From: Gammaproteobacteria bacterium
Lineage (GTDB): Bacteria; Pseudomonadota; Gammaproteobacteria; UBA6429; Thiohalophilaceae
NCBI GenBank assembly: GCA_016194635.1
Contig: JACQBC010000025.1
Span: 1-57,420 of the forward strand
DNA: 57,420 nt
Reading direction: 5' to 3'
In this document: positions 1 to 57,420 of the stretch, in pieces
Layout: each line of letters starts with the position of its first letter
How positions within the stretch are numbered: the first letter of the stretch is position 1
Notes under the pieces: generated by a model
Databases searched by the model: none
Told to the model about the DNA's origin: nothing
Seen by the model: the letters and a program-made list of their open reading frames with translations, nothing else
Translations under genes and position numbers: made by a program

Positions 1-133
1 AGGCCTTGATAAGGGTTATCCGTAGGCTTTCCAATAGTGCAGTAGGCGTGGGTTCTTGGCAGTTCACCCCCGGCAGCGCTTCGATCCAGCCTTCGGGAAC
101 TTGTGTAACCACCGCGGTGTACTCACCGCGCAT
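1..133 (-). CDS. HicB-like antitoxin, partial (runs off window start)
   Basis: The reading frame opens with ATG at 133-131 behind an AGGAGG Shine-Dalgarno (RC of about 143-148). It encodes MRGEYTAVVTQVPEGW... followed by ALPGVNCQEPTPTALLESLR, which resembles the short HicB-type antitoxins that usually begin MRGEYTAVVKQ. Its 3' end lies outside the window, so completeness and any partner toxin cannot be judged. About 90 percent of the stretch is repeated at 1001-1154, where a second copy of the same gene sits. The family call is recognition by eye; no partner toxin is visible in the window. Confidence 0.55.
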   Translation of the reverse strand, partial: MRGEYTAVVTQVPEGWIEALPGVNCQEPTPTALLESLRITLIKA

Positions 134-153
134 GACGGCAACCTCCTGTCATA
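1..153. repeat. Direct repeat copy 1 (HicB-like gene with its leader)
   Basis: Bases 1-153 and about 1001-1154 align almost throughout, with scattered substitutions. The match covers the HicB-like coding start and its Shine-Dalgarno, and ends just upstream of it. This is a local gene duplication within the toxin-antitoxin patchwork. Confidence 0.8.
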
Positions 154-413
154 TTTTGGAATAGTTGGATTATGGAACGATTGAACCGTATTGAGCCGGT
201 GGGTGTCAAGGGGGTTACGCAGGGAGGTTGTGCGTAACCCGGCAACATCCGCCTGACGTGGGCCCCGAGGCGGGGGTATCGTAGCTTCGAGGTTGTACGC
301 ACAGCAGGCCATGGAACGCGGACTGGCCGAGAGTGAGGCGAGTCGCTTGCAGGGTTGAACATCCTCTGTAATACTGGGAATAACATTTCACTCTGATTCA
401 GGCGGTGATCTAC
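134..413. other. Intergenic region with a strong hairpin
   Basis: About 280 bases without a convincing gene. Bases 212-221 and 231-240 form a perfect 10-bp inverted repeat with a 9-base loop. A second, weaker GC-rich hairpin lies near 249-275. A short plus-strand frame near 310-357 reads AMERGLAESEASRLQG then stop. It vaguely recalls antitoxin C-termini, but it is too short to call. Confidence 0.4.
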
Positions 414-632
414 ATGACCTCTCCTTTTTCTCTGGATAAACTAACCATCGAAGAAAAAGTTCAAGTAATGGAAATTCTTTGGGATGAGTTATGCGCCAAG
501 GCCGATAGCGTAACCTCGCCCGCTTGGCATCAGACTCTATTGCATGAACGAGAAAACGCACTACAAATCAAGGAGGAGGCTTTCATGGCGTGGGAGTTGG
601 CCAAACAAGACATTGCCAAGCAGATAAAATGA
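414..632 (+). CDS. Addiction-module antitoxin (TIGR02574-like)
   Basis: A 72-residue protein of the small addiction-module component type: SLDKLTIEEKVQVMEILWDEL, then a variable middle with a conserved Trp, then a charged helical C-terminus. Such proteins neutralise a RelE/ParE toxin encoded directly downstream. An in-frame ATG at 405 is possible, but MTSPFSLDKLT from 414 fits the usual family N-terminus. The stop codon overlaps the start of the next gene (ATGA at 629-632), so the two are probably translationally coupled. This is the most intact toxin-antitoxin pair of the first 2.4 kb. Confidence 0.75.
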   Translation: MTSPFSLDKLTIEEKVQVMEILWDELCAKADSVTSPAWHQTLLHERENALQIKEEAFMAWELAKQDIAKQIK

Positions 633-925
633 ACCTCCGCATTCTGCGGGCGGCTCAACGGGATCTTGTCGAGGGTTATTGGTTCTACGAAAAACAAAAA
701 CACGGACTTGGTGGTCACTTTCTGAATTCATTGTATTCCGACATTGAAGCATTGCTCACAACCGCAGGGGCTCATGTTATCTGCTTTAACCGTTATTATC
801 GTCTGTTGTCGCGACGTTTTCCATTTGCGATCTACTATCGGCTTGAGCAACAAATCGTATTCATTTATGCCATACTCGACTGTCGACGCAGCCCCGCCTG
901 GATTAGAGACAAGCTTAAAGGTTAG
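629..925 (+). CDS. RelE/ParE-family toxin
   Basis: A 98-residue protein starting MNLRILRAAQRDL, with the typical EGYWFYE helix, an RYYRLLSRRFPFAIYYR strand region and a C-terminal strand with DCRRSPAWIRDKL. This is the compact RelE/ParE fold found in toxins that cleave mRNA on the ribosome or inhibit gyrase; which of these applies cannot be told from sequence. The start is the ATG inside the ATGA overlap with the antitoxin. An upstream in-frame extension to 590 only covers antitoxin sequence. The gene appears full length and undamaged. Confidence 0.78.
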   Translation: MNLRILRAAQRDLVEGYWFYEKQKHGLGGHFLNSLYSDIEALLTTAGAHVICFNRYYRLLSRRFPFAIYYRLEQQIVFIYAILDCRRSPAWIRDKLKG

Positions 926-969
926 ATAAATTAGCACGTCCCGTACTGCGGTACGGCTGTGCGTAAGTA

Positions 970-1134
970 TTACAGCGACGCCTCGCGTTTATTGAATTCC
1001 AAGGCATCGATAAGGATTATCCGTAGGCTTTCCAATAACGCAGTAGGCGTGGGTTCTTGACAGTCACCCCCCGGCAGCGCTTCGATCCAGCCTTCAGGAA
1101 CTTGTTTAACCACCGCTGTGTACTCACCGCGCAT
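970..1134 (-). CDS. HicB-like antitoxin, second copy (54 aa)
   Basis: The reading frame runs from ATG at 1134 to TAA at 970 behind a GGGAGG Shine-Dalgarno. It starts MRGEYTAVVKQVPEGWIEALPG and continues through TALLESLRIILIDALEF to NKREASL. The family is usually about 70 residues, so this copy may be truncated at the C-terminus. It is a near duplicate of the gene at the window start. No HicA-type toxin lies beside it, so it is an orphan. Confidence 0.6.
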   Translation of the reverse strand: MRGEYTAVVKQVPEGWIEALPGGDCQEPTPTALLESLRIILIDALEFNKREASL

Positions 1135-1154
1135 GACGGCAACCTCCCGTCATT
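1001..1154. repeat. Direct repeat copy 2 (HicB-like gene with its leader)
   Basis: Second copy of the direct repeat seen at 1-153. Homology stops just upstream of the Shine-Dalgarno. At 1153-1167 it abuts a 15-base stretch identical to 676-690 inside the RelE toxin gene (coding YWFY), which suggests a recombination joint. Confidence 0.75.
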
Positions 1155-1177
1155 ATTGGTTCTACGATATCAGAAAC

Positions 1178-1325
1178 TTACGCAAACCGCAGTCGTCCAC
1201 GCGGGCTGGGAATAACACGACCAAGTTCCTGGGCGGTGTCGAGCCAGTGCTGAATAATAACGTCGACATTGACGATAGCTTCTTGATAATTTCCGCTCGC
1301 TAACCGCTCACCACCAGTGGGTAAT
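1178..1325 (-). pseudogene. HicB-family antitoxin remnant (C-terminal part)
   Basis: A minus-strand frame ending with TAA at 1180-1178 reads GERLASGNYQEAIVNVDVII, then QHWLDTAQELGRVIPSPRGR and LRFA. This is the typical C-terminal half of long HicB-type antitoxins, where the pattern is G-T-EEA-NV-IEEWI-TA-ELGRPIPEPRGRL. No start codon or N-terminal half precedes it; upstream the sequence merges into the 3' end of the broken ParE toxin. I read it as a fused remnant created by deletion. Confidence 0.55.
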
Positions 1326-1738
1326 CGAAGGATACACTGGCTTCCTGCAGATGGACGATAGCCAAAATATATATTACTGAGTCACATGGAAAGGATACCC
1401 CCCAACCAAGACCGTCAGCCGCAGGGATGCTGCTGTCGAGTCTACAGGGAGGTATTGACGGCGTGTCTTGGTTGGGGGGTATCTTTTCCATACGCTTCAT
1501 TGGTATATCCTGATTAATGACCTCATAGAGGATGCGGTAGCTATAAAGCGAAAGCTCTCGCAGGCGACTGTTAGTGTCGATTTCCGGTACGGCATGGCCG
1601 ATGTGGGGCAACTCGTTCAAGACCTCAGTCTTGTCCATCATCTCCTGCGTAACTTTTTTGGCATAGTGGGGGAGTCGTGGGCGTATATTCAAAAATGTGG
1701 CGCAGATCAGTCTTGGCTGGGTCCGACCAAACTACCAC
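1300..1738 (-). pseudogene. ParE/RelE-family toxin, frameshifted and carrying a palindromic insert
   Basis: From GTG at 1738, which overlaps the antitoxin stop, the frame reads VVWSDPAKTDLRHIFEY, a standard ParE N-terminus. It then loses frame near 1672-1690. The next frame continues PHYAKKVTQEMMDKTEVLNE, LPHIGHAVPEI, RELSLYSYRILYEVINQD, a standard ParE middle. About 44 foreign codons follow that contain the whole palindromic element (1386-1491). The original frame resumes with VIYILAIVHL, the last ParE strand. So the gene has suffered at least one frameshift and one in-frame palindrome insertion. It is almost certainly inactive, while its antitoxin is intact. Confidence 0.75.
1386..1491. mobile_element. 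Palindromic element PE-1 (27-bp stem) inside the toxin gene
   Basis: Bases 1386-1412 and 1465-1491 are inverted repeats of 27 bp with a single mismatch. The loop carries GCAGGGATGC (1421-1430) and GAGTCTACAGGGA (1438-1450), followed by GTATTGACGGCG. Most of this loop recurs in the element at 18098-18278, whose stem is unrelated. No transposase is encoded, so it is a small non-autonomous palindrome of MITE or RPE type. Confidence 0.8.
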
Positions 1739-1911
1739 TGATCGATCTCACGCTTTAAGTCCTCATGGCTAATGGTGCGACCTTGTTCTACTGCGGCTTG
1801 GCCTTTGCGGATCTTATCGAGTACATACAGCCGGTACGTGATTTCATCCATGTCGACGTCATCGGGGAGCTTGGCGAGGGTTTCCATCGCTTCTTTTTTT
1901 AAGGGCTGCAT
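1732..1911 (-). CDS. Addiction-module antitoxin
   Basis: A 59-residue protein, MQPLKKEAMETLAKLPDDVD followed by MDEITYRLYVLDKIRKGQ, AAVEQGRTISHEDLKREIDQW. The LPDDV...YRLYVLDKIRKGQAA..G..ISHEE pattern is typical of antitoxins paired with ParE-type toxins. ATG at 1911 is preferred because an AGAGG lies about 11 bases upstream; a GTG at 1923 would start inside that signal. The stop overlaps the GTG start of the toxin by design, but that toxin is now a pseudogene. A degraded relative lies at 3232-3404. Confidence 0.75.
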   Translation of the reverse strand: MQPLKKEAMETLAKLPDDVDMDEITYRLYVLDKIRKGQAAVEQGRTISHEDLKREIDQW

Positions 1912-1923
1912 GGTTGTGGACAC

Positions 1924-2108
1924 CTCTTGCTAAACTGGCTGGAACAACGAACGGCGAGGCGATAGGACTGATCATCCCACCTGGAATCATCGGGTAACGG
2001 GTCAATGAACAGATGTACGGTGGTCTTGATTATTGCGGAGGGCATGGGTTTAAACCAAGGTGAGAGATGTCATAAGCATACCAAAAATTAGCCGTTCTGC
2101 CATCTTGT
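1924..2108. other. Intergenic region containing repeat copy R-1
   Basis: There is no gene in this stretch. Its right half (2046-2104) is the first copy of a 59-base repeat that recurs at 3405-3463. Confidence 0.5.
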
Positions 2109-2165
2109 TCAACCTACCGGCGCAACAAGACGGCCAGAATCCGTTTTGCGCGGGTCGATGGCCAT
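2046..2165. repeat. Dispersed repeat R, copy 1
   Basis: Bases 2046-2104 are essentially identical to 3405-3463. Past this block the copies diverge into different short inverted repeats (here CTTGTT...AACAAG), then converge again at GCCAGAA-CCGTT-GC near 2141-2158. The pattern is a conserved repeat with a variable hairpin. Its far end overlaps the 3' coding end of the neighbouring HicB-like gene. Confidence 0.7.
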
Positions 2166-2375
2166 GACCCCTGCCGCAATAAAAGAAATGTTAACGGATT
2201 GAGGACCACTTTCATCCTGTTCAATGCGCTCCGCCAGTGCACGCAAGGCCAACGCTTCGGCCTTCGCCATGGCAGCGTTGGCGGAGGTGCCATAGGCCGA
2301 TACCATCGGCGAGCCTACCACCTCGGCCAACCTGCGGCCATCGCCTTGTTGTTCGCATTCAAGGGTAAGCTGCAT
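2109..2375 (-). CDS. HicB-like antitoxin with repeat-derived C-terminus
   Basis: Starting MQLTLECEQQGDGRRLAEVV at ATG 2375, with GAGG six bases upstream, the protein continues through SAYGTSANAAMAKAEALALR and ALAERIEQDE to VNISFIAA. This resembles short HicB-type antitoxins of the form EVEQE-DGRWIAEIPELPGVMAYG-AKAEALALRVLADR. Such proteins normally end at the ISF-AA segment and are followed by a HicA toxin. Here about 20 further residues (GVMAIDPRKTDSGRL...) come from dispersed repeat R, and no toxin follows. The insertion probably removed or replaced the toxin gene. A longer TTG start at 2387 is possible but less likely. Confidence 0.6.
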   Translation of the reverse strand: MQLTLECEQQGDGRRLAEVVGSPMVSAYGTSANAAMAKAEALALRALAERIEQDESGPQSVNISFIAAGVMAIDPRKTDSGRLVAPVG

Positions 2376-2573
2376 CGCAAACCTCAAGGCGGGTAGTTGG
2401 AATAAACTTGATTTTATATCAAGACGGGAGCGAGTTCACCTGGCTATTGCTATGGTCTACCCCGAGTGAATGGACTCCATATATTTTTATGGGTTGCCAA
2501 AACCAGCATGGATGCCTATCCTTTGGAGTAACCCTGCTACTTAAACTCTTTCACCTATCAACATTTTCAAACC
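2376..2573. other. Intergenic region between divergent antitoxin genes
   Basis: About 200 bases separating a leftward and a rightward antitoxin gene. It must hold both promoters. I see no clear operator and no small gene. Confidence 0.4.
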
Positions 2574-2807
2574 ATGACCCAGATCACGATTGAATTACCC
2601 GACCAATTGGCAGAACAAGCGCGCAAAGAAGGATTACTGTCACCCATCATCGTACAGCGCATGATCGAAGAAGCCATCCAGCGCCGAGCAGGCCAACGTT
2701 TTCTGCGCACGCTGGACCAACTGGCTGCAGTTGAGCCACGTCTCACGCCCCAGGAGATACAGGCGGAAATCGACGCGGCCCGCCGCGAGCGTCGACAACA
2801 TAACTGA
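2574..2807 (+). CDS. Antitoxin of PIN-domain toxin pair
   Basis: A 77-residue protein starting MTQITIELPDQLAEQARKEG. It has the ribbon-helix-helix style beginning ITIELPDQLAEQAR, then a helix LSPIIVQRMIEEAIQRRAGQ, and a charged tail with LTPQEIQAEIDAARRERR. Such short proteins are encoded just upstream of PIN toxins and bind both DNA and toxin. The final base of its stop codon is the first base of the next gene (TGATG overlap), showing tight coupling. Confidence 0.75.
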   Translation: MTQITIELPDQLAEQARKEGLLSPIIVQRMIEEAIQRRAGQRFLRTLDQLAAVEPRLTPQEIQAEIDAARRERRQHN

Positions 2808-3232
2808 TGCCGCGACTGGTGCTTGGCACCAATTGTGTGGTGTCAGCCTTCCTTTGGGGCGGGATACCCCGCCAACTCATCAATGCAGCCGTTGACAATC
2901 AATGCCAGATATATACGAGCGGCGCGTTGCTCGCCGAACTTGAGGATGTGCTGTCACGTGATAAGTTTAGGCATCGCTTCATATCTATCCAGACCAGCGT
3001 TAGCCAACTGCTGATAGAATTCAGCGCGTGGGTTATTGTCGTCCACGCTAACAATCTCCCTGTTTCTATCTGCCCCGACCCCGACGATGATGCCGTGCTC
3101 GCTTGTGCCATTGCGGCCAAAGCTCAACTCATAGTCTCCGGTGATCATGACCTGCTTGAACTCAAGCACTATCAGGGTATCCCTATCGTCACACCGGCCG
3201 AAGCCCTCAAACAGATTACCGCAGGCGCTTAG
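2807..3232 (+). CDS. PIN-domain toxin (COG1569-like), first catalytic Asp missing
   Basis: A 141-residue PIN-domain protein: RLVLGTNCVVSAFLWGG, LLAELEDVLSRDKFRHRF, CPDPDDDAVLACAIAAKAQL, IVSGDHDLLEL and IPIVTPAEAL. PIN toxins are Mg-dependent RNases with three or four acidic residues. The conserved second and third acidic clusters (PDPDDD, SGDHDLL) are present. The first motif, normally VLDTNVLVSA, reads VLGTNCVVSA here because codon 7 is GGC instead of GAC/GAT. This residue is a metal ligand in the family, so the enzyme may be inactive. Length and C-terminus look complete. Confidence 0.8.
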   Translation: MPRLVLGTNCVVSAFLWGGIPRQLINAAVDNQCQIYTSGALLAELEDVLSRDKFRHRFISIQTSVSQLLIEFSAWVIVVHANNLPVSICPDPDDDAVLACAIAAKAQLIVSGDHDLLELKHYQGIPIVTPAEALKQITAGA

Positions 3233-3404
3233 TGTTCAACCGTTGCTTGGCTGGTTCGCTGCTGTAATGGCGACCGTTGCGGATGTCGTCCTGACCTCGG
3301 TGGATTTTTTCCAGCACCTACAAATGGTATGGCACATCCTCCACGCTGCAATCGTCGGGAAGGGTATTTAATAGTGCCAGAATTTCGGTTTTTGCGGTGC
3401 TCAC
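3232..3404 (-). pseudogene. Addiction-module antitoxin remnant with internal stop
   Basis: From a GTG at 3404 the minus strand reads VSTAKTEILALLNTLPDDCS, VEDVPYHL, stop, then VLEKIHRGQDDIRNGRHYSS. It aligns with the intact antitoxin at 1732-1911 (LPDDVDMDEITYRLYVLDKIRKGQAA). An in-frame TAG replaces the Tyr of the YVL motif, and the C-terminus is degraded. The start codon directly abuts dispersed repeat R copy 2. Confidence 0.65.
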
Positions 3405-3525
3405 GGGTTTAAACCAAGGTGAGAGATGTCATAAGCATACCAAAAATTAGCCGTTCTGCCATCGGATTCGGCCGAATCCAGGCCGAGACCGCCAGAACCC
3501 GTTGTGCTCAGGCCGAGGGTAAACC
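3405..3525. repeat. Dispersed repeat R, copy 2
   Basis: Second copy of the repeat at 2046-2165. The 59-base block 3405-3463 is conserved. Next comes a perfect 16-base palindrome GGATTCGGCCGAATCC (3463-3478), where copy 1 has a different hairpin, and then the shared GCCAGAACCCGTT (about 3490-3502). It lies downstream of pdxA with no gene between. Confidence 0.7.
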
Positions 3526-3594
3526 GCAGGGGGCTAAATATCGGGTGATAACCATCATAAACCGTTCGTGGATGACGCGAATAACGCAGCGCGC

Positions 3595-4587
3595 TTAGGG
3601 GGCGTGCCGCAGCAGTTGCTGCGCAACCTCGATGGCCTGTACCAGGCTGCCGAGGTCCACTGGCCCGCGCCCGGCGCGATCCAAGGCGGTGCCGTGATCC
3701 ACTGAGGTGCGTATGAAAGGTAAGCCGAGCGTGATGTTAACGGCGTTGCCAAAACCAAGATGTTTTAACACCGGCAAGCCTTGATCATGGTACATCGCTA
3801 AATACACGTCGGTGCGTTGCATGATCGGAGCAATAAAGGCGGTGTCGGCCGGGAGCGGTCCTTCTAGATCAAATCCTTCGGCACGCAGTGATTTTAAGAC
3901 GGGGAGGATGGTGTCGATCTCTTCGCGGCCCAAGTGGCCTTGTTCACCGGCGTGGGGATTTAAACCGCACACGGTGATGTGCGGGTGTTGAATGCCAAAC
4001 CGCTGTTGGAGATCCGTGTGGATGATCCGCAAGGTTGTTTCTAACGAGGCACGGGTTATGTGCGCGCTGACTTGAGATAAGGGCAGGTGGGTTGTGGCCA
4101 GGGCCACGCGTAATCCGGGCGTGCTCAGCAACATGACCACTTGGGGGGTAGACGAATGTTCCGCCAAAAATTCGGTATGGCCGGTAAACGTTATACCCGC
4201 GTTGTTGATCACCCCTTTATGCACCGGCCCGGTGACCAATGCGCCGAACCGCTGTTGCAAACAACCCTGCACCGCGCGCCGCAGGCAGTCTAAAACATAG
4301 GGCGCATTGGCGGGGTTGAGTTCACCGGCGGTACAGGCTTGCGCCAGGGGGGTGTGCCAAACATAAAGATGTTGCGCCGGTAGGGTGCGCGGCGGTTGAT
4401 GGACTACATAGTCGTGCAAATGAATCGGCAATTGCAGTTGTTGCGCGCGTTGCCGTAACAATACTTGGTCGGCAATCACCACACAGGGGAAGGCGAGGGC
4501 CTGTTGCGCGTAGTGTAAAACAATGTCAGGGCCGATACCCGCCGGTTCTCCCGGAGTAATAGCGATAACAGGGGATGAGCTTGTCAT
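3595..4587 (-). CDS. pdxA: 4-hydroxythreonine-4-phosphate dehydrogenase
   Basis: PdxA oxidises 4-phosphohydroxy-L-threonine with NAD in the DXP-dependent pyridoxal 5'-phosphate pathway; it is a cytoplasmic metal-dependent dimer. The 330-residue length is normal for the family. The N-terminus ITPGEPAGIGPDI is the family signature. The three metal-binding His are visible: H137 in TGHTEF, H212 in NPHAGE and H267 in YHDQGLPVLKH. The C-terminal TSVDHGTALD and GRG motifs are also present. It follows surA by 12 bases in the lptD-surA-pdxA operon. In relatives ksgA and apaG/apaH usually come next; here they are replaced by the toxin-antitoxin patchwork. Confidence 0.97.
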   Translation of the reverse strand: MTSSSPVIAITPGEPAGIGPDIVLHYAQQALAFPCVVIADQVLLRQRAQQLQLPIHLHDYVVHQPPRTLPAQHLYVWHTPLAQACTAGELNPANAPYVLDCLRRAVQGCLQQRFGALVTGPVHKGVINNAGITFTGHTEFLAEHSSTPQVVMLLSTPGLRVALATTHLPLSQVSAHITRASLETTLRIIHTDLQQRFGIQHPHITVCGLNPHAGEQGHLGREEIDTILPVLKSLRAEGFDLEGPLPADTAFIAPIMQRTDVYLAMYHDQGLPVLKHLGFGNAVNITLGLPFIRTSVDHGTALDRAGRGPVDLGSLVQAIEVAQQLLRHAP

Positions 4588-4599
4588 GCCGCGGCGCAG

Positions 4600-5931
4600 T
4601 TATTGCCCTAAACGAATATCAACATAGGCCTCGGCGCGTAAGCGGCGGATCCAGCTTTCCGTTTCCTCGGCGGTTTTACGCTGCATGATCAGTTGCCGTG
4701 CCTGGTTGCGCTGGTATTCTTTGGTATCGTCATAGGTCCGGCGCGACATGACTTGCACGATGTGCCAGCCGTAGCGGCTTTGAAAGGGTTCGCTGATCTC
4801 ACCGGGTTTGAGTTTGGCCATGACCTCCTCAAACTCGGGGACCATGGCGCCGGGGCTGATCCAGCCTAGGTTACCGCCATCTGCGCCCGAGGCCGAGTCG
4901 GCGGAATTGGCGCGGGCCAGTTGGGCGAAATCTTCGCCGGCGAGGATCCGGCTGCGCAGGCGTTCTAGGCGTTCGCGGGCCACGGAGTCGGTGGTGATTT
5001 GATCGGTTTTGATCAAGATGTGCCGCGCGAGGGTTTGTTCTACGATGTGTTTGGCTTCCTGGCTGCGTTTTTCAATTAATTTAATAATGTGAAATCCACT
5101 GGCGCTGCGCAGCGGCCCGGCGATTTGGCCCGCGTGCATAGCCGTTACCGTATCCACCATGACCGTCGGCAGTTGACCCTGTTTGAGCCAACCCAGATCA
5201 CCGCCTTGTAAGGCTTGTGCGGCGTCGGAGCTGATCATGGCGGTTTGGGAAAAATCCGCGCCCGCGTCTAGTTTCGCCAGGATCGTCTTGGCTTTGTGTT
5301 GCGCATTTTCTATGGCGGTAGCATCGGCGCCTTCGGGCAGGGAAACTAAAATCTGTGCCAAGTGATACTCCATGTCTTGTTGATCACTCATGCGGCTGAG
5401 TTGATTATCAACTTCTTGTTCACTGACGGTGATCGTGCTGTCGACCCGGGCCCGGCGCAGCTGGGTAATGGTTAATTCATTGCGGATCTGATCGCGAAAC
5501 TCGCTGAAGCTGATACCGTCTTTGGCTAGTACTTCGCGAAATTGATCCAGGGATAATTTATTACCGCGGGCGATATTACCGATAACGGTCGTTAAATACT
5601 CATCGTCGATGCGGATGTTGCTGCGTTTGGCGAGTTGCAGTTGCAGTTGTTCGATGATCAGGCGATCGAGCAGTTGACGTCGTAGAACGGCGGTTTCGGG
5701 CAGCTCCGAAGCCTTGTCGCCCATTTGTTTGATTAACAACTGAATACGTTTCTGCAATTCGCTGGCGGTGATGACATCGTCGTTGACGATGGCGACGATA
5801 TGATCCAACTCGACCACTTTTTGACGCGCGGCCGTGGCAGGGTTGGCATTGATAACCAAAAGACCCAGGAAAAACCATCTTAAAGGGTTTTTAATAAAGC
5901 CAAGGGGATAAGCCCTAAACTGTGATTGCAT
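4600..5931 (-). CDS. surA: Periplasmic peptidyl-prolyl isomerase/chaperone SurA
   Basis: SurA escorts unfolded outer-membrane proteins, including LptD, across the periplasm to the BAM complex. The 443-residue product begins with a signal peptide ending near ATA-A (residue 35). An N-terminal chaperone domain (about 40-185) contains DHIVAIVNDDVITASEL. Two parvulin domains follow at about 188-290 and 301-396; each has the HILI or QILV strand, GGDLGW or GGNLGW, and a final GFHIIKL or GWHIVQV. A C-terminal helix completes the chaperone core. It sits 15 bases after lptD, in the usual operon order, so the chaperone and its main client are co-expressed. Confidence 0.97.
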   Translation of the reverse strand: MQSQFRAYPLGFIKNPLRWFFLGLLVINANPATAARQKVVELDHIVAIVNDDVITASELQKRIQLLIKQMGDKASELPETAVLRRQLLDRLIIEQLQLQLAKRSNIRIDDEYLTTVIGNIARGNKLSLDQFREVLAKDGISFSEFRDQIRNELTITQLRRARVDSTITVSEQEVDNQLSRMSDQQDMEYHLAQILVSLPEGADATAIENAQHKAKTILAKLDAGADFSQTAMISSDAAQALQGGDLGWLKQGQLPTVMVDTVTAMHAGQIAGPLRSASGFHIIKLIEKRSQEAKHIVEQTLARHILIKTDQITTDSVARERLERLRSRILAGEDFAQLARANSADSASGADGGNLGWISPGAMVPEFEEVMAKLKPGEISEPFQSRYGWHIVQVMSRRTYDDTKEYQRNQARQLIMQRKTAEETESWIRRLRAEAYVDIRLGQ

Positions 5932-5946
5932 GGATTATGCTCGCCG

Positions 5947-8259
5947 TTAATTAGTGTAACCGTAGATTCCGTCGCGCAGGATGGTATCGATATCGCCTTT
6001 ACGACCGAAATTTGAGAGCCCTTTGAGTTCTATCGAGAAATAAACCGCCCGATCATAAAGGGGGTTGCTGATGGTGCTGGTGAGGGTATTAAAATGTTCA
6101 TATCCCACCAGCCGTAGCGCCCAGCAACAACTGTCGTATTGTATACCAAAGATATTTTGCAGTTTATGGTTATTTTCGATATCAAATTGATGCGCGGCGA
6201 ATAGCCGCCACTGGGGGTTCAGGCGCCAGATGGTCGAGGCGGCGTAGGTGCGTACCGCGTCGTTGCACACGCCGTTGATCAGTACAACATCGGTGCATAC
6301 ACCGCCGCCGCTGAGTTCTCGCCGGTAACGGTAGTCAAAGTTCACGATGTTGTCGTTGCCGGGTAAATATTGTAGGCGGGTATTTCCTACTTCAATGTGA
6401 CCGCCGTGTGGATTCCATTGCAGGTCGCCACGCAAACGCCAGGTGTTGATCGGCGATAACGCCATGGTACCGAACAGGCTGGACTGGGTGAGGTTATCGA
6501 TATTCTGTCCGGGCAGGGTAACCAGACGGTTTTTGAAATAAAACAATTCACCCACGGTGGCGGCAAATAATTCATAGCCGCTGTTGGCGTTATACAAACG
6601 TGAGCTTACCGCCGCGGCCAATTGGTTGGCGTCACCGACGCGGTCACCGCCGCTAAACCGGTTCTCGGAAAACATGGTCAGTTCATTGAAGGTGGTGAGG
6701 CCGGTATCGAACACCGGCAATGTCGATTGATCCTTGTAGGGCGCGTATAAATAATATAACCGCGGCTCCAGAGTATGGAGCAGGGGGATATTGCCCCATT
6801 GGGTCTCGCGTTCAAAATATAAACCGGTATCGATGCTGTATACCGGCACGGTGATGCTTGGGGTTTTGCTTGGAATGTTGGGTTGCAGCGTGGGATCGAG
6901 ATGCTTGAGGGCGTAGTTCACTTGGTATAAAGAAATCCGCGGCGTGAAATAACCGCTGTCGGTGCTGAACGGATAACTGATGTAGGGATTGAGCCGCAAG
7001 CGGCTACCGATAACCATTGCCGGATCTAAGTGGTCAAATCGGACGATCTCGCTGTTGATATTATAATTAAGCGTGTTTTCTTTATCGGCACGGCGGCTAT
7101 TCAAGTTGATTTGCGGCAGGCGTTTATACGGCTCCGCACCGCTGATGGTTTGGTAGTCTTGTGCCAATAACGTGAATTCAAAGGTCGGGGCGTTATAGGC
7201 CAATGTCCCACGCCGATCCAAGTGGGTAATGCTGCTGGTGGTGATGCTGTTGGTAAAGTCGTTGATATATTGGGTGTCGCTGACTTCCACGTAGGTCACT
7301 TGTGTTGACCAGCCGGCATCTAGGTCACCATTGTGTTCCCATTCCACGCGCTGGCGTTTATCCCCGTACGTTTGGTCGTTGGGCAGTACGTCGAGGTTAA
7401 AATGGCCGGCGCTTTTTTCACCTAGATAACGAAACTCGCTTTCCAGCATCCAGCCGCGTTTGGACATGAAATGTGGATTGAGGGTCATGTCGTATTGCGG
7501 GTCGATGTTCCAGTAGAACGGCAGATAATATTCCGTCCCGTGGCGCTGGGAGGTGGCAAACCCTGGATAGAGTAAACCGGTGAGGCGTTCATCGCCGATC
7601 GGGAAGCGCATATACGGCAAGTACAGCACCGGTGCGCCGGCGACGTGTAACACAACACTTTCGGCGCTGCCTTGATGGGTATTTTTATCCAGGGTAATGG
7701 TTGCGGCGGAAAGCCACCAGGCGTTTGAACCCGGCGGGCAAGAGGTGAAACTCGCGTCTTTCATGCGCAATTTATTTTTCTCGAGGATTGTGATCTGTTG
7801 TGCCTCACCGCGTTGTCCGGAAGCGCGGCTGCTGTAATGGGTGGTATTGATCACACCGCTATTGGTATTCAGGTTCAGGTGGGCGGTGTCGCCTTCGATA
7901 TACCAACCCGAATTGCTATACAGCACATGGCCGATAGCATCGAACAGTTGCGCGCCACGGTCGTAGTGGATCAAATCCGCTTGCAGTTGTTTGTCGGCCT
8001 GTTGGATCTTGACTTCGCCGCTGAAGGTCGTAAGGTTTGGATTGTTGATCTGGGCCTGATCGGCGCTGATCTCGATAGGTGCGTCCTTGCGGTTGTGAGC
8101 AACCGGGCTAGGGAGGACAAATCCCGCGGGACATAATGGGTCGCGATCCGACGATCCGGTTGTTTCGCCCGGGGCGGCGGCGTGAACAACCGTCTGAACA
8201 ACGGCGGTAGCGGCGACGGCCATGATCATCGTGTGGCGGGCTAACCAGGTTATTCGCAC
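5947..8259 (-). CDS. lptD: LPS-assembly protein LptD
   Basis: LptD forms the outer-membrane barrel that inserts lipopolysaccharide into the outer leaflet with LptE. The product is 770 residues. An N-terminal signal peptide ends around AHAAA. A jellyroll OstA domain follows (about 60-200) with ADKQLQADLIHYD and FDAIGHVLYSNSGWYIEGD. A long C-terminal beta-barrel ends in an aromatic-rich segment. Cys residues near residue 43 (DPLCPAG), in FTSCPPG, and the adjacent pair in YDSCCWAL match the Cys framework needed for the inter-domain disulfides. An extra Cys pair occurs in a late loop, GVCTDVV..GVCND. It is first in the lptD-surA-pdxA operon. Confidence 0.96.
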   Translation of the reverse strand: MRITWLARHTMIMAVAATAVVQTVVHAAAPGETTGSSDRDPLCPAGFVLPSPVAHNRKDAPIEISADQAQINNPNLTTFSGEVKIQQADKQLQADLIHYDRGAQLFDAIGHVLYSNSGWYIEGDTAHLNLNTNSGVINTTHYSSRASGQRGEAQQITILEKNKLRMKDASFTSCPPGSNAWWLSAATITLDKNTHQGSAESVVLHVAGAPVLYLPYMRFPIGDERLTGLLYPGFATSQRHGTEYYLPFYWNIDPQYDMTLNPHFMSKRGWMLESEFRYLGEKSAGHFNLDVLPNDQTYGDKRQRVEWEHNGDLDAGWSTQVTYVEVSDTQYINDFTNSITTSSITHLDRRGTLAYNAPTFEFTLLAQDYQTISGAEPYKRLPQINLNSRRADKENTLNYNINSEIVRFDHLDPAMVIGSRLRLNPYISYPFSTDSGYFTPRISLYQVNYALKHLDPTLQPNIPSKTPSITVPVYSIDTGLYFERETQWGNIPLLHTLEPRLYYLYAPYKDQSTLPVFDTGLTTFNELTMFSENRFSGGDRVGDANQLAAAVSSRLYNANSGYELFAATVGELFYFKNRLVTLPGQNIDNLTQSSLFGTMALSPINTWRLRGDLQWNPHGGHIEVGNTRLQYLPGNDNIVNFDYRYRRELSGGGVCTDVVLINGVCNDAVRTYAASTIWRLNPQWRLFAAHQFDIENNHKLQNIFGIQYDSCCWALRLVGYEHFNTLTSTISNPLYDRAVYFSIELKGLSNFGRKGDIDTILRDGIYGYTN

Positions 8260-8322
8260 TGCTATCGGTCCGTGCTCAAAAGAAACCCATTATACGGAGA
8301 GGTGTGACAGAAGGCGAACCCG

Positions 8323-9054
8323 TTACGGGGTGACCACGATGCGGTTTAACAGGTATAACACACCCATCAAGAGGGGTTGATGTACCATATATATGAGTAA
8401 TGAATGCCGGCCCATCCAACCAAGACTGCGGCTGAATCCACTCCCGACGCGCCACCGTGCGAGGGGTGGGAAAAATTCCCAGCCGATACCGGCGTGGCCG
8501 AGAAAAATACCTAGATAGACAACCCCCAGCCAAGGGAGCAAGGGCACGTAGTCTTCGCTGGCGGGTTTATGCGTCATCAATCCGATCCAATGCAGCCAAG
8601 GGTGATCAAAAAGCGGCAGTTGCACGGTATTTCCCACCACGATCAAACCCAGTCCGGCACAAAGGGCGAGCCAAGGCCGCCGTATCCAAGGCAGGGCACA
8701 TACACTGGCCACGGCGATGAAGTGCAGAATACCAAAGGCGATAAAACGTTGCTTGAACAGCAGGTAGCTGCCGAGGCTGACCAGCGCCGCGTTGGCCAGC
8801 AACAGCAGCAGGCGCTGGCGCGCGGACCGCCACTGGATGGCGTGGTGGTGCGCCAGCCAAAGACTGATCCCCACCACGACTAAAAACGTACTGAGGATCA
8901 CGCTGCGGTAGTGTAACCAAAACGGGTCGCTGTAGAAATTCCACTGCACAAACCGAAAATAACTCAGGTCGTAACTAAAATGAAAACTGAGCATCATCAC
9001 GATGGCCAGTCCGCGCAGTGCATCCACCATGGGGTAACGGGGTTGTGCCGACAT
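8323..9054 (-). CDS. DUF1624/acyltransferase-type membrane protein
   Basis: A 243-residue polytopic membrane protein. It opens with PRYPMVDALRGLAIVMMLSF, followed by FHFSYDL, the signature of the heparan-alpha-glucosaminide N-acetyltransferase catalytic domain (DUF1624). About seven hydrophobic segments follow, with LPWLGVVYLGIFLG and a terminal HSLLIYMVHQPLL, which also matches the DUF1624 pattern. These proteins are thought to transfer acyl groups onto sugars across a membrane, but the substrate here is unknown. It lies 63 bases upstream of lptD in the same direction and diverges from amgK. The envelope-biogenesis setting suggests a cell-envelope glycan substrate; that is inference. Confidence 0.8.
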   Translation of the reverse strand: MSAQPRYPMVDALRGLAIVMMLSFHFSYDLSYFRFVQWNFYSDPFWLHYRSVILSTFLVVVGISLWLAHHHAIQWRSARQRLLLLLANAALVSLGSYLLFKQRFIAFGILHFIAVASVCALPWIRRPWLALCAGLGLIVVGNTVQLPLFDHPWLHWIGLMTHKPASEDYVPLLPWLGVVYLGIFLGHAGIGWEFFPPLARWRVGSGFSRSLGWMGRHSLLIYMVHQPLLMGVLYLLNRIVVTP

Positions 9055-9130
9055 GATTCCCTTATCGAGTAATATTGGTTATTCTGAATCTTGGCGGTGT
9101 ATTTTACAACTGCAAGCTTGGAGGAACGGT

Positions 9131-10794
<1,664 letters not shown>

Positions 10795-10843
10795 ACTTGT
10801 TGAACTGGTGGCGGTTTTTGCTTAAGTGGCTATAGTAACTAGC

Positions 10844-11887
10844 ATGTGTAGTCGATGGGTCGTGGCGTGGGTGCTGGTGGTCATCAGCGTGTGGTCGGTA
10901 GAACTGTCGGCAGCAACCCTGGATCAACTCGAACAGCGGTTTGAGCGAGGGGATAACAACCTGGCGCCTGATTTGGAGGCGTTCTTACAACAATCCCCGC
11001 ACGCCTACCCGGCCCTCATCCTCAAGGCACGCTGGCTCACTAAACAAGGTAAGACCGACGCCGCGCTTATGTTGTACCAACAATTGATCAAACAACAACC
11101 CAACCAACCCGATGCCTATAATAACCTGGCGGGATTATTGGCTAAAAAAGGCGATCTGGCGGGGGCACAAAAATTATTAGAACAAGCCCTGCATACCCAT
11201 CCCAGTTATGCCGCCGTGTATGAAAACTTAACCACCCTCAACGTCGAACAAGCGCGCAGTTCCTACGGCAAGGCGCTGAATTTGGACCAGCCCACTAACC
11301 CCATCGTCTTGCAGGAAATCACTCCGCGCGATATTCCCGCCGCGGCCACGGCGCCCGTCGCGACCACGGTGGCACAGCATACCGCGGTGGTGGTAGAAAC
11401 CAAACCCAGCGTCCCCCCGCAACCTGGCGTAACACCGTTGCCGTGTTCTACGTCTGTAACACCCGTCTCCACCCCCGCCCCGATCAGCGTGGTTATGGCG
11501 GCGAGTCCCATAGCTCAGGCGCTTACTAAGTCGAATTCGACACACGAGCAGATCATCACCACGTTACAGGGCTGGGCGACGGCTTGGTCGGGCAAGGCCG
11601 CGGAGGTGTATTTTTCTTTTTATGATAAAAGTTTCAGTCCCCCAGGAATACCGCGCTCGCGCTGGGAGGCACAGCGCCGCGAACGGCTCGCCGAACCGCC
11701 CTGGATTAAAGTCGGGTTGAGTGAATTTAAAATTAAAACCTTGGCTCATAAACAAACCCGGGTGCGTTTTATCCAGGATTACCAAGCGCCGGGTTATCGT
11801 GATCGGATCCGCAAGGAAATACTACTGCATTACACCGATGACGGTTGGCGGATTATCGCCGAACGCAAGATCGCGGCCTTGCATTAA
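10844..11887 (+). CDS. Exported TPR protein with C-terminal Cds6/NTF2-like domain
   Basis: A 347-residue protein. A signal peptide (about 1-24, ending SA-A) precedes three to four tetratricopeptide repeats (about 25-140; PALILKARWLTKQGKTDAAL, AYNNLAGLLAKKGDLAGAQK). Next comes a Pro/Ala/Thr-rich linker (about 150-235). The C-terminal domain has LQGWATAWSGKAAEVYFSFY, followed by WEAQRRERL and DDGWRIIAERK. This last part resembles the NTF2-like Cds6 domain found next to or fused with L,D-transpeptidases. The gene downstream encodes such an enzyme with the same domain type, so the two probably cooperate at peptidoglycan. ATG at 10844 gives the cleanest signal peptide; GTG at 10826 is an alternative. 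Confidence 0.7.
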   Translation: MCSRWVVAWVLVVISVWSVELSAATLDQLEQRFERGDNNLAPDLEAFLQQSPHAYPALILKARWLTKQGKTDAALMLYQQLIKQQPNQPDAYNNLAGLLAKKGDLAGAQKLLEQALHTHPSYAAVYENLTTLNVEQARSSYGKALNLDQPTNPIVLQEITPRDIPAAATAPVATTVAQHTAVVVETKPSVPPQPGVTPLPCSTSVTPVSTPAPISVVMAASPIAQALTKSNSTHEQIITTLQGWATAWSGKAAEVYFSFYDKSFSPPGIPRSRWEAQRRERLAEPPWIKVGLSEFKIKTLAHKQTRVRFIQDYQAPGYRDRIRKEILLHYTDDGWRIIAERKIAALH

Positions 11888-11908
11888 ACCAAAACCGGGA
11901 TAACATCG

Positions 11909-13222
11909 ATGCGCACTGTTTTAATTCTGGGACTGACACTGCTGCTGAGTCAAAGCGCCTTGAATCAACCTATGACTACGATACTGCAACCCGCCGAAGG
12001 TTTGGCGGCAATCAACCGGCTTGCCTTTAGTAGTGAACAAACCCAGCGGGTCTTGGCGCGCTTGGATAAACGGATCCAAACCTATGCCGATGATTACGAG
12101 GCGCGGCTGCTCAAGGGGTTGTTGCTGTTTTATGTCGGCGAGGATCAAGCCGCCTTGGTTGAGCTCAACAACCTCACCCAATTGGTACCCGATTTTCGTC
12201 TGGCGCATTTAATCCGTGGCGACATCTTGGCGGCGCGCAGCAACCGTGTCGCCTTGGCGGGCAATATCCCGGTTTTGGCGCCGGCCACGACGAAAGAAAT
12301 TCAAGACCAGCTCAATGGCCTTAAACAAGAAGCCTGGGCCAGACTCCACGCCCACCTGCAAGCGGTTGATCCCGACAAGGTTCCGTTGTCCCTGTTACAA
12401 CTCGCGCCAAACGTCAAACGCGCCTTGTTGGTCGATAAATCCGAACACCGCTTGTATGTTTTTGAACGCCAGGATCAAGATAAACCGCCGCAGTTGCTGC
12501 GGGATTTTTATGCCAGTACCGGAAAGATAGACGGCAATAAACGTAAACAAGGCGATTTGCGTACCCCCGAGGGTGTGTATTTCATTACCACCTACATTCC
12601 GCAGCAAAAACTCCCGGAGAAATACGGTATTGGGGCTTTTCCGGTGGATTATCCCAACAGCTTCGATCAGCACCAGGGTAAATCCGGTGACGGGATTTGG
12701 CTGCACGGAACCGATCGGATTTATTACAGCCGACCGCCGATGGATAGCGAAGGCTGCGTGGTGTTAACCAATCTGGATTTAAAGGCGGTGAGCCCGTTTA
12801 TTACCGTGGGGGTGACCCCGATTATTATTACCGATAAAGTCGTGTGGGTAGATCGGCAAACCTGGTTGAATACCCGCAATGAAATAACCACTGCACTTGA
12901 AACCTGGCGCAGCGATTGGGAAAGCCGCAACCTAGAGCGTTATTTGAGCCATTACGCCGATGGCTTTTGGAATGAATCCTTTGATCTAAAACAATGGAAA
13001 GAATACAAACGCCGTGTTTACCAAGGTAAGGCATATCAAAAAGTCACACTCAGCGATCTATCGCTGTTTGCCTACCCGGTCGTATCCGCCGCTGGTGACA
13101 GTGTCGTGCTGGCCAGTTTCCGCCAGGCGTATCAATCCAACAACTTTAACAGCGAAACCAGCAAGCGGATGTATTTAACCCAGCATCAAGGAAAATGGGA
13201 AATTCTTTACGAAGGTCGTTGA
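11909..13222 (+). CDS. L,D-transpeptidase (YkuD) with C-terminal NTF2-like domain
   Basis: A 437-residue exported enzyme. A short hydrophobic signal (1-18) leads into a helical, TPR-like region (about 25-125). The YkuD catalytic domain spans about 165-310, with LLVDKSEHRLYVFE, a TPEGVYFIT strand, HGT at 266-268 and the active site SEGCVVLTN with Cys283. A C-terminal domain (about 325-437) with WRSDWESRNLERYLSHYAD and GKWEILYEGR resembles that of the preceding protein. L,D-transpeptidases form 3-3 crosslinks or attach lipoproteins to peptidoglycan; which one applies here is not visible. It lies 21 bases behind the TPR gene, so the two are likely one operon. Confidence 0.88.
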   Translation: MRTVLILGLTLLLSQSALNQPMTTILQPAEGLAAINRLAFSSEQTQRVLARLDKRIQTYADDYEARLLKGLLLFYVGEDQAALVELNNLTQLVPDFRLAHLIRGDILAARSNRVALAGNIPVLAPATTKEIQDQLNGLKQEAWARLHAHLQAVDPDKVPLSLLQLAPNVKRALLVDKSEHRLYVFERQDQDKPPQLLRDFYASTGKIDGNKRKQGDLRTPEGVYFITTYIPQQKLPEKYGIGAFPVDYPNSFDQHQGKSGDGIWLHGTDRIYYSRPPMDSEGCVVLTNLDLKAVSPFITVGVTPIIITDKVVWVDRQTWLNTRNEITTALETWRSDWESRNLERYLSHYADGFWNESFDLKQWKEYKRRVYQGKAYQKVTLSDLSLFAYPVVSAAGDSVVLASFRQAYQSNNFNSETSKRMYLTQHQGKWEILYEGR

Positions 13223-13248
13223 TTATCCTCATAGTCCGCATTCAACCG

Positions 13249-14004
13249 TTAATAACGCAGCCTATACCACACCCGCCCCAGCCATTCATGAAATAGCTCG
13301 GCCATATTATGCAGCGAGGATTCTTGCGGCGCGAGTTGAATATACCACGGTTCATGGGACAAGAGATGGTAACCCACGGGGGCGGGGATGACGCTGAAAC
13401 CCGCTTTTTCAAACACCTCAAGCGACCGCCGCATATGCAACGCGTGGGTCACCAGGATGATCTTGGAGATACCCGCTTTGTGTAATATCGCGTACGAGAA
13501 TTCAGCGTTCTCGTAGGTGTTGCGACTGTGTGACTCCGCCCAACGCACCGTGCCGTGATAGTCCTGTTCGATGATACGTTTTATAATTATCGCTTCGGCC
13601 TCGTCATCGCCAAAGACACTGCCGCCCGCGGCTAGAATCGGCAACTGATTCTGACGCTGTAATAATACCGCATAATGCACCCGCGTATGTGCTGTTGGCT
13701 TAACGACGGCGTGGTTATATTCCGGTGCGTATGTCGCGCCACCCCCTAGAACTACGATGGCCTGTGCGCCGCTGTGGGTTATTTGGGAAGGAGTTAACGG
13801 CGGGATATCTTCCGCGTAGCGCATTAACGGATTGGTTACCATCGGTAGGCAGGCCAATATTAGCAACACTAAACCCAAACCGAGCAGGAGTTTGCCAAGG
13901 CGTTGATAACGTTTGCCGAGGATATAACCCGCCAGCATTAAAACCAACATCGATCCGGGGGGAACAAAAAACAGCTCGGTAAATTTAATCAACAGCAATT
14001 CCAT
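13249..14004 (-). CDS. YdcF/ElyC/SanA-family membrane protein (DUF218)
   Basis: A 251-residue protein with two N-terminal membrane segments (PPGSMLVLMLAGYILG and LGLVLLILACLPMV) and a DUF218 domain. Its motifs are AIVVLGGGATYAPEYN, PILAAGGSVFGDDEAEAI, ESHSRNTYENAEFS and ILVTHALHMRRSLEVFEKAG. The ElyC/SanA/YdcF family acts in envelope biogenesis, with ElyC affecting undecaprenyl-phosphate use and peptidoglycan integrity; the biochemical activity is not settled. ATG at 14004 places the first membrane helix at the N-terminus. The upstream open frame to 14079 only overlaps lipA. It ends 26 bases from the convergent L,D-transpeptidase gene. Confidence 0.85.
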   Translation of the reverse strand: MELLLIKFTELFFVPPGSMLVLMLAGYILGKRYQRLGKLLLGLGLVLLILACLPMVTNPLMRYAEDIPPLTPSQITHSGAQAIVVLGGGATYAPEYNHAVVKPTAHTRVHYAVLLQRQNQLPILAAGGSVFGDDEAEAIIIKRIIEQDYHGTVRWAESHSRNTYENAEFSYAILHKAGISKIILVTHALHMRRSLEVFEKAGFSVIPAPVGYHLLSHEPWYIQLAPQESSLHNMAELFHEWLGRVWYRLRY

Positions 14005-14005
14005 G

Positions 14006-14980
14006 CTAACCCACGTTGTGTCCGGCGGCTTGTAAATCCGCGTGGTACGACGAACGCACCAGCGGCCCACTGGCGACATGGGTAAATCCTACACCCGTGG
14101 CAAACTGCGCCAATGCGGCAAATTCCGCGGGAGGCACGTAGCGTTGCACCGTGAGGTGGTGTTGGCTGGGTTGCAGGTATTGCCCCAGGGTGAGGCGATC
14201 GCAATCATGCCGACGTAATGCGACCAATACCTGTTTAACTTCCTCTAAGGTCTCACCCAGGCCCAGCATCAATCCCGATTTGGTCGGTAGCTGCGGGTGT
14301 TGTTGTTTGAAATGTTTGATCAAGTTCAACGAATGCTGGTAATCCGCTCCAGGGCGGGCCTGTTTGTATAAACGCGGCACGGTTTCAAGGTTGTGATTAA
14401 ACACATCCGGTGGCGCGGTCTGTAATTGTTGCAGGGCCTGTGGCAGGCGGCCGCGAAAATCCGGTGTCAAGATTTCGATTTGGGTGGTTGGGCAATGTCG
14501 GCGGATGGAGCGAATACAGTTTGCGAAGTGTTGTGCGCCGCCATCGCGCAAGTCATCGCGGTCCACCGAGGTGACAACGACATATTTTAATTGCATCGCG
14601 GCGATCGTCAGCGCCAGATTCTCTGGTTCGTGTTCATCCAAGGGATTGGGCCGGCCGTGGGCGACATCACAAAAAGGGCAACGGCGCGTGCAGATGGCCC
14701 CCATGATCATAAACGTAGCGGTTCCGTGGTTAAAACACTCACCGATATTGGGACAGGCGGCTTCTTCGCACACCGTGTGCAGCTGATGCGCGCGCAAGAT
14801 CGCTTTTAACTGTGCGACCTGCGGGGAATTGGGGGCGCGTACGCGGATCCAAGCGGGTTTGGGCAGGAGTTGCGGCGGTTGGATGATCTTGATCGGGAGC
14901 CGCGCGGTTTTTGCCGCGCCTTTGTTCGGATTGGCGGCACGCGGTTGTACCTCATCGGGATCGGTTGGAGAGTTAGTCAT
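14006..14980 (-). CDS. lipA: Lipoyl synthase
   Basis: LipA is a radical SAM enzyme that inserts two sulfurs into protein-bound octanoyl groups to make lipoyl cofactor. The 324-residue product has both iron-sulfur sites: the auxiliary cluster motif [12 protein letters not shown] and the radical SAM CxxxCxxC in [10 protein letters not shown]. The C-terminal RSSYHA with its conserved Ser supplies the third kind of cluster ligand. It follows lipB by one codon, so octanoyl transfer and sulfur insertion are co-expressed. The N-terminal 35 residues are polar and poorly conserved, as in other gammaproteobacterial LipA. Confidence 0.97.
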
Positions 14981-15652
14981 CTAGTAGACCAGGGTGTCCG
15001 TGCAGAGATGGGGATTGTAACTCAAAAGGCGAGTGAAATGCTGCAGCAATCCTTGTTTTACCTGGGATAACGGAGGTGTGTTATCCGGTACTAAGTCGCG
15101 TAGCTGGGTTACCCGCAGGTTTTCAAATCCACACGGGTGAATACAGTGGAACGGGGTTAGGTCCATAGTAATGTTGAATGCCACGCCGTGATAACAGCGT
15201 CCACGGCGAATGCGCAGCCCCAGCGCGGCAATCTTGGCGGCATTGACGTATACCCCCGGGGCGCGGTCACGGCGGCCGGCGCAGATCCCATAATCGGCCA
15301 ACACGCTTATGACGGTTTGTTCGAGCAAGTTCACCAAGGTTTTCACCCCCAGTCGCCGCCGTTGCAGATCCAATAACGGATACATCAGGATTTGTCCTGG
15401 ACCATGATAGGTGACCTGACCGCCGCGATCGGTAGTGATCACCGGTATGTTTTGGGAGTCGAGTATATTGGTGGGATCGGCGTTCATACCCAGGGTAAAT
15501 ACCGGGGTGTGTTCTACAAACCATACTTCATCGCGGCTAGTGGCGTGGCGTTGCCGTGTGAAGTGTTGCATCTGGCGTAGTACCGGCGAATATTCGGTGG
15601 TACCCAAGTCACGCACCGTTAACGGGAGTAAATCCTTCACGGGCATAGGCAT
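14981..15652 (-). CDS. lipB: Octanoyl-ACP:protein N-octanoyltransferase
   Basis: LipB moves octanoyl from acyl carrier protein to the lipoyl domains of 2-oxoacid dehydrogenases and GcvH. The 223-residue protein has the family motifs: DEVWFVEHTPVFTLG, DRGGQVTYHGPGQ, KIAALGLRIRRG with the catalytic Lys, YHGVAFN, and FHCIHPCGF with the catalytic Cys. The 5' end abuts the DUF493 gene, sharing one base. It is part of the lip block that trails dacA. Confidence 0.97.
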   Translation of the reverse strand: MPMPVKDLLPLTVRDLGTTEYSPVLRQMQHFTRQRHATSRDEVWFVEHTPVFTLGMNADPTNILDSQNIPVITTDRGGQVTYHGPGQILMYPLLDLQRRRLGVKTLVNLLEQTVISVLADYGICAGRRDRAPGVYVNAAKIAALGLRIRRGRCYHGVAFNITMDLTPFHCIHPCGFENLRVTQLRDLVPDNTPPLSQVKQGLLQHFTRLLSYNPHLCTDTLVY

Positions 15653-15918
15653 TATAATGCCATCAGTACCTGTGGCTGTGCGCGTAAATCGTGATACAAG
15701 GCTTCTAACTGGGCGCGGCTCTGGGCCTGAAAATGAATGGTTAAGGAGACATAGTGGTGCTGGGCGCTGGCGCGTTGACTCACGGCGGTTTCACTCAGGT
15801 TAGGAATGTGCTTGCGTGCAATCATGATCACGCTGGCTTCAAACTGCGGGGTATTTTGTCCCATAACCTTCAAGTGGAATTCACAGGGGAAGGTTAAAAG
15901 CGCGTCGTTGCTCGACAT
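15652..15918 (-). CDS. ybeD: DUF493 (YbeD-like) protein
   Basis: An 88-residue protein of the DUF493 family, with LTFPCEFHLKVMGQNTPQFE and HYVSLTIHFQAQSRAQLEAL. The fold is a ferredoxin-like alpha/beta sandwich resembling ACT-type regulatory domains. It is almost always encoded between dacA and lipB; its role is unknown. Here it lies between dat and lipB, four bases after dat. Nothing in the sequence departs from the family. Confidence 0.9.
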   Translation of the reverse strand: MSSNDALLTFPCEFHLKVMGQNTPQFEASVIMIARKHIPNLSETAVSQRASAQHHYVSLTIHFQAQSRAQLEALYHDLRAQPQVLMAL

Positions 15919-15922
15919 GGTT

Positions 15923-16789
15923 TTACACTATCGTTCCGCGGTTAAGATCAGTTTTATATCCTTGGTAGATAGCACACAGCCGTGTTGCGACCGGACCGGC
16001 AACACCCGGGCCGACGGACCGGTCATTGAGGCGTACCACCGGCAAGATCTCGCGGGTGGAGCTGGTCAGCCAAACCTCATCAGCGGCAAATAATTCCGCC
16101 GCGCTGAAATCGATTTCCTGGCAGGGCAACCGGTTCGCCACCGCCAATTCCACTACCAGATCGCGTGTCACCCCCGGAAGCAGCTGTGCACCCTTGGGCG
16201 GGGTTTTAATGATACCCTGGCTGACGATAAAAACATTGCTGGCCGCGCCCTCGGTGATAGTACCGTTGCGGATCAAAATAGCTTCATAAGCATCACGATC
16301 CGCGGCTTGTTGGCGCAACAGCACGTTGGGTAACAATGTGATCGCCTTGATGTTGCAATACTGCCAACGAATATCCTCCAAGGTGATGGCGGCCACGCCG
16401 CGGCTAAAGGCGTGTGTATCGACCGTGGCCAAGGGATTGGTCATGCTGAACACCGTGGCGGGGGTATCCTTGGGAAAAAAGTGATCGCGCTTGGCCACCC
16501 CGCGGGTGACTTGTAAATAGATCGATTGGTCGCCCAATCCGTTTTTGTCAATCAAGCCGGTTAAGATGGCTTGCCATTGTGTATTTGTGTGGGGGTTGGT
16601 AATGCGTACCGCGTCCAAGCTGTTTTGCAGGCGTTGTAGGTGTTGCGCCAGGCGCAAGGGTTTTTTGTTATAGCAGGGGATCACTTCATATATACCATCG
16701 CCAAATACAAACCCGCGGTCCAACACCGACACCTTGGCCTCGCCCAACGGGATAAAGCCACCGTTTAAATAAACAATCGGATCGGTCAT
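15923..16789 (-). CDS. dat: D-amino-acid transaminase
   Basis: A fold-type IV PLP aminotransferase of 288 residues. Key features are DRGFVFGDGIYEVI, YLQVTRGVAKRDH, the PLP-binding Lys148 in NIKAITLLPN, EGAASNVFIV, LLPGVTRDLV and EVWLTSSTREILPV. These match D-alanine/D-amino-acid aminotransferases better than branched-chain ones. It interconverts D-alanine and D-glutamate, both peptidoglycan precursors. Its start overlaps the dacA stop region, so it is co-expressed with the carboxypeptidase that releases D-alanine. That suggests reuse of the released D-Ala, which is inference. Confidence 0.88.
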   Translation of the reverse strand: MTDPIVYLNGGFIPLGEAKVSVLDRGFVFGDGIYEVIPCYNKKPLRLAQHLQRLQNSLDAVRITNPHTNTQWQAILTGLIDKNGLGDQSIYLQVTRGVAKRDHFFPKDTPATVFSMTNPLATVDTHAFSRGVAAITLEDIRWQYCNIKAITLLPNVLLRQQAADRDAYEAILIRNGTITEGAASNVFIVSQGIIKTPPKGAQLLPGVTRDLVVELAVANRLPCQEIDFSAAELFAADEVWLTSSTREILPVVRLNDRSVGPGVAGPVATRLCAIYQGYKTDLNRGTIV

Positions 16790-17928
16790 TATTCAAACCA
16801 CAACTTGACGCTATCCACCGCGCGCCGCCAGAGACCTCCTTGTTTAACGGTTTCTAACGCCACCAGAGGGCGGGTGAGGATCGTCTGATCATCCACCTTG
16901 ATTTCAACCTGGCCGTATTGTTTACCTTTTATGATTGGCGCAATGATGGCGTCATTCACATTGACGTTGGCCTGCACGTGGTCACGTTTGCCACGCGGGA
17001 TAGTCACATAGAGATTCTCGTTAAGACCCAGGGGGACGGAATTCTTTTCACCCTTAAACACCTCCGGCGTGGTGATCGCACTATTGGCCAGATGCACGTT
17101 GACGGTTTCATAGAAGCGGAAACCATAATTCAGCAAGGCCATGCTGGCGGTTTCGCGCGCCTTATCGGAGCTCGCGCCGATCACCACTGAGATCAAACGC
17201 ATGTTGTTTTTTAAGGCCGAGCCGATTAAACAATACCCGGCCGAGTCGGTGTGACCGGTCTTGACGCCGTCGACATCCTTATCCAGTTTCAACAGTGGGT
17301 TGCGGTTAAATTGCCAGATATTGTTATAGGTGTACTCTTGGATCTTATACATGCTGTAGTGCTCGGGAAAATCAGTGATCAAGGCCCGGGTTAAAATTGC
17401 CAGGTCCATGGCAGTGGTGTAATGATTTGGGTCCGGCCAGCCGGTGCTATTCACGAAATTGGAATTTTTCATTCCCAGTTGACGCGCATATTGATTCATC
17501 AGGGCGGTAAAACCCTCTTCGCTGCCGGCGGTATGTTCCGCCAGTGCGATAGTAGCGTCATTGCCGGATTGAATGATCATTCCCATGAGCAGGTCTTTAA
17601 ACAGCACGGTTTTGTTGACTTCCACAAACATCTTCGACCCTTGGGTGCGCCATGCCTTCTCGCTGATCCGTACTTGGTCGTTAATGCTGATCGTGCCCTT
17701 TTTTATTTCGCTCATGAGTACATATGCGCTCATCAATTTGGTTAGGCTGGCCGGTTCAATCCGGGCATCGACGTTTTGCCCGGTCAGCACCTTGCCGCTG
17801 AAAGAATCCATTAACAAGAATGCTTTGGCGTTAATGTTGGGTGTGGGGGGAACCACATCGGCGCTGTAGCCGATGGAAACTATCAACAGGTTGCTGAGTA
17901 CTAAAAGTAAGAAAACAGTCAGGCGCAT
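16789..17928 (-). CDS. dacA: D-alanyl-D-alanine carboxypeptidase (PBP5/6 type)
   Basis: A low-molecular-mass penicillin-binding protein that trims the terminal D-Ala from peptidoglycan stems. From ATG 17928 it is 379 residues with a signal peptide ending near GYSA. The active-site motifs are present: SLTK with Ser61 and Lys64, SGN (QSGNDA), and KTG (VKTGHTDSAG). A C-terminal beta-rich PBP5 domain leads to an amphipathic tail (RAVDSVKLWFE) that anchors it to the membrane surface. An open frame extends upstream to 18063 but has no signal-peptide-like start. The 630-base leader region upstream contains palindromic element PE-2. Confidence 0.95.
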   Translation of the reverse strand: MRLTVFLLLVLSNLLIVSIGYSADVVPPTPNINAKAFLLMDSFSGKVLTGQNVDARIEPASLTKLMSAYVLMSEIKKGTISINDQVRISEKAWRTQGSKMFVEVNKTVLFKDLLMGMIIQSGNDATIALAEHTAGSEEGFTALMNQYARQLGMKNSNFVNSTGWPDPNHYTTAMDLAILTRALITDFPEHYSMYKIQEYTYNNIWQFNRNPLLKLDKDVDGVKTGHTDSAGYCLIGSALKNNMRLISVVIGASSDKARETASMALLNYGFRFYETVNVHLANSAITTPEVFKGEKNSVPLGLNENLYVTIPRGKRDHVQANVNVNDAIIAPIIKGKQYGQVEIKVDDQTILTRPLVALETVKQGGLWRRAVDSVKLWFE

Positions 17929-18097
17929 GAAAGTCCTCGTGATTGCGGAAGGGGATATTCTAACGCGACTGGCTAAGTGTCCACCAGGGACTAAACGGGT
18001 TAAAAATGATTTTTTGTGGCGGGGGTCTTGATGAGTGTTCTGAAACGGTGTGTACCCGGACAATTCCTCAATAGATTACTAGCCTCGTACATGAGGG

Positions 18098-18278
18098 GTG
18101 CTGTTGGTTGTTGCCTGGGTCTGCGGTGCGGGTGACCGTCGGCGGCAGGGACGATGTACAGGGAAGTGCAAGTGTCGCGGCAGGCAGGATGCCGTGAGCG
18201 ACTGCCGCCGTCGAGTCTACAGGGACGTATTTACGGCGAATCACCCGCACCGCAGACCGAGGCAACAACCAACAGCAC
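18098..18278. mobile_element. Palindromic element PE-2 (38-bp stem)
   Basis: Bases 18098-18135 and 18241-18278 are inverted repeats of 38 bp with one mismatch. Inside lie a second inverted repeat (CGGCGGCAG near 18140-18148 with CTGCCGCCG 18202-18210) and a GTCGC/GCGAC pair (18173-18177 and 18198-18202). The right core GAGTCTACAGGGA at 18213-18225, followed by CGTATTTACGGCG, matches the core of PE-1 at 1438-1463. A second TACAGGGA at 18157-18164 suggests a nested or duplicated core. The stem has no similarity to that of PE-1. There is no coding capacity. Confidence 0.8.
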
Positions 18279-18520
18279 GGGCTGAGAAGATCGAAATTGT
18301 TTTTTCATTTTCGCTGTACGGTGGTATCTGGATAATAGTTTCTGAATTGTAAGCAGGGACAATGATTGATATTGCTGCACTTATTAAAATATTCTGGAAT
18401 TCAGAAACAGCTATTCAACCTTCTGAATCTCAACGGTGATAAACACCATCACCTGCTTCGCACGACGATAGGGATTTTTTAATAAAGAGTTAATAAGCTA
18501 TTTACTATTGAAGCATCGAT

Positions 18521-18548
18521 GTAATCGGTAATCGGTAATCGGTAATCG
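18521..18548. repeat. Short tandem repeat GTAATCG x4
   Basis: Four perfect head-to-tail copies of the 7-mer GTAATCG just downstream of the rlpA stop. Such tracts can vary in copy number by slippage. Being intergenic and downstream of the gene, no effect is evident. Confidence 0.9.
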
Positions 18549-18560
18549 TAGACATGAAAA

Positions 18561-19382
18561 TCAGTCGATCACGACGTGCGGAGCGGCAAATCCATTGGCG
18601 TTGATCAATTGGGTTAATTTATCGGCTTCTTCTACACTGGGGAGGGGGCCAATCCGCACCCGGTAGAGTTTATCGGTCTGGTCGTAGTCGGCAACCACGT
18701 GTTGTCCTTCCAATAGCGCATGTAGCTGTTGTTGCAGCTGTTGCGCATTGCTGCGATTCGTAAAGGCACCGGCTTGTATAAACATGTGCACCGGTGCGTT
18801 GTTGGCAACCACTTTAGGATTAGGGTTAGGGGTTATTATGCGGCGGGTTGGCTGCCGATGGCGTGGATCAATACTACGCACCTCTACAAGACCGGTTCCA
18901 CCGTCGGCGATGCCTAATTTCTTGGCGGCGGTGTAAGACAGATCGATGATGCGGTTAGGATGAAACGGTCCACGATCATTTACGCGTACCACCACTTGAC
19001 GGTGGTTTTGTAAATTGGTGACCTGCACATAACAGGGGATGGGCAGGGTGGGGTGGGCGGCGGTCATTTTGTACATGTCATAGGGTTCACCGCTGGAGGT
19101 GGCCCGACCGTGAAACTTGCTACCGTACCATGAGGCGATACCGCGCTCGACGTAACCCTCGGCGCTGGTTTTTATATAATAGGTTTGGCCGTTTACCTGA
19201 TAGGAAACCGGATTGCCTTTGTCGCTACGGGGCTCGACGCGCGGCACGGCGTCGGGGATCAGCGCGACGTTGATCGCCCGGCGCGGGCCGCCATCGACAC
19301 TCGGGTGGCTGGCGCAACCCACCACGCCTGTACCCAGGACGGTAACAAGACAACAACCCATGCTTTTCAAGGTTAAGGTCAT
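18561..19382 (-). CDS. rlpA: Septal/rare lipoprotein A, SPOR-domain murein-binding protein
   Basis: RlpA is an outer-membrane lipoprotein; in Pseudomonas it is a lytic transglycosylase acting on glycan strands lacking stem peptides. From ATG 19382 it is 273 residues. The lipobox VVGC ends the signal peptide near residue 22. The double-psi beta-barrel has GIASWYGSKFHGRATSSGE, VVVRVNDRGPF with the catalytic-type Asp, and RIIDLSYTAAKKLG. The C-terminal SPOR domain starts around residue 190 (MFIQAGAFTNRSNAQQL) and binds denuded septal peptidoglycan. A further upstream open frame overlaps mltB and lacks a signal sequence. It follows mltB, as in the conserved shape cluster. Confidence 0.95.
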   Translation of the reverse strand: MTLTLKSMGCCLVTVLGTGVVGCASHPSVDGGPRRAINVALIPDAVPRVEPRSDKGNPVSYQVNGQTYYIKTSAEGYVERGIASWYGSKFHGRATSSGEPYDMYKMTAAHPTLPIPCYVQVTNLQNHRQVVVRVNDRGPFHPNRIIDLSYTAAKKLGIADGGTGLVEVRSIDPRHRQPTRRIITPNPNPKVVANNAPVHMFIQAGAFTNRSNAQQLQQQLHALLEGQHVVADYDQTDKLYRVRIGPLPSVEEADKLTQLINANGFAAPHVVID

Positions 19383-19452
19383 TTTAAAATAACATCTCCT
19401 CCCGATGCCGGTGGGGGAAGGGCAGAGGACGGGAAAGTACGCCGGCGCGGCA

Positions 19453-20475
19453 TTACGGAATGCCCATTTTAAACCACCGTGCCGCGACAATTTCCCGGCT
19501 CAGTTGGTACACCGCCATGGCGTATAGAACGCTGTGATTATAGCGGGTGATGACGTAAAAATTGTGCCAGGCCACCCAGTATTCCGGGCCGTCACCGCCG
19601 TCGAGCACAATCAAGCTGCCGCGCAGGCTATCATCGGTGTCGCCGGGTAATAACACCCCGGCACTGCGCAAGTCGCGCACATCAAACCGTGGGTAGGCAT
19701 TGTCGTCTATGACGCTGGTGTATTTATCGCCTTTGACTTGCACACGGGTCGCGATTGCCTCGAAGTTATGCCAGCCGTGTTTTTCAAAATAGTTTGCAAC
19801 GCTGCCAATCGCATCCGCCGGGCTGTTCCACAAATCGCGTTTACCGTCGGCGTCAAAATCCACCGCGAAGCGGCGAAAACTGCTGGGAATAAATTGCGGT
19901 AATCCCATCGCCCCGGCGTAAGAGCCGCGGGGTGACAAGGGATCAACCGCTTCCTCGCGTGTCATCAATAAAAACTGTTTTAACTCGCCGCGGAAAAACC
20001 CCGCCCGTGGCGGGTAGGCAAATCCCAAGGTACTCAGGGAATCGATTAAGGGATAATTACCGCTTTGTTTGCCGTAACGCGATTCCACCCCGATGATGGC
20101 GGTGACGATCTGGGGCGGTATACCGTAGATATCGCTGGCGCGTTCCAACCACTGGCTGTATTCGTTCATGAACGACACCCCGCCGCGGATCCGCTCCGGG
20201 CTAAGAAACAAGGGGCGGTAATCACGCCACGACTTGGTTTCAGCCGGCCGGGCAATCGCATCGAGGATCGCGGGTTGTAAACGCGCCTTACTGAATAACT
20301 GCTGTAACGGTTCCGGCTTGAATTGGTACTCGGTGACCATTTCCGCGATGAATTGATCGATCAGCTGGGGGTCATCAAAAGCGCGCGGGGTATTGGCGGC
20401 ACAGGCCGTTAACATCCCCGTACTGATGAACAAGGTTACAAATAACAATTGGTGTAACACGCAATGTGGCCGCAT
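19453..20475 (-). CDS. mltB: Lytic murein transglycosylase B
   Basis: MltB cleaves the MurNAc-GlcNAc bond to give anhydro-muropeptides, the material recycled by amgK-murU. The 340-residue product has a lipoprotein signal with lipobox LTAC (Cys25), so it is outer-membrane anchored. Catalytic Glu131 is in IIGVESRYGKQSG. The fold motifs SPRGSYAGAMGLPQFIPSSF and DFDADGKRDLWNSPADAIGS, including the calcium-binding-like DADGKRD, are intact. Its start shares a base with the rodA stop, indicating coupling in the mrdA-rodA-mltB-rlpA order. Confidence 0.96.
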   Translation of the reverse strand: MRPHCVLHQLLFVTLFISTGMLTACAANTPRAFDDPQLIDQFIAEMVTEYQFKPEPLQQLFSKARLQPAILDAIARPAETKSWRDYRPLFLSPERIRGGVSFMNEYSQWLERASDIYGIPPQIVTAIIGVESRYGKQSGNYPLIDSLSTLGFAYPPRAGFFRGELKQFLLMTREEAVDPLSPRGSYAGAMGLPQFIPSSFRRFAVDFDADGKRDLWNSPADAIGSVANYFEKHGWHNFEAIATRVQVKGDKYTSVIDDNAYPRFDVRDLRSAGVLLPGDTDDSLRGSLIVLDGGDGPEYWVAWHNFYVITRYNHSVLYAMAVYQLSREIVAARWFKMGIP

Positions 20476-21617
20476 CAGGTGGAAACCAATTTACGATGGG
20501 TGGCGATCGACATCAAGATCCCAAAACTGGCCATGATGGTTACCAGGGAGGTCCCGCCAAAACTGATCAGCGGCAGGGGTATCCCCACCACCGGCAATAA
20601 GCCGCTGACCATACCGATATTAATGAATACGTAGACAAAGAAGGTGAGAATAATGCTGCCCGCCAGCAAGCGGGTATAGGTGCTTTGGGCTTGGGTGGCG
20701 ATCACAATGCCCCGGCCGATGATCACCGCGTATAAAAGTAATAACAGCAAGGTACCCAGGAAACCGAATTCTTCACTGAAGACCGCGAAGATAAAATCGG
20801 TACGCCGTTCGGGTAAAAAGTCCAAATGGGATTGGGTGCCTTCCAGCCAGCCCTTACCGTAGATACCGCCCGAACCGATGGCGATGGTGGACTGAATAAT
20901 ATGATAACCCGCGCCGAGCGGGTCGGTTTCAGGATTCAAGAAGGTAATGACGCGTTTGCGTTGGTAATCATGCATGCCGTAATGCCACATGATCCATAAC
21001 GTCGGGATTAACAGTAAAATCCCGATGATGATGGTGCGCCAACGCAAACCGGCAAGAAATAATACAAAGGTCCCCGAGGCGGCCAACACCATCGCGGTGC
21101 CAAGGTCAGGTTGCAGGGCAACAACATAGGTGGGCACGGCGAATAATAAACACGCGCCGATGACGCGCATGAAGCTGGGCGGTAAGACCGTGTCGGCAAA
21201 ATACCAGGCGATCAACATCGGCAGGGCGATTTTCATTAACTCCGAGGGTTGGAAGCTTAATACTCCGAGGCTTAACCAGCGTTGCGCTCCTTTACCCACA
21301 TCGCCAACAACTAATACCAATACCAGCATAATGAACCCGATAACGAACAACCAGGGGCTCCAATATTTGATGGTTTCCGGGGTTAATTGTGCAACTAAGA
21401 ACATCACCACAAAGCCCAGTAACAAACGCAAGGATTGTTTGGCGAGCAACTCCATGTTCTGGTCGCTGGCGCTGTACAAGACGATTAAACCGACCACGGC
21501 CAACAATAATAAACTGGTGATCAGGGTGAAATCCAGGTGCAGTAGCAGCAACACTCGCCGCCCGGTACTCAGACGATTTTCTTCAGCGTATTCTGGAATA
21601 ACACGTTTGAAGATCAT
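20475..21617 (-). CDS. rodA: Peptidoglycan glycosyltransferase RodA (SEDS)
   Basis: RodA polymerises glycan strands in the elongasome together with PBP2. The 380-residue protein has ten or so membrane helices. SEDS motifs seen include WLSLGVLSFQPSELMKIALP, VALQPDLGTAMVL with the conserved Asp, FLPERRTDFIFAVFSEEFGF, and LPVVGIPLPLISFGGTSLV. It overlaps the end of mrdA by four bases, so polymerase and crosslinking transpeptidase are translationally coupled. Confidence 0.97.
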   Translation of the reverse strand: MIFKRVIPEYAEENRLSTGRRVLLLLHLDFTLITSLLLLAVVGLIVLYSASDQNMELLAKQSLRLLLGFVVMFLVAQLTPETIKYWSPWLFVIGFIMLVLVLVVGDVGKGAQRWLSLGVLSFQPSELMKIALPMLIAWYFADTVLPPSFMRVIGACLLFAVPTYVVALQPDLGTAMVLAASGTFVLFLAGLRWRTIIIGILLLIPTLWIMWHYGMHDYQRKRVITFLNPETDPLGAGYHIIQSTIAIGSGGIYGKGWLEGTQSHLDFLPERRTDFIFAVFSEEFGFLGTLLLLLLYAVIIGRGIVIATQAQSTYTRLLAGSIILTFFVYVFINIGMVSGLLPVVGIPLPLISFGGTSLVTIMASFGILMSIATHRKLVST

Positions 21618-23476
21618 TCATCCTGCTCCTCTTCCTCTAAATAGGCATCGATCACCTTGCGGGCGATCGGTGCGGCGTTGGCGCCGCCGCCGCCGGCATT
21701 CTCCACAATCAGCGCCACCGCAATCTGTGGATTATCCACCGGCGCAAAGGCGATGAACAGGGCGTGGTCGCGCAGGTGTTTGCTGACTTTTTTGACATCG
21801 TATTTTTCACCCTCTTTCAGTCCAAACACCTGGGCGGTGCCCGTCTTACCGGCCATTTGGTATTTTGCATTAACCCCAATACCGCGCGCCGTGCCGTTGG
21901 GGCCGTGTATCACGTTGTGCATGGCATTAATGATCGTATCCCAGTTTTCGGGGTGTTTTAAATTAATATCGGGTAAGGCCACGGGGGTAAAGTCCACCGG
22001 CTGCTCCACGCCCACTTCGTGGGTGGCGTGCAAAATATGGGGTTGGAGTCGATGCCCGCGGGTGGCGATGGCGGCCGTGGCATTGGCCAATTGTAAAGGA
22101 GTGGTGAGCCAATACCCTTGGCCGATCCCCGTGATGATCGTCTCGCCGGGATACCAGGCTTGATGTTGGGCGCGCAATTTCCATTCGCGAGAAGGCAGCA
22201 GGCCGCTGACTTCATCGCGTAGATCCACGCCGGTGGGTTTACCAAACCCAAACTGGGCCAGAAATTGCTGCATCTTGTCGATATTCAGGTTCAAGGCCAG
22301 ATCATAAAAGTACACGTCGCAGGATTCGGTGATCGCCTTGGCCAAATTAGTTTGGCCGTGGCCTTCTTTACGCCAGTCGCGATAATGCCGGTCGTCATTT
22401 TTTAAGGTGTAATACCCCGGGCAATAGATGGTTTTCTCGGGGGTAACGGTGTTATTTTCCAGCGCGGCTAAACCCACAAAGGGTTTGATAGTCGAGCCGG
22501 GGGGGTAACGCCCTTGTAAGGCGCGATTGAACAACGGCTGGCTGGGGGATGCGTTCAACTCTTGATAGGTATCGGTATCAATGCCGTTCACGAATAAATT
22601 GGGATCGAAGGTGGGCAGGCTGACCAGCGCCAAGATCGAACCGTCGTTCGGATCGATCGCCACCAAGGCCCCGCTGTAATCGCCATAGGACTGTTCAGCC
22701 ACGCGTTGCACATTTAAATCCAGCGACAAATAAATATTCTTTCCCGGCACCGGGAGGGTGCCTTGACGTACTTCAACCTCTCGGCCTTGGGCATTGATTT
22801 CGACCTCCTGGTAACCGACCTCGCCGTGCAATATATCTTCATAGGCCTTCTCAACCCCCACCTTGCCGACGTAACGGGTGGCGGCGTAGCGGGTCGGGTC
22901 GAGTTTCTGCAAATCGTCTTCGCTGATCCGGGCGACATAACCAATCGCGTGCGAGGCCAAACTCCCGTGGGGATAATGGCGGGTAAGCTCGGCATTGACC
23001 CGTACCCCCGGTAGACGGTATTGGTTGACCGCGATTCTGGCCACTTCTTCGTCCGACAAACGAAAGCGCAACGGAATCGAGTCGAAGCGGCGGCGTTTTT
23101 TAATTAATTTGTAAAAGCGCTTTTTATCTTCCAGGGAGATACTGATCATTTGTTCTAACGTTTTGAGCGTATCGTTGAGGTTGGGCAGTTTGGCGGGGGT
23201 CAATTCCAGGGTAAAGGTCGGCAGGTTCTGCGCTAGCAGTATGCCGTTGCGGTCATAAATCAAACCGCGGGTCGGCGCCAAGGGTAATAAGGTATAGCGA
23301 TTGTCTTCGGAGAGGGTGCTGTAGTGGTCGTGTTGAATCACTTGCAAATAGAAGATCCGTATCGCCAAGGCTAAAAACAACACCATAACGCCCGCGCCCG
23401 CCACCAAGATACGGTGATTAAACAAATGGGTTTCGCGGAAGTGATCCTTGAGGGTAAGCCGGGAAAATTGCACCAT
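21614..23476 (-). CDS. mrdA: Penicillin-binding protein 2 (elongasome transpeptidase)
   Basis: PBP2 crosslinks peptidoglycan during side-wall growth. From ATG 23476 it is 620 residues: a short cytoplasmic start, one membrane helix (GAGVMVLFLALAIRIFYLQV), a pedestal domain (APTRGLIYDRNGILLAQN), and a transpeptidase domain. Active-site motifs are STIK with Ser328, SCD (ITESCDVYFYD), and KTGTAQV. The C-terminus is acidic. The frame continues upstream to 23581, but that part overlaps mreD and lacks membrane-topology sense. It follows mreBCD, which places the whole elongasome in one run. Confidence 0.97.
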   Translation of the reverse strand: MVQFSRLTLKDHFRETHLFNHRILVAGAGVMVLFLALAIRIFYLQVIQHDHYSTLSEDNRYTLLPLAPTRGLIYDRNGILLAQNLPTFTLELTPAKLPNLNDTLKTLEQMISISLEDKKRFYKLIKKRRRFDSIPLRFRLSDEEVARIAVNQYRLPGVRVNAELTRHYPHGSLASHAIGYVARISEDDLQKLDPTRYAATRYVGKVGVEKAYEDILHGEVGYQEVEINAQGREVEVRQGTLPVPGKNIYLSLDLNVQRVAEQSYGDYSGALVAIDPNDGSILALVSLPTFDPNLFVNGIDTDTYQELNASPSQPLFNRALQGRYPPGSTIKPFVGLAALENNTVTPEKTIYCPGYYTLKNDDRHYRDWRKEGHGQTNLAKAITESCDVYFYDLALNLNIDKMQQFLAQFGFGKPTGVDLRDEVSGLLPSREWKLRAQHQAWYPGETIITGIGQGYWLTTPLQLANATAAIATRGHRLQPHILHATHEVGVEQPVDFTPVALPDINLKHPENWDTIINAMHNVIHGPNGTARGIGVNAKYQMAGKTGTAQVFGLKEGEKYDVKKVSKHLRDHALFIAFAPVDNPQIAVALIVENAGGGGANAAPIARKVIDAYLEEEEQDE

Positions 23477-23487
23477 GATTAGCTTAA

Positions 23488-23979
23488 CTAAGTAACATGG
23501 AAACCGCGTCGTATTCGGCGCATTACTACAAATATCACGGGCCAACTTAGGGCCGTGGTAAAGGTGGGGAGCAGAAACCACAACACACTGTCAGGCGGGT
23601 GGCCGGTCATGCCTTTGACCCATAACACCAACGCCGCGTACAGCCAGCACAATACCAACACGGTCAAGGATTGTTGCCAGAGGGGAAACACCCGTACCCG
23701 TTGGTGCAGTGATACCGTACAGTAGGCCAGCAACGCCAAGCCCAAGGCATGTTGACCCAGCAAGGTGTTATAGACCCCATCGAGGATCAAACCGCTGATC
23801 CAGCCAATACCAACACCCACACGGTGCGGCAAAGCCATGCACCAATATATCAATACCATGGCGACCCAATAAGGCCGGAAAAATCCTACCGCATCGGGCA
23901 GCGGTAACATCGTCAACAAATACGCCACAAGAAAACTGACGATGATCACCAGGCCGTTTTGGGGCTGGGTAGAATTCAT
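23488..23979 (-). CDS. mreD: Rod shape-determining protein MreD
   Basis: MreD is a small integral membrane component of the elongasome. The 163-residue product has five or so hydrophobic segments, including LVIIVSFLVAYLLTMLPLPD and PYWVAMVLIYWCMALPHRVG, then GWISGLILDGVYNTLLGQHA, the family's conserved G-DGL-LGQHAL region. It overlaps mreC by four bases and precedes mrdA by 11. Confidence 0.93.
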   Translation of the reverse strand: MNSTQPQNGLVIIVSFLVAYLLTMLPLPDAVGFFRPYWVAMVLIYWCMALPHRVGVGIGWISGLILDGVYNTLLGQHALGLALLAYCTVSLHQRVRVFPLWQQSLTVLVLCWLYAALVLWVKGMTGHPPDSVLWFLLPTFTTALSWPVIFVVMRRIRRGFHVT

Positions 23980-24863
23980 TTCTTGCTATCCTTGTACAAT
24001 AAATTGGTACAGCCGCTTTGTCCGCCCAGGTGTTTGAGATCCGGCCAGACTAACAACACCTGGCGGTGGCGATCCAATAACGCCGAAGGTTCCACCGTAA
24101 TTTGCGCAAACGGCAAACTGGGGTTGATGGTGACGTCGATCACCTTGCCCGCCGGGTAACCGGCCGGGAACACACATCCTAACCCCGACGTCACCAACTG
24201 ATCACCGACCACGATGTCGGTATTATTGGGTTGGTTGAGTAACTTGAGCTGATTTTTATGCGGCTCGCCGGTCGCGATACCGCGTACCCCGTTACGGTTT
24301 ACTTGCACCGGCAGGGCATGACTCGGATCGGTAATTAGCAGGGCAATACTGGAAAACGGCCCGACTTGGATCACCTGACCCACCACCCCTTCAGCGCTAA
24401 TGATCGGTTGACCGACATAGACCTCGTCATTACTGCCTTTATTGAGCACCACTTGACGCCGTGAGGGATCTAAATCGGTGGATAATATTTCGGCAACAAT
24501 GGCTTTGTTGAGCTGGTCTTGATTTTCCTGCACGGATTTGAGCAGTTTACGCAATTGGGTGTTTTCCGCTTCCAGGGCGGCGTACTTCTGCAGTTTGATC
24601 TTGAGTAACTCGTTTTGGACCTGCAGGGTCTGATTTTGGTCTTCGAGGGTGCTGCGGCTGACCAAGGCCGAGGAGGCGATGTCGCCCAATTCATTGGGCA
24701 AATCGGTAAGCGCGCGCAGCGGATAAACAATGTCGTTGAGCACCGAACGGAGGGTATCCGTGGCATGGAAACGGTGATCGAGCGTCATCATGACGACCGA
24801 GACACTGGCCAATAGCAGCAAACGCAGTGCGTGGGATGGGCCTTGGACAAAGAGGTGTTTAAC
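23976..24863 (-). CDS. mreC: Rod shape-determining protein MreC (start codon unusual)
   Basis: MreC is a bitopic protein linking MreB to the PBP2-RodA synthase. It has a short cytoplasmic N-terminus, one membrane helix (LLLLASVSVVMMTLDH), a coiled coil (about 60-110, LQVQNELLKIKLQKYAALEA) and a beta-rich periplasmic domain with AEGVVGQVIQVGPFSSIALL and VTSGLGCVFPAGYPAG. The conserved N-terminal stretch VKHLFVQGPSHALRL is encoded upstream of the first ATG-type codon. It begins at GTT (24863-24861), five bases after a GGAGG, and the in-frame stop TGA lies just upstream. There is no ATG, GTG or TTG there, so initiation is either at GTT or at a downstream CTG/TTG that would trim the N-terminus. 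Confidence 0.9.
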   Translation of the reverse strand, partial: VKHLFVQGPSHALRLLLLASVSVVMMTLDHRFHATDTLRSVLNDIVYPLRALTDLPNELGDIASSALVSRSTLEDQNQTLQVQNELLKIKLQKYAALEAENTQLRKLLKSVQENQDQLNKAIVAEILSTDLDPSRRQVVLNKGSNDEVYVGQPIISAEGVVGQVIQVGPFSSIALLITDPSHALPVQVNRNGVRGIATGEPHKNQLKLLNQPNNTDIVVGDQLVTSGLGCVFPAGYPAGKVIDVTINPSLPFAQITVEPSALLDRHRQVLLVWPDLKHLGGQSGCTNLLYKDSKK

Positions 24864-24943
24864 AGGAACCTCCGGGGTGGTTCAACAAGCGCTACCGCTA
24901 GCGCGTGAATAGCATGTCACCGCTAGGGAATATAGGCGAGGAC

Positions 24944-25999
<1,056 letters not shown>

Positions 26000-26113
26000 T
26001 TATAATTTACCGAAGGGCGGGTAAAGACGCGCTACTTTAATAAATACCAGGGTGTTTGGGCAAGCAGTTAACTGTGATAACTTACCATAGCGTATCAAAA
26101 AAGGTTGCAGTAC

Positions 26114-26401
26114 ATGACATTGGATGCGGAAACCGTCAAAAAGATCGCCCGACTAGCACGTCTGAAGATCGATGACCAGGCCATCGCCGGCTACAGCAAG
26201 AACCTGACCAATATTTTACAGTTGGTGGAACAGATGAACGCGGTCAGTACCGACCAGGTGGAACCGATGGCCCATCCCCTAGACGCCAGCCAGCGGCTGC
26301 GCGAGGACCGGGTCACCGAGGTCAACCAGCGCGAGCAGTTCCAATCCGTTGCTCCCCAGGTGCAGGACGGTTTGTATTTAGTCCCCAAGGTTATTGAGTA
26401 A
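26114..26401 (+). CDS. gatC: Asp-tRNA(Asn)/Glu-tRNA(Gln) amidotransferase subunit C
   Basis: GatC stabilises the GatCAB amidotransferase that makes Gln-tRNA(Gln) and/or Asn-tRNA(Asn) from mischarged tRNA. The 95-residue product, [20 protein letters not shown] followed by [15 protein letters not shown] and a DVEP-like VEPMAHPLD, fits the family. ATG at 26114 gives the normal N-terminus; an in-frame TTG at 26105 is less likely. The gene runs directly into gatA (TAATG overlap). Confidence 0.95.
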
Positions 26402-27861
26402 TGCCGTTACATCACAAAACGTTGGCCGAACTGGCCCAGGGATTACGGGATAAACACTTCAGCAGTGTCGAACTCACCCAGCACTATTTAAACCGCATCG
26501 CCCAGTGGGATAAGACCCTGAACAGCTATGTCACCGTCACCCCCGAACGGGCCTTACAACAGGCCCGTCAAGCCGATGCGTTACGGGTAAAAAATACCGC
26601 CGGGCCGCTGTGCGGAGTGCCGCTTGCTCAAAAAGACATTTTTTGCACCCATGGGGTGAAAACCAGTTGTGGCTCCAAGATGCTGGATAATTTCATCGCG
26701 CCCTATACGGCAACAGTTGTTGAAAAGTGCCAGGAGGCCGGGTTGGTGATGCTGGGAAAACTCAATATGGACGAGTTTGCGATGGGCTCCTCCAATGAAA
26801 CCAGTTTCTACGGCCCGGTAAAAAATCCCTGGGATCTTACCCGCGTTCCCGGCGGTTCGTCGGGCGGATCGGCGGCGGGAGTGGCGGCACGGTTGACACC
26901 GGCGGCCACCGGTACCGATACCGGGGGTTCGATCCGGCAACCCGCGGCGTTATGCAATCTCACCGGATTAAAACCAACCTACGGCCGGGTGTCGCGCTGG
27001 GGCATGATTGCCTTCGCGTCGAGTCTGGATCAAGCCGGGCCCATCACCCAAACCGCGCAAGACGCGGCGCTATTACTCAATATCATGGCCGGTTTTGATA
27101 GCAAGGATTCGACTTCACTCGATAGCCCCGTGCCGGATTACACCACAACCTTAAAGGATACCTTGCAGGGCTTACGGATCGGCTTGCCGAAAGAGTTTTT
27201 CGCCACGGGCTTGGACGACGGGGTCGCACGGGTTATCGACGAGGCGATCACCCAGTATAAAAAATTGGGCGCGAGCGTGGTGGAGATTAGTTTGCCCACC
27301 AGTCAGCTCTCGGTACCCGCCTATTACGTGATCGCACCGGCGGAATGTTCATCCAACTTGTCCCGCTTTGATGGGGTACGTTTTGGTTACCGCTGTGCTA
27401 ATCCGGCGGATTTATTGGATTTATATCAACGTAGCCGCGGTGAAGGGTTTGGCGCCGAGGTCAAGCGCCGCATCATGATCGGCACCTATGCCTTATCCGC
27501 CGGTTATTACGACGCGTATTATTTAAAGGCGCAAAAGGTACGGCGGCTGATCAGCGGTGATTTCAAACGCGCGTTTGAAAACGTTGATGTGATCATGGGA
27601 CCGACGTCACCAACCACGGCGTTTAAACTCGGTGAACGTTCGGAGGATCCCATCACGATGTATCTGTGTGATATCTATACCATTGCCGTGAACCTGGCCG
27701 GGTTGCCAGGGATGTCGATCCCGGCGGGATTTAGTCAAGGTTTGCCGGTGGGATTGCAGATCATCGGTAATTATTTTACGGAAGCGAAATTATTAAATGT
27801 AGCGCATCGGTATCAGCAAGTGACCGATTGGCATAAACGGATCCCGCCGGGATTTGAGTAG
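26401..27861 (+). CDS. gatA: Glutamyl-/aspartyl-tRNA amidotransferase subunit A
   Basis: GatA is the glutaminase subunit. The 486-residue amidase-signature protein has the catalytic Ser-cisSer-Lys triad: Lys in [10 protein letters not shown], Ser residues in [12 protein letters not shown] and [14 protein letters not shown]. The C-terminal [14 protein letters not shown] motif is also typical. Its start overlaps the gatC stop, and gatB follows after 23 bases. Confidence 0.98.
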
Positions 27862-27884
27862 TTCACCTAAGCAGGAAACACCCT

Positions 27885-29315
27885 ATGCAATGGGAAAGTG
27901 TCATCGGATTGGAAATACACACCCAACTGGCCACCAAGAGTAAAATTTTCTCCGGGGCGGCCACCGCCTTTGGCGCCGAACCCAATACCCAGGCTTGTGC
28001 GGTGGATTTGGGTTTACCGGGGGTATTGCCGGTGTTAAATAAACAGGCGGTGCGTATGGCAATCAAGTTTGGGCTGGCGGTGGGCGCACAGGTGGCGCCA
28101 CGTTCGGTTTTCGCGCGTAAGAATTATTTCTATCCTGATTTACCCAAGGGTTACCAGATTTCACAATACGAATTACCGGTGGTCGCCCAGGGTAAGATGG
28201 AAATCGAATTGGACGACGGTAGCACCAAAGTGATCGGCATTACCCGCGCGCATTTAGAAGAGGACGCGGGTAAATCCTTGCATGAGGATTTTCATGACAT
28301 GACGGGTATCGACCTCAATCGTGCCGGCACTCCGTTGCTGGAGATCGTCTCCGAGCCGGACATGCGTTCGGCCAAAGAGGCCGTAGCCTACATGAAAAAG
28401 ATCCATTCGTTAGTTCGTTATTTGGAAATTTGTGATGGCAATATGCAAGAAGGCTCGTTTCGCTGTGACGCCAACGTCTCGGTGCGTCCCGTGGGGCACG
28501 CCAAATTGGGGACCCGCACCGAATTAAAAAATATCAATTCGTTTCGCTTTGTGGAGCGGGCGATCAATGTTGAAATCACACGGCAGATCGACCTGTTAGA
28601 AAACGGCGGCAGAGTCGTGCAAGAAACCCGTTTGTACGACGCCACTAAAAATGAAACCCGCGCGATGCGTTCCAAGGAAGAGGCGATGGACTATCGCTAT
28701 TTTCCCGACCCCGATCTATTACCCTTGGTGATTAACACCCAAGATATCGAAGCGGCGCGTCAGAGCCTGCCGGAATTGCCCGCGGCTAAAAAGCGCCGAT
28801 TTATGCGGGAGTTTGAATTAAAGGACTACGACGCGGCACTATTAACCGCGGATCGCGACGTGGCCAATTATTTTGAAACCGTGGTGCGCCTGGCCGGTGA
28901 GCCAAAGCTGGCCGCCAATTGGATTATCAGCGAGTTATCTGGCCGTTTAAATAAAGAAGATAAGCTGATCCAACAATGTCCCATCTCCGCCGAATTACTC
29001 GCCGGTATGCTGCAACGGTTAGCTAAAGGCGCGATCACCGGTAAAATGGCCAAAGATATCTTCGACGCGATGTGGAACGGTGAAGGCGATGCCGACACGA
29101 TTATAACCAAACGCGGCTTAAAACCGACCGATAGCGCAGCGGTAGAAAAGATCATCGATCATTTAATTGCGCAAAACCCCGCGCAGGTGGAGCAATACCG
29201 CGCCGGTAAAGACAAAGTACTTGGATTTTTTGTCGGCCAAGTGATGAAGGCGTCGCAGGGCAAGGCCGATCCGGCGCAGGTGAATAGTTTGTTGCTAGAG
29301 AAATTAAAAAAGTAA
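27885..29315 (+). CDS. gatB: Aspartyl-/glutamyl-tRNA amidotransferase subunit B
   Basis: GatB phosphorylates and amidates the misacylated tRNA. The 476-residue protein begins [20 protein letters not shown] and has [55 protein letters not shown] and [12 protein letters not shown], all family hallmarks. The C-terminal YqeY-like tail is complete. An AGGA lies seven bases before the start. It ends the gatCAB operon; a short A/T-rich inverted repeat follows at about 29308-29330. Confidence 0.98.
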
Positions 29316-29343
29316 ACTTTTTTAGCCTCTGGCAGTGAATATC

Positions 29344-29377
29344 GTCTCTCACCCCGCCCTCTCCACGAACAGAGGGA
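29344..29377. repeat. Small CCCTCTCC-type hairpin repeat
   Basis: A short imperfect palindrome with CTCTCACCCC and CCTCTCC...AGAGGG, located between gatB and hslO. Similar hairpins occur at 51261-51295, 52288-52310 and 53744-53765, all in short gaps between housekeeping genes. Confidence 0.5.
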
Positions 29378-29402
29378 TTTCGCCAATCAAAACGGAATTT
29401 AC

Positions 29403-30275
29403 ATGAACGATACCTTGCAACGTTTTATTTTTGAGGCCACTCCCATCCGTGGTGAGCTGGTGCATCTGGATGCTACTTGGCAGGCGATCTTACAACGCCA
29501 TGACTATCCGCCACGGGTGCGTGATCTCTTGGGTGAAATGATGGCGGCGGCGATTCTGCTCGCCGCCACACTGAAAATGCACGGGCGTTTGATCATTCAG
29601 ATCCAAGGCCAGGGCCCGATCCGTTTGATGGTGGTGGAATGCACCAATGCCTTGGAATTGCGCGGCTTGGCGCATTGGCAGGACTTACCCGATAGTAGCG
29701 ATTTGGAATTGTTGCTGGTGGACGGACGTTTGATCATTACCCTCGAACCCAACGATGAACCGGAACGGTATCAGAGTATTGTGGAACTCAAAGGCAAAAC
29801 GCTCTCGGCGGTGCTCGGCAGTTATCTGCAACAGTCGGAACAATTAGATACCCATATTTGGTTGGCCGCCAATGGTGAACGCGCGGCGGGATTGTTATTG
29901 CAAAAACTGCCCAGCAAAGACCCCGGCCGGGATAGTGATGCCTGGAACCGGATTATTCATTTATCCCAAACCGTGCAAACCCACGAGTTGCTGGAGCTTT
30001 CGCACCTGGATATTCTGCACCGTTTGTACCACGAAGAACAGGTGCGAGTGTTCGAGCCTTCGCCGGTGTGTTTTCGCTGTTCTTGTTCCAAGGAACGTGT
30101 CGTCAACATGTTGCGTGTACTGGGCTATGCCGAGGTCCGATCGATTGTGCAGGAACAGGGTTGCGTCAATGTGGCCTGTGAATTTTGCAATCAGAAATAT
30201 GATTTTGATAGCGTTGATGTCGAGCAGTTATTCGCGAGCAGTGAACAACACCAGGCGCCGCGTGCCAGACAGTAG
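29403..30275 (+). CDS. hslO: Redox-regulated holdase Hsp33
   Basis: Hsp33 is a cytoplasmic chaperone activated when oxidation releases zinc from four C-terminal cysteines. The 290-residue protein has the substrate-binding N-domain (LQRFIFEATPIRGELVHLDA, LLGEMMAAAILLAATLKMHG) and the zinc switch CxC (FRCSCSKERV) plus CxxC (ACEFCNQKY). All four zinc ligands are present, so the redox switch should work. It stands alone between gatB and an MFS transporter gene. Confidence 0.97.
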   Translation: MNDTLQRFIFEATPIRGELVHLDATWQAILQRHDYPPRVRDLLGEMMAAAILLAATLKMHGRLIIQIQGQGPIRLMVVECTNALELRGLAHWQDLPDSSDLELLLVDGRLIITLEPNDEPERYQSIVELKGKTLSAVLGSYLQQSEQLDTHIWLAANGERAAGLLLQKLPSKDPGRDSDAWNRIIHLSQTVQTHELLELSHLDILHRLYHEEQVRVFEPSPVCFRCSCSKERVVNMLRVLGYAEVRSIVQEQGCVNVACEFCNQKYDFDSVDVEQLFASSEQHQAPRARQ

Positions 30276-30404
30276 CAAATACACGTCAAACGATTAAACG
30301 TCTTTTAATTTTTCATTAATTTTTGTAATCAGGATGTAACATTCATCGAGCAACATTTTCAGTCGAAATTGTTTGACTGGCAATCTCTATGGAATGGAGG
30401 CCCT

Positions 30405-31607
30405 ATGGAATACATCCGCGCGTTTCGACACCGCAACTTTCGCCTGTTTTTTATTGGACAGGGGTTATCCCTGATAGGAACCTGGGCCCAACAAGCGGCT
30501 ATGAGTTGGCTTGTCTACCAGATGACGAACTCCATTTGGTTGCTTGGACTGACCATGTTTGCTGGGCAAATTCCGATCTTGTTGTTTGCGCCGCTTGCAG
30601 GCGCGTGGTCGGACCACCTGTCCAAACGCTGGCTGCTGTTGTGGTCTCAGGTGTTGGCGATGCTACAAGCGTTCGCCTTGGCGGGATTGGTTTACTCTGG
30701 CCTGATCAAGTCGTGGCACTTGGTGGTAATGGCGACTTTGCTTGGAATATTCACCGCGTTTGAAATACCCACGCGCCAGGCCCTCATGGTGCAGCTGGTG
30801 GATGACCGCAAGGATTTGCCCAATGCCATCGCCCTGAATTCTTTCGCGGTTAACTCAGCGAAACTGATCGGACCGTCGGTGGCCGGACTGCTGATCAGTC
30901 TAGTGGGCGAGCAGATGTGTTTTTTGCTCAACGGCGTTTCTTATCTTGTAATAATCTTCACTATTCTTGCGATGTCGCTGCGTAGCGAAGCCCAGACAAG
31001 GAGTGTCAAGCACGGTGGCATTCGCGAAGGTCTTGTCTATGCCACGACCAATCGTAACATCCGCTCGGTGTTGTTATTGCTTTCACTAGTCAGTTTGGGG
31101 GTTGCGCCCTATATAGGGTTGCTGCCGGTGTATGCGCAGAAAACTTTCCACGGTGACGCGCGTGTCTTGGGTATGCTTATGAGTTGTGCCGGACTGGGAG
31201 CGTTGCTGGGTAATATTTTTCTTGCCACGCGCCGCCATAATCAAGAATTCAAGCGGGTCACCACGCTAGCCGGTTTGTGCGCCGGCGTCGGACTGATGGG
31301 ATTTTCCTATTCCACCCGGTTGTGGTTGTCGATGGCCACCCTAGCCTTGGTGGGCTGCGGAATCGTGGTGACCGCCGTTTCCATCAACACGATGCTGCAA
31401 ACCACAGTAAAAAGTGAATTTCGCGGCCGTATCATGTCGTTTTACACCATGGCGTATCTGGGTTTAGCCCCTGTGGGTAGTCTCATGGAAGGAGCGCTTG
31501 CCAATACGATAGGCACCCCTACCACATTATTTATCGCCGGCTTGGTGTGCGTAATCGGCGCATTAGTGTTCAGGAGGGTCGTTTATGTGCGGCAGGATCA
31601 GGCTTGA
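30405..31607 (+). CDS. MFS exporter, EntS-like/DHA3 family
   Basis: A 400-residue protein with about twelve hydrophobic segments. It begins MEYIRAFRHRNFRLFFIGQG, followed by LSLIGTWAQQAAMSWLVYQ, the N-terminus typical of EntS-like DHA3 major facilitator exporters. The loop motif WSDHLSKRWLLL between helices 2 and 3 is present. Substrates of this group range from enterobactin to drugs; nothing here specifies one. ATG at 30405 follows GGAGG at 30396-30400; the in-frame ATG at 30369 has none. It stands alone, with an AT-rich leader upstream. Confidence 0.85.
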   Translation: MEYIRAFRHRNFRLFFIGQGLSLIGTWAQQAAMSWLVYQMTNSIWLLGLTMFAGQIPILLFAPLAGAWSDHLSKRWLLLWSQVLAMLQAFALAGLVYSGLIKSWHLVVMATLLGIFTAFEIPTRQALMVQLVDDRKDLPNAIALNSFAVNSAKLIGPSVAGLLISLVGEQMCFLLNGVSYLVIIFTILAMSLRSEAQTRSVKHGGIREGLVYATTNRNIRSVLLLLSLVSLGVAPYIGLLPVYAQKTFHGDARVLGMLMSCAGLGALLGNIFLATRRHNQEFKRVTTLAGLCAGVGLMGFSYSTRLWLSMATLALVGCGIVVTAVSINTMLQTTVKSEFRGRIMSFYTMAYLGLAPVGSLMEGALANTIGTPTTLFIAGLVCVIGALVFRRVVYVRQDQA

Positions 31608-31634
31608 GTAAGTTTTGGGTGTTGTTCCCAAGGA

Positions 31635-32000
31635 TTAGGGTAATTTCACCGTCACTGTCTTGCCGCCATATCCATGTTGTTTATCATGGGCGCGAACGGT
31701 AACGGTTGTAACCCCGGATGGAATGGTGACATTCTCGAGTGAGCGCATGAACGGTTGTTCGCCGACGTGCGGATGGGCCAGTTCACGGGTAGCGATGATT
31801 TTGTCGTCCGGGCCGAGAATTTCCCATTTGTCGGCATAATGTTCCCAACCGGTGTCATCGTGTTTAACCGTTACCTCAAAATCGTAATGGTTAGCGTCGA
31901 CCTTACTGACCTGGACGTCTATCACATCGGCCTGGTTTGCCCAGAGGGTGGAAGTGGCTAGGCTAAGGCAAGGAATGAACACCAGTGCAACGATTTTCAT
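31635..32000 (-). CDS. Secreted protein of unknown function
   Basis: A 121-residue protein with a signal peptide (1-21, ending LWA-N). The mature domain is beta-rich: ADVIDVQVSKVDANHYDFEV, VKHDDTGWEHYADKWEILGP, and a C-terminal VTVRAHDKQHGYGGKTVTVK. I do not recognise a named family. The aromatic/His-rich WEHYADKWEIL segment and the closing HGYGGKTVTV suggest a small immunoglobulin-like or copper-protein-like sandwich, which is a guess. GGAGG sits seven bases before the ATG. It diverges from the ECF sigma operon, so it might belong to that regulon. Confidence 0.65.
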   Translation of the reverse strand: MKIVALVFIPCLSLATSTLWANQADVIDVQVSKVDANHYDFEVTVKHDDTGWEHYADKWEILGPDDKIIATRELAHPHVGEQPFMRSLENVTIPSGVTTVTVRAHDKQHGYGGKTVTVKLP

Positions 32001-32131
32001 GATTAAGCCTCCAAACTATGGTTACGGAAAACTGGCAGGGATGACAAGTGTATGTTCATCTGAGTGCAGGGTAAGCCTGCTTACAGATACGCGTCAATAG
32101 GCAGGCAGGGTGAGCCTATTTACCGGATCAA

Positions 32132-32156
32132 GGAACCTTTTGGAGCGTTGCTACGT
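32132..32156 (+). promoter_or_regulatory. ECF-type promoter (GGAACC-N16-CGT)
   Basis: GGAACC at 32132-32137 and CGT at 32154-32156 are separated by 16 bases. This matches the classic ECF sigma promoter (-35 GGAAC, -10 CGT) and lies directly upstream of an ECF sigma gene, as expected for autoregulation. The transcript would start near 32163-32166, at or next to the ATG at 32166. Confidence 0.55.
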
Positions 32157-32165
32157 GCTAACACT

Positions 32166-32729
32166 ATGCTGATGAAATTCCCGCAAAACCGTGCCAAGCA
32201 ATTTGAGCAGCTGCTGCGGCCGTTATTGCCGCAGTTATATCGTCAAGCCTATCGTTTGTGTGGCCATCGGTCTACCGCTGAGGATCTTGTGCAGGAATTG
32301 TTAACCCGTTTGTATGCGCAGGGGATTTCTTTAGCGACGTTGGAAAATGTCAAGGCCTGGTTGCTGAAGGCGTTATACCATCAATTTATTGATTTTATTC
32401 GCAAACAGAAATCCGAGAAACAGGTGGACGGCGGGGAAGCGGCGGAACATGTATTGCTTAATATCGCTTGCCCGCAGGGATCGGCCGAGGAGATCACCAC
32501 ACGGTGGTTAGACCAACAACGTATTGAGGCGGCGCTGCAATCGCTGAATACCGATCAGCGCACGGTCATCGTGTTACACGACATGGAAGGTTATACCCTG
32601 TACGAGTTAGAGGCAACCTTGGAGATACCGGTGGGGACTCTTAAGTCACGGCTACATCGGGGTCGGCGGCAATTACGGGCGGTATTATTGCGGGAACCTT
32701 TCGCCGCCGAAATACGTGTTACACGTTAG
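32166..32729 (+). CDS. ECF-family RNA polymerase sigma factor
   Basis: A 187-residue sigma-70 family protein with only regions 2 and 4. Region 2 reads LLPQLYRQAYRLCGHRSTAE, DLVQELLTRLYAQG, KAWLLKALYHQFIDFIRKQK. Region 4 reads LNTDQRTVIVLHDMEGYTLY, ELEATLEIPVGTLKSRLHRG, RRQLR with its helix-turn-helix. The frame is open upstream to 32064, but that part does not resemble region 2. ATG 32166 or 32172 fits better. No Shine-Dalgarno precedes either, and the predicted promoter puts the transcript start at about the ATG, so the mRNA may be leaderless. Eleven bases separate it from the anti-sigma gene. Confidence 0.9.
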   Translation: MLMKFPQNRAKQFEQLLRPLLPQLYRQAYRLCGHRSTAEDLVQELLTRLYAQGISLATLENVKAWLLKALYHQFIDFIRKQKSEKQVDGGEAAEHVLLNIACPQGSAEEITTRWLDQQRIEAALQSLNTDQRTVIVLHDMEGYTLYELEATLEIPVGTLKSRLHRGRRQLRAVLLREPFAAEIRVTR

Positions 32730-32740
32730 AGGACACCATT

Positions 32741-33421
32741 ATGCAATGCGTACAGATACACACCATGTTGGATGATTACCTGGATGATTCATTGTCAGCC
32801 TTACACCGGGAAAGCATCGATCGTCATCTCGAGGGATGTCAGCCCTGCCGTCAACAGGTGCTGTTTGCGCAAGTGGTACAACACCAACTAAGCGCCATGC
32901 CCTATCCCGCGCCTAGTGCCGGTTTTGAACTCCGTGCCCTGCAGAAAATAGGTGTTGCCCCTAGTAAATACCGCTTGCGTTATGTTTTTGCGGCGGGATT
33001 TACCAGCGCGCTGGCCGCCAGTGTGGCCCTATGGCTGGTGTTCGCGCCAGGGCCGGTGCCGGGCCCAACGTCAAGCCGTGGTGTTGCTGATGTCGAATTA
33101 GTGACGGACCAAACGCAGCAAATCAATCTCGTGTTTAATTCACCCGCCGAGATTGATAACGCCACCCTGCGCTTGGAACTGCCGCGCAATATTGAGTTGG
33201 TGGGCTACCCCACCCAGCAACGCTTGGAGTGGCAAACCTCGCTACGCAAGGGCACCAACCGCCTGCAACTGCCGTTGATTGCACGCGGCAGAACCGACGG
33301 TCCGATCTTGGCGAGTATTATTAGTAATGGCAAGAAAAAGACCTTCAATCTCAATGTTGTTACCAAGGCATTACCGTTTACTGCTACCTCGCAATTAATG
33401 TTACCTGTTGTTTTGACCTGA
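32741..33421 (+). CDS. Zinc-finger (ZAS) anti-sigma factor, membrane-anchored
   Basis: A 226-residue protein. The N-terminus carries the zinc anti-sigma motif His29-x3-Cys33-x2-Cys36 in IDRHLEGCQPCRQQ, which binds and holds the ECF sigma factor. A single membrane helix (about 80-103, YVFAAGFTSALAASVALWLV) follows. The periplasmic part (about 110-226) is beta-rich (QINLVFNSPAEIDNATLRLE, LRKGTNRLQLPLIARG), and resembles an Ig-like sensor rather than an enzyme. It would release the sigma factor upon an envelope or redox signal. The His-Cys-Cys zinc site could respond to oxidation, but the signal is unknown. Confidence 0.88.
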   Translation: MQCVQIHTMLDDYLDDSLSALHRESIDRHLEGCQPCRQQVLFAQVVQHQLSAMPYPAPSAGFELRALQKIGVAPSKYRLRYVFAAGFTSALAASVALWLVFAPGPVPGPTSSRGVADVELVTDQTQQINLVFNSPAEIDNATLRLELPRNIELVGYPTQQRLEWQTSLRKGTNRLQLPLIARGRTDGPILASIISNGKKKTFNLNVVTKALPFTATSQLMLPVVLT

Positions 33422-33441
33422 AAATCCTAAAGGAGAAGTGT

Positions 33442-33795
33442 ATGAAAACTTATCAAGCTTTATTCGCGGCCTTACTGCTAAATGCATCGTTATCACTGGT
33501 GGCGGTTGCCTCCCCGGCGGATATCGACGATGTGACCATGGACGTTGTGAAACACAGCGATCCGCAAGAAATTACTCAAGATATCAAATTACCCGAGGCA
33601 GTTGAAACAGGAGAACACAGTCACGATAGCGCGCATGTTGACAGTGTTGACAGTAATGACCAGCAAGATGATATGGACGATGATATGCATGACAATTCGG
33701 CGATAGAAGAAGCAGAAGAGCATAAAGATCAATCCTCGGGAGATATGGAGTCCGCTCACGAAGCCGTTGAGCAGAGCCATGACGGGTCTATGTAA
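33442..33795 (+). CDS. Secreted His/Asp/Glu-rich acidic protein
   Basis: A 117-residue protein with a signal peptide (1-23, ending VA-S) followed by a low-complexity, strongly acidic chain. It has many His-containing clusters (GEHSHDSAHVDS, DDMDDDMHDN, EEHKD, AHEAVEQSHDG) and no Cys. There is no predicted globular domain. The composition suggests divalent-metal binding in the periplasm; that is inference from composition only. A GGAGAA lies seven bases before the start. It sits inside the ECF module, 20 bases after the anti-sigma gene, and is followed by a strong hairpin before the barrel gene. Confidence 0.75.
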   Translation: MKTYQALFAALLLNASLSLVAVASPADIDDVTMDVVKHSDPQEITQDIKLPEAVETGEHSHDSAHVDSVDSNDQQDDMDDDMHDNSAIEEAEEHKDQSSGDMESAHEAVEQSHDGSM

Positions 33796-33841
33796 GTGAG
33801 TTCTATGCTTCGGAACGATTAAATTCGTTTCTAAATGTCGT

Positions 33842-33873
33842 CACCAACACCGCCTCTCGGGGCGGTGTTGGTG
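33842..33873 (+). terminator. Strong 13-bp hairpin between module genes
   Basis: Bases 33842-33854 and 33861-33873 are perfect complements with a 6-base loop. The right arm is followed by an AT-rich stretch but no clear T run. It probably attenuates or stabilises the mRNA between the acidic-protein gene and the barrel gene rather than fully terminating it. Confidence 0.55.
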
Positions 33874-33888
33874 TATATGAGGGAAATA

Positions 33889-35166
33889 ATGATGTTGTAT
33901 TTTCAGGCTGTGTGGAACAGTGTAAATTTGCGCTGGATTTTTTCTATATTATTTACACTGTCAGCCTATACATGGGCGGCTGTATTACCCCCTGTTTTTG
34001 AAAAAGGCGTGGCGGCGTTTGAAAAAGGTGACTTTCAATTGGCTTTGGATAGTTTTCAAAAGGCTGAACAGCTGGGCATGGATACCAGTACTCTGCATTA
34101 CAACCTAGGGGTGTGTTATTACAAACTAAAAAACTATAACCAGGCGGAAAAACAGTTTGTTCTGGTCACCAAGGATAAAAACATGGCGCAGTTGGCGCAT
34201 TATAATTTGGGCCTAACAGTGCTGCGTATGGATAAAAAGCCAGGAGCGCTTGCCTGGTTCAAACTAGCGGCCGCCTCCAACCAGAATGCCAAACTAACCG
34301 CCCTGGCGTATTATCAGATGCATAAGATCGATGCATCTTATGCAGAGAAGCCGCAGCGTTATAGCGCAGGGGCCAGTATTGCTTATGGCAATGATGACAA
34401 CGTCACATTAGTAGCGACCGATTCCCCCAGCCACCAAAGCGATAAATATCTGGAGGCATTATTGTATTTAACCCTGCCCATGACGGAACATTTGTTTTTC
34501 AGCGGTGCGATATACCGTCAAGACTATAGTACGGTCAATACAGCGGATTTTACTCAATATGACGCCAGCTTTGGCTACAGTTTACGCGCCGATCAGTGGC
34601 GATTGACGCCTGAAGCGGGTTTTGCGGAGAGTCAGCTTGGCGGGCGCGGGTTTCAAAAGATCACGGATTATAAGCTTACGCTGCGTCGCGGTACGCACAT
34701 GGATGGACAGTGGCTGTTGCGCTACCGCTACAGTGTTATCCATTCAGATAACACTGTCTACGATTATTTACAAGGAAACCGCCATCAGTTTCGCGCGCAA
34801 TATACGCACCCAGGTGCATTAGGGCAGATGCGTTTGCGTTATGAACGGGAAACCAACCAGCGGCAGAATACTGCTACCACCAACTATTCACCGACGCGCG
34901 ATGATGTTCGTTTCCGTTTGGAGCAAACCGCGCACGGCGTTTGGGGGTTTAGCCAGGAACTCCAATACCGGGAGAGTAACTACGGTGCGATCGCGGCCGT
35001 AGCACGTAAAGATAAGCGAAAACTTCTGCTGTTAGAGGCCAATCGCAAATTAACCGAGGATATTGCAGTGGGGTTGCGTTATTCTCATGGTGATAACAGT
35101 TCTAATATCACAACTTATAAATACCACCGTAATGATACCCAGTTGTTCTGTGATTTTAAATTTTGA
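33889..35166 (+). CDS. TPR plus outer-membrane beta-barrel protein (Slam-like architecture)
   Basis: A 425-residue exported protein. A signal peptide (about 1-30, SILFTLSAYTWAA) precedes two or three TPR units (about 35-140; FEKGDFQLALDSFQKAEQLG, LHYNLGVCYYKLKNYNQAEK). A beta-barrel follows (about 155-425) made of alternating strands, SAGASIAYGNDDNVTLVATD, YLEALLYLTLPMTEHLFFSG, LFCDFKF, and ends in a C-terminal Phe as expected for BAM substrates. TPR plus barrel is the layout of Slam (DUF560) surface-lipoprotein translocators and of PgaA-type exporters. I cannot tell which, if either, applies. ATG at 33889 has GAGGG five bases upstream; earlier in-frame codons lie within the hairpin. Last gene of the ECF module. 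Confidence 0.75.
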   Translation: MMLYFQAVWNSVNLRWIFSILFTLSAYTWAAVLPPVFEKGVAAFEKGDFQLALDSFQKAEQLGMDTSTLHYNLGVCYYKLKNYNQAEKQFVLVTKDKNMAQLAHYNLGLTVLRMDKKPGALAWFKLAAASNQNAKLTALAYYQMHKIDASYAEKPQRYSAGASIAYGNDDNVTLVATDSPSHQSDKYLEALLYLTLPMTEHLFFSGAIYRQDYSTVNTADFTQYDASFGYSLRADQWRLTPEAGFAESQLGGRGFQKITDYKLTLRRGTHMDGQWLLRYRYSVIHSDNTVYDYLQGNRHQFRAQYTHPGALGQMRLRYERETNQRQNTATTNYSPTRDDVRFRLEQTAHGVWGFSQELQYRESNYGAIAAVARKDKRKLLLLEANRKLTEDIAVGLRYSHGDNSSNITTYKYHRNDTQLFCDFKF

Positions 35167-35189
35167 GGTATGACGGCCGGGTAACAGGA

Positions 35190-35933
35190 TTAGTGATTGC
35201 AGACCCCGCACTGCGGGTCCTGGCGGAGTTTGATGGTCCGCAACTCCATGCTCAGGGCGTCGACCAGCAGTAATTTTCCGACCAAGGGTTCGCCAATGCC
35301 GAGCAATACTTTAATCGCTTCAATCGCCTGCAAGCTGCCGATCAAACCCACCAGCGGGGCGAGGATACCGTTTTCACTGCAACGCATTTCCTCGCCACTT
35401 CCTTCTCTATATAAACAGTGATAACAGGGGCTGCCCTCTATGCGCGGATCGAACACGCTGAGTTGTCCTTCAAAGCGAATCGCCGCCCCGCTGACCAAGG
35501 GTTTTTTGGCGGCGACACAGGCGCGGTTCACCGCAAAACGCGTAGTGAAGTTATCGCTGCCGTCGATCACGATGTCCACGTGCGAAACATAGTGCCGCAA
35601 GGCGTTATCGTCCAGCCGCTGCGCCACGGGGGTAATCCGTATTTCCGGGTTGATGAGTTGCAGGCGTTGTTGCGCGCTGTGCGCCTTGGGTTTGCCGATA
35701 TCAGCGCTGCCGTGAATAATTTGCCGTTGTAGATTGGTGATGTCGACGTTATCACCGTCCGCCAAGATCAGATGGCCCACACCGCTACTGGCCAGGTACA
35801 TTGCCAGCGGCGAGCCCAGCCCACCCAGGCCGACAATCAGGGCCGAGGAATTTAATAATCGCTGTTGCCCTAGCGCGTCGATCTGCGGCAGCAGGATATG
35901 GCGGCTGTAGCGGAGCAGTTGTTGATCGTCCAT
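35190..35933 (-). CDS. moeB: Molybdopterin-synthase adenylyltransferase (MoeB/ThiF type)
   Basis: MoeB adenylates the C-terminal Gly-Gly of MoaD; ThiF does the same for ThiS, and sequence alone does not always separate them. The 247-residue E1-like protein has RYSRHILLPQIDALGQQRL, the nucleotide loop VGLGGLGSPLAMYLA, DGDNVDITNLQRQI, DGSDNFTTRFAVN, and four zinc Cys in CYHCL and CGVCNH. In relatives moeB directly follows hemA-prfA-prmC. Here prmC is about 8.6 kb away in the same direction, with accessory genes inserted between them. Confidence 0.92.
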   Translation of the reverse strand: MDDQQLLRYSRHILLPQIDALGQQRLLNSSALIVGLGGLGSPLAMYLASSGVGHLILADGDNVDITNLQRQIIHGSADIGKPKAHSAQQRLQLINPEIRITPVAQRLDDNALRHYVSHVDIVIDGSDNFTTRFAVNRACVAAKKPLVSGAAIRFEGQLSVFDPRIEGSPCYHCLYREGSGEEMRCSENGILAPLVGLIGSLQAIEAIKVLLGIGEPLVGKLLLVDALSMELRTIKLRQDPQCGVCNH

Positions 35934-36110
35934 AGCGTCACACAGGGCTGGAGGTAAGTCGATTGTAGGTGAATAGCGCGTGCTAAAGAAGAGGCATGTA
36001 TCTTTATCAAGATAAAATTCACAACTAACAATAGTGTAGGCGTTACTGTGAATCTATCTGCCGAGCTCGGGTGGAGGCAATCGGCAATAAAAATCACCAA
36101 GGCGGGCCTG
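35934..36110. other. Island boundary region beside moeB
   Basis: A 177-base gap between moeB and the first accessory gene. It has no open frame of note, no inverted terminal repeats that I can see, and no tRNA. It is where the former prmC-moeB junction must be broken. Confidence 0.4.
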
Positions 36111-37199
36111 TTATAAACGCTGGTGCTGAAATTGCGCTTTAAAGGCGTCTACTGTCTGACCGCATATTCTGACGCATATTGCAGGCCCCGGTTCGGCGTT
36201 GTGATGCCAGCGGGAGGCTAGGCCGGTCAAAAAAGTATTAGCCTGCAAGATGTCGTTGAGTGAGTGGTTTTTTAAACTGATCGTCTCTTTACCCCCCGCT
36301 AGGCGAATAAGATCCCCGATCTCACCACGGTCTTCGGTTGTAGTCGCGGGGTAGATTGCGCTGGCGGTCCAGCAGCAAGGAAAAACCAGACCTTCCGCGC
36401 TCACATAAATTTCCGAGTTAAGGATGGCGCGGCAGCAAACTTCGCCTATGTGGGTGAGAGAACCCTCGGTCACGACCGGGTTGAGGTAGGTAGGGATCGA
36501 CGGCGGCTTGATATAACCAATCACGGCTTGGGTTTGATCCTTGATGGGGTATCGTGAACGTAGCTTACCCGTGCGGTGGGAGCGAAAACGTTTGGTGAAT
36601 TTCAAGGTGAACTGGCGAAAGCCGAGGGTTTTAGCCAGGGTTCTCGCCTCGTCCACTTGATGCTGATTGTGTTCAAAGACGAGGAACACCCAGTGCGCAT
36701 TGCCGCCACCACGCATGAACGCATCGGCGTTTTCAATAATACGTTGCCACGAGGTGTCGCGTCGATACACGCTATGGGTATCCTGCAGGCCATCAAGGGC
36801 GAAGAGTACGGCATCGTGCTTACCTTTAAATAATCGGCCGAGTCGAAACCACCATTCACTTGAACGCACACTGCCATTGGTATGCATGATTAACGCGGCG
36901 CTTGGATTAATCGCACGAAAATGCTCGCAAATGGCCAGTGTATCTTGGGCGACAGCCGGATCACCAAAATTACCACAGAGCCGTAACTCGATTAAGTGTT
37001 GAAGAAATTCCCTGTTGAAGAACTGTTCAAATAAGGCCCGGGTGATTTCCCTGTCGGCCAAATGGGGATTCAGTTGCCCGCCGTCAACGCGACGCGCGCA
37101 CATCGGACAGGCAGCGTTGCAGCGCTCCGTGAGTTCCAAGTGCAGTTTATGGGGCAGGCGTGGATCCATGCCGAAAAGCATACTGGATTTCGCCGTCAC
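36111..37199 (-). CDS. Radical SAM protein with SPASM-like Cys-rich C-terminus
   Basis: A 362-residue radical SAM protein. The cluster motif CxxxCxxC lies at Cys27-Cys31-Cys34 (TERCNAACPMC). The TIM-barrel core shows ELRLCGNFGDPAVAQDTLAI, LIMHTNGSVRSSEWWFRLG and ALDGLQDTHSVYRRDTSWQR. The C-terminus has further Cys (GEVCCRAIL, VFPCCWTAS, ICVRICGQ), as in SPASM proteins holding auxiliary clusters that modify peptides or sugars. GTG at 37199 or ATG at 37181 may start it; neither has a clear Shine-Dalgarno. It diverges, 54 bases away, from a gene for a zinc-finger/poly-Ser protein. The substrate is unknown. Confidence 0.85.
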   Translation of the reverse strand: MTAKSSMLFGMDPRLPHKLHLELTERCNAACPMCARRVDGGQLNPHLADREITRALFEQFFNREFLQHLIELRLCGNFGDPAVAQDTLAICEHFRAINPSAALIMHTNGSVRSSEWWFRLGRLFKGKHDAVLFALDGLQDTHSVYRRDTSWQRIIENADAFMRGGGNAHWVFLVFEHNQHQVDEARTLAKTLGFRQFTLKFTKRFRSHRTGKLRSRYPIKDQTQAVIGYIKPPSIPTYLNPVVTEGSLTHIGEVCCRAILNSEIYVSAEGLVFPCCWTASAIYPATTTEDRGEIGDLIRLAGGKETISLKNHSLNDILQANTFLTGLASRWHHNAEPGPAICVRICGQTVDAFKAQFQHQRL

Positions 37200-37253
37200 G
37201 ACCCAATGAATTATGCTTTTTTTTCCGATTAATTTACCGTAGACTCTAAGCCT

Positions 37254-37745
37254 ATGACTGAAACCACGGCGCGCTGCGAGATCAAAGTTGGCTTTTTTTT
37301 ATTGCGGCCTTGTGGTCGATCGGTGCAGCAACAGTGTCAGCGTTGTGGCAAATGGGCCTGCCGTGATCATCTTGGTTGGTTAAGTCATTCAGATCCTGGC
37401 CGTACACCCGCGCAAGCCGCCGCATCGCCACGTGTTTGCGTCGATTGCCGCAGGATGGAGCACAACTCAACAGACACCCGCCGTGATTCACGATCGGAGA
37501 GTTCACGTTCATCGTCTTCATCTTCATCATCGGACCCCGCATGGAAGGGTGGCGGCGGTAGTTTTGCGGGCGCGGGTGCCATGGGTGCTTGGGCGGCGAC
37601 GAGCGCCAATCCGCCGTTGCCACTGGAGCAATCAACCCCGGTGCAGCACGGTGATCCTACACTGACGCCACAGGAGATTGCTGTTTTTGATCAGGTCAGC
37701 CATGCCGATGCGAGTGCAGCCAAAGATGGTTCATTCGACAGCTGA
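37254..37745 (+). CDS. Zinc-finger protein with poly-Ser and Gly/Ala-rich region
   Basis: A 163-residue protein of no family I recognise. The N-terminal third has a Cys/His array (PCGRSVQQQCQRCGKWACRD then H and CVDC) of B-box or FYVE-like spacing that should bind one or two zinc ions. Next come a charged/Ser tract ending in eight consecutive Ser, then GGGGSFAGAGAMGAWAA, which resembles the low-complexity tails of TPM-domain and some membrane proteins. The C-terminal end is polar (LTPQEIAVFDQVSHADAS). There is no signal peptide. Its 3' end overlaps the next gene by 20 bases. Neighbours are a radical SAM and a GT-like gene, so modification of its Ser/Gly tract is conceivable. Confidence 0.65.
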   Translation: MTETTARCEIKVGFFLLRPCGRSVQQQCQRCGKWACRDHLGWLSHSDPGRTPAQAAASPRVCVDCRRMEHNSTDTRRDSRSESSRSSSSSSSSDPAWKGGGGSFAGAGAMGAWAATSANPPLPLEQSTPVQHGDPTLTPQEIAVFDQVSHADASAAKDGSFDS

Positions 37746-38520
37746 TGCCTATATTTATGCCCTTGGCGGCGGTCGTGGACACGGCGCGCGCGGCAGTCTT
37801 ATTGCCAATGCGTTAATCGCGCAAGGTTATACCACCGAACTTTGGCGCGGCTTGACGCCACCGGCAGCGGAACAACGCCCCAACGCCGCAGCGCTGTTGG
37901 TCGTCGATACCTTTGCCAAAGGCTGGCGGGGTGAATTGTCCGATCCGCTATTGCGTTGTTTCGATACACGCATACTGGTGAGCCGCTATGCGCGGTATAC
38001 GGATTGGGACTGGGTCAACCGGCACTATGATCAAGTCATCTTTCCCTATTGCACTGTCTCTCAAGAATGGCGTGCGGATGAATTGGCCGAATTACACATC
38101 CCAACTCGACATAGCGGCTTGATGGTAAGGGATCTGGCGGTGTCTGTGAATACTGAGACCAGTACCCTGACTGTTCTTGACCCGGAAAAGCGTTTGACAC
38201 CCTCGTCCCTCGCACAATTAACCCGGTTTGCGCAAAAGAACGAATTTACCATGGTCCTTATTCATGAATTTTCGAACCAGCTTGATTTAAGCCCCAAGAC
38301 CGTGGTGATTGGTGCGGGGTATAATTTATTTTATGAACTGTTGCTGTCACCTGCCGATGTCCGGTTTTTGCCGGTCAACAAGCGCTACGATGATCAGGCG
38401 CGGCGTTGCCGGAACTGGCAACTCGCGGTTGCGGATTGGGATGAGTTGCAACACTGGTTACGCGCAGCCCGTCAGCACAATAACTCTGTCGCTGCCAGCC
38501 GTTACACTGGGGAGCTTTGA
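37726..38520 (+). CDS. GT-B-like glycosyltransferase-family protein (uncertain)
   Basis: A 264-residue protein beginning MVHSTADAYIYALGGGRGHG, followed by ARGSLIANALIAQGYTTELW. The GGGRGHGARG loop near the N-terminus recalls the GG-GH--R motif of MurG-type and other GT-B enzymes. The second half (VVIGAGYNLFYELLLSPADV, RFLPVNKRYDDQ) fits the nucleotide-sugar side, where a Gly-rich loop and an E-L motif occur. It is shorter than standard GT-B enzymes, so it may be divergent. The start could also be ATG at 37702 or 37708, inside the previous gene. It is followed at once by a gene for a membrane protein. Confidence 0.6.
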   Translation: MVHSTADAYIYALGGGRGHGARGSLIANALIAQGYTTELWRGLTPPAAEQRPNAAALLVVDTFAKGWRGELSDPLLRCFDTRILVSRYARYTDWDWVNRHYDQVIFPYCTVSQEWRADELAELHIPTRHSGLMVRDLAVSVNTETSTLTVLDPEKRLTPSSLAQLTRFAQKNEFTMVLIHEFSNQLDLSPKTVVIGAGYNLFYELLLSPADVRFLPVNKRYDDQARRCRNWQLAVADWDELQHWLRAARQHNNSVAASRYTGEL

Positions 38521-38525
38521 TCTCG

Positions 38526-39347
38526 ATGGCAACACCTGTGGTAACTAAAACACTTGATAATCTTTCTACGCGCAACAAGCCACTGCCTATTACGTCGGCG
38601 GATATCCTGGCAATGATGGCGAATTGGAAATCAATCGCCAGGAAACAGTCGATCAAGCGTGTTGTGGCATATCTCGCCATTGCAATAGTGTGTGTGAGTA
38701 TTTTCTTATGGGCGTTCATTCTCAGTGAGCAGCCCAATGGTATTGGTATTGTGCTGATAATTGTAACCCTGGTCATTGGTACGATTGTTGAAGGAAGGTA
38801 CAGGGCACGCGTAAGCACAGCACAGATAACATTTCTAATCCAACTTCTGCCTAAACTTGTCCGTGAGCTCGCGCCCAATGCAAAGATTATTCTACAGACC
38901 AACATTGCTGGAGTAGATCCTGTCGATTCAACCAGGCCGCCGCTGCATTTTATGACCTTTTGTGCGCCGCTGGCGCAGGACAAGGAGCTGGGCATCACCC
39001 TGCACTTCAGTAAGCGCCGCAAGGGCCAACGCAAGTTTAAGGGGTATAAACAAAAAACCCGGCTGAAGATATGGTTAACGGATATCAATGAACAAGCGGC
39101 AAGTAAGGATAATCTGCGTGCGCTTATTCAGGATGTCGTCGTAACTGTAAACAATGCATCCAAGCTTGCATTCGATGTACCAGAACTTTTCGCGGGACTC
39201 GATATTGCTGCGCAAAATCGGTTACTGGTGCTCAAGGCCAAAAACCTGTCGATTGCACGGACCTACCGCTTTCTTCCCGACGACGGGTATTCTGCCGAGC
39301 AAATTATGTTGTTATTAAGGGGCATGACCCAGGTGGCCTGGCCCTAG
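38526..39347 (+). CDS. Two-helix membrane protein of unknown function
   Basis: A 273-residue protein with two adjacent membrane helices (about 46-67, VVAYLAIAIVCVSIFLWAFI, and 74-90, GIGIVLIIVTLVIGTIVEG) and a soluble C-terminal domain of about 180 residues (QITFLIQLLPKLVRELAPNA, LHFSKRRKGQRKFKGYKQKT, RLKIWLTDINEQAASKDNL). I do not recognise it. Lys-rich stretches suggest interaction with phospholipid or nucleic acid. It starts six bases after the stop of the GT-like gene and is probably in the same operon. ATG at 38526 is preceded by GGGGAGC; a TTG at 38517 is also in frame. Confidence 0.6.
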   Translation: MATPVVTKTLDNLSTRNKPLPITSADILAMMANWKSIARKQSIKRVVAYLAIAIVCVSIFLWAFILSEQPNGIGIVLIIVTLVIGTIVEGRYRARVSTAQITFLIQLLPKLVRELAPNAKIILQTNIAGVDPVDSTRPPLHFMTFCAPLAQDKELGITLHFSKRRKGQRKFKGYKQKTRLKIWLTDINEQAASKDNLRALIQDVVVTVNNASKLAFDVPELFAGLDIAAQNRLLVLKAKNLSIARTYRFLPDDGYSAEQIMLLLRGMTQVAWP

Positions 39348-39353
39348 CAAAGA

Positions 39354-39914
39354 TTACGGCGCGCACAGAAACGCGAGAATTTGCCATTTGCCATCCACCG
39401 GCAGTGCCAGGTAGGAGGCGCGGCGTAACTCATTCACGCCCTGAATTTTCAAGAGTTGCTGATCGTTTTCCGATCGCACCGAGATGGCGTCGCCCTTGGG
39501 CTTGCCATGGCGAAGGCGCGTATCGTGGGCGTCATAGAGGTTGAATTTGTCTTCTTTTATTTTAACGCGCCAGAGTTTTTTCTTGTCCTTATCGGCCACC
39601 AGGTAAGTATCTTTTGCTGTTAAATCAAATTGGTAAATAATATTGCCGCCGGCATCTCGCTGCTGCATGGACTCTTTGCCCAGGGTTTGACAGGAGCCCA
39701 GCAGGGTGCCCGCTTTATCTTTGAGCTGCAGGCTGTCGGCGGTTTTTACCACGCTGGCCTTGTGCAATTCGGTCTTGTCAGCGGCGCTGATCTCCCAGCG
39801 ATCCTGAGTGCGTGAGAGTTTGAATTCGTGCTCGCCTTTGACTTGGATAGTACCGCTATCGGCCAGCGTCAGGGTAGAGCTGAATAGAACGAGTAAGGTG
39901 ATTAGTCCACGCAT
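39354..39914 (-). CDS. Secreted protein of unknown function
   Basis: A 186-residue protein with a signal peptide (1-18, LITLLVLFSSTLTLA-D). The mature chain alternates short beta strands and charged turns: IQVKGEHEFKLSRTQDRWEI, LQLKDKAGTLLGSCQTLGKE, YLVADKDKKKLWRVKIKEDK, FNLYDAHDTRLRHGK. This looks like a repetitive beta-sheet protein of LURP-one/tubby-like character. The family resemblance is loose. The frame is open upstream to 40043 but overlaps the divergent GT4 gene. It lies 41 bases from that gene's start, in a shared promoter region. Confidence 0.6.
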   Translation of the reverse strand: MRGLITLLVLFSSTLTLADSGTIQVKGEHEFKLSRTQDRWEISAADKTELHKASVVKTADSLQLKDKAGTLLGSCQTLGKESMQQRDAGGNIIYQFDLTAKDTYLVADKDKKKLWRVKIKEDKFNLYDAHDTRLRHGKPKGDAISVRSENDQQLLKIQGVNELRRASYLALPVDGKWQILAFLCAP

Positions 39915-39954
39915 ATAGCTTCCTTGGTTCAGGTATGTCATTCTATCTTGAACC

Positions 39955-41127
39955 ATGCGTATTCTTTTTTCAAGTTTTGATGAAGTACCTTCTTTTAAGG
40001 GCGCTGCCACGCATATTCTTGGTGGACTTTGTGAGGTGATCAAGACCCACCAGGTGAATTTAATTACGCTCGGTACGCAGCCGATTCCCTCTGCGTTGAA
40101 TCTCCATCACCTGCCCGTCAACATTCCTGAGCCGAACTATTTTTTACGCGGACAGTTATTTCGCAAGTGCATCGCGCAGTGGTTGGCGAGGCACAAGGTG
40201 GACATGATTCATTTTCGTACTCCCTGGGAAGGTCTCGCAGCGATTCGCTCTGGCGTGCCCTATATCTATGAGGTCAATGGGGTGCCTTCGGTTGAATTGA
40301 AATATTACTATCCAACGCTATCGACTACTGTGTTAGCGATGTTTCACCACTGGGAGCGGCAGTGCGTGCAGTACGCCACGGCGGTACTGGTGCCCTCGGC
40401 GCGTAATAAGGAATTTATGATTAAAACCTATCAGGTGGATCCAGCCAAGGTTTGGATCTTTCCGAATGCACGCGGCGCGCTAACCACCGCGCGCGCGGGT
40501 GATCATCGTGATACTGGTTCCTTGCGGGGCGTGTATATTGGCACGCTCAGTCCCTGGCAGGGGGTGCAGTGGGGCGTGAAGGCATTCAAAGACATGGCCG
40601 ATCGCTTCACCCTGGATATCTTTACCCCGACCACGGGCACACCGCTGCGCAAATTGGTGCGACGGCTGCAACGCTTCGGCCTAGATCGCTGTATCACGCT
40701 GCATCCGGCAAAACCGATGTCACTGCTGCGCCATGATCTCTGTCGCTACGATTTTGCACTGACCCCGTTGCTCAAGACAGCGCGCAATACAGTGCAGGGT
40801 TGTTGCCCGATTAAAACCCTGGATTATTTGTGTGCTGGCCTGCCGAGCGTGGCCTCGGATCTCGAGGTCAATCGAAGCTGGGTTGAACATGGGCGGACGG
40901 GATTGCTGTTCGAGCCGAATCGCTTGTCATCACTGCAACACACCTTGGAGGATCTCTGGGCGTCGCGCCAGAATCTGCCACAGGTTAAACAAGCGTGTCT
41001 GCAGCAGGCGCAGAAAATTTGGACGTGGCGTGAGTATAGTCAGAGGCTTGTGGATTTTTATCGAGATATTCGCGCTGCAGTGCGGCAAGCGCCTGTAGAT
41101 ATCGTGTCCGTTCAAGTTCCCAATTAA
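39955..41127 (+). CDS. Glycosyltransferase family 4 protein
   Basis: A 390-residue GT-B retaining glycosyltransferase: MRILFSSFDEVPSFKGAATH with the N-terminal Gly-rich acceptor loop, AVLVPSARNKEFMIKTYQVD, VWIFPNARGALTT, RGVYIGTLSPWQGVQWGVKA, and a nucleotide-sugar side CPIKTLDYLCAGLPSVASDL with VEHGRTGLLFEP. It transfers a sugar, probably onto an envelope glycan or protein; donor and acceptor are not apparent. Its last 143 bases overlap the 3' end of the converging GT4 gene. Both frames remain open there. Confidence 0.88.
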   Translation: MRILFSSFDEVPSFKGAATHILGGLCEVIKTHQVNLITLGTQPIPSALNLHHLPVNIPEPNYFLRGQLFRKCIAQWLARHKVDMIHFRTPWEGLAAIRSGVPYIYEVNGVPSVELKYYYPTLSTTVLAMFHHWERQCVQYATAVLVPSARNKEFMIKTYQVDPAKVWIFPNARGALTTARAGDHRDTGSLRGVYIGTLSPWQGVQWGVKAFKDMADRFTLDIFTPTTGTPLRKLVRRLQRFGLDRCITLHPAKPMSLLRHDLCRYDFALTPLLKTARNTVQGCCPIKTLDYLCAGLPSVASDLEVNRSWVEHGRTGLLFEPNRLSSLQHTLEDLWASRQNLPQVKQACLQQAQKIWTWREYSQRLVDFYRDIRAAVRQAPVDIVSVQVPN

Positions 41128-42181
41128 AACAGGCGGCAATGTGCTCGCGGGCGGTCTGTCCGATATTGTTTTTGCTGTGCAGTGCCAGTGTGGTGGCGTG
41201 GTGAAGTTGAGTGTCAAAGGTCTCCGGCTGCGCCGGGTTGAATAAAAAGCCATTTTTACCCGACTCAATCACATCCCGCGCCCCGCCGATATTGGAGGCG
41301 AGCACGAGCTTGCCACAACTCATGGCCTCTAACATCACATTGGACATGCCTTCGTGGCAAGAGGGAATACAGATGACATCACACTTGGCGTATTCAGCGA
41401 GCAGATCGGGCAGGTTTTTTATAAAGGGTACTTGCGTGATGCGTGCTACCAAATCCGGATGCAAGCTTAAAAATCCATGGACCAGTTTAGCGGTATCATC
41501 ACGCACGGTACCAACAATACGCAGCTGGTAAGTTTGGAGATCAAGCCGTTCCAACAGCAAGGACAGCCCCTTTTTTTGTTTTATATCGCCAAAGATACCG
41601 ATAATGGGATCGTCCTGTCGGGGTGTTGCCGTCAGTAACGGAAACTGAACGGGATCAACCCCGTTCGGAATAAACCAGGTGCTGGCTTTGGGCACGAAGC
41701 CTTTGATTTTTTGTTCCAACTCCGTGGTTACGCAAAATATTCGATTGGCATGGGCCAGCAGATACTGCGCCTGAAAAGCACCCTCGCCAAACAGATCAAG
41801 ATCGATGTCATTACCGCGCGCGAAGCCGACAAAGGGCACGGCGAAGCGACGTGCCGCCAGCAAACCGGCATAACTCCACGGGCCAAGATAAAACCCCAGC
41901 ACGCAGGCCACGGGTTCATGCACGATCTGGGCGCAAACCCAGTCATTGACCTGTTGCAGTTGCAGTTTTGAATCGCGTTGCGGTCTAAGCTGGCTTATCG
42001 TTAACCCGAGGGTGTGTGCTGTGGTAGTTTCCGACTCGAGCGGATCAGGGTTCAGGGTAAGCACGTGGATGTCATAGTGACTGCGAAAATAACCTACAAT
42101 CCGTTCCGCGCTCACGCCCAGTCCGCCCGTGCCACGGCCAAATCGCGTGGTGATGAAAAGAAGCCGTTGTCGTTTTTTCAT
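40985..42181 (-). CDS. Glycosyltransferase family 4 protein
   Basis: A 398-residue GT4 enzyme. It begins RLLFITTRFGRGTGGLGVSA, has VGFARGNDIDLDLFGEGAFQ, STWFIPNGVDPVQFPLL, IIGIFGDIKQKKGLSLLLER, and the diagnostic donor motif EGMSNVMLEAMSCGKLVLAS with its E-x7-E pair. The C-terminal 30 or so residues (DKNPQASDYTHATSKFSAPA) lie in the overlap with the converging GT4 gene and look like an unstructured extension. If the overlap arose by loss of a stop codon, this tail is the added part. No other polysaccharide genes (flippase, polymerase) are in the island. Confidence 0.9.
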   Translation of the reverse strand: MKKRQRLLFITTRFGRGTGGLGVSAERIVGYFRSHYDIHVLTLNPDPLESETTTAHTLGLTISQLRPQRDSKLQLQQVNDWVCAQIVHEPVACVLGFYLGPWSYAGLLAARRFAVPFVGFARGNDIDLDLFGEGAFQAQYLLAHANRIFCVTTELEQKIKGFVPKASTWFIPNGVDPVQFPLLTATPRQDDPIIGIFGDIKQKKGLSLLLERLDLQTYQLRIVGTVRDDTAKLVHGFLSLHPDLVARITQVPFIKNLPDLLAEYAKCDVICIPSCHEGMSNVMLEAMSCGKLVLASNIGGARDVIESGKNGFLFNPAQPETFDTQLHHATTLALHSKNNIGQTAREHIAACFNWELERTRYLQALAALQREYLDKNPQASDYTHATSKFSAPAADTLV

Positions 42182-42497
42182 GTTTGATCCGCGGTGTCCT
42201 GATGATGTTCTAAATACTGGGTGGGCTGTCCCCGCAGTGGTGGTTGCTCGTCAGTGTAAAATGATTTTAGACGGTCGGCTAGGGAAAAACGGCGGTAAGC
42301 CGCTCGCTATTTTGGAATAGCGATTGAGATCATCAACCCTGTCGTCCAAAAGACAGGATCGGCATTCACCTGCTGTTAAGCTTAATCGTTGATGATGCCG
42401 CCGAGATGATCGAACCCCAGGTTCGAAAATTTAAGCAGGGCATTACAGTAGCGTCACACTAGTGTGATAAACAAAAATCAACAAAAAGGGACTTGTC
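42182..42497. promoter_or_regulatory. Structured leader/promoter region of the propeller lipoprotein
   Basis: A 316-base gap rich in secondary structure: perfect 8-bp hairpin TCGCTATT/AATAGCGA (42304-42323), CCTGTC/GACAGG (42338-42357), GAACC/GGTTC near 42412-42424, complementary ATCATCAAC near 42329-42337 with GTTGATGAT near 42388-42396, and a perfect 14-base palindrome TCACACTAGTGTGA at 42454-42467. The last could be an operator. The rest could fold as a 5' UTR structure. No known riboswitch class matches. Confidence 0.45.
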
Positions 42498-44465
42498 ATG
42501 TTATCCATCGTTCACAAAAAAATTGCGGTTGTATTGACACTCTCGCTGGTTATTATACTCACCGCCTGCGGTGGCGGCGGGGGAAATAGCGGCAGCGGAG
42601 GCAACAGCGGGGTCGATAGCACGGCACCGCAGGTGCTAAGCCACAGCACCCATGTCGACATCAACAGCGCCATCACCGCAACCTTCTCGGAGGCGCTCAA
42701 TCCGGACACGATCACGAAGACCAGCTTCACACTCACACAGCAAGGTATCAACACCACGGCGGTAATGGGTACCGTCTCCTACAGTGGCACCACAGCGACC
42801 TTTACACCCGACGCGAAGCTTGCTTATGCCAGCACTTATGTAGCAACCCTCACCACGACCGTGCAAGACCTGGCGGGTAATGGCTTGGTAAATAATTTTA
42901 GCTGGTCTGTTTTCACCGGCCCGGCACCGGATACCACCGCGCCCACGATTGTATCCACTAATCCTATTCAAGATGCCAGCCGGACTGGCCCTTTGGTGGC
43001 GATCAGCGTGACTTTTTCCGAAACCATGAATGTAAATACGTTGATAAGTAATTTTACCCTCACGGGCCCGAACGGGGATATTGCGGGCAGTGTGAGTTAC
43101 AGGGGATTTACCGCAACCTTCCAGCCGACTAACCTGCTCGACACCAAAGCGAACTATACCGCCACGGTGACAACGGCGGTGCAAGACATGGCAGGTCATG
43201 GGCTGGCCAGTAATTACAGCTGGAGTTTTGCCACCGGGCCCTGGACTCAGCTGCTGGGCACTACAACCCTGGATTATGCCACCAGCGTTGCCACCGATAA
43301 AAACGCCAATGTGTATGTCGCGGGCTATACCTACGGCGGCCTCGATGGCAATGTCAGTGTTGGCAATTTCGATCTCTTCGTCGTCAAATACGACCGTGGT
43401 GGTGTGAAACAGTGGACTCGTCAACTCGGCACCACTAAATTGGAAACTGCTTATGGTGTCGCTACCGACACCAACGGCAATGTCTATGTCACGGGATATA
43501 CCACGGGTGACCTTGATGGCAATATTAACGTGGCTGGTTATGATTCCTATATCGTCAAGTATGACAGCCGTGGCGTGAAACAGTGGACTCGCCAAAACGT
43601 GGTCAGCGCCAGTACCAATCACACTGCCTCCGGCGTGAGCACCAGCATTGCCACCGACCTTAACGATAATGTGTATGTCGCGGGCTATCTTGCCGGTGAT
43701 CTTGCGGGCTTTACCAGTGCCGGGCTTAATGATCTCTTTGTCGTCAAGTACGACAGTAGCGGTGCCAAACTATGGACGCAGCAGCTTGGCACGGCCACCA
43801 ACGACTATGCGCGTGGCGTGACGACCGACAGCAGTGGCAATGTCTATGTCACGGGGACAACCGCGGACGGTCTTGACGGGAATACCGGTGCCGGCGGTGA
43901 CGACCTCTTCGTCGTCAAGTACGACAGTGCCGGGGTTAAACAGTGGACCCAGCAGCTGGGCACAACACTGGATGAGGCGGTCAAAGGTATTGCCAGCGAT
44001 GCCAAGGGCAATGTGTATGTGACGGGGTCTACCAAGGGTGGCCTCGACGGTAATACCAACGTCGGCAGTGATGATCTCTTCGTGGTGAAGTACGACAGCG
44101 CGGGCGTGAGACAGTGGACTCGCCAACTCGGCAGCATTGACAGTGACATTGCTAAAAGCGTTGCCACCGATGCCGGGGATAATGTATATGTGACAGGGAA
44201 TACCCTGGGTGGTCTCGATGGCAATACCGGTACAGGACGCTCGGAACTCTTTGTTGTCAAATACGACAGTACGGGTGTTAAACAGTGGACCCAGCAGCTG
44301 GGCACATCAGCGCTGGTTTATGCGATTGGGGAAGCGATTACCACTGACGCCAACAGCAATGTGTACGTGGCGGGGTGGGCCATTGGTGATCTCGACGGGA
44401 TATCGAATGCCGGAATCAATGATCTCTTTGTCATCAAGTACGATAGCGCTGGACAGATGAAATAA
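42498..44465 (+). CDS. Lipoprotein: two Ig-like domains and seven SBBP beta-propeller repeats
   Basis: A 655-residue lipoprotein with lipobox LTAC (Cys near residue 24) followed by a Gly/Ser linker. Two SbsA-type Ig-like (Big_5) domains occupy about 40-140 and 148-245; each has the pattern P-I-TFSE-M followed by a TAT-V-D-AG-L motif. From 43242 to 44462 seven repeats of about 57 residues follow, each with WT-QLGT, SVATD--GNVYV-GYT, GGLDGN and DLFVVKYDS-GVKQ. These are SBBP repeats; seven copies suit a single seven-bladed propeller. It is probably displayed on the outer membrane. GGGACTTGTC precedes ATG. It is the last gene of the accessory block before prmC. Confidence 0.88.
   Translation: MLSIVHKKIAVVLTLSLVIILTACGGGGGNSGSGGNSGVDSTAPQVLSHSTHVDINSAITATFSEALNPDTITKTSFTLTQQGINTTAVMGTVSYSGTTATFTPDAKLAYASTYVATLTTTVQDLAGNGLVNNFSWSVFTGPAPDTTAPTIVSTNPIQDASRTGPLVAISVTFSETMNVNTLISNFTLTGPNGDIAGSVSYRGFTATFQPTNLLDTKANYTATVTTAVQDMAGHGLASNYSWSFATGPWTQLLGTTTLDYATSVATDKNANVYVAGYTYGGLDGNVSVGNFDLFVVKYDRGGVKQWTRQLGTTKLETAYGVATDTNGNVYVTGYTTGDLDGNINVAGYDSYIVKYDSRGVKQWTRQNVVSASTNHTASGVSTSIATDLNDNVYVAGYLAGDLAGFTSAGLNDLFVVKYDSSGAKLWTQQLGTATNDYARGVTTDSSGNVYVTGTTADGLDGNTGAGGDDLFVVKYDSAGVKQWTQQLGTTLDEAVKGIASDAKGNVYVTGSTKGGLDGNTNVGSDDLFVVKYDSAGVRQWTRQLGSIDSDIAKSVATDAGDNVYVTGNTLGGLDGNTGTGRSELFVVKYDSTGVKQWTQQLGTSALVYAIGEAITTDANSNVYVAGWAIGDLDGISNAGINDLFVIKYDSAGQMK
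43242..44462 (+). repeat. Seven tandem coding repeats (about 171 bp, SBBP units)
   Basis: The sequence TGGAC(T/C)-CAG-AG-TGGGCAC recurs at the start of the repeats. GTCAAGTACGACAG and GGCAATGT-TATGTC recur in each unit. Copy three is longer and more divergent; copies four to six are the most alike. The period is about 171-189 bases. Confidence 0.85.
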
Positions 44466-44480
44466 GTCATTGCCACCAAC

Positions 44481-44514
44481 CAACAAAGGTCCTTTACCGG
44501 GCCTTTGTTGTTTT
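44481..44514 (+). terminator. Rho-independent terminator
   Basis: CAACAAAGGTCC at 44481-44492 and GGGCCTTTGTTG at 44499-44510 pair almost perfectly around TTTACC, followed by TTTT. It ends the propeller lipoprotein transcript, immediately before the convergent prmC. Confidence 0.9.
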
Positions 44515-44521
44515 ACGCTAT

Positions 44522-45382
44522 CTATTTACTCCGTGACAACTTTCCCGCCGTCACTCGCAGATGCCCCGCTAAATCCCGCTGCTGTTGTATTTCCTGGAAA
44601 TGATGTTGTGCGAATAATTGCTGCGTGGCAGTTGCCTGGTCGTAACCATGCTCGATGACCAGCCAAGCATTTGTTTGTAAGTGTGTGTGGCCGGTGGCGA
44701 GGAGGGTGCGAATCGCATCGAGGCCATCAATGCCGGCGACAAGGGCAGTGGCGGGTTCAAAGCGCACGTCGCCCTGCTGCAAATGGGGATCACGTTCGGC
44801 GATGTAGGGTGGATTACTGACAATGATGTCGGCGCGCAGATCACCAGGTAGCGAAGTCAGCCAATTACTATGATGAAAGGTGACGTTGTGAATCCGATGG
44901 CGTTGCGCATTATTGCGGGCAACGTCTAAAGCATCGCCTGATACATCCACGGCATGAATCTGCCAGTGTAGCCGTTCTTTGCCAATGGCCAACGCAATCG
45001 CGCCGCTGCCAGTACCCATATCTATCACCGTGCGCGGCGGTTGGGCCGGGAGGAGTTGTAACGCGGTTTCGACCAACAGCTCTGTTTCCGGTCTTGGGAT
45101 CAGCGTGGCGGGCGTAACAAGTAAATCCAGGGTCCAGAATGCCTGATGGCCGGTGAGGTAGGCCACCGGCCAGCCGTCGCGACGCTTATTTATAAGCGCG
45201 CTGAATTCAGCATACTGTGCGGGGGTTAATTCGTATTCGGGCCAGGTGTGCAGGTGTTCGCGGGGTTGGCGTATGGCATGGGCAAGCAATACCTCGACGT
45301 CAAGGCGGGCAGAATCAGAACAAGGTAATTGTTGTGGTGCGGTGCGCAAAATGTCATGGAGGCTGAGGATCCTTGGTTTCAT
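44522..45382 (-). CDS. prmC: Release factor glutamine methyltransferase
   Basis: PrmC methylates the GGQ glutamine of RF1 and RF2. The 286-residue product has RPETELLVETAL, the SAM-binding VIDMGTGSGAIALAIGKE, AVDVSGDALDVARNNA, and the NPPY motif in IIVSNPPYIAERD that binds the target Gln. I chose ATG at 45382 because MKPRILSLHDIL is a normal start. The open frame extends to 45460 into prfA but has no family similarity. It sits directly after its substrate gene prfA, while moeB, its usual downstream neighbour, is displaced. Confidence 0.95.
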   Translation of the reverse strand: MKPRILSLHDILRTAPQQLPCSDSARLDVEVLLAHAIRQPREHLHTWPEYELTPAQYAEFSALINKRRDGWPVAYLTGHQAFWTLDLLVTPATLIPRPETELLVETALQLLPAQPPRTVIDMGTGSGAIALAIGKERLHWQIHAVDVSGDALDVARNNAQRHRIHNVTFHHSNWLTSLPGDLRADIIVSNPPYIAERDPHLQQGDVRFEPATALVAGIDGLDAIRTLLATGHTHLQTNAWLVIEHGYDQATATQQLFAQHHFQEIQQQRDLAGHLRVTAGKLSRSK

Positions 45383-45413
45383 GAGGAATAATAGGAAAAC
45401 GCACAAATGATAG

Positions 45414-46502
<1,089 letters not shown>

Positions 46503-46513
46503 GGGAGGATTAC

Positions 46514-47776
46514 CTAATGGGACTTGTCGTCGAGGCCGAGGATTTGCGCGGCGTGTTGCAACAACTCTTGTTCGCCCTGATACGCGGCGTGTTTCATATG
46601 GACGCTGGGGGCATGGATCAGTTTATTGGTTAGGGTGCGGGCGAGGTCAGCGATTACAAATTGCGGGTCTTTACCGGCGGCCAATAAGCGCTGCGCCTGG
46701 GCCAGGGTTTCGTCGCGCAATTGCTCGGAGCGTTCCCGGTAGGCGCGAATCGCGTCGACCGCGTCCAAGGATCGTAGCCAGCCCATGAAGTGTTCAACTT
46801 GGCTTGCGATGATCTCCTCGGCTTGCAGCGCGGCGGCTTGGCGGGATTTACGGTTGGCTTCGATCACCTCGTGCAGGTCATCCACCGAATACAGATACAC
46901 ATCGCGTAATTGCGCGACTTCCGGTTCGATATCCCGTGGCACGGCGAGGTCCACCATAAATAGGGGCCGGTGCTTGCGTTGTTTTAAGGCGCTTTCGACC
47001 GCGCCCTTGCCCAGGATCGGTAAGGGGCTGGCGGTGGAAGAGATAATGATGTCGGCTTCCACCAGGCGTTCGGGAATGTCGCCTAAGGCAATGGCGGTGG
47101 CATTGAACTTCCGCGCCAGTTCGCTGGCGCGCTCAATAGTACGGTTGGCGACAATGAGTTTCTTGGCTTTGCTTTCAACCAGGTGCCGCGCCACCAAGTC
47201 GATGGTCTCACCTGCGCCGATGAGTAATACAGTATGCTCGCTTAAATCCGTAAAGATCTGTTTTGCCAAGCTAACAGCGGCAAAGGCCACGGACACCGGG
47301 CTGGCCCCAATCGCGGTATCGGTACGTACCTGTTTGGCCACGGCAAAGGTATGCTGAAATAATCGGTTGAGTTGTGAACCAATGACCCCCGTGCTGTACG
47401 CGGTGGTATAGGCTTCTTTAATCTGGCCAAGGATTTGCGGTTCGCCTAAGACCAAGGAGTCCAACCCGCTGGCCACCCGCAGGATATGCTGCACCGCCGC
47501 CCCATCCTGGTGCGCGTAGAGGTAGGGGCTAAAAGCCTCCGGAGAAAGGTGGTGGTAGTGGCTGAACCATTCCATTACCGTATCATTGGCGGGGTAATCC
47601 AGCCCGCAGTAGACCTCGGTACGGTTACAGGTAGAGAGGATCACGGCTTCGGTGACCGGCTGGCGAGACACCAGGTCACGCAGTGCCTCGGTGACTTTTT
47701 CCGGGGAAAAAGCCACCTTTTCCCGGATATCCACCGGGGCGGTTTTATGGTTTATCCCAAAAGCGAGTAGGGTCAC
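46514..47776 (-). CDS. hemA: Glutamyl-tRNA reductase
   Basis: HemA reduces Glu-tRNA to glutamate-1-semialdehyde, the first step of C5 heme synthesis. The 420-residue product from GTG 47776 begins [20 protein letters not shown], has the catalytic Cys in [13 protein letters not shown], the NADPH-binding [17 protein letters not shown], and [12 protein letters not shown]. The C-terminal dimerisation helix is complete. The frame is open to 47842, but the GTG gives the expected N-terminus. It heads the hemA-prfA-prmC operon and diverges from the TPR lipoprotein gene. Confidence 0.97.
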
Positions 47777-47901
47777 AATTTTGGCCAGGGGTTGAATTAA
47801 TCTGCGGTCAGGGGGTTGCCGATAATTAACGCAGATGCTCAATTATACAAGGTAAAGCGTCAAAAAGTTGGGTATAGTTGGTCAAAGCGAGCTAAGCGAG
47901 G

Positions 47902-49704
47902 ATGGACGTGTTGGATATGCGTGTGACGAAATTAGCAATTCTGTTCGGGTTGGTATGCAGCGGGCTCAGCGCCTGTGCGACCTATATCAATAAATCCCCC
48001 CTCGGGGAGACCGGGGTTGTAAGCCCCCCGGGTAAAGTTGTTACTAGTGATACAGCCCCACCTATTGATACAGCGGGTAAATCCGTGCCCGCGGCGGTTA
48101 AACCCGCGGTCCCCGCGACCAACCTTAGCGCCGAAATGTTGTTCCGCTTGCTCACAGCGGAGATTGCCGGGCAGCGCGGCAATATCGAACTGGCGGTTGC
48201 CCAATATGCCCAGGCAGCGCGGGAATCACATGATCCTGAGGTGGTGGAACGCGCCACCCGTATTGCGGTTTTTGCCCGCGACGACAAAATTGCCTTGGAA
48301 ATGGCGCGTTTGTGGGTTGACTTGGAGCCCGACAATGTCGATGCCAACCAAGTTGTCGCCGCAATGTATATCCGCGCCGGTGAAGTGAACCTGGCTAAAC
48401 AACACCTTGAACGTGTCATCACCTTGAGTGATCAAGGGGCGGATAAAGGTTTTATGTTGGTTAGCGCCTTGCTGAGCAAAGAAAAAGACAAGAATACCGC
48501 GCTGCAAGTGATGGAAGAACTGATTGCCACCCGTCAAGACAATCCCGACGCCCTCTATGCTTTTAGCCAGCTGGCGTTACTGGTCGGTGATTTGAATAAA
48601 GCCCACCAGGCGGTGGAAAAGGTGTTGCGGTTGCGCCCCAAGCTTACCGAAGCGCAGATCCTCAACAGCACGATTTTGATCCGCCAGGGTAAAAAATCCG
48701 AGGCCTTTGATACTTTACAACAGGCCGTCGATGCCGATCCGGATAACGTTGCACTGCGCAATTACTACGCCCGGCGTCTGGTTGACGAGAAGCGCTATGA
48801 AGATGCGCGCACTCAATATAAACACTTAGTGCGGGCGGCACCGGAAAATCAAGAAGCGATCTATGCCTTGGGGTTGTTAAGTTTGCAAATGCACGACCTG
48901 GATGAAGCCGAGGGGTATTTCAAACGGCTCGTAGACAAGCCAGCGATGCAAGCCGAGGCGTATTTTTATCTGGGGCAAATTGCTGAAGCGCGCAATGCAA
49001 CCGAGACCGCGGTTAACAACTACTCCCAAGTAACGGCGGGACAACATTTTATCGAGGCACAAATCCGTATCGCCTTAATCGATGCGCGCAAGGGCGATGT
49101 CACCAAGGCCCGCGAACGGCTGCATTCCATTCCCGCCGAAAGCGCCGAACTGGAGGAGCGTTTATTGTTAGCCGAAGGCGAAGTGTTGCGCGAAGCCAAA
49201 CGTAATACGGAAGCCTACGAATTTTATAATTATGCCTTGACTAAACAGCCCGATAACAACCAAATTTTATACGCGCGCGCGCTGGCGGCGGAAAAGATCG
49301 AGCGTTTAGATATTGCCTTGGCGGATTTAGAAACCATTGTAAAACGTGATCCCGCGAACGTGCAGGCCCTCAACGCCTTGGGATATACCTTGGTGGATCG
49401 CACCGAACGTTATGCCGAGGGCATGGCCTACATTCAAAAAGCCTACAAACTGCAGCCGGACGATCCGGCCATTTTGGACAGCCTGGGCTGGGCGAATTAT
49501 CGGATGGGGAATCATGCCGATGCGCTCAAGTATTTGCGCTTGGCTTTTGACAAACTCAAAGACGCGGAAGTCGCCGCGCATCTGGGCGAGGTATTGTGGG
49601 TCACAGGTGACCAGGACGCGGCGCGGCGCATCTGGGACACCGCCTTGCGCGACAATTCCAGCCATAAACTGCTGTTGGATGTTATCAAACGTTTTACCAA
49701 ATGA
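47902..49704 (+). CDS. TPR-repeat outer-membrane lipoprotein (neighbour of lolB)
   Basis: A 600-residue lipoprotein: signal peptide with lipobox LSAC (Cys about residue 25), a Pro/Ala-rich linker, then many TPR units from about residue 75 to the end (VAQYAQAARESHDPEVVERA, ALGLLSLQMHDLDEAEGYFK, DSLGWANYRMGNHADALKYL). The same gene sits between hemA and lolB in Pseudomonas (PA4667-like). It is thought to be involved in envelope function, but its role is unclear. ATG 47902, GTG 47908 and ATG 47917 are all in frame; a GAGG precedes the GTG. Its stop overlaps the lolB start (ATGA). Confidence 0.85.
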   Translation: MDVLDMRVTKLAILFGLVCSGLSACATYINKSPLGETGVVSPPGKVVTSDTAPPIDTAGKSVPAAVKPAVPATNLSAEMLFRLLTAEIAGQRGNIELAVAQYAQAARESHDPEVVERATRIAVFARDDKIALEMARLWVDLEPDNVDANQVVAAMYIRAGEVNLAKQHLERVITLSDQGADKGFMLVSALLSKEKDKNTALQVMEELIATRQDNPDALYAFSQLALLVGDLNKAHQAVEKVLRLRPKLTEAQILNSTILIRQGKKSEAFDTLQQAVDADPDNVALRNYYARRLVDEKRYEDARTQYKHLVRAAPENQEAIYALGLLSLQMHDLDEAEGYFKRLVDKPAMQAEAYFYLGQIAEARNATETAVNNYSQVTAGQHFIEAQIRIALIDARKGDVTKARERLHSIPAESAELEERLLLAEGEVLREAKRNTEAYEFYNYALTKQPDNNQILYARALAAEKIERLDIALADLETIVKRDPANVQALNALGYTLVDRTERYAEGMAYIQKAYKLQPDDPAILDSLGWANYRMGNHADALKYLRLAFDKLKDAEVAAHLGEVLWVTGDQDAARRIWDTALRDNSSHKLLLDVIKRFTK

Positions 49705-50303
49705 GGTTTTGCGGTGTTGTGGTTGCCTGCCTGGTGTTACTGGGGTGTGAATCCCTGCCGGAGCTGGCCCCCAACTCCGATGGGGGTAGCGCCTGGCAGC
49801 AACAGCAAGCGGCACTCCGCCAGTTACACCATTGGCAACTGAACGGTCGTGTGGCCATTACCCACGAGGAAACTGCGTGGAATTTGAGCTTGCAGTGGCG
49901 TCAACAAGGGGACGACTATTGGATCACCCTGTCCGGCCCGTTTGGTGCCGGCAAGGTCGTGCTCAACGGTAATTCGCACACGGTACAGCTGCAAAAATCG
50001 GATCAGCAGGTTTTTAACGCCAGCAGTGCGGAAGAATTGTTATTCAACCAAACCGGCGTGACCATGCCGGTCTCGGATCTACGCTACTGGGTACTCGGCT
50101 TGCCCGCTCCGCATCAGGTACAACACCGCGGCTTTGATTTCCAAGGCCACCTGCTACAGTTACAACAATCCCACTGGCAGGTGAATTTCCGGCGTTATGC
50201 GCAAGTGGAAGGCTTAAGCTTGCCGGACAAGGTGTTTATGGTTGCGGCGGATAAACACCTGGAGGTGCGCTTAGTCGTGGACGAATGGCAACTGCCCAAG
50301 TGA
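49701..50303 (+). CDS. lolB: Outer-membrane lipoprotein receptor LolB
   Basis: LolB takes lipoproteins from LolA and places them in the outer membrane. The 200-residue product is itself a lipoprotein, with lipobox LLGC and Cys16. The mature domain has HHWQLNGRVAITHEETAWNL, LQWRQQGDDYWITLSGPFGA and DLRYWVLGLPAP, the hydrophobic loop and strands of the LolB half-barrel. It is coupled to the TPR lipoprotein upstream (four-base overlap) and overlaps ispE by 19 bases. Confidence 0.95.
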   Translation: MRFCGVVVACLVLLGCESLPELAPNSDGGSAWQQQQAALRQLHHWQLNGRVAITHEETAWNLSLQWRQQGDDYWITLSGPFGAGKVVLNGNSHTVQLQKSDQQVFNASSAEELLFNQTGVTMPVSDLRYWVLGLPAPHQVQHRGFDFQGHLLQLQQSHWQVNFRRYAQVEGLSLPDKVFMVAADKHLEVRLVVDEWQLPK

Positions 50304-51160
50304 TCGCTCGCCCAACACCGCACTACTGGCCCGCGCCGGCCAAACTCAACTTGTTTTTACATATTACCGGCCGGCGTGAAGACGGTTACCATCTACTCCA
50401 AACCTTGTTCCAACTCCTGGAGGTGGGAGATGAACTGCGGTTTGCCGTGGACAGCACCGGCCGGATCCAGCGCGACTACGACTTGCCGGGGATTGCAGAG
50501 ACCAACGATATTATTCTGCGCGCCGCCCAATTACTCCAAACGCGGATTGCCAGTCCCCACGGTGTCCGTATTAACCTTACCAAACGCCTTCCCATCGGCG
50601 GTGGCCTGGGGGGGGGCAGCTCTGACGCCGCCACCACCTTGGTTGCCCTCAATCATCTATGGCGCGGGGGCTTATCCCTACAGGAACTGGCCCAGCTTGG
50701 ATTGTCCCTCGGGGCGGATGTCCCGGTATTTATCCACGGGCGCAGCAGTTGGGCCGAGGGTATTGGCGAGCACGTGGTCCCGGTGGATCTATCCCCTGCG
50801 TGGTACGTGGTGCTCATTCCCCCGGTAGCGGTGTCAACGGCCGAGGTTTTCTCTCAGCCGCAATTGCGACGGGATTGTCCAGCCATTACAATACGCGACT
50901 TTCTGGCGGGTCAGGCGGGCAATGTGTGCGAGGCGGTGGTATGCAAACGTTTTCCCCCCGTGGCCGCGGCACTAGAGGCACTGTCGGAGTTTGCCCGCGC
51001 GCGCCTTACAGGTACTGGGGCTTGTGTTTTCGCCTCTTTCCCAACTGAAGACCGGGCGCGATTAGCCTGGAAATCCTTGGCCGATCATTGGCAGGGATTT
51101 GTAGCGCGCGGTGTGAATCAATCACCGCTGCATGAGTACTTAGCCACACAATCGCTATAG
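50285..51160 (+). CDS. ispE: 4-diphosphocytidyl-2-C-methyl-D-erythritol kinase
   Basis: IspE phosphorylates CDP-methylerythritol in the MEP isoprenoid pathway. The 291-residue GHMP kinase has PAPAKLNLFLHITGRREDGY with the catalytic Lys, the ATP loop LPIGGGLGGGSSDAATTL, and LGADVPVFIHG with the catalytic Asp. The C-terminal motif LTGTGACVFASF is in place. The ATG at 50285 lies inside the lolB 3' end, as in Pseudomonas, and tRNA-Gln starts eight bases after its stop. Confidence 0.97.
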   Translation: MATAQVIARPTPHYWPAPAKLNLFLHITGRREDGYHLLQTLFQLLEVGDELRFAVDSTGRIQRDYDLPGIAETNDIILRAAQLLQTRIASPHGVRINLTKRLPIGGGLGGGSSDAATTLVALNHLWRGGLSLQELAQLGLSLGADVPVFIHGRSSWAEGIGEHVVPVDLSPAWYVVLIPPVAVSTAEVFSQPQLRRDCPAITIRDFLAGQAGNVCEAVVCKRFPPVAAALEALSEFARARLTGTGACVFASFPTEDRARLAWKSLADHWQGFVARGVNQSPLHEYLATQSL

Positions 51161-51167
51161 ATTTTTT

Positions 51168-51242
51168 TGGGGTGTCGCCAAGCGGTAAGGCACTGGATTT
51201 TGATTCCAGCATACCTAGGTTCGAATCCTAGCACCCCAGCCA
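51168..51242 (+). tRNA. tRNA-Gln (anticodon UUG)
   Basis: A full cloverleaf: acceptor TGGGGTG pairs with CACCCCA (51232-51238), discriminator G and encoded CCA (51240-51242). The anticodon stem CTGGA/TCCAG encloses loop TTTTGAT with anticodon TTG. TTCGAAT forms the T loop. Its place between ispE and prs is conserved in relatives. Confidence 0.97.
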
Positions 51243-51260
51243 ATTACAGGTGGGTCACTT

Positions 51261-51295
51261 CCTCTCACCCAAACCCTCTGCATTCAAGGAGAGGG
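51261..51295. repeat. Small CCCTCTCC-type hairpin repeat
   Basis: An imperfect palindrome CCTCTCACCC...CCCTCT...AGGAGAGGG in the tRNA-Gln/prs gap, like those at 29344, 52288 and 53744. Confidence 0.55.
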
Positions 51296-51314
51296 AAAAC
51301 ACTGGAAATTGATT

Positions 51315-52268
51315 ATGTCCAACGGCAGTATGATGGTGTTTACCGGCAACGCGAACCCGCAGTTGGCCCAGGATATTGTCAGTCGCTTGCAAATGCCCTT
51401 GGGCAAGGCCGTTGTTGATCGTTTTAGCGACGGCGAGGTGATGATCGAAATTGTCGAAAACGTGCGTGGCAAAGACGTGTTTATTGTCCAACCCACTTGC
51501 GCGCCGACCAATGAAAACTTGATGGAACTGTTGGTGATGGTCGATGCGGTACGGCGCGCCTCGGCGGCACGTGTCACGGCCGTGTTGCCGTATTTTGGTT
51601 ACGCGCGGCAAGACCGCCGACCGCGTTCGGCGCGGGTTCCCATCACGGCCAAAGTGGTGGCCGATATGTTAACGATTGTGGGTACCGATCGGGTGTTAAC
51701 CGTCGATTTGCACGCGGATCAAATCCAGGGATTTTTTAATATCCCGGTGGATAATATCTATGCCTCGCCGTTGTTACTCGGGGATATCTGGCGGCAAAAA
51801 CACCATGATTTGATGGTGGTGTCGCCCGATGTGGGTGGCGTAGTGCGGGCCCGCGCGATCGCCAAACAATTGGATGATGCCGATTTGGCGATCATCGATA
51901 AACGTCGGCCGCGGCCCAACGAGGCCAAAGTGATGAATATCATCGGTGATGTCGAAGGCCGTACCTGTGCCTTGGTGGATGACCTGGTCGATACCGCCGG
52001 AACCTTGTGTGAAGCCGCCAAAGCCCTGAAGGAACAGGGCGCGGCCAAGGTAATGGCCTATTGTACCCACGCCGTGTTATCCGGGCCGGCGATCAAAAAT
52101 TTGAACGCCTCGGTGCTGGATGAATTGGTGGTGACCGATACCATCCCGCTATCGCCCGAGGCCCGCGCCTGTACGCGTATTCGGCGATTGAGTATTGCCG
52201 AATTGCTGGCGGAGACGATTCGTCGCATCAGCGATGAGGAATCGGTGAGTTCGTTGTTTGTGGATTGA
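51315..52268 (+). CDS. prs: Ribose-phosphate pyrophosphokinase
   Basis: PRPP synthetase, supplying nucleotide, histidine, tryptophan and NAD synthesis. The 317-residue protein has [60 protein letters not shown] with the flexible loop, and the PRPP-binding [23 protein letters not shown] at 51315 is preferred to the in-frame TTG at 51309. Genes on either side match the conserved ispE-tRNA-prs-rplY-pth-ychF run. Confidence 0.97.
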
Positions 52269-52287
52269 TCGCAGTGATTTGTTCTAA

Positions 52288-52310
52288 TCCCTCTTCCCAA
52301 GGGAGAGGGG
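52288..52310. repeat. Small CCCTCTCC-type hairpin repeat
   Basis: CCCTCTTCCC and GGGAGAGGGG form a near-perfect short palindrome downstream of prs, one of four similar intergenic hairpins in the window. Confidence 0.6.
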
Positions 52311-52314
52311 GGGT

Positions 52315-52346
52315 AATAAAACCCCGCTTTGGTCGCGAAGCGGGGT
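52315..52346 (-). terminator. GC hairpin with T run on the minus strand
   Basis: CCCCGCTT at 52322-52329 pairs with AAGCGGGG at 52338-52345. Read leftward, the stem is followed by TTTTATT, so its terminator polarity is toward prs rather than along it. On the plus strand there is no T run, and it would act only as a stem at the prs 3' end. Confidence 0.55.
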
Positions 52347-52406
52347 GGTGAGGCCGCTCGCGTGAGTTGCCTTTTATAAATGTACGTTAATGTTTAGGAG
52401 TAATCT

Positions 52407-53120
52407 ATGAGCTCAGTGGTTGATTATGAAATTAACGCCGAGCCGCGCAGCGATACGGGTAAGGGTGCGAGCCGCCGCCTACGTCGTGCCGGTAAGGTCC
52501 CTGGAATTATGTACGGCGCCAGCAAAGAACCAACGCAAGTCGCCTTCACTCACCTGGAGTTGTTGAACAAACTTGGCAATGAAAAATTCTTCTCCAAGGT
52601 ACTCAAAATAAAGCTGGGTTCCGGGGAAGAAAGCGCGGTTATCAAGGATCTGCAACGCCACCCCTATAAACCGGTGATCCTGCACATGGATCTGCAACGG
52701 GTCAGCGCGACTGAAAAATTGCGCATGCATATCCCGCTGCATTTTGTCAATGCGGCGATCGCTCCTGGTGTGAAGGAGGGCGGCTTGGTCAGTCATAACA
52801 TCGTGGAAATTGAGGTGCAATGTTTACCCAAAGACCTGCCGGAATTCATCGAGGTTGATTTGAGCCATTTGGGGCTGAATGCTGTACTACACTTGTCCGA
52901 CTTAAAGACCCCCGGCGGTGTGGAAGTCGTTGAATTGTTGCACGGCAAGAAACACAATCAGGCGGTGGTGAGTATTCACATGCCGCGTGCTGAAGAAGAA
53001 GAGAAGCCCGCTGCCGTCGTGGCTGAAGGTGAAGCCGCCGCCGCTGCCGGAGCCGCTGCTCCTGCTGCCGGGGCTGCCGCGTCCGCTGCCGAGGCCGACA
53101 AGAAACCCGAGAAGAAATAA
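52407..53120 (+). CDS. rplY: 50S ribosomal protein L25 (long, Ctc-type)
   Basis: L25 binds 5S rRNA. The 237-residue product is the long form: N-terminal L25 domain (about 1-95; RSDTGKGASRRLRRAGKVPG, KDLQRHPYKPVILHMDLQRV) and a C-terminal TL5/CTC beta domain (about 100-190; HFVNAAIAPGVKEGGLVSHN, DLPEFIEVDLSHL). The final 40 residues are Ala/Glu/Lys-rich low-complexity sequence. The Shine-Dalgarno TAGGAG sits seven bases before ATG. Confidence 0.96.
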   Translation: MSSVVDYEINAEPRSDTGKGASRRLRRAGKVPGIMYGASKEPTQVAFTHLELLNKLGNEKFFSKVLKIKLGSGEESAVIKDLQRHPYKPVILHMDLQRVSATEKLRMHIPLHFVNAAIAPGVKEGGLVSHNIVEIEVQCLPKDLPEFIEVDLSHLGLNAVLHLSDLKTPGGVEVVELLHGKKHNQAVVSIHMPRAEEEEKPAAVVAEGEAAAAAGAAAPAAGAAASAAEADKKPEKK

Positions 53121-53156
53121 TTTTCGCGTTTCAAGTCTGCGTACAGGAGCCGGCCG

Positions 53157-53741
53157 TTGTCCGCGCGTGTTGAGCTTATGGTCGGACTGGGAAATCCCGG
53201 TAAAGACTATGCCCACACGCGCCACAACGCCGGTTTTTGGTTACTGGAGCGATTTGCGCAACACCACCAGACCAGCTTTGCATACGAAAAGAAATTTCAA
53301 GGTGAGCTGGCGCGGTGTGCCTGGCAAGGCCGGGAGCTGTGGTTGCTTAAACCCCAAACCTTTATGAACTTGAGCGGGCAATCGGTACACGCCCTTGCCC
53401 AGTTTTATAAAATCGCCTTAGCCAACATATTAGTAGTACACGACGAATTGGATTTACCCACCGGAGTGGTACGCCTCAAACAAGCCGGGGGCGCGGGTGG
53501 ACACAATGGCCTGCGCGATATCATTGAACGCTGTGGCGGTAATGAGTTTTTGCGTTTGCGGATTGGCATCGGTCATCCTGGGGATAAACAGAACGTCACT
53601 GACCATGTATTAAATAAGGCGTCGAAAGCGGATGAAGCCTTGATCTATTCCGCCATCGACCGCGCCTTGCAAGTGCTGCCGCAGGTGATCGGCGGTGAAT
53701 TACAGAAGGCGATGCATACCCTGCATAGTGATACCGAATAA
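53157..53741 (+). CDS. pth: Peptidyl-tRNA hydrolase
   Basis: Pth recycles tRNA from prematurely released peptidyl-tRNA. The 194-residue enzyme has ELMVGLGNPGKDYAHTRHNA with the catalytic Asn and His23, FMNLSGQSVHALAQFYKI, the VVHDELDLPTGVVRLKQAGG motif with the conserved Asp, and GGHNGLRDII. TTG at 53157 with AGGAG nine bases upstream is the best start. An ATG at 53178 would remove the first beta strand residues. Confidence 0.96.
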   Translation: MSARVELMVGLGNPGKDYAHTRHNAGFWLLERFAQHHQTSFAYEKKFQGELARCAWQGRELWLLKPQTFMNLSGQSVHALAQFYKIALANILVVHDELDLPTGVVRLKQAGGAGGHNGLRDIIERCGGNEFLRLRIGIGHPGDKQNVTDHVLNKASKADEALIYSAIDRALQVLPQVIGGELQKAMHTLHSDTE

Positions 53742-53743
53742 GC

Positions 53744-53765
53744 CTTTCTCCCTGAGGGAGAGGGT
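53744..53765. repeat. Small CCCTCTCC-type hairpin repeat
   Basis: CTTTCTCCCT and AGGGAGAGGG form a short palindrome between pth and ychF. Confidence 0.55.
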
Positions 53766-53798
53766 GTTTTAACAAACGATAGTTAGGAATGAAATTCT

Positions 53799-54890
53799 AT
53801 GGGATTTAAGTGCGGAATTGTGGGCCTGCCCAATGTGGGTAAATCCACGTTATTTAATGCCCTTACCAAGGCGGGGATCGCGGCGGAAAACTACCCGTTT
53901 TGCACCATCGAACCGAACGTGGGCATCGTACCCGTACCGGATCAACGCCTACAGCGGTTGGCCGCGATTGTTATTCCACAAAAAGTCATCCCCACCACCA
54001 TGGAGTTCGTCGATATCGCTGGGTTGGTGGCGGGTGCCTCCAAGGGGGAAGGGCTGGGTAATCAATTTCTGGCCAACATCCGCGAGACCGACGCGATTGC
54101 CCACGTGGTGCGCTGTTTCGAGAACGACGATGTCATACACGTAGCGGGAAAAGTCGACCCGGCCAGTGATATTGAAGTGATCGACACCGAATTGGCGCTG
54201 GCCGATTTGGATACGGTGGAAAAAGGTATCCTGCGCCTTTCCAAGGCGGCTAAATCCGGCGATAAAGAAGCCAAGGCCAAGCTTGAGTTATTGGAAAAGG
54301 CGCGCGTGCAACTGGATACTGGCAAACCGATCCGGGCACTGGGATTGTCGGACGAACAACGTAAATTATTGCAGGAATTCTTTTTTCTCACCGCCAAGCC
54401 GACGATGTACATCGCCAATGTCGCGGAAGACGGGTTTGAGAATAACCCGCGCCTGGATAAAGTCCGTGCCATCGCCCAGGCGGAAGGTGCGCCGGTGGTG
54501 CCCGTGTGTGCCGCAATTGAAGCGGAAATTGCCGAGCTGGAAGACGCCGATAAAATCGCCTTTCTCGCCGACATGAAACTCGACGAACCGGGATTAAACC
54601 GTGTGATCCGCGCCGGTCATTCGTTGTTGGGATTACAAAGTTACTTCACCGCCGGTGAAAAAGAAGTCCGCGCCTGGACCGTCAAGGCCGGGTCCACCGC
54701 GCCACAAGCGGCCGGGGTGATCCATACCGATTTTCAGAAAGGTTTCATCCGCGCCGAAGTGATTGGTTATGATGATTTCATCAAATACCAAGGCGAACAG
54801 GGTGCCAAGGAAGCCGGAAAGTTACGCTTGGAAGGCAAGGAATACATTGTCAAAGACGGCGACGTGATGCATTTTAGGTTTAATGTCTAA
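53799..54890 (+). CDS. ychF: Obg-family ATPase/GTPase YchF
   Basis: YchF/OLA1 is a ribosome-associated ATPase linked to the oxidative stress response. The 363-residue protein has the P loop [18 protein letters not shown], switch motifs [11 protein letters not shown] and [20 protein letters not shown], and [10 protein letters not shown] in place of the NKxD motif, which explains its ATP preference in studied homologues. The C-terminal TGS domain (about 280-363; [20 protein letters not shown]) is complete. It ends the conserved run before tRNA-Met. Confidence 0.98.
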
Positions 54891-54964
54891 GCGCAGTTAC
54901 AGCTTTTGCCGTGGGGAGTTGTACCCACAGGTGGACGGCAGGGATGTGGGGATAGCGTTTCAAG

Positions 54965-54994
54965 TTGACATTGCAAAGCTAGGATTGCACAATT
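54965..54994 (+). promoter_or_regulatory. Sigma-70-like promoter of tRNA-Met
   Basis: TTGACA (54965-54970) is a consensus -35. An 18-base spacer leads to CACAAT (54989-54994), close to the -10 consensus. The predicted start lies about 30 bases before the tRNA. Confidence 0.6.
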
Positions 54995-55032
54995 CGCGGC
55001 CTTGTTTTGCAACTGGCCAGACAGGTTTTAAA

Positions 55033-55109
55033 GGCTACGTAGCTCAGCTGGTTAGAGCGCGGCACTCATAATGCTGAGGTCGGTGGTTCGAGTCCACCCG
55101 TAGCCACCA
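55033..55109 (+). tRNA. tRNA-Met (anticodon CAU)
   Basis: A full cloverleaf: GGCTACG at 55033-55039 pairs with CGTAGCC at 55099-55105, discriminator A and encoded CCA. The anticodon stem CGGCA/TGCTG encloses CTCATAA with anticodon CAT. The first base pair G-C and the sequence are those of elongator Met. An integrase remnant begins about 90 bases downstream, so its 3' end is a likely attachment site. Confidence 0.97.
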
Positions 55110-55198
55110 TTTGCAGTTTCGGCATTGTCCAAGAACATCCAAGTTTTTGATTTAACCACCTGATAACACTGATTTTAGCCTCCCATATGATGTGATTA

Positions 55199-55823
55199 TT
55201 GTCCATTGACATCCGTCAGGGTGGGGTACAAAGGCCGTTGAGCGATGTAAACATTCGTAATTCCAAACCAATGCACAAACCGTATAAACTTTACGACGGC
55301 GATGGCCTTTGTATCGTGGTGCATCCCAATGGATCGCGTTATTGGCGTATGAAATATCAGTATGCAGGCAAGGAAAAAACACTGGCCGTGGGTGTGTACC
55401 CCGATATGAAGATTATTGCGGCGCGTGAACAGGTGAAAGACGCGCATGCCTTACTCAAACAAGGCATTGATCCGGTCAATGCTCGCCGTGTAAAAAAAGC
55501 CAAAAACCTCGAACACTCGTTAGATACCTTTGAACTGGTTGCGAAAGAATGGTTGTCTAAAAATACCGGCGAGTGGTCGCCAGCTATTCCAACAAAGTTA
55601 AAACATTATTGTCCGGCAATGTCTTTCCTCGAATTGGAAAACATCCCATCGGAACAGTTACCCCACGTTTGCAACGATTGCAAATGAAGAAGATAACGAT
55701 TTTTCCCCGGACGTGATAGAACGCGCCCTCGCCCACCAAGAACCAAACGAATTCCGTGCCACTTACAATCACGTGCAGCATTTGAAAGAACGTAAAGCCC
55801 TGATGCAATGGTGGGCCGGATGA
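55199..55823 (+). pseudogene. P4-type tyrosine integrase remnant
   Basis: The frame opens with TTG at 55199 and has LSDVNIRNSKPMHKPYKLYD, GDGLCIVVHPNGSRYWRMKY, YAGKEKTLAVGVYPDMKII, the DUF4102 N-terminal domain of P4-type integrases. After EWLSKNTGEWSPA (about 55580) the frame shifts: the homologous reading continues YSNKVKTLLSGNVFPRIGKH, PIGTVTPRLQRLQ. Nearly the whole catalytic domain is then missing. From about 55683 the C-terminal tail resumes as EEDNDFSPDVIERALAHQEP, NEFRATYNHVQHL, ALMQWWAG, stop at 55823. One frameshift and a large internal deletion make it inactive. Confidence 0.88.
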
Positions 55824-56214
55824 GTTAGACGGGTGACACCCGGGTGGAAATGTCATACCACCCCACAGGAAAGCGGGTTAAACATCCAAACGAATGCAAC
55901 CCAGGGGTTATCCATGCCAGATAAAAAGCCACCTAAGCAGCCAAATAAACCAATTGCGGTCGGTCGCTTTATCTTTGAATCAGCGGAAGACGAACGCGTC
56001 CGGATTGCGGCCTAGCTTCCCATCTCGATGAGTTCGATGTCCTTTTTGAGCAGATCTTTATAGATTCAGTGTCGAGAGGTCGACGCCCTGGGCAATGGCC
56101 AGCGCAGGACAGCCCGCTGATTCCTTGACAGTTAGAATTCGCCGAGTTAGCATCTCGCCCATTAAAGAAAATGTATGAACCGTAGTTCTTAGCGTCGAGG
56201 GAGCCATAATAACC
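55824..56214. other. Gap behind the integrase remnant
   Basis: About 390 bases. One short frame (ATG at 55914 to 56015) encodes 33 residues, MPDKKPPKQPNKPIAVGRFI then FESAEDERVRIAA. It has no recognised family and no good ribosome-binding site. The rest shows no gene. I do not see a second copy of the tRNA-Met 3' end in this stretch. Confidence 0.4.
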
Positions 56215-56808
56215 ATGCGGGTAGCGGTCAAAGCATTATTGGGTTTCGGAGTTGTTATTGTATTGCTGTCCACAGGCTATTGGATAGGGATCAAGAAAAC
56301 AGAACCGATTGCACAGATCCCTAACTGTCACCCACCGTTTAGCGATATGGCACCCAACGGAAACCTGTTTGCTGCCTTGACACCCGATAAACTCGCGGTG
56401 ACTATTTCTACATTCAACTCGGATAAAAAGCCGTACGTTATCAAGCTCGCTCGCCCCGCCAGTGACATTGTTGCCATCAGCAATCAAACCCTACTGATTT
56501 CCTATGGAAACTCTGGGGAAGTCGCCCTGTTGAATATCGAAGGGAGCCAGGCCGAGCAAGCAGTAAAGGTAGGAAATTTTGCGGGCGATATGTGCAAATC
56601 TTCCAGCTCACAGGCATTTATCAGTGACACTGCCAGTAACAAGGTTTACCAATTTGATCTCGCCACCAAGAGCGTCATCCAGACCCACTCGTTAAAAGGC
56701 AAGCCGACCACCCTGAAATGGCGAGTGCCCGACGTAGAGCTCGAGGTCTTTGGTGAAAAAGGGGAATCATTGGGTACCCTAGACGTCAGCGCGAAGGCGC
56801 ATGGTTAA
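56215..56808 (+). CDS. Membrane-anchored/exported protein of unknown function
   Basis: A 197-residue protein with one N-terminal hydrophobic segment (about 5-25, VKALLGFGVVIVLLSTGYWI) and no clear cleavage site. The rest looks like part of a beta-propeller: LFAALTPDKLAVTISTFNSD, IVAISNQTLLISYGNSGEVA, QAFISDTASNKVYQFDLATK. These are the DxxxxxVYxxD-like strands of YncE/40-residue repeat proteins, but there are too few for a full propeller. Two Cys could form a disulfide. Function unknown. It lies in the tRNA-Met island, 56 bases before another exported protein. Confidence 0.65.
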   Translation: MRVAVKALLGFGVVIVLLSTGYWIGIKKTEPIAQIPNCHPPFSDMAPNGNLFAALTPDKLAVTISTFNSDKKPYVIKLARPASDIVAISNQTLLISYGNSGEVALLNIEGSQAEQAVKVGNFAGDMCKSSSSQAFISDTASNKVYQFDLATKSVIQTHSLKGKPTTLKWRVPDVELEVFGEKGESLGTLDVSAKAHG

Positions 56809-56864
56809 TCGACCAATCAGATCAGACATTCAATTTACGTAGTTTTTTTAAGGGGGAGTTTAAA

Positions 56865-57420
56865 GTGCTACATCGGAATATAGCCAGCCTGTTAAGCGGT
56901 CTCGTACTTTATTTGGGTATCACCGCTTCCGCATGGGCAACCAGCGCAAGTATTACCGCTGCTGGAACCCCCCTTATTACCGTCAACGCGAGTGGAAGTT
57001 TCAGTGTTTACACGCTCTGTGATTCTAATGGACAGAACTGTCATGACACCGATGGTTCAGGCTCCGTATCTGGCTACTTAGATAACGGTTACGTTGGTGG
57101 TGCAGGCGGCATCGGCTCGGCGAACTATTCCTGGACGGTAGATGCCGGCCATCTTTCACAGGGTATGCATACCTTTAAAGCCGTTGCGAGCGACTACGGT
57201 GCCAGCGATACCCAAACCCAAACGATCACGATTGATAATACTCCGCAAGTAACGATCAGTAGTCCGGCGGGCGGACCGATTGAAGGGGCCTTTAATTTTA
57301 CCGGCAGCGCCACCTTCAAGCCGGTGGCCAGCGGCAACACGGGCACAGTCACTTTATACGTGGACAGTGTGTGGAAGACATCCAAGGCATTTACCACCAC
57401 CACGGCCCCGTTTGATTACA
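56865..57420 (+). CDS. Secreted Ig-like protein, partial (runs off window end)
   Basis: From GTG at 56865 (GGGGGAG about eight bases upstream) the frame stays open to the window end, 185 codons. It begins VLHRNIASLLSGLVLYLGIT then ASAWAT, a signal peptide. Beta-rich sequence follows with LITVNASGSFSVYTLCDSNG, NCHDTDGSGSVSGYLDNGYV, HTFKAVASDYGASDTQTQTI, and then NTPQVTISSPAGGPIEGAFN. The last part is an Ig-like repeat of the kind found in surface and Rhs-type proteins. The C-terminus is unseen, so function and length are unknown. Confidence 0.6.
   Translation, partial: MLHRNIASLLSGLVLYLGITASAWATSASITAAGTPLITVNASGSFSVYTLCDSNGQNCHDTDGSGSVSGYLDNGYVGGAGGIGSANYSWTVDAGHLSQGMHTFKAVASDYGASDTQTQTITIDNTPQVTISSPAGGPIEGAFNFTGSATFKPVASGNTGTVTLYVDSVWKTSKAFTTTTAPFDY

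Follow-up and report, generated by a model that had tools for sequence, protein, structure and literature searches.

Palindromic elements PE-1 and PE-2

The window (the whole 57,420-nt stretch of DNA analysed here) contains two palindromic elements, PE-1 and PE-2, whose parts are all given on the + strand. PE-1, a member of the MITE-like subfamily A, spans positions 1372-1507 (about 136 bp); its ends are placed by the family termini, TAYTACTGAG...CTCAGTAATA-like, and their exact bases are approximate. The left arm (1386-1412, 27 bp) pairs with the right arm (1465-1491) with one mismatch, and between them lie core hairpin 1 (1416-1435), with the loop AGGGAT and CAGGGATG at 1422, and core hairpin 2 with its tail (1442-1463), with the loop AGGGAG, located by its match to the core pattern. 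A ParE-like toxin is encoded on the - strand by an ORF at 1300-1692, which matches PF05016 with an E value of 1.1e-5 over profile positions 15-74 of 89. PE-1 lies where this ORF has its 3' end, and the end of the toxin gene may have been altered or shortened by the element.

PE-2 spans positions 18098-18278 (181 bp); it belongs to the long-core form of subfamily B. Its left arm (18098-18135, 38 bp) pairs with the right arm (18241-18278), again with one mismatch. Core hairpin 2 and its tail (18217-18238, loop AGGGAC) match the core pattern, and core hairpin 1 (18140-18210), assigned from the sequence and the predicted fold, has a loop enlarged by an inner two-hairpin module, U2 (18152-18202), with CAGGGAAG at 18159 and CAGGATG at 18185. 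The RNA fold of PE-2 has a predicted energy of -123.6 kcal/mol (z -10.7 against 200 shuffles). A second TACAGGGA in PE-2, at 18157-18164, had led the preliminary description to suggest nesting, and the independent occurrence of the inner piece supports this: U2 stands alone in the genomes G019, G009, G002, G045, G003 and others, and it also lies inside more long-core copies of the window's own genome (G000). At locus L266, U2 is located in the loop of another ANGGAN hairpin, GGCATC-AGGGAT-GATGCC. Several U2 modules of G019 and G002 (L252-L259) lie in similar, CTCTGCG/CCTCTGCGTT-like surroundings, which would fit a target preference of U2 itself. Beside PE-2 there are also a short tandem run of TAATCGG units (18517-18549) and a 20-bp inverted repeat (18329-18348/18398-18417).

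The preliminary description held that the two elements share a core in the loop while their stems are dissimilar, each nearly perfect within itself. All three points hold. With up to three mismatches allowed, the window has two places that match the core TACAGGGANGTATTKACGGCG and 100 dinucleotide shuffles have none, and each stem, of 27 and 38 bp, has the single mismatch given above. When PE-1 is compared with five other genomes, the aligning part is at most 1405-1471, which is the core without the arms (one further match in that comparison falls outside PE-1).

A core family in gamma-proteobacteria

PE-1 and PE-2 are two of 117 core copies found at up to three mismatches in the 3.71 Mb of G000, where the reversed control pattern gives none. 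The 103 copies that were read comprise 50 PE-1-like (subfamily A) and 53 PE-2-like (subfamily B) elements; 91 lie between two called ORFs, 8 lie within an ORF and 4 are unclear. Relative to the genes, 39 copies are in convergent and 6 in divergent positions, and the 21 sense and 25 antisense copies show no orientation bias. Close pairs of copies occur in contigs C3, C15, C27, C31, C36 and others. Seven of the eight neighbouring pairs less than 1.2 kb apart are in - + order, and there are seven pairs less than 600 bp apart, compared to 2.0 expected at random (2000 trials, maximum 9). The 3' end of one gene carries a subfamily B element in the same-genus genome G001 (L091) and a subfamily A element in G000 (L029), which suggests repeated insertion at one place. 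Within the core, the first base of hairpin 2 goes with the R of ACRGCG, C with G and T with A, and also G with A, the last of which is not a standard pair.

Under a stricter pattern, the core is carried by 8 of 58 genomes near the window's own, which is included in the count. Genera with the exact core, among the matches listed, include Marinobacter, Methylotuvimicrobium, Rheinheimera, Saccharospirillum, Microbulbifer, Aquisalimonas, Nitrococcus, Chromatiales and others, and the exact pattern was found in no E. coli genome. Spread by phages or plasmids was discarded as an explanation, with the exact pattern in 0 viral contigs and a single 25-bp match in plasmids.

The nearest described relative is the Yersinia palindromic sequence YPAL/RU-2 (~168 bp). 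The Y. pestis RU-2 printed in Table 1b of PMC2759123 contains the core cgtccgcgccaaggatggcgcggctcgagcctacatggatgtatttacggcgtc, and by our own reading ANGGAN is present in both RU-2 loops. Like YPAL/RU-2, the elements studied here are palindromic, intergenic and dispersed, and PE-1 (about 136 bp) and PE-2 (181 bp) agree roughly with the ~130-170 bp taken as the size of the type. The differences are that the arms are not those of YPAL/RU-2, and that the target duplications of YPAL/RU-2, at sites with dyad symmetry, are reported to vary between 3 and 26 bp (PMC2229807), whereas TA is duplicated at one Methylotuvimicrobium site described below. The portions of the literature consulted describe neither inversion of the core nor paired change of the arms for YPAL/RU-2. 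PE-1 and PE-2 belong to a single old and widespread superfamily of the YPAL/RU-2 type in gamma-proteobacteria, made up of small mobile elements that are non-coding and far wider in range than described in the literature searched. In each of them a conserved core of two hairpins stands on a long stem formed by inverted repeats. One core links what stood as separate species-level repeats: YPAL and those of Marinobacter, Methylotuvimicrobium and the window's genome.

The nearest Rfam family is the Yersinia sRNA Ysr224 (RF02770), which is matched by L047 on the strand opposite GGA with 47 bits (E 2.3e-8) and by the L100 element with 30.2 bits; these matches are under the gathering score of 70, and the window has no match at gathering level. 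The elements also resemble GTAG- and CGTC-tagged REPs as dispersed intergenic hairpins, and CGTC adjoins core hairpin 1. In CGTC REPs the stem measures 8-9 bp and begins with A/T, the loop has 4-5 nt, the CGTC end is unpaired and the tail is CCA-like (PMC3733652), whereas the core loops here are mostly 6-nt ANGGAN and the hairpin lies inside a long stem. Mobilisation by a RAYT, as in REPINs, is ruled out for G000 by the absence of a match to the Y1 (IS200/IS605-type) transposase profile PF01797, which matches in 38 of the 58 genomes.

The GGA loops and their strand

Both hairpins of the core have loops of the ANGGAN type. With the flanks fixed and the loop free, ANGGAN describes 240 of 249 hairpin-2 loops, although for 116 of the 249 most loci had been retrieved by patterns that already specified the loop; in the less biased sets the counts are 41 of 43 (G000) and 56 of 62 (M. 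buryatense). The first N of the M. buryatense hairpin-2 loops is T in 34, G in 17, C in 9 and A in 2, and among the matches listed 27 of 34 single-mismatch copies differ at this first N and none differs in GGA. Hairpin-1 loops begin with ANGGA in 177 of 200 cases, on many different stems. From GGA to GGA, 193 of the 197 core copies with a measurable pair span 22-24 nt (36 of 233 have no measurable partner), and 21 U2 modules span 25-26 nt. A third module, U3, found in M. buryatense elements, has its GGA hairpins on the opposite strand, and the distance in 11 U3 modules is 25 nt, under a pattern that allowed 25 nt or more.

For the RNA-binding regulator CsrA, PMC7652899 gives the SELEX consensus RUACARGGAUGU, an ANGGAN loop and the bridging of sites 10-63 nt apart; its motif is also given as A(N)GGA (PMC4066749). 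The core agrees with this CsrA/RsmA site description, with two or more ANGGAN hairpin loops at a distance within 10-63 nt, and it looks like a candidate docking-site pair for CsrA. On this agreement we propose CsrA as a possible partner of the core, at somewhat less than even odds. G000 has one csrA gene. Against CsrA, no csrA was found in the element-bearing G021 and G029, although both are fragmented assemblies, and the GGA hairpins of U3 lie on the opposite strand. The decoy RNAs CsrB/RsmZ are similar in having several GGA hairpin loops on one strand, with CAGGA(U/A/C)G-type repeats (PMC7652899). Here, unlike in a dedicated sRNA gene, the sites are borne by dispersed mobile DNA elements with a long stem and two sites per module. 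A more speculative and rather doubtful extension is that gamma-proteobacteria host selfish elements built from standardised core, U2 and U3 modules, each with two ANGGAN/CAGGA loops 22-26 nt apart, a spacing suited to one CsrA/RsmA dimer, and nested in or next to each other, that could act as scattered CsrB/RsmZ-like decoys or as users of CsrA to their own advantage, template switching keeping their stems perfect and flipping the core. Should CsrA indeed bind the ANGGAN loops, many genomes would have received high-affinity sites of a global regulator through mobile elements, and the pool of free CsrA would depend partly on the repeat load. In the parts of the literature searched, including PMC8406273, we found no link of CsrA to these repeats, a statement that holds for those parts and not for print as a whole.

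Among single arm mismatches, read on the GGA strand, G.T exceeds A.C by 54 to 11 in 68 copies from named genera (L111-L190, from at least 116 named stretches), and by 71 to 14 in 84 copies when duplicates are removed and a lower cut-off is used. Subfamily A has 25 G.T and 8 A.C mismatches, and the 47 of 81 M. buryatense copies with a stem score of at least 11 have 81 and 7 (25 and 6 if every context enters a single time). In subfamily B of G000 the bias is absent (18 to 14). The bias is independent of the direction of the neighbouring gene (sense 11:1, antisense 18:3), so it seems that the folded GGA strand matters, and not by way of the mRNA of neighbouring genes. The lack of orientation bias of the G000 copies to genes likewise argues against a simple mRNA role for the core. 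RNA selection through neighbouring genes as the sole cause was rejected, as neither the orientation of the copies nor the G.T bias tracks the genes.

A folded GGA strand could also be read as single-stranded DNA in which the ANGGAN hairpins are recognised by some mobilising enzyme, and not by CsrA, a reading that is possible though we would not favour it. It agrees with a bias tied to the GGA strand regardless of gene orientation, with GGA modules that sit in the GGA loops of other modules (PE-2, and U2 in L266) and with U3 hairpins on the other strand. However, the most obvious class of enzyme, Y1/HUH transposases (PF01797), was not detected in G000; of the 8 genomes with the core, 5 gave no match. 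Families sharing the core differ in their termini and one of them inserts with a TA duplication, which indicates that the core is not the only mobility signal. A strand bias relative to the chromosome is also not demonstrable: one pattern gave only + copies over 3 Mb among at least 348 M. buryatense copies, and a second pattern found - copies there, so that the apparent replication-strand bias was an artefact.

Matching and arrival of the arms

The arms of subfamily A are family-wide. Over positions 8-27, compared ungapped in 46 of 50 copies, identity is 0.767 between copies and 0.752 within a copy, and TA...TA-type termini are present at both ends in 34 of 50 copies. The terminal repeat of the subfamily was counted at 102 places. 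With terminal inverted repeats, TA ends and no coding capacity, PE-1's kind is an ordinary MITE with family-wide arms. The arms of subfamily B, in the 42 of 53 copies with a stem score of at least 19, are 0.97 identical within a copy and 0.40 between copies. A common consensus arm is nevertheless present in 25 of the 42, while 14 of the 42 have no detectable similarity to it beyond GTCAC in a gapped comparison (z <2). Some of the unrelated arms are perfect over 36-48 bp (L047, 48/48; L060, 37/37; L062 and L088, 36/36). The copies read in G012 and in G029 have arms common to each genome, and in M. buryatense the one core is combined with three families of arms, as seen in 81 copies from 20 stretches. 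A single core is thus borne by several element families with different arms, and for part of the material (subfamily A, G012, G029 and M. buryatense) the stems fall into a few conserved families, the outcome that the preliminary description had named as speaking against it.

Changes in the consensus arms of subfamily B are mostly paired. Among 725 cells of the 25 consensus-arm copies of G000, 163 deviations from the consensus are paired and 24 unpaired, and the paired ones comprise 97 transversions and 66 transitions. At one Marinobacter site the element is present in seven species with syntenic flanks, and the arms differ between the species yet match themselves in each copy. Two of the seven, L151 and L181, have the core in place but in the opposite orientation to the syntenic flanks. 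In the comparisons L143/L113 and L172/L176, which stop early there, a whole arm block is replaced in both arms together. Between close Marinobacter orthologs the differences are not mostly paired (paired/single 2/3, 1/1, 3/4, 1/16, 1/5 and 2/5; the 34-nt windows used extend beyond the stem, and the 1/16 pair includes an indel).

According to PMC8604942 (a related report is PMC8794818), template switching homogenises arms, inverts spacers and produces multi-base or clustered changes. Template switching during replication predicts both the paired change and the in-place inversion seen here. The preliminary description had proposed conversion as one way of keeping the arms complementary. For PE-2's kind this is supported by the excess of identity within copies, the paired Marinobacter differences and the core inversion; for subfamily A it is not, where equally long arms show no excess of within-copy over between-copy identity, which is evidence against homogenisation. 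Subfamily A may be younger.

Paired change could also arise by selection for RNA structure alone, if the need for a folded transcript led independent arm mutations to be fixed in compensatory pairs. The excess of G.T over A.C on the GGA strand in the named genera, subfamily A and M. buryatense is in its favour, but we consider it unlikely: subfamily B of G000 lacks the bias, the bias does not track gene direction, the 97 paired transversions have no G.U intermediate, and inversion of the core is not predicted.

The arrival of the arms can be seen at an empty site. Where Methylomicrobium sp. wino1 (~92% identical) has an empty site, M. buryatense carries a cleanly inserted 156 bp with both arms inside and TA duplicated, and the arms of that Methylotuvimicrobium family therefore enter together. 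A second copy of this family (F1) shows the reverse, occurring in wino1 but not in M. buryatense, its flanks being less well matched; a third place holds two elements and gives no clean picture. Close relatives yielded no empty site for subfamily B, and the genus of the window yielded no close one. The spacer orthologous to that of PE-2 is 130 bp in G001 and 694 bp in G000, and neither arm is traceable in it; the arms of L047, with its 48-bp perfect stem, leave no trace in the orthologous G001 spacer either. The best matches in these two spacers have 21/38 and 26/48 mismatches, no better than in shuffled spacers, and the two spacers have diverged too far to settle the point. Arms located in coding ends could not serve to decide the matter, as no arm of the 17 below-threshold copies lies within a flanking coding end.

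The preliminary description had offered copying of one flank at insertion as the other origin of the stems, with only the core and ~5 bp (GTGAC/GTCAC) moving and the stem being neighbouring sequence copied in inverted orientation; the 14 unrelated-arm copies and the long perfect arms would suit this, but the consensus arm of 25 copies, the coding ends free of arms, the G001 spacers and the clean joint arrival of both arms in another genus make it very improbable. The stem families and the wino1 empty site, which shows both arms coming in with the element, the other outcome that the preliminary description had named as refuting it, show that flank copying is not the general rule. It is unneeded as an explanation, a statement that does not extend to the 14 of 42 subfamily B copies with unrelated arms.

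We consider the following account, of a YPAL-type family with unit insertion, homogenisation by template switching and a retained ANGGAN core, to be the probable one. The whole palindrome, including both arms, would insert as one unit at TA, as seen for one Methylotuvimicrobium family. The arms would then drift, and replication template switching between them would transfer changes from arm to arm and sometimes invert the core. The arms of different copies would in this way become unrelated while each copy stays palindromic, a stage that PE-2's kind would have reached and PE-1's would not. The core may be retained for its strand, which would form two ANGGAN hairpins at a fixed distance that one CsrA/RsmA dimer could bridge. 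Joint arrival followed by homogenisation in place would answer how stems unrelated between copies stay nearly perfect in each copy. As a separate observation, M. buryatense carries at L137 (160-336) another repeat-like insertion of ~176 bp that is unrelated to the core and absent in wino1.
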